A DNA stretch of 32,439 bases from an uncultured Pseudomonadota bacterium (lineage in GTDB: Bacteria > Desulfobacterota > Syntrophorhabdia > Syntrophorhabdales > Syntrophorhabdaceae): NCBI GenBank assembly GCA_937862865.1, contig CALMFJ010000092.1, positions 1 through 32,439 on the forward strand. The letters are read 5' to 3'. A program made the translations under genes and the position numbers. Shown piece by piece: positions 1 to 32,439 of this stretch; positions within the stretch are counted from its first letter, which is position 1; each line of letters begins with the position of its first letter. The notes under the pieces are model-generated. The model made no database searches and had not been told where the DNA came from. It worked only from the letters and a program-made list of their open reading frames with translations.

Positions 1-42
1 CTGTTCAGAATGACAATAGTAACAAACTGCAAGAAAAACAAA

Positions 43-89
43 GCCTTGGGTCCCGAACACCCCGAGGGTGCCCGGCGCCGGGATGACGG
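43..89 (+). repeat. REP-like dispersed repeat, copy A (GCCTTGGGTCCCG...GCCGGGATGACGG)
   Basis: Shares CCTTGG-x-CCCGG...CCGGGRTGACGG layout with copies at 10581-10618 (rc), 10671-10701 and 28844-28880 (rc). Confidence 0.6.
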
Positions 90-239
90 TGAGAGTGTTA
101 AGCCGGCACCCGGGATACCGCCGCTTTGGATGCTGTCAAAGAATTTCTACACAACAGCCCGGCGCGCCGGATCGGCCGTAAACTCCCGGCCCGGCCGGGC
201 ATTTGGAACGGACAATTATGTATTTTGAGACATAAAAAG

Positions 240-253
240 GAACAAAATTGTTC
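240..253 (+). promoter_or_regulatory. Candidate activator-binding inverted repeat GAACAA-AA-TTGTTC
   Basis: Dyad about 110 bp upstream of the sigma54 promoter; the same GGWACAAAATTGTT core occurs upstream of the NifA-like gene. Confidence 0.5.
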
Positions 254-360
254 AATGTCCGTGTTCTCTTTTGTGTGCGTTTGCGGGACCGAATTGCTTG
301 AACTCCGAAAATACCCCTCATTTTGCCGCGAAAAACCCGTTTTTGCAGGTCAGGCCCCAT

Positions 361-376
361 TGGCATCTCTTTTGCT
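361..376 (+). promoter_or_regulatory. Putative sigma54 (-24/-12) promoter TGGCATC-TCTT-TTGCT
   Basis: Matches TGGCAYR-N4-TTGCW with exact GG/GC spacing; about 60 bp upstream of the first ORF start. Confidence 0.75.
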
Positions 377-438
377 ATTATAGAGGGCATGAGTTACTAC
401 TGCAGCCATCGACAGCGTTACTAAATGGATAGGTAAAT

Positions 439-2271
439 ATGAGACTTTCAGAGAAATTCAAGCAAACCGCACCGGACGTCAGGATAATCGAACAAGAGGA
501 AAAAAAGGAAATGTACAGTCATGATATCGGGGACGTCCCCACGATCATGACGAACAGCCTTTTCAAGGTCCAGCCGGACTTTGTCGTCCAGCCGAAGACC
601 GTGGACGAGATAAAGCAGGTCCTCGCGTTCGCCAATGAGAACAGGGTCCCGGTCATACCGCGGGGCGCGGCGTCCTGGGGTTTCGGCGGGGTCATCCCGA
701 CCAATTCCGGCATCGTCGTCGACCTGTCCCCGTTCCGGAAGGTCCTGTACCTCAACAGGGGCCAGAAAACGGTCACCGTCGAGGCGGGCGCCCGCTGGGC
801 CGATATCGATATCCTTGCCAAGAAGGAAGGGCTGTGCCTGATGACGTACCCTTCCAGCAAGTTCTCGACGGTCGGCGGCTGGATCGCCACGGGCGGCTAC
901 GGGATAAACAGCCTCCGGTACGGCCACCTGTCGGCCCAGATCGTGTCGATGACGGTCGTGACAGCGCTCGGGGAAGCGAAGAAGCTCACGCCTACCGATC
1001 CTGAATTTGCGTACTACGTTTCCACAGAAGGCCTTTTCGGCATCATCGTCGAGGTCAACCTGAAACTGCGCGACGTGCCGGATGCGTCCTGCCCGCACCT
1101 CTTTTATTTCGGGACCGACACGGATGCCTTTGCGTTTATCGAAAAATTCATGGCTTCCGGGCAGGCCGACAGGCTTCGCCCGAACGTGATAAGGTTCCTC
1201 GACGCAAATCACCTGGACGATATCAATAAGATCATGCATCTTCAGGAATTCAAGAAAAGCCCGGCCGTTCTCATCGAGTTCGGCAGCACCGTGGACGACG
1301 CGGCGTTCATGAAGCTCGTCCGGGAAAACTTTGAGGTCGAAGAGGCCCCGAAATACGTGGCGAGCTATCTCTGGAACGAGCGCCTCTTCGGGATGAAGAC
1401 GAAGCGGCTCGGCCCCACGATCCTGGCGAGCGAGAACATCATCCCGATCGGCTCCGCAGCGAAATTCATCGAAAGGGCGAAAAAGCTCGGGTCTCATTTC
1501 GGCGTTGAGATATTTGTGGATTCGTATATACTCGATGCAAAAAAAGCGCTCATCATGACGAACTTCCTGTGCGATTCGCGCAAGTTCAAGTACTATATAG
1601 ATCTGCCCCTCACGATGATCCTGACGAAGGCGGCCGTCGCCAGCGGTGCGGAACCTTACGGCCTCGGCATCTGGAACGCGGGGTTTATCAATTACCTCTA
1701 CAGCGGCAAACAGAAGAAAGAATTACAGGCCTACAAGACCAGGGTCGACCCGAACAGCATCATGAACCCCGGCAAGTTCTTCCGGGTCAAGTCAATTTTG
1801 TTCAACCCGTTCATCCTGAATTTCGGGGTCGGCACGCTCAGCTTTTTCTCGCCTGTTCTCGGGAAGCTGGCAACCGCTTTCTTCGGTAAGGTGAAAAAGG
1901 TTGACGACCTCGATTTCGAGCTGATGACCCACGCCTGCGCGAAGTGCGGGAACTGCATCGCTGTTTGCCCGGCATATCTCGTGACCGGCAATGAAGAAAT
2001 GACAGCCAAGGGAAAGATAGCGCTGGCAAAGAAGCTGATCGAGGGCAAACCGATAACGAAAGAGGAGGCGGAAAAGGTCTTCATGTGCATGCATTGCCGG
2101 GCATGTGAGGAGATCTGCCAGACGAACCTCGAGCTCATGAACCTCTGGGACGCCCTGGAAAAAAGGATAGAAGCTATTACCGGCGGGCGGCCGGCGGAGA
2201 AGATCGACGAGTTCATCAAGAAGGTCGACGCGAGCTCGGATTACTGGGAAATGGTCGAAAGGAACAATTGA
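439..2271 (+). CDS. FAD-linked oxidase (GlcD/D-lactate dehydrogenase-like) with C-terminal twin [4Fe-4S] domain
   Basis: FAD_binding_4-type N-terminus (VQPKTVDEIKQVLAFANENRVPVIPRGAASWGFGGV); C-terminal CAKCGNCIAVCP and CMHCRACEEIC. Confidence 0.85.
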   Translation: MRLSEKFKQTAPDVRIIEQEEKKEMYSHDIGDVPTIMTNSLFKVQPDFVVQPKTVDEIKQVLAFANENRVPVIPRGAASWGFGGVIPTNSGIVVDLSPFRKVLYLNRGQKTVTVEAGARWADIDILAKKEGLCLMTYPSSKFSTVGGWIATGGYGINSLRYGHLSAQIVSMTVVTALGEAKKLTPTDPEFAYYVSTEGLFGIIVEVNLKLRDVPDASCPHLFYFGTDTDAFAFIEKFMASGQADRLRPNVIRFLDANHLDDINKIMHLQEFKKSPAVLIEFGSTVDDAAFMKLVRENFEVEEAPKYVASYLWNERLFGMKTKRLGPTILASENIIPIGSAAKFIERAKKLGSHFGVEIFVDSYILDAKKALIMTNFLCDSRKFKYYIDLPLTMILTKAAVASGAEPYGLGIWNAGFINYLYSGKQKKELQAYKTRVDPNSIMNPGKFFRVKSILFNPFILNFGVGTLSFFSPVLGKLATAFFGKVKKVDDLDFELMTHACAKCGNCIAVCPAYLVTGNEEMTAKGKIALAKKLIEGKPITKEEAEKVFMCMHCRACEEICQTNLELMNLWDALEKRIEAITGGRPAEKIDEFIKKVDASSDYWEMVERNN

Positions 2272-2295
2272 AAATACATAAGGTCGGGAACGGAC

Positions 2296-3708
2296 ATGCC
2301 AAAAAAATATCACATCGAGACAAAGATCACACCCCTCGAACTGGATTTCATTTATAAGTTCAGGATAGAACGGGGGGAGAACTGCATCAATTGCGGAAAG
2401 TGCACGAAGGTTTGCATCTATGAGGTGCACAGGCGCGGGCGTGACGGCGATCCCCGCAAGATGGCGCAGCCGGGCACGGTGAGCTGCCGCAACTGCTTCC
2501 GGTGCATCCAGGAGTGCCCCCGCGGCGCGCTCGAGAAGTCCCTCGACCGGGACTTCCTCAACATCGGCGGGTCCTACTGGAAGCCGGACATGTTCGTAAC
2601 CCTCTGGAAGCAGGCGGAGGACGGCAAGGTGCCGGTCACCGGTGCCGGTTACCGCGGCCCGTTCACGGGGCCCGGGTTCGACGGGATGTGGACGGACATG
2701 TCCGAGATCGTCCGCCCGACACGCGACGGCATCCATGGCAGGGAGTATATCAGCACGTCCGTTGAACTGGGCAGGAAACTCAACCACCTCGTTTTTGACG
2801 AGAATGCGCAGCTGGTGTCGAAGACGCACCCGACGGTCGACATCCCCATACCCATCGTTTTCGACTTCGTGCACGAAAAGCTGGCCCCCAACGTGAAGGC
2901 CGGTATCGTCAAGGCGGCGGCAAAATTGAACACGTTCGTCGTACTGTCGGCAAACGACATCACGCCCGACATGAAAGGCGACATAAAGAACATCATTCCC
3001 GTTGTACCGTATAAGGACATCGACGCGAACCAGGACCTTGTCCGGTCGGTCAGGGCCGTGGCCTTCGAGCATGACGGGGAGCTCGAAAAATCGCTCCCGG
3101 CTGTTATAGAAAAGGTCAAGAAACTCGGAAATGTCCTGACGATCGTCCGTATCCCCGCGACACGCTCCGTGGAGGATACGGTCCTTAAGCTTGCACAGAC
3201 CGGCGCGGAGATCATACACGTAATCGCCGACTACCGTGGTACGGAGATAAACACGGCCGGCGGAGAAAAACCCCTTCTTTCACGTGATGTGATCCGCGCC
3301 GTCCATCTCAAACTCGTCGACGAAAGGGTCCGCGATGAAGTGACCATACTTTTCTCGGGCGGGATCGCGATGGCGGAGCATGTGCCCAAGGCGATGATAT
3401 GCGGCGCGGACCTTACGGCCATCGATATTCCCCTCCTGATCGCGATCGGTACGAGGCTGTACGAAGAGCCGGAAAAGATCCTTGTCTTTGCCGAAGGGGT
3501 CGAGTCCCTGAGCGTGAACACGGTGACACAGAGGATGGTCAACCTGATGGGGGCCTGGCACTCCCAGCTTCTCGAGGTCATGGGCGCCATGGGGATCCGC
3601 GAGGCGCGGCGCCTGCGCGGGGAGACGGGCAGGGCCATCTTTTATGAAGAGATAGATGCCGATACATTCGGAAAATTATTTAAAAAAAGTGAGACGGTAA
3701 GCCTATGA
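2296..3708 (+). CDS. Ferredoxin-domain + diverged FMN-type glutamate-synthase-like protein
   Basis: CINCGKCTKVC and CRNCFRCIQECP clusters; C-terminal half follows the layout of the next gene but lacks the GGxGGTGA and 3Fe-4S cysteine motifs. Confidence 0.7.
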   Translation: MPKKYHIETKITPLELDFIYKFRIERGENCINCGKCTKVCIYEVHRRGRDGDPRKMAQPGTVSCRNCFRCIQECPRGALEKSLDRDFLNIGGSYWKPDMFVTLWKQAEDGKVPVTGAGYRGPFTGPGFDGMWTDMSEIVRPTRDGIHGREYISTSVELGRKLNHLVFDENAQLVSKTHPTVDIPIPIVFDFVHEKLAPNVKAGIVKAAAKLNTFVVLSANDITPDMKGDIKNIIPVVPYKDIDANQDLVRSVRAVAFEHDGELEKSLPAVIEKVKKLGNVLTIVRIPATRSVEDTVLKLAQTGAEIIHVIADYRGTEINTAGGEKPLLSRDVIRAVHLKLVDERVRDEVTILFSGGIAMAEHVPKAMICGADLTAIDIPLLIAIGTRLYEEPEKILVFAEGVESLSVNTVTQRMVNLMGAWHSQLLEVMGAMGIREARRLRGETGRAIFYEEIDADTFGKLFKKSETVSL

Positions 3709-5186
3709 AACCATCAACCGTACAGATCAAACCCATGCCGTCCCGGTTCAAACACCAGGTGCCGAAGTACAAGGTGACGCGGTCGAACGCGTGCATCAAC
3801 TGCAGCACATGCGCAAAGTCATGCCCGTACGGGGTCCATGAAAGGCTCGAGGGCCACAACAAGGTGCGCCCCCCGATCGATTACAGGTGCATCGGCTTTG
3901 AATGCGCGAAGAACGATTTCTACTGCGTCGACAAATGCCCGCGGAACGCCCTTTCCGTTTCGCTCAACCCGATGTACGAGACGCTGGGCGATTACCGCTG
4001 GACCGCGGACATGATCACGGGAACGTGGATCATGGCGGAGACGGGGTACCCCCCGGAACGCACCGACCTTGAATATAACGTGGGCAATTCGGGCGGGGGT
4101 TTTGACAAGCTCCGGCTCAAACTCCCGGCGGGCCGCCCAAAGATCGACAGGTTCGAGGTATCCACCGAGATACCGCTCAACAGGCGTAACGACGGCCGTG
4201 CCGATATCGTGATATCGACGCCCGTCTACGGGGGCGGAATGTCGTTCGGCTCGGTGAGCCTCGCCACGATGGTCTCCAAGGCGCACAACGCCGCGATCTG
4301 GAACACGTTCACGTGCACGGGCGAAGGCGGCTATCCCGAGATGCTCAAACCCTATGACGACCATGTCATAACGCAGGTGGCGACCGGGCTCTTCGGCGTG
4401 CGCGAAGAGACGATACAGCGCGTCAACATCGTTGAGTTCAAATATGCCCAGGGCGCAAAACCGGGCCTCGGCGGGCACCTGCTCGGCGAGAAGAACACCG
4501 AGAGCGTCGCCCGGATGCGCGAGGCGGTGAAGGGCTCGCCGCTCTTTTCCCCCTTCCCGTTCCACAGCGTCTATTCGATCGAAGACCACAAGAAGCACAT
4601 CGACTGGATCAAGGAGATCAACCCGAAGGCCCTCATATCGGTCAAGGTTTCGACCCCGAACGACGTGGACATGGTCGCTGTCGGTTCCTACTACGCCGGC
4701 GCCCATATCATCCACATCGACGGCGGGTACGGCGGCACGGGCGCGGCGCCGGACATCGCGAAGAAGAACATCGCGATGCCGATCGAGTACGCGATCACGA
4801 AGGTCCACAATTTCCTGAAAGAGGAAGGTGTGCGTGATCAGATGACACTCATTGCATCGGGAGGCGTCAGGTCTGCCCACGACCTCGCGAAAGCAATTTG
4901 CCTCGGTGCGGACGGCTGCGTCATCGGCACCGCCGAAATGGTCTCCCTGGAATGCGTCCGGTGCGGGAATTGCGAATCCGGGCGCGGGTGCGCGCGGGGC
5001 ATCGCGTCGACGGACTCGGTCCTTGCCGACCTCTTCAACGAGGAATGGGCGACCCAGCGGCTCACAAACATGTACCATGCCTGGAATGTCCAGCTCGTGG
5101 AGATATTGCAGAAGTTCGGGATGAGGAGCGTGCGCGAGCTTGTCGGGCGCACCGACCTTTTGGAACACATAGACTACAGCAAATAA
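3705..5186 (+). CDS. Glutamate synthase FMN/[3Fe-4S] domain protein with N-terminal ferredoxin domain
   Basis: PVYGGGMSFGSVS, GAKPGLGGHLLGEK, IHIDGGYGGTGAAP, LIASGGVRSAHDLAKAICLGAD, CVRCGNCESGRGCARGI; overlaps the previous gene by ATGA. Confidence 0.88.
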   Translation: MKPSTVQIKPMPSRFKHQVPKYKVTRSNACINCSTCAKSCPYGVHERLEGHNKVRPPIDYRCIGFECAKNDFYCVDKCPRNALSVSLNPMYETLGDYRWTADMITGTWIMAETGYPPERTDLEYNVGNSGGGFDKLRLKLPAGRPKIDRFEVSTEIPLNRRNDGRADIVISTPVYGGGMSFGSVSLATMVSKAHNAAIWNTFTCTGEGGYPEMLKPYDDHVITQVATGLFGVREETIQRVNIVEFKYAQGAKPGLGGHLLGEKNTESVARMREAVKGSPLFSPFPFHSVYSIEDHKKHIDWIKEINPKALISVKVSTPNDVDMVAVGSYYAGAHIIHIDGGYGGTGAAPDIAKKNIAMPIEYAITKVHNFLKEEGVRDQMTLIASGGVRSAHDLAKAICLGADGCVIGTAEMVSLECVRCGNCESGRGCARGIASTDSVLADLFNEEWATQRLTNMYHAWNVQLVEILQKFGMRSVRELVGRTDLLEHIDYSK

Positions 5187-5200
5187 ACGGGGTAACGCCA

Positions 5201-7828
5201 ATGACGGACAATGCCGAAAAAATATTACGTTCACGGGCCGGGATATTAGCTGAGGTACCCGCGCTTGCGCCCAATACGGAAGAAGAGGGCGGGTGCGGTG
5301 TCACCGGTTTTATCAGTTCTATCCCCGTGACGGGAAAGAACATCTTCGAGCCCTCGGTGCAGATGCATAACAGGGGCAACGGAAAGGGAGGCGGGATCGG
5401 TGCTGTCGGTTTCGTCCCCGAGGCCATGGGTGTGTCGCAGCAGGTCCTTCGGGACGACTACATGCTCCACATCGCCCTTCTCGACCCGTCCGTGCGCGGC
5501 GAGATAGAGAGCGCGTTCATCAAGCCGTACTTCACGGTGGACAAGGAAGAGAAGCTCGATACCATCGACGACCACCGCGCGATCGGGCTCGATGTGAAGC
5601 CGCCCGATATCGTGCGGTACTTCGTGCGGGTCAAAGACGACGTTCTCGACCCCTTCATCGAGAAGAACGGTTTTTCGGCACTCGACCGCCGTGATGCCGA
5701 GGACGAGTTTGTCTACCAGAACAGCTTCAGGATAAACACGCAGTATTACGCGTCGCTCGGCGAGAAGAAGGCGTTCGTCATGTCCCACGGCAGGAACATG
5801 ATGATCCTGAAGATAGTCGGTTACGCAGAAAATGTTGTCAGATATTACAAGCTCGACGATTTCAAGGCGCACGCATGGCTCGCGCACCAGCGCTACCCCA
5901 CGCGCGGGCGTGTCTGGCATCCCGGCGGGTGCCACCCTTTCAGCGCCCTCAACGAGGCCCTGGTGCACAACGGCGACTTCGCGAACTATCAGTCCGTGAA
6001 CGAATACCTGAAGCAGCGCAACTACTTTCCCCTGTTCCTGACGGACACGGAAGAGGCGGCGCTTCTTCTCGACCTGTGGAGCAGGGTCTACAAATACCCC
6101 CTCGAGTACCTCATCGAGGCGATGGCGCCGACGTCGGAGATGGACTTCGACATGCTGCCCGCCGACAAGCAGGCGCTGTACAAGGCCATCCAGACCCACC
6201 ACGTCAACGCCTCGCCTGACGGGCCGTGGTTCTTCATCATCGCGCGCAACGACGTCAGGAACGGCCAGTTCCAGCTGATAGGCATCACGGACACCGCGAT
6301 GCTCCGCCCGCAGGTCTTTGCCCTGCAGGAGGGCGACGTTCAGATAGGCCTCATATGCTCGGAGAAACAGGCGATCGACGCGACGCTGATCTCGCTCGAA
6401 CGCGAGGACGCCCGCTTCCGGCCGATCGCGGACAAATACTGGAACGCCCGCGGCGGCAGCTACACGGACGGCGGCGCATTCATCTTCAGCCTGAAAGATA
6501 CCGGGAACGGGATGAAGCTTATATGCACGGATAAATTCGGCAAGGTCATCGAGACCCCGAAGGACAAGCAGATCTGCGATGTCGCGAAACCCGTCGAAAT
6601 CGGCGGCAGTTTCGCAAAAGCCGATGACCTGAGCGCGCTCTTTTCAACGAGCGACAGCTCTTTCATTCCCGAAAAGCTCTTTGCGTTCGTCAGGGACAAC
6701 ATCACCGGTTTCAGCCCCGACGACCTGCGGCGTTCAATAGAGGAGATAAGAAAATACGCCGAAAAGGGCGACGCATGCCAACAGGCGGCGATCGAGGCGT
6801 TGACGCGGCTTGCGGACCTCAGGTTCAATACCGGCTCCATAAAAAGAAGCTCACTCCAGCACCTTGTGAAGATCGCCCTGGATTCCATCCTCGACACCGT
6901 CCCGATCATAACCGGTCCGGGCAGCGGCCTTTTCAGCCGCATCGATTTCGAGACGAGGCGCGACGTCCGCGCACCGCTGGGAGATGAAAAGGTGCTCGTC
7001 ATCGACGCGGAGCATTTCGAGCCCGAGGGCGACGACTGCGACGCGGTGACCATCGTCAGGGCGTTCAAGCTCGGCTGGAGGCGGTTCATCGTCTATAAGT
7101 ACCGCGGCCAGCGTTTTACGGGCTGCGGGTTCGGGCCGTCAACCGAAGACGTGAGGATCGACGTGTACGGCTCATCCGGCGATTACCTTGCGTCCGGAAT
7201 TGACGGGATGGAGATCTACGTCCACGGCAACGCGCAGGACCAGCTCTGCCAGATCATGAAGGACGGGAAACTCGTCGTCTTCGGCGACGTCGGCCAGACA
7301 TTCATGTACGGCGCCAAGGGCGGGGCCGCCTACATCATGGGCAACGCGGCGGGCAGGCCGCTCATCAACGCGGTCGGAAGGCCCCGGGTCGTCATCAACG
7401 GAACGGCGCTCGACTACCTCGCCGAGTCCTTCATGGCGGGCGACCCGTTGAACGGCGGCGGCTTTGTTATCTTAAACGGGATCGGCTTCAACGACGAGGA
7501 CGGTTCCATTACGGAATATGACACGCCGTATCCCGGGTCGAACATCTTCTCTCTCGCGTCCGGCGGCGCGATATATGTCCGCGACCCGCGGAAAAAACTG
7601 GTCGACGAGCAGTTGAACGGCGGGGAGTACGCCCCGCTTACCGACGCGGACTGGGGACTGATCGAATCATACCTGCAAGAGAACGAAAAGCTCTTCGGCA
7701 TTACGATAGGCAGGCTGCTCACGGTCGACGGCACGAAGAAAGACCCGAAGGACGTCTACAGGAAGATACGGCCGCTGAAGGCCCCGGCCGTTAAGAAAGA
7801 CAATGACGGCTTAAGTGAAACGTGTTAG
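5201..7828 (+). CDS. Glutamate synthase-type class-II glutamine amidotransferase + GXGXG domain protein
   Basis: CGVTGFISSIP N-terminus, HQRYPTRGRVWHPGGCHPFSALNEALVHNGDFANY, C-terminal GXGXG region (VFGDVGQTFMYGAKGGAAYIMGNAAGRPLINAVGRPRVVINGTALDYLAESFMAG). Start set at ATG 5201; the listed ORF start at 4898 overlaps the upstream gene. Confidence 0.88.
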   Translation: MTDNAEKILRSRAGILAEVPALAPNTEEEGGCGVTGFISSIPVTGKNIFEPSVQMHNRGNGKGGGIGAVGFVPEAMGVSQQVLRDDYMLHIALLDPSVRGEIESAFIKPYFTVDKEEKLDTIDDHRAIGLDVKPPDIVRYFVRVKDDVLDPFIEKNGFSALDRRDAEDEFVYQNSFRINTQYYASLGEKKAFVMSHGRNMMILKIVGYAENVVRYYKLDDFKAHAWLAHQRYPTRGRVWHPGGCHPFSALNEALVHNGDFANYQSVNEYLKQRNYFPLFLTDTEEAALLLDLWSRVYKYPLEYLIEAMAPTSEMDFDMLPADKQALYKAIQTHHVNASPDGPWFFIIARNDVRNGQFQLIGITDTAMLRPQVFALQEGDVQIGLICSEKQAIDATLISLEREDARFRPIADKYWNARGGSYTDGGAFIFSLKDTGNGMKLICTDKFGKVIETPKDKQICDVAKPVEIGGSFAKADDLSALFSTSDSSFIPEKLFAFVRDNITGFSPDDLRRSIEEIRKYAEKGDACQQAAIEALTRLADLRFNTGSIKRSSLQHLVKIALDSILDTVPIITGPGSGLFSRIDFETRRDVRAPLGDEKVLVIDAEHFEPEGDDCDAVTIVRAFKLGWRRFIVYKYRGQRFTGCGFGPSTEDVRIDVYGSSGDYLASGIDGMEIYVHGNAQDQLCQIMKDGKLVVFGDVGQTFMYGAKGGAAYIMGNAAGRPLINAVGRPRVVINGTALDYLAESFMAGDPLNGGGFVILNGIGFNDEDGSITEYDTPYPGSNIFSLASGGAIYVRDPRKKLVDEQLNGGEYAPLTDADWGLIESYLQENEKLFGITIGRLLTVDGTKKDPKDVYRKIRPLKAPAVKKDNDGLSETC

Positions 7829-7888
7829 TATGTGTACCCTGAAAAAGCCGTCCCGGCACCGGGCCGGCCGCAGCACCGGCGGTGAGTT

Positions 7889-10471
7889 ATGAAACCTATA
7901 TCAGGGGTCTCGACCGGCATCAACGGCCTCGATAAGACGCTCAATTACCTGCAGATGGGCGACAACGTCGTCTTCCAGGTCGAGGATGTCGCCGATTACC
8001 GGCGGTTCGTCGATCCCTACATCAAGGAAGCCCTGGAACAGGGGCGGCGTGTCGTGTACATGCGGTTCGCCCAGCACCCCCCGATCGTGGAATCGAGCGG
8101 TCAGGTCGTTATCTACAAGCTCAACGCGGACATCGGTTTCGAGTCGTTCTCCACGCAGGTCCACTACATTATCAGGCAGGAAGGCCGCGACGTTTTTTAC
8201 GTGTTCGACTGCCTGTCCGACCTCCTCCTGACATGGGCCACCGACCTCATGATCGGTAACTTTTTCGTGATCACCTGCCCGTACCTTTTCGAGTTGAACA
8301 CGGTCGCGTATTTCGCCATCCTCCGCAACCGGCACTCCTTCAAGACGATCGCGCGCATCAGGGAGACGACGCAGGTCCTTCTCGACGTGTACAATTACAA
8401 CGGCAAACTGTGCGTGCACCCGATAAAGGCCTGGCAGCGCTACTCGCCGACAATGTTCCTGCCTCACCTCATGGAAGGGGATGAGTTCGTCCCCATCCTG
8501 AACAGCGCCGACGCGTCGAACATATTTTCGTATCTCAACCTGGCGGCAACCTCCGGGCCCGAAAGGAACCTCGACTCCTGGGACAGGATATTCATCGAGG
8601 CGAAGGAGATGCTTGATGCACCCGACAGCGAAGAGAGGCAGGCGATGGTCGAGCAGCTGTCCCGCGTCATGATCAGCAAGGAAAAGAGGATGCTTTCGTT
8701 GATCAGGGAGCACTTTACCCTCGAAGACCTCATCGAGATAAAGGAGCGCCTCATCGGGACGGGCTTCATCGGCGGCAAATCGACGGGCATGCTGCTCGCG
8801 CGCAACATCCTGCGCAAAGACCCGGCATTCGACTGGTCGAAGCACCTCGAGATGCACGACTCGTTCTACATCGGGTCGGACGTCTTCTACTCCTTCATCG
8901 TGCAGAACGGTCTGTGGCGGACGCTCATGCAGCACAAGACGAAGGAGAATTACTTCGAGAGCGCCGTTGAGCTGAAAGAGAAGATGCTGAAGGGGAAATT
9001 CCCGGAAGAAGTGTTGGAACCGTTTCAGCTCATGCTGGAATATTTCGGGCAGTCCCCGATAATCGTCCGGTCGAGCAGCCTTCTCGAGGACGCCTTCGGC
9101 AACGCGTTTGCCGGCAAGTATGAGAGCTATTTCTGCGCGAACCAGGGTTCGCCCGAGGAGCGTTTCGAGAAATTTGAAGAGACGGTGAAAAAAATATTCG
9201 CGAGCACCATGAACGTGGATGCCCTGACATACCGCCTCCAGAGGGGACTCGACCAGCAGGACGAGCAGATGGCGCTTCTCGTTCAGCGCGTCTCCGGTTC
9301 GCACCGCACGTATTACTTCTTTCCCGAACTGGCGGGCGTCGGCCTGTCGTACAACACGTTCGTCTGGCAGAAGGGCCTCGATCCGCGTGCGGGAATGCTC
9401 AGGCTCGTCTTCGGGCTCGGCACCCGCGCGGTCAACCGCATCGAGAACGACTACCCCCGGATCGTCGCGCTCGACAACCCTTCGATCAAGCCTTTCGTGA
9501 AACCGCAGGACACGGCGCGCTTTTCCCAGCACTACGTCGACGTCCTCAACCTCGAGGAGAACCTCTTCGAGTCGCTCCCGTCAGCCGACGTGCTGGGTGA
9601 CGGTTTTGACGCGCGTCTCGACCTCATCGCCACTCGTGACGCCGAGGCAAGCGAAAGGATGCGGGCGCTGGGGAAGTTCAAGGACATATGGGTACTTACC
9701 TTCGACGAACTGCTTTCCTCGACGGAGTTCCCCGTTCTCATGTCGAAGATGCTCAAGCGCCTTGAGTCCGTCTATGATTACCCGGTGGACATCGAGTTCA
9801 CGGCAAACTTCAACCTCGACGGCAGGGTCCAGGTCAACCTCCTGCAGTGCAGGCCGTTCCAGACAAAAGAGGATTACACCCCGGCGGAGATCCCCGCCAA
9901 CATCAAGAAGAACAAGATACTGGTCCGGCAGGAAGGCAACTTCATGGGCGGCAGCGTGCAGAAGAACATAGCGCGCGTCATCTACGTCGACCCGAAGGGG
10001 TACACGGGCCTGCAGCTCTCCCAGAAATACAGCGTCGCCCGGCTGGTCGGGAAGGTCAACAAGACGATCCCCGGCAGGGAGGAAATGCCGACCATCCTCT
10101 TCGGCCCGGGCAGATGGGGCACGACGACGCCCGCAATGGGCGTGCCCGTGACCTTCTCCGAGATCAATAACGTGGCGGCCATAGCCGAGATAGCCTACAA
10201 GGAAGGGAGCCTTATACCCGACCTCTCTTTCGGGACCCACTTCTTCCAGGACATGGTTGAAATGGACATCTTCTACATGGCCATCTACCCCGAGCAGGAG
10301 GATGTCACATTCAACATGTCCCTCTTCAAATCCCTTCCCAACGTCCTCGAAGAGATCGTCCCGGGAAGCCGGGAATTCGCCGACATCGTTCGCGTCTACG
10401 ACGTCAGCAAAAAGAAACTCGTCCTCGCCTCAACCATCGTCGATCAGAAGATGATCTGCTTTTTTAATTGA
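7889..10471 (+). CDS. Degenerate KaiC/RecA-like domain fused to PPDK/PEP-synthase ATP-grasp domain
   Basis: TGINGLDKTLNYLQMGDNVVFQVEDV (KaiC-like without P-loop GxxGKT); IVRSSSLLEDAFGNAFAGKYESYF and VNLLQCRPFQTKEDY typical of PPDK_N. Confidence 0.8.
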   Translation: MKPISGVSTGINGLDKTLNYLQMGDNVVFQVEDVADYRRFVDPYIKEALEQGRRVVYMRFAQHPPIVESSGQVVIYKLNADIGFESFSTQVHYIIRQEGRDVFYVFDCLSDLLLTWATDLMIGNFFVITCPYLFELNTVAYFAILRNRHSFKTIARIRETTQVLLDVYNYNGKLCVHPIKAWQRYSPTMFLPHLMEGDEFVPILNSADASNIFSYLNLAATSGPERNLDSWDRIFIEAKEMLDAPDSEERQAMVEQLSRVMISKEKRMLSLIREHFTLEDLIEIKERLIGTGFIGGKSTGMLLARNILRKDPAFDWSKHLEMHDSFYIGSDVFYSFIVQNGLWRTLMQHKTKENYFESAVELKEKMLKGKFPEEVLEPFQLMLEYFGQSPIIVRSSSLLEDAFGNAFAGKYESYFCANQGSPEERFEKFEETVKKIFASTMNVDALTYRLQRGLDQQDEQMALLVQRVSGSHRTYYFFPELAGVGLSYNTFVWQKGLDPRAGMLRLVFGLGTRAVNRIENDYPRIVALDNPSIKPFVKPQDTARFSQHYVDVLNLEENLFESLPSADVLGDGFDARLDLIATRDAEASERMRALGKFKDIWVLTFDELLSSTEFPVLMSKMLKRLESVYDYPVDIEFTANFNLDGRVQVNLLQCRPFQTKEDYTPAEIPANIKKNKILVRQEGNFMGGSVQKNIARVIYVDPKGYTGLQLSQKYSVARLVGKVNKTIPGREEMPTILFGPGRWGTTTPAMGVPVTFSEINNVAAIAEIAYKEGSLIPDLSFGTHFFQDMVEMDIFYMAIYPEQEDVTFNMSLFKSLPNVLEEIVPGSREFADIVRVYDVSKKKLVLASTIVDQKMICFFN

Positions 10472-10477
10472 AAAGAA

Positions 10478-10501
10478 GGCAACGGGCAATGGGCGATAGG
10501 G
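10478..10501. repeat. Period-7 array GGCAACG-GGCAATG-GGCGATA-GGG
   Basis: Direct reading; related to arrays at 14656 and 16245. Confidence 0.7.
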
Positions 10502-10580
10502 AAATTCCTGCTGCCTCTTCCCTGCGTTCTTCGTTTCGTCCGGATACCAACTCTTCCGCGCGTGCCGGAATCAAACATAA

Positions 10581-10701
10581 CCGTCATTCCGGTGCTTGAC
10601 ACCGGAATCCAAGGTTTTGTTTCTATACCCATTTTCCTGTTTCAGATATCCGAAAGATCGAGAAGAAAAACCTTGGGCCCCGGCCTTCGCCGGGGTGACG
10701 G
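10581..10701. repeat. Inverted pair of REP-like copies B (rc, 10581-10618) and C (10671-10701)
   Basis: CCGTCATTCCGGTGCTTGACACCGGAATCCAAGG and CCTTGGGCCCCGGCCTTCGCCGGGGTGACGG in opposite orientation between convergent genes. Confidence 0.65.
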
Positions 10702-10799
10702 ACAGGAATAATTGCGGCACAGTTTCCTTGCGGCCCGAATGACGATGGCGGTGGGGCTTCTTAATTTTGATGAGGGCCGTCAGAAGGGGTTTCGGGCGC

Positions 10800-12326
10800 T
10801 TATTGCCTCTTGCCCGTCTTCTTGAACGCTTTCGGGTCTATGCCGAGTTTGGATATTTTGTATTGGATGATGCGTTTGGTGGTGCCGAGCATTTTGGCGG
10901 CCTGGGTCTGGTTGCCGCCGGTTGTCTCGAGCATGTCGATGATGAGGGCCCTTTCCTGGGCCTCGACGAGGGATGAGAGTTTGTCGGGGTCTTTCCTGTC
11001 CCCGTTCGATTCCCTGACCTGCAGGGAAGGGGGCAGGTGCATGATGTCGACCGTGCCGGTGTTTGTCAGCAGGACCGCCCTCTCGATGCAGTTCTCGAGC
11101 TCGCGGACGTTTCCCGGCCACTTGTGGGCGAGGAACGCCTCTATTGCGGCGGTCGATATGTTCCGCACGTCCTTGGCCATCTCCCTGGCGTATTTCAGGA
11201 CAAAATGGTCCGCAAGGAGAATGATGTCGCTTCCCCTCTCCCTCAGGGGAGGCATGTATATCGGGAAGACATTGAGGCGATAGTACAGGTCTGCCCTGAA
11301 CCGGTCCGCATGGATGTCCTGCTCTAAGTCCCTGTTCGTTGCCGCAATGATGCGGACGTTGACCGTCACGACCCGCGACGACCCGAGCGGCTGGAACCTT
11401 TTTTCCTGCAGGACCCGAAGGAGCTTCACCTGGGCGGCGGCGGAAAGCTCGCCCACTTCATCGAGGAAGATCGTACCGTTGTTCGCCTCTTCAAAGCGTC
11501 CCCTCCGCTGGTGCAGGGCCCCCGTGAACGCCCCCTTCTCATGGCCGAAGAGCTCGCTTTCAATGAGCGTGTCGGGGATCGCGGCACAGTTGACCTGAAC
11601 GAAAGGCCCCTTCTTTCGGGGGGAATTCATGTGGATCGCCTGGGCGATCAATTCCTTTCCCGTTCCCGTTTCGCCGCCGATCAGGACCGTCGTTTTCGAG
11701 TCCGCGACCTGCGCGACAAGGGCGAAGATGTCCTGCATCACCTTGGAGTGGCCGATGATGTCAAGCGACGGCGCCCGGGGAAGGCCGACGAGTTTTTTCA
11801 GCCTCCTGTTCTCTTCCTCCAGGGCCCGTATATGAACGGATTTTGCGATGAGCTGCGCGACGGCGGCGAGCATGGCGAGCTCCTTGTCGAGGTTTTCGAC
11901 CTCGCGCGCCACCTTGTCCGCCGAGAGCACCCCGACCACCTGGTTGTCGTACATTATCGGAACGCATAAGAATGCGAGCTCGGAACGATTCAGGTGGCGG
12001 CGTGCGCCGGTCCTGTCGAGAAAATGCTTGGCGCGCCCGAGGTTGGCGACGGCCATCGGCCGCCCCGACTGGGCGACCTCGCCGGTGATGCCTTCTCCGG
12101 GTTTGTATGTCACGTCCATGCCTTCTATGTTCACGTCATGGGCTATGTCGAGCCAGACCTCGTTCTTTTCACGGTCGTAAAGGGATATCATGCCCCGCTG
12201 CATCCCGAGGCGTATGTGCATCTCGTTGAGGATCTGGTCGAGCTCTTCGCGCAGGTCGGTCGGCTGTGCGAGTATCTTCGCTATGGCATGCAGCGCTGCC
12301 AGCTCTTCATAGCTATGGATGCTCAA
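10800..12326 (-). CDS. NifA-like sigma54-dependent activator (GAF, AAA+, Fis HTH)
   Basis: [15 protein letters not shown] Walker [25 protein letters not shown], Fis [33 protein letters not shown] region [23 protein letters not shown] start at 12326 ([17 protein letters not shown]) preferred over ORF-track start 12590. Confidence 0.88.
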
Positions 12327-12364
12327 GGCGCCCCCGGAAGTCCATCGCGACCATAGCAACAATA

Positions 12365-12381
12365 TGTAACAATTTTGTACC
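12365..12381 (-). promoter_or_regulatory. Motif GGTACAAAATTGTTACA upstream of NifA-like gene
   Basis: Minus-strand reading; near-identical to GGAACAAAATTGTTC at 239-253. Confidence 0.5.
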
Positions 12382-12407
12382 AATTTCAACCTGTTTTTGT
12401 ATTCCGG

Positions 12408-12422
12408 CCAATTTTGTACAAT
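12408..12422 (-). promoter_or_regulatory. Second motif copy ATTGTACAAAATTGG
   Basis: Minus-strand reading; shares TACAAAATTG with 12365-12381. Confidence 0.4.
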
Positions 12423-12538
12423 CCTGGATTTATCCCTTCCCCACGGATATTCAGGTGTGATAGTATGGTGTTCATTCCCATGATAGCATGGGGATGCTTC
12501 CCCATAACGGGGATCGAGATCGGTATGCAAGGATGGCC

Positions 12539-14647
12539 ATGAAGAACGGCAGGGGCACACGGCAGGTCGAGATAGCAGAACTGAGGGCACAGATCGCCGC
12601 CCTCGAAGACAGGCAGACCGCGCTTACGAGAGAGGTCGGGGAATACCGTAATATCATAGACAACATGGTCGAAGGCATGTTCCGCATCACGCTCGAAGGT
12701 GATGTCCTCAATATCAACTCCGCCGGGGCAGCCATACTGGGATACGATTCCCGGGAAGATTTCTTCGCCCATGTCAAGAAGGCGGAGGATATCTGGGGAG
12801 TGCCGCAAGACCGGGCACAGGTACACGAACTTATCAAGGAGACCGGATTCCTAAAAGAATTTGTCATGCAGGGCCGATGCAAGAACGGGGAAGCCCGCTG
12901 GGTGACCGTGAACGTCCGGCTCGCGCGGAACAAGGACGGCGACATCCTGTATAACGAAGGCACGTTCCAGGATATCCACGAGCGCAAGCAGTTGGAAGAT
13001 CAGCTCACGGAAAGCAAAAAGCTCGCGCGGACCCTTCTTGACCTTCCCTTGAATAATATCATTGTTCTGATGGGTATTGACGGGACCATACTTGACTGCA
13101 ATCAGGCCGTGGCGGACCGCCTGGCTTTGAGCATACCGGAGATTATCGGGAAAAGCCTTTTTGATTTTCTGCCCCCCGACGCGGTGAAAAGAAGGAAAGA
13201 AAAGATACGGGAAATGATACAGACGAAAAAACCCATCCGTATGGAGGATATGGTATTGGGGTGCTGGTATGACAGCACGGCGTACCCGATCCCGGACGAA
13301 AACGGGAACATAACGAAGATAGCCGCTTTCTCCTACGACATAACCAGCCGGATAGTGACACAGGAAAGGCTCAAAGGGAGCGAGGCGCGCTTCCGCAGCT
13401 ATTTTGAACTGCCGCTCGTAGGCATTGTCATAGCGACGCCGGAAAAGAACTTCATCGAGGCGAACGACAGGGCGTGCGAGATCCTCGGCTATCCGCGGGA
13501 AGAACTGCTCCGCGCGCGATGGGACCGGCTGACGCATCCCGACGACCTGTCGCGGGACCTCGCGAATGTCGAGCGTGTCGTACGCGGTGAACTGCCGCAT
13601 TATTCTTCCGAAAAACGTTACCGGCGCAAGGACGGCACGTATATCTGGGCCATCGTCTCGGTGGCCGCCGTCAGGAAACCCGACGGTGATGTGGATTATA
13701 TGGTCGCGATCATTCAGGATATAGATGAGCGTAAAAAAATGGAGGAAGAGCTCATCATGCACCGCGATCACCTCGGAAAACTTGTAGCCGAACGGACCGA
13801 GGAGATGAACCGGGAGATGATGCGGCGCAAGGAAAAAGAGGAGCAGTATCAATCCCTTGTCGAATCGATCGTGGAGTGGGTCTGGGAAACGGATGAGCAC
13901 TTCGTCATTACATACAACAGCCCGAGGGTGTCTGAATACCTGGGATACGAGCCGGAGTTCTTCCTGGGCAAGACCCCTTATGACTTCATGTTGCCCGATC
14001 GTGTCCCTGAAGTCAGGAAGTATATAAGCCGCCGGAAGCCTTTCGTGTCTATGCAGATGCCGCACACGGACAAGAACGGCAACAGCGTCCTGATCGAGGG
14101 AAGCGGCACGCCGTATTTTGACAGGGATGGCCTGTTCCGGGGTTACCGCGGCAGCTGCCGTGATATAACCGAGCAGAAGCGGACAATGGACAAGCTGCAG
14201 GAGCGTGAGAAGCAGCTCATGGCACAGTCGGAGACATTGAAGGAAACGAACGCCGCGCTGCGGGTCCTGCTCAAGCAAAGGGAGGACGACAAACGTGAGA
14301 TGGAGGACATGTTCATATCCAACATAAAGGAGATGGTCCTTCCCTACGTGCACAAGATGCGGAAAGAAAAGATAGAGATGCGCCACAGGGCGTACCTCGA
14401 TATCATTAACACCAACCTCAACGAGATAATGGCCCCGTTCCTCAACAGGATACGGCAGCTGAACTTCACACCGAAAGAGATAGAGGTCGCCTCGCTCATC
14501 AGGGACGGAAAGACGACGAAGGAGATCGCCGAGATCATGGGCGTCGCCACAAGCGCCATAGACTCACACAGGAATAACATAAGAACGAAACTCGGGCTGA
14601 TAAAGAAGGATGTGAACCTGAGGTCGTATTTGATGACGTTTAAATGA
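12539..14647 (+). CDS. Multi-PAS sensor with C-terminal LuxR-type HTH
   Basis: Four PAS/PAC-like blocks ([45 protein letters not shown]-like, [17 protein letters not shown]) and C-terminal [50 protein letters not shown] 12539 is preceded by AAGG; ORF-track start is 12488. Confidence 0.85.
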
Positions 14648-14655
14648 ACAAAACA

Positions 14656-14682
14656 GGCAATAGCCCATAGCCCATATGCCCC
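14656..14682. repeat. Period-7 array GGCAATA-GCCCATA-GCCCATA-TGCCCC
   Basis: Direct reading; fills the gap just before ATG 14683. Confidence 0.65.
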
Positions 14683-16245
14683 ATGCGCAGATCATTCATC
14701 GAGATAAATCCTGAATTTCAGAGGGCCCTCGACGTTATGGAGGGGACCAATAAGCACGTCTTTGTCACGGGGAAGGCGGGGACGGGGAAGTCGACGCTGC
14801 TTGAGTATTTTCGGAGGAACACGCAGAAGGACGTCGCTGTTCTTGCGCCGACCGGTGTTGCGGCGCTCAATGTCGAGGGGCAGACGATCCATTCGTTTTT
14901 CGGGTTCAAGCCGAGCATCACCCCGGAGAAGGTGAAAAAGATAGGCGGCCCGGACGCCGCGATCTACAAGGAATTCGACACGATCATTATCGATGAGGTC
15001 TCCATGGTGAGGGCCGACCTCCTCGACTGCGTCGAAAAGTTCATGAGGCTCAACGGGCCGTACCGGAAGCAGTGGTTCGGCGGGGTCCAGATGATCTTTG
15101 TCGGGGACCTCTACCAATTGCCGCCCGTCGTCGCGTCTGCGGAAAGGGAGATATTCAGCCACCGGTACGAGTCCCCGTATTTTTTCTCGGCCCGGGTGTT
15201 CAAGGAGCGGACCTTTTCGATGGAGTATATCGAACTGGAAAAGGTGTACCGCCAGACGGAGCAGGACTTCATCGAGCTTCTGAACGGGATACGGAACCGG
15301 ACGTGCACCGACGCCGATATCGAGCGGCTCAACACAAACCACCGGCCCGGCGCCGGTGGGCCGTCCGACGGGTTTTTCATAACGCTCACGAGCACGAACG
15401 ATCTCGCCACGGAACGCAACCTCGAGATGCTCGAGGCCCTCCCCGACCGGGCCTTTACCCTGACCGGCAAGATGAGCGGCCTCTTCGAGAGATCGTCGCT
15501 GCCGGCCGAGGAGCACCTGACCCTGAAGCCGGGCGCACAGGTCATGCTCGTCAATAATGACAGGTTCGGCCGCTGGGTGAACGGCACCCTCGGGATAGTG
15601 AAGGGCTTGAGCAAGGTGAGCGGGGAAGAGGACAGGGTGCTCGTGCGCCTCGACGACGGAAAGATGGTCGAGGTCACGCCGAACGCGTGGGAGCTCTTCG
15701 AGTACCAGTACGACCGGAAGACGAAAAAGATCTCGACACGGGCGACCGGCACCTTTACGCAGTACCCGATACGCCTCGCATGGGCGGTCACCATCCACAA
15801 GGCCCAGGGAAAGACCTTCGACCGCGTTGTGATCGACATGGGCCGGGGAGCCTTTGCCCACGGGCAGGTGTACGTCGCTTTGAGCCGGTGCACGAATTTC
15901 GACGGCATAACCCTGACGAAGATGATCACGAAGAAACACATCCGTATGGACTGGCGCGTCGCAAAATTCCTCACCATGTTCCAGTACCGGAAGGCTGACG
16001 AGCTTTCGGGCTACGATGAACGCAGCAATATCATACGCGACGCCATCCGCCGCGGCGTCAACCTCGAGATACTCTACCTCAAGCCGAACGACACGAAGTC
16101 ACGCCGCGTCATATGCCCCATAGCCATAGAACGGATGGAATTCAAAGGAAGGCCCTTCGAGGGCCTCCGCGCCCATTGCCTCATGCGCAATGAGGAACGG
16201 CATTTCCGGATAGACCGGATACTGGAGATAAATTATAGTAACTAG
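14683..16245 (+). CDS. Pif1/RecD2-like helicase with C-terminal WYL-like domain
   Basis: VFVTGKAGTGKSTLLEYF, VAVLAPTGVAALNVEGQTIHSFF, IIIDEVSMVRADLLD, AWAVTIHKAQGKTFD, VYVALSRCTNFDGI; C-terminal LEILYLKPNDTKSRRVICPIAIERMEFKGRPFEGLRAHCLMRNEERHFRIDRILEI resembles WYL. Confidence 0.85.
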   Translation: MRRSFIEINPEFQRALDVMEGTNKHVFVTGKAGTGKSTLLEYFRRNTQKDVAVLAPTGVAALNVEGQTIHSFFGFKPSITPEKVKKIGGPDAAIYKEFDTIIIDEVSMVRADLLDCVEKFMRLNGPYRKQWFGGVQMIFVGDLYQLPPVVASAEREIFSHRYESPYFFSARVFKERTFSMEYIELEKVYRQTEQDFIELLNGIRNRTCTDADIERLNTNHRPGAGGPSDGFFITLTSTNDLATERNLEMLEALPDRAFTLTGKMSGLFERSSLPAEEHLTLKPGAQVMLVNNDRFGRWVNGTLGIVKGLSKVSGEEDRVLVRLDDGKMVEVTPNAWELFEYQYDRKTKKISTRATGTFTQYPIRLAWAVTIHKAQGKTFDRVVIDMGRGAFAHGQVYVALSRCTNFDGITLTKMITKKHIRMDWRVAKFLTMFQYRKADELSGYDERSNIIRDAIRRGVNLEILYLKPNDTKSRRVICPIAIERMEFKGRPFEGLRAHCLMRNEERHFRIDRILEINYSN

Positions 16246-16351
16246 GCGATGGGCAATGGGCTATGGGCGATGGGGAAAACACCTATCGTGCCGGTTTTCA
16301 TTGCTGGATGGTACGAATTTTCCTATCGCCTATAGCCCATCGCCCATCGCC
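16245..16351. repeat. Inverted pair of period-7 arrays (arms 16245-16275 and 16322-16351)
   Basis: GGCGATG-GGCAATG-GGCTATG-GGCGATG-GGG versus CCTATCG-CCTATAG-CCCATCG-CCCATCG-CC; about three mismatches between arms. Confidence 0.8.
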
Positions 16352-16356
16352 TCCAA

Positions 16357-17634
16357 TCATCCCACTATCCAGTTGGGGTGTTTGGCGGCGTATTTCGCAG
16401 CCATTTCCCGTATCCATATTTCGTCGAGGTCCGGAGTTATGTAGAAGCGGGGTTCGAGGAGGTTGTCGTCGGCCTTTATGATGCCCTGCCGGCGGGCCTC
16501 GTCGGCGAGGGAGGTGTTGGGGTAGATCCTTATGCCGACCGTCACCTTGAGCATGTCGTAGTCCAGCGATCCGGCGAAAGCGAGTGTGTCCTCGACGGAT
16601 TTACGCGTATCTCCCGGGGCGCCGAGCATGAGGAAGCCCATCTGCATTATGCCGTATTTCTTAAAAAGCCCGAATGCACGGACCACGTCTTCCCGTCTGA
16701 ACCTCTTGTGCATCAGGCGAAGGACCTCATCGTCCGCGCTTTCCGAGCCCAGCGATATCTCGAAGCATCCGGCGGCCGCCATGGCGGACACGAGCTGTTC
16801 GTCGATGTGCCACGGGTAGACGATGCACCGCCATTTCAGCTGAAGCCCGGCATCCGTTATGGCGCGGCAAAGCGACAGTGCATACGACGGGGGCAGGTTG
16901 AACGTGTTATCGACAAAATAAAGCTGGCCCGCCCCCGCCTTGACCAGCCTGTCCAGCCATGCGACGACCGGGGCGATAGGCCTTTTCCTTAAGGTCCTTC
17001 CCTCGATCGAGGCCGTCGAACAATAGCTGCAATCCATCGCGCAGCCCCGCCGTGTCTGCACCGGCACCCATGTATCGGGTGTCACGGCCGGACCGATGAT
17101 ATAGCGCAGGTCAGGCAGCGGAAAATTTTCGGTGTCCCTGATCAATTCCCGTTTCCTCGCGCCGGGCCCGCCTTTTATATGAAGGCCGGGGATGCCGTCG
17201 AGGGGTTCCCTGTTCCCGAGCTTTTCGAGGACCATGCACAGCGCCGCCTCGCCTTCCCCTTCTATGCCCATATCGGCGTCGCAGTCCGCGAGAATGGCAT
17301 CGGGAAACATACTGTACCCCGCCCCTCCGAGGATGATGGGCCTGTCGGATACGCTCCTGACAAAGGCGATTATATCCCTGTCGTCCAGGTAGAGGAACCG
17401 TGTGTTCACCATCGTCTGGTCGTCGATGTTCCTGATCGATATGCCGATGACGTCCGGCCCGAAAGCGTCTATGGTTTCCTTGATATACGACTCGATGTCG
17501 CCGATCCCCACACAGTCGATCATTTTCACGCCGTGCCCCCTGTCCGACACGGCCTGCGCCACAAAAGCAAGCCCCAGCGGCATCGTCCGCATGTTGATCT
17601 CCGTCCGGTTCGCCGAGATAAGAAGGACTTTCAT
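16357..17634 (-). CDS. B12-binding-domain radical SAM protein
   Basis: MKVLLISANRTEINMRTMPLGLAFVAQ; CAMDCSYC (CX3CX2C); GIEGEGEAAL; start taken at internal MKVLLISAN. Confidence 0.85.
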   Translation of the reverse strand: MKVLLISANRTEINMRTMPLGLAFVAQAVSDRGHGVKMIDCVGIGDIESYIKETIDAFGPDVIGISIRNIDDQTMVNTRFLYLDDRDIIAFVRSVSDRPIILGGAGYSMFPDAILADCDADMGIEGEGEAALCMVLEKLGNREPLDGIPGLHIKGGPGARKRELIRDTENFPLPDLRYIIGPAVTPDTWVPVQTRRGCAMDCSYCSTASIEGRTLRKRPIAPVVAWLDRLVKAGAGQLYFVDNTFNLPPSYALSLCRAITDAGLQLKWRCIVYPWHIDEQLVSAMAAAGCFEISLGSESADDEVLRLMHKRFRREDVVRAFGLFKKYGIMQMGFLMLGAPGDTRKSVEDTLAFAGSLDYDMLKVTVGIRIYPNTSLADEARRQGIIKADDNLLEPRFYITPDLDEIWIREMAAKYAAKHPNWIVG

Positions 17635-17646
17635 AAACAGACATAG

Positions 17647-17674
17647 TTTCATGTTTCATGTTTCAAGTTTCAAG
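17647..17674. repeat. Period-7 array (TTTCATG)x2(TTTCAAG)x2
   Basis: Direct reading. Confidence 0.7.
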
Positions 17675-17717
17675 TAAAAAAGAAAAAATCCCCACTCACC
17701 TTCGGCTCTCTGCGAGC

Positions 17718-32439: not shown

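Follow-up and report, generated by a model that had tools for sequence, protein, structure and literature searches.

A GltB-type gene cluster from an uncultured bacterium that probably encodes a glutamate synthase with an unrelated FAD/Fe-S protein in place of GltD

We report that four adjacent genes, A-B-C-D, probably encode a glutamate synthase for ammonia assimilation (we put the probability at roughly 0.78) in which GltD is replaced by a non-homologous subunit that carries the same cofactors. Glutamate synthase is one of the main routes by which nitrogen enters biomass, and the carriers of this cluster are uncultured and syntrophic anaerobes relevant to methane cycling. The arrangement would imply that ammonia assimilation in such anaerobes draws on another electron source.

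Results

The window, meaning the whole stretch of DNA analysed, is a complete contig (C92) of 32,439 bases from a 2.64 Mb genome that is 96.5% complete, and among named genomes its nearest relatives are uncultured deltaproteobacterial, Syntrophaceae and Smithella ones. Five ORFs lie in a row on the plus strand, A to D and then E (Table 1). The spacing within A-B-C-D, which is one operon, ranges from a 4-base overlap to 24 bases, and E begins 60 bases past D. For D, the ATG at 5201 is a better start than the TTG at 4898 given in the ORF list. E comes right after D in the majority of Syntrophales relatives and in a handful of other loci (L042-L044, L056, L088-L090, L093, L099, L103, L114), and it had no match in PHROGs. 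Scans of the window against Rfam and for tRNAs gave no matches, and a sigma-70 promoter scan gave no excess.

Table 1. Features of the cluster and its surroundings, in window coordinates.
Feature	Position	Strand	Basis
A: FAD protein (PCMH type) with a two-[4Fe-4S] domain at the C-terminus; proposed electron-input subunit	439..2271	+	Pfam/NCBIfam, AF2, Foldseek
B: two-[4Fe-4S] ferredoxin domain and degenerate GltB FMN-type barrel	2296..3708	+	Pfam, alignment, profile, AF2
C: two-[4Fe-4S] ferredoxin domain and catalytic GltB FMN/3Fe-4S/2-oxoglutarate domain	3705..5186	+	PF01645 290 bits, alignment
D: class-II glutamine amidotransferase and GXGXG domain in a single protein	5201..7828	+	Pfam, alignment
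E: PPDK_N (ATP-grasp) protein, accessory	7889..10471	+	PF01326 173 bits
Sigma-54 (-24/-12) promoter-like site TGGCATCTCTTTTGCT, 78 bp before A	361..376	+	motif scan
GAF, sigma-54 activator and Fis HTH regulator, convergent to the operon	10800..12590	-	Pfam

A preliminary description of this DNA had placed the class-II amidotransferase and GXGXG domains in one ORF and the FMN/3Fe-4S domain in a ferredoxin-fused ORF. Pfam searches confirmed both placements, with GATase_6 and GXGXG in D and a ferredoxin domain plus Glu_synthase (PF01645, 290 bits) in C, which also aligned with GltB structures across the FMN/3Fe-4S domain. When 103 relatives of C were aligned with E. coli GltB, the motifs AQGAKPG, SP-P-H--YSIED and GG-GGTGA were conserved, as were the three 3Fe-4S cysteines (C417, C423, C429), which are common to E. 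coli GltB. In D, Cys32, Arg231, Asn257-Gly258 and Asp340-Gly341 are conserved in at least 97% of 78 relatives and are found in E. coli GltB as well. The catalytic residues of both half-reactions, glutaminase and synthase, are thus at least 97% conserved among relatives (103 for C, 78 for D), and the sequence contains the class-II amidotransferase residues, the FMN/2-oxoglutarate site, the three 3Fe-4S cysteines and the GXGXG domain of a GltB-type enzyme.

The ORFs of A, B, C and E were as first described; what had been missed was the nature of B, a second ferredoxin-fused Glu_synthase paralogue with a weak Pfam match (30 bits). B lacks the catalytic stretch of the GltB FMN domain, and its AF2 model is a barrel (pLDDT 78). 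We also considered whether B is a homologue of the GltB central domain, which was ruled out by a B profile that aligns, weakly, to GltB 978-1163 in the FMN domain.

The cluster is led, as previously stated, by a GlcD-like FAD protein with twin [4Fe-4S] motifs. A matched FAD_binding_4 (117 bits), FAD-oxidase_C (weakly) and a 4Fe-4S dicluster domain in Pfam, and its AF2 model (pLDDT 84.7) has a D-lactate dehydrogenase-like FAD fold by Foldseek; both methods thus find a PCMH-type FAD fold. Two [4Fe-4S] motifs are present in all 50 copies of A. GltD carries FAD and two [4Fe-4S] clusters, and because A brings this cofactor set it most simply replaces GltD, probably as a cofactor-equivalent but non-homologous subunit.

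No GltD-like protein was found in the window, in agreement with the earlier reading. The genome's TIGR01316 matches all lie on other contigs, and just one passes the cut-off: NfnB, whose gene is next to that of an NfnA-type protein. Partial GltD-family genes sit at two contig ends (C88:3-689 and C130:2-679), so a GltD partner could conceivably be encoded elsewhere. The 96.5% complete genome encodes no GltB-type enzyme other than B-C-D; a third, weak PF01645 match (C156, 21.7 bits), possibly a GuaB-like protein, was left out of this count. Glutamate dehydrogenase is present in this genome and likewise in the ten relatives tested, so A-B-C-D need not be the sole route to glutamate. In the phylum sample, 86 genomes carry B or its fused form; 80 of them lack canonical GltB and the other 6 have both (Fisher p = 6e-5, not corrected for kinship).

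B orthologues occur in 77 of the 297 genomes of the phylum sample, with a fused or partial form in 9 more, and in nearly all loci long enough to tell B is followed by C and then D; the exceptions are two ANME-1 loci (L119, L128) that have A-B without C-D. Because B orthologues are so widespread and so consistently followed by C and D, the arrangement is not due to chance. B-C-D recurs across anaerobic bacteria and archaea, and the named loci reach Dehalococcoidia, ANME-1, Methanocellales, Methanomassiliicoccaceae and others. Some unexpected names (Opitutia, Pirellulaceae, Akkermansiaceae) are attached to single MAG contigs, which may have been binned wrongly.

The proposed coupling of the FAD/Fe-S protein to gltB-like genes was upheld by the conserved adjacency of A to them in Syntrophales, Dehalococcoidia, ANME-1, Methanocellales and other lineages, and by a fusion of about 2,540 aa. 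In this fusion, found in one bacterial family (L170-L174; 2,528-2,551 aa), A, B, C and D form a single chain, and we therefore assign A to the same enzyme. Conservation of A beside these genes held for one set of lineages only, as its place in most Desulfobacterota relatives is taken by MvhD, usually with MetV and MetF. Two layouts are thus seen: in one A precedes B-C-D, in the other MvhD does, mostly along with MetV and MetF. Among 34 loci of the second type in the phylum sample, MvhD is present in 33, MetV in 28 and MetF in 26; three named loci (L125, L127, L131) have MetV after D rather than before B, and two of these have MetF there too. These gene orders argue for a common B-C-D core with exchangeable electron modules.

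On a tree of C, built by a quick, short search that left 32 of 91 inner branches below 80% support, the layouts require 3 changes, compared with about 31 when labels are shuffled. With full support, the window groups into a clade of 25 A-type rows in which Syntrophales and Dehalococcoidia are mixed, and other genera of its own family carry the MvhD form. Together, these observations suggest horizontal replacement.

Conserved neighbours among the annotated genes are glutamine synthetase (GS), AmtB, PII and CarB. ANME-1 loci read amtB-glnK-glnA-A-B-C-D-carB where contigs permit, most Syntrophales loci of sufficient length have a type III GS gene divergent to A, and several Dehalococcoidia loci have amtB-PII(-GS) beside the cluster. 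The fused genes L170-L173 are preceded by GS and followed by carbamoyl-phosphate synthase (carB); L174 has neither within its stretch. Counted by locus rather than by genome, with several short contigs and some genomes entered twice under two ids, a GS gene is found in 33/54 A-type and 15/34 MvhD-type loci, and any of GS, AmtB or PII in 19/34 of the latter. Since B-C-D so often adjoins GS, AmtB or PII, a glutamate synthase working in nitrogen assimilation is the best reading. The window's genome has two type III GS genes, both on contigs other than C92. One begins 254 bases into its contig (C69), where the sequence just upstream has a short stretch in common with the spacer between GS and A in relatives, so the divergent GS-A layout is plausible here too. 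In Methanocella conradii, according to PMC6046458, glutamate synthase and glutamine synthetase genes were repressed together in coculture.

The sigma-54 site upstream of A is the window's best match and its sole one with at most one mismatch. All seven Syntrophales relatives examined have an equivalent site before A (87-116 bp upstream in six of them, 294 bp in the seventh), and such sites are otherwise rare (13 in 260 kb on both strands, the Syntrophales ones included). Outside Syntrophales, sites with 2 mismatches are the best found at two ANME-1 loci and one Dehalococcoidia locus, and three loci have none. The convergent GAF/sigma-54 activator/Fis protein is a candidate regulator of this promoter, and its orthologue lies beside the cluster in L086-L090, L094, L099 and L103. 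Glutamate formation, already put forward as a possible reaction, is thus favoured as the likely one by the conserved catalytic residues, the glnA/amtB/PII neighbours and the sigma-54 site.

Discussion

In the enzyme that we propose, D would hydrolyse glutamine and pass ammonia to C, which would aminate and reduce 2-oxoglutarate on its FMN/3Fe-4S domain; overall, glutamine, 2-oxoglutarate and 2 electrons would yield two glutamates. A would accept electrons at its FAD and send them on, by way of its two [4Fe-4S] clusters, to the ferredoxin domains of B and C; B would be a non-catalytic barrel whose ferredoxin domain helps to wire electrons. From the features that the sequence itself provides (domain content, conserved catalytic residues, co-occurrence, fusion, nitrogen-gene context and the sigma-54 site), we infer which reaction is catalysed, in what order electrons are passed on, the role of A as input rather than output, and the donor. 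The donor of A is most likely ferredoxin or NAD(P)H; NAD(P)H, which the preliminary description had set aside, may serve.

A broader model, which we consider unlikely, is that B-C-D is a general glutamate-forming electron sink with plug-in donors. These would be A in syntrophs, Dehalococcoidia and ANME-1, or MvhD-MetV-MetF in Desulfobacterota, wiring methyl-tetrahydrofolate oxidation directly into glutamate synthesis, with at least one version bifurcating to ferredoxin and so making ammonia assimilation energy-conserving. The methyl-tetrahydrofolate and bifurcation ideas are speculative. With exchangeable donor modules, possibly including methyl-tetrahydrofolate, what pays for glutamate becomes directly testable.

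A rival reading is an electron-bifurcating glutamate synthase, in which a mid-potential donor is split between 2-oxoglutarate (downhill) and ferredoxin (uphill), the second flavin site being either A's FAD or barrel B. Among solved structures, A is closest in sequence to the LDH subunit of a bifurcating complex, MvhD (a partner of the bifurcating HdrA) takes A's place in Desulfobacterota, the carriers are mostly energy-limited anaerobes, and the sequence points to two flavin-type barrels and as many as six [4Fe-4S] clusters. We nevertheless consider this unlikely: the cluster has no Etf or HdrA subunit, an extra Cys motif of the B barrel that is kept in 84 relatives is lost in the window's B and its clade, and cluster counts are by themselves no proof.

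That A oxidises a 2-hydroxyacid (D-lactate, glycolate or 2-hydroxyglutarate) to drive glutamate synthesis, as the first account had suggested, appears quite improbable. A does have the fold of D-lactate dehydrogenase and GlcD, with LctD (7qh2) as its best profile match and mLDHD as its best fold matches, and it retains the Arg of the WxxR motif. However, the GDGN-x-H motif of D-lactate and glycolate dehydrogenases was found in 0 of 50 A proteins, and the EHG position is replaced throughout by PYGxGxWN or a near variant; it is because A lacks both motifs that this donor is unsupported. Nor were lactate or glycolate genes found among the annotated conserved neighbours. The pocket of A is highly conserved (WNER, PYGxGxWN) and could oxidise some other substrate.

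The cluster could instead encode a GltB-like enzyme of another kind, catalysing an amidotransfer or transfer, for example an N-methylglutamate synthase (MgsABC). MgsABC has the same three domain types, and the MetF-MetV neighbours in Desulfobacterota hint at a one-carbon link, but we regard this as highly improbable given that the glutamine-hydrolysis and synthase residues match GltB, the GS/AmtB/PII context is common to A-type and MvhD-type loci, and B-C-D largely replaces canonical GltB. Among the annotated neighbour genes no methylamine-utilisation context was found.

The proposed glutamate synthase resembles the NADPH-dependent GltB-GltD in its glutaminase, FMN/3Fe-4S and GXGXG domains with matching catalytic residues, and in the FAD and two [4Fe-4S] clusters of its input subunit. 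It differs in its split genes, the ferredoxin domains on B and C, the extra barrel B, the lack of a strong match to the GltB central domain and an unrelated PCMH-type FAD/Fe-S protein for GltD. Split archaeal-type glutamate synthases, which include proposed F420-dependent ones with an FrhB plug (PMC9012536), likewise have a ferredoxin-fused FMN domain and an exchangeable electron-input subunit; here, in contrast, the amidotransferase and GXGXG domains form one protein, there is a second, degenerate barrel (B), and A takes the place of FrhB or GltA. Pfam found no FrhB-type (F420) domain in A-E. Compared with LctD, D-lactate dehydrogenase and GlcD (7qh2, 8jdb), A shares the fold and FAD-binding domain, but it lacks their metal/catalytic motifs, has a two-[4Fe-4S] tail and is tied genetically, and in one family covalently, to a GltB-type enzyme. 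The Desulfobacterota version recalls the MetVF-MvhD-HdrABC complex of Moorella thermoacetica, as cited in PMC5736913 and PMC7325909, in having MvhD-MetV-MetF genes beside a redox core, although the core here is B-C-D, not HdrABC. In the open-licence literature we found no account of a MetF/MvhD/glutamate synthase or FAD-oxidase/glutamate synthase combination, nor of the present arrangement.

On another contig of the window's genome, MetF lies near HdrABC-like genes. The A portion of L173 contains the letters EHG somewhere in its sequence, and this copy has PYGLGIWN as well.

Other loci

Elsewhere in the genome to which the window belongs (contig C113), an HdrA-like protein of 1,477 aa is encoded with a methylenetetrahydrofolate reductase (MTHFR) gene nearby and adjoining HdrB- and HdrC-type genes. 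This is a Moorella-like MetF-Hdr locus, separate from the probable split glutamate synthase operon (A-B-C-D) of the window.

The fusion of A, B, C and D into a single protein is intact in loci L170–L174, whereas in L081 (genome G007, 8001-15619) it is split over two frames, by either a genuine or an assembly frameshift. Locus L044 carries a second gene resembling E, the PPDK_N protein gene, upstream of the cluster and in reverse orientation to it (4-2157, -). In genomes G104 (contig C95) and G152 (contig C49), B-C-D shares its contig with a glutamate dehydrogenase gene, only a few kb away.

Other features of the window

The gene at 20424-21443 (-) encodes ankyrin repeats with a C-terminal Kunitz/BPTI domain, an unusual pairing in one protein for a bacterium. 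G+C drops from ~0.58 to 0.48 across 28000-32439.

Genes towards the 3' end of the window
Feature	Position	Remark
IS200-like transposase	26944-27924	ahead of the low-G+C stretch
Schlafen-type helicase	29303-31267	inside the low-G+C stretch
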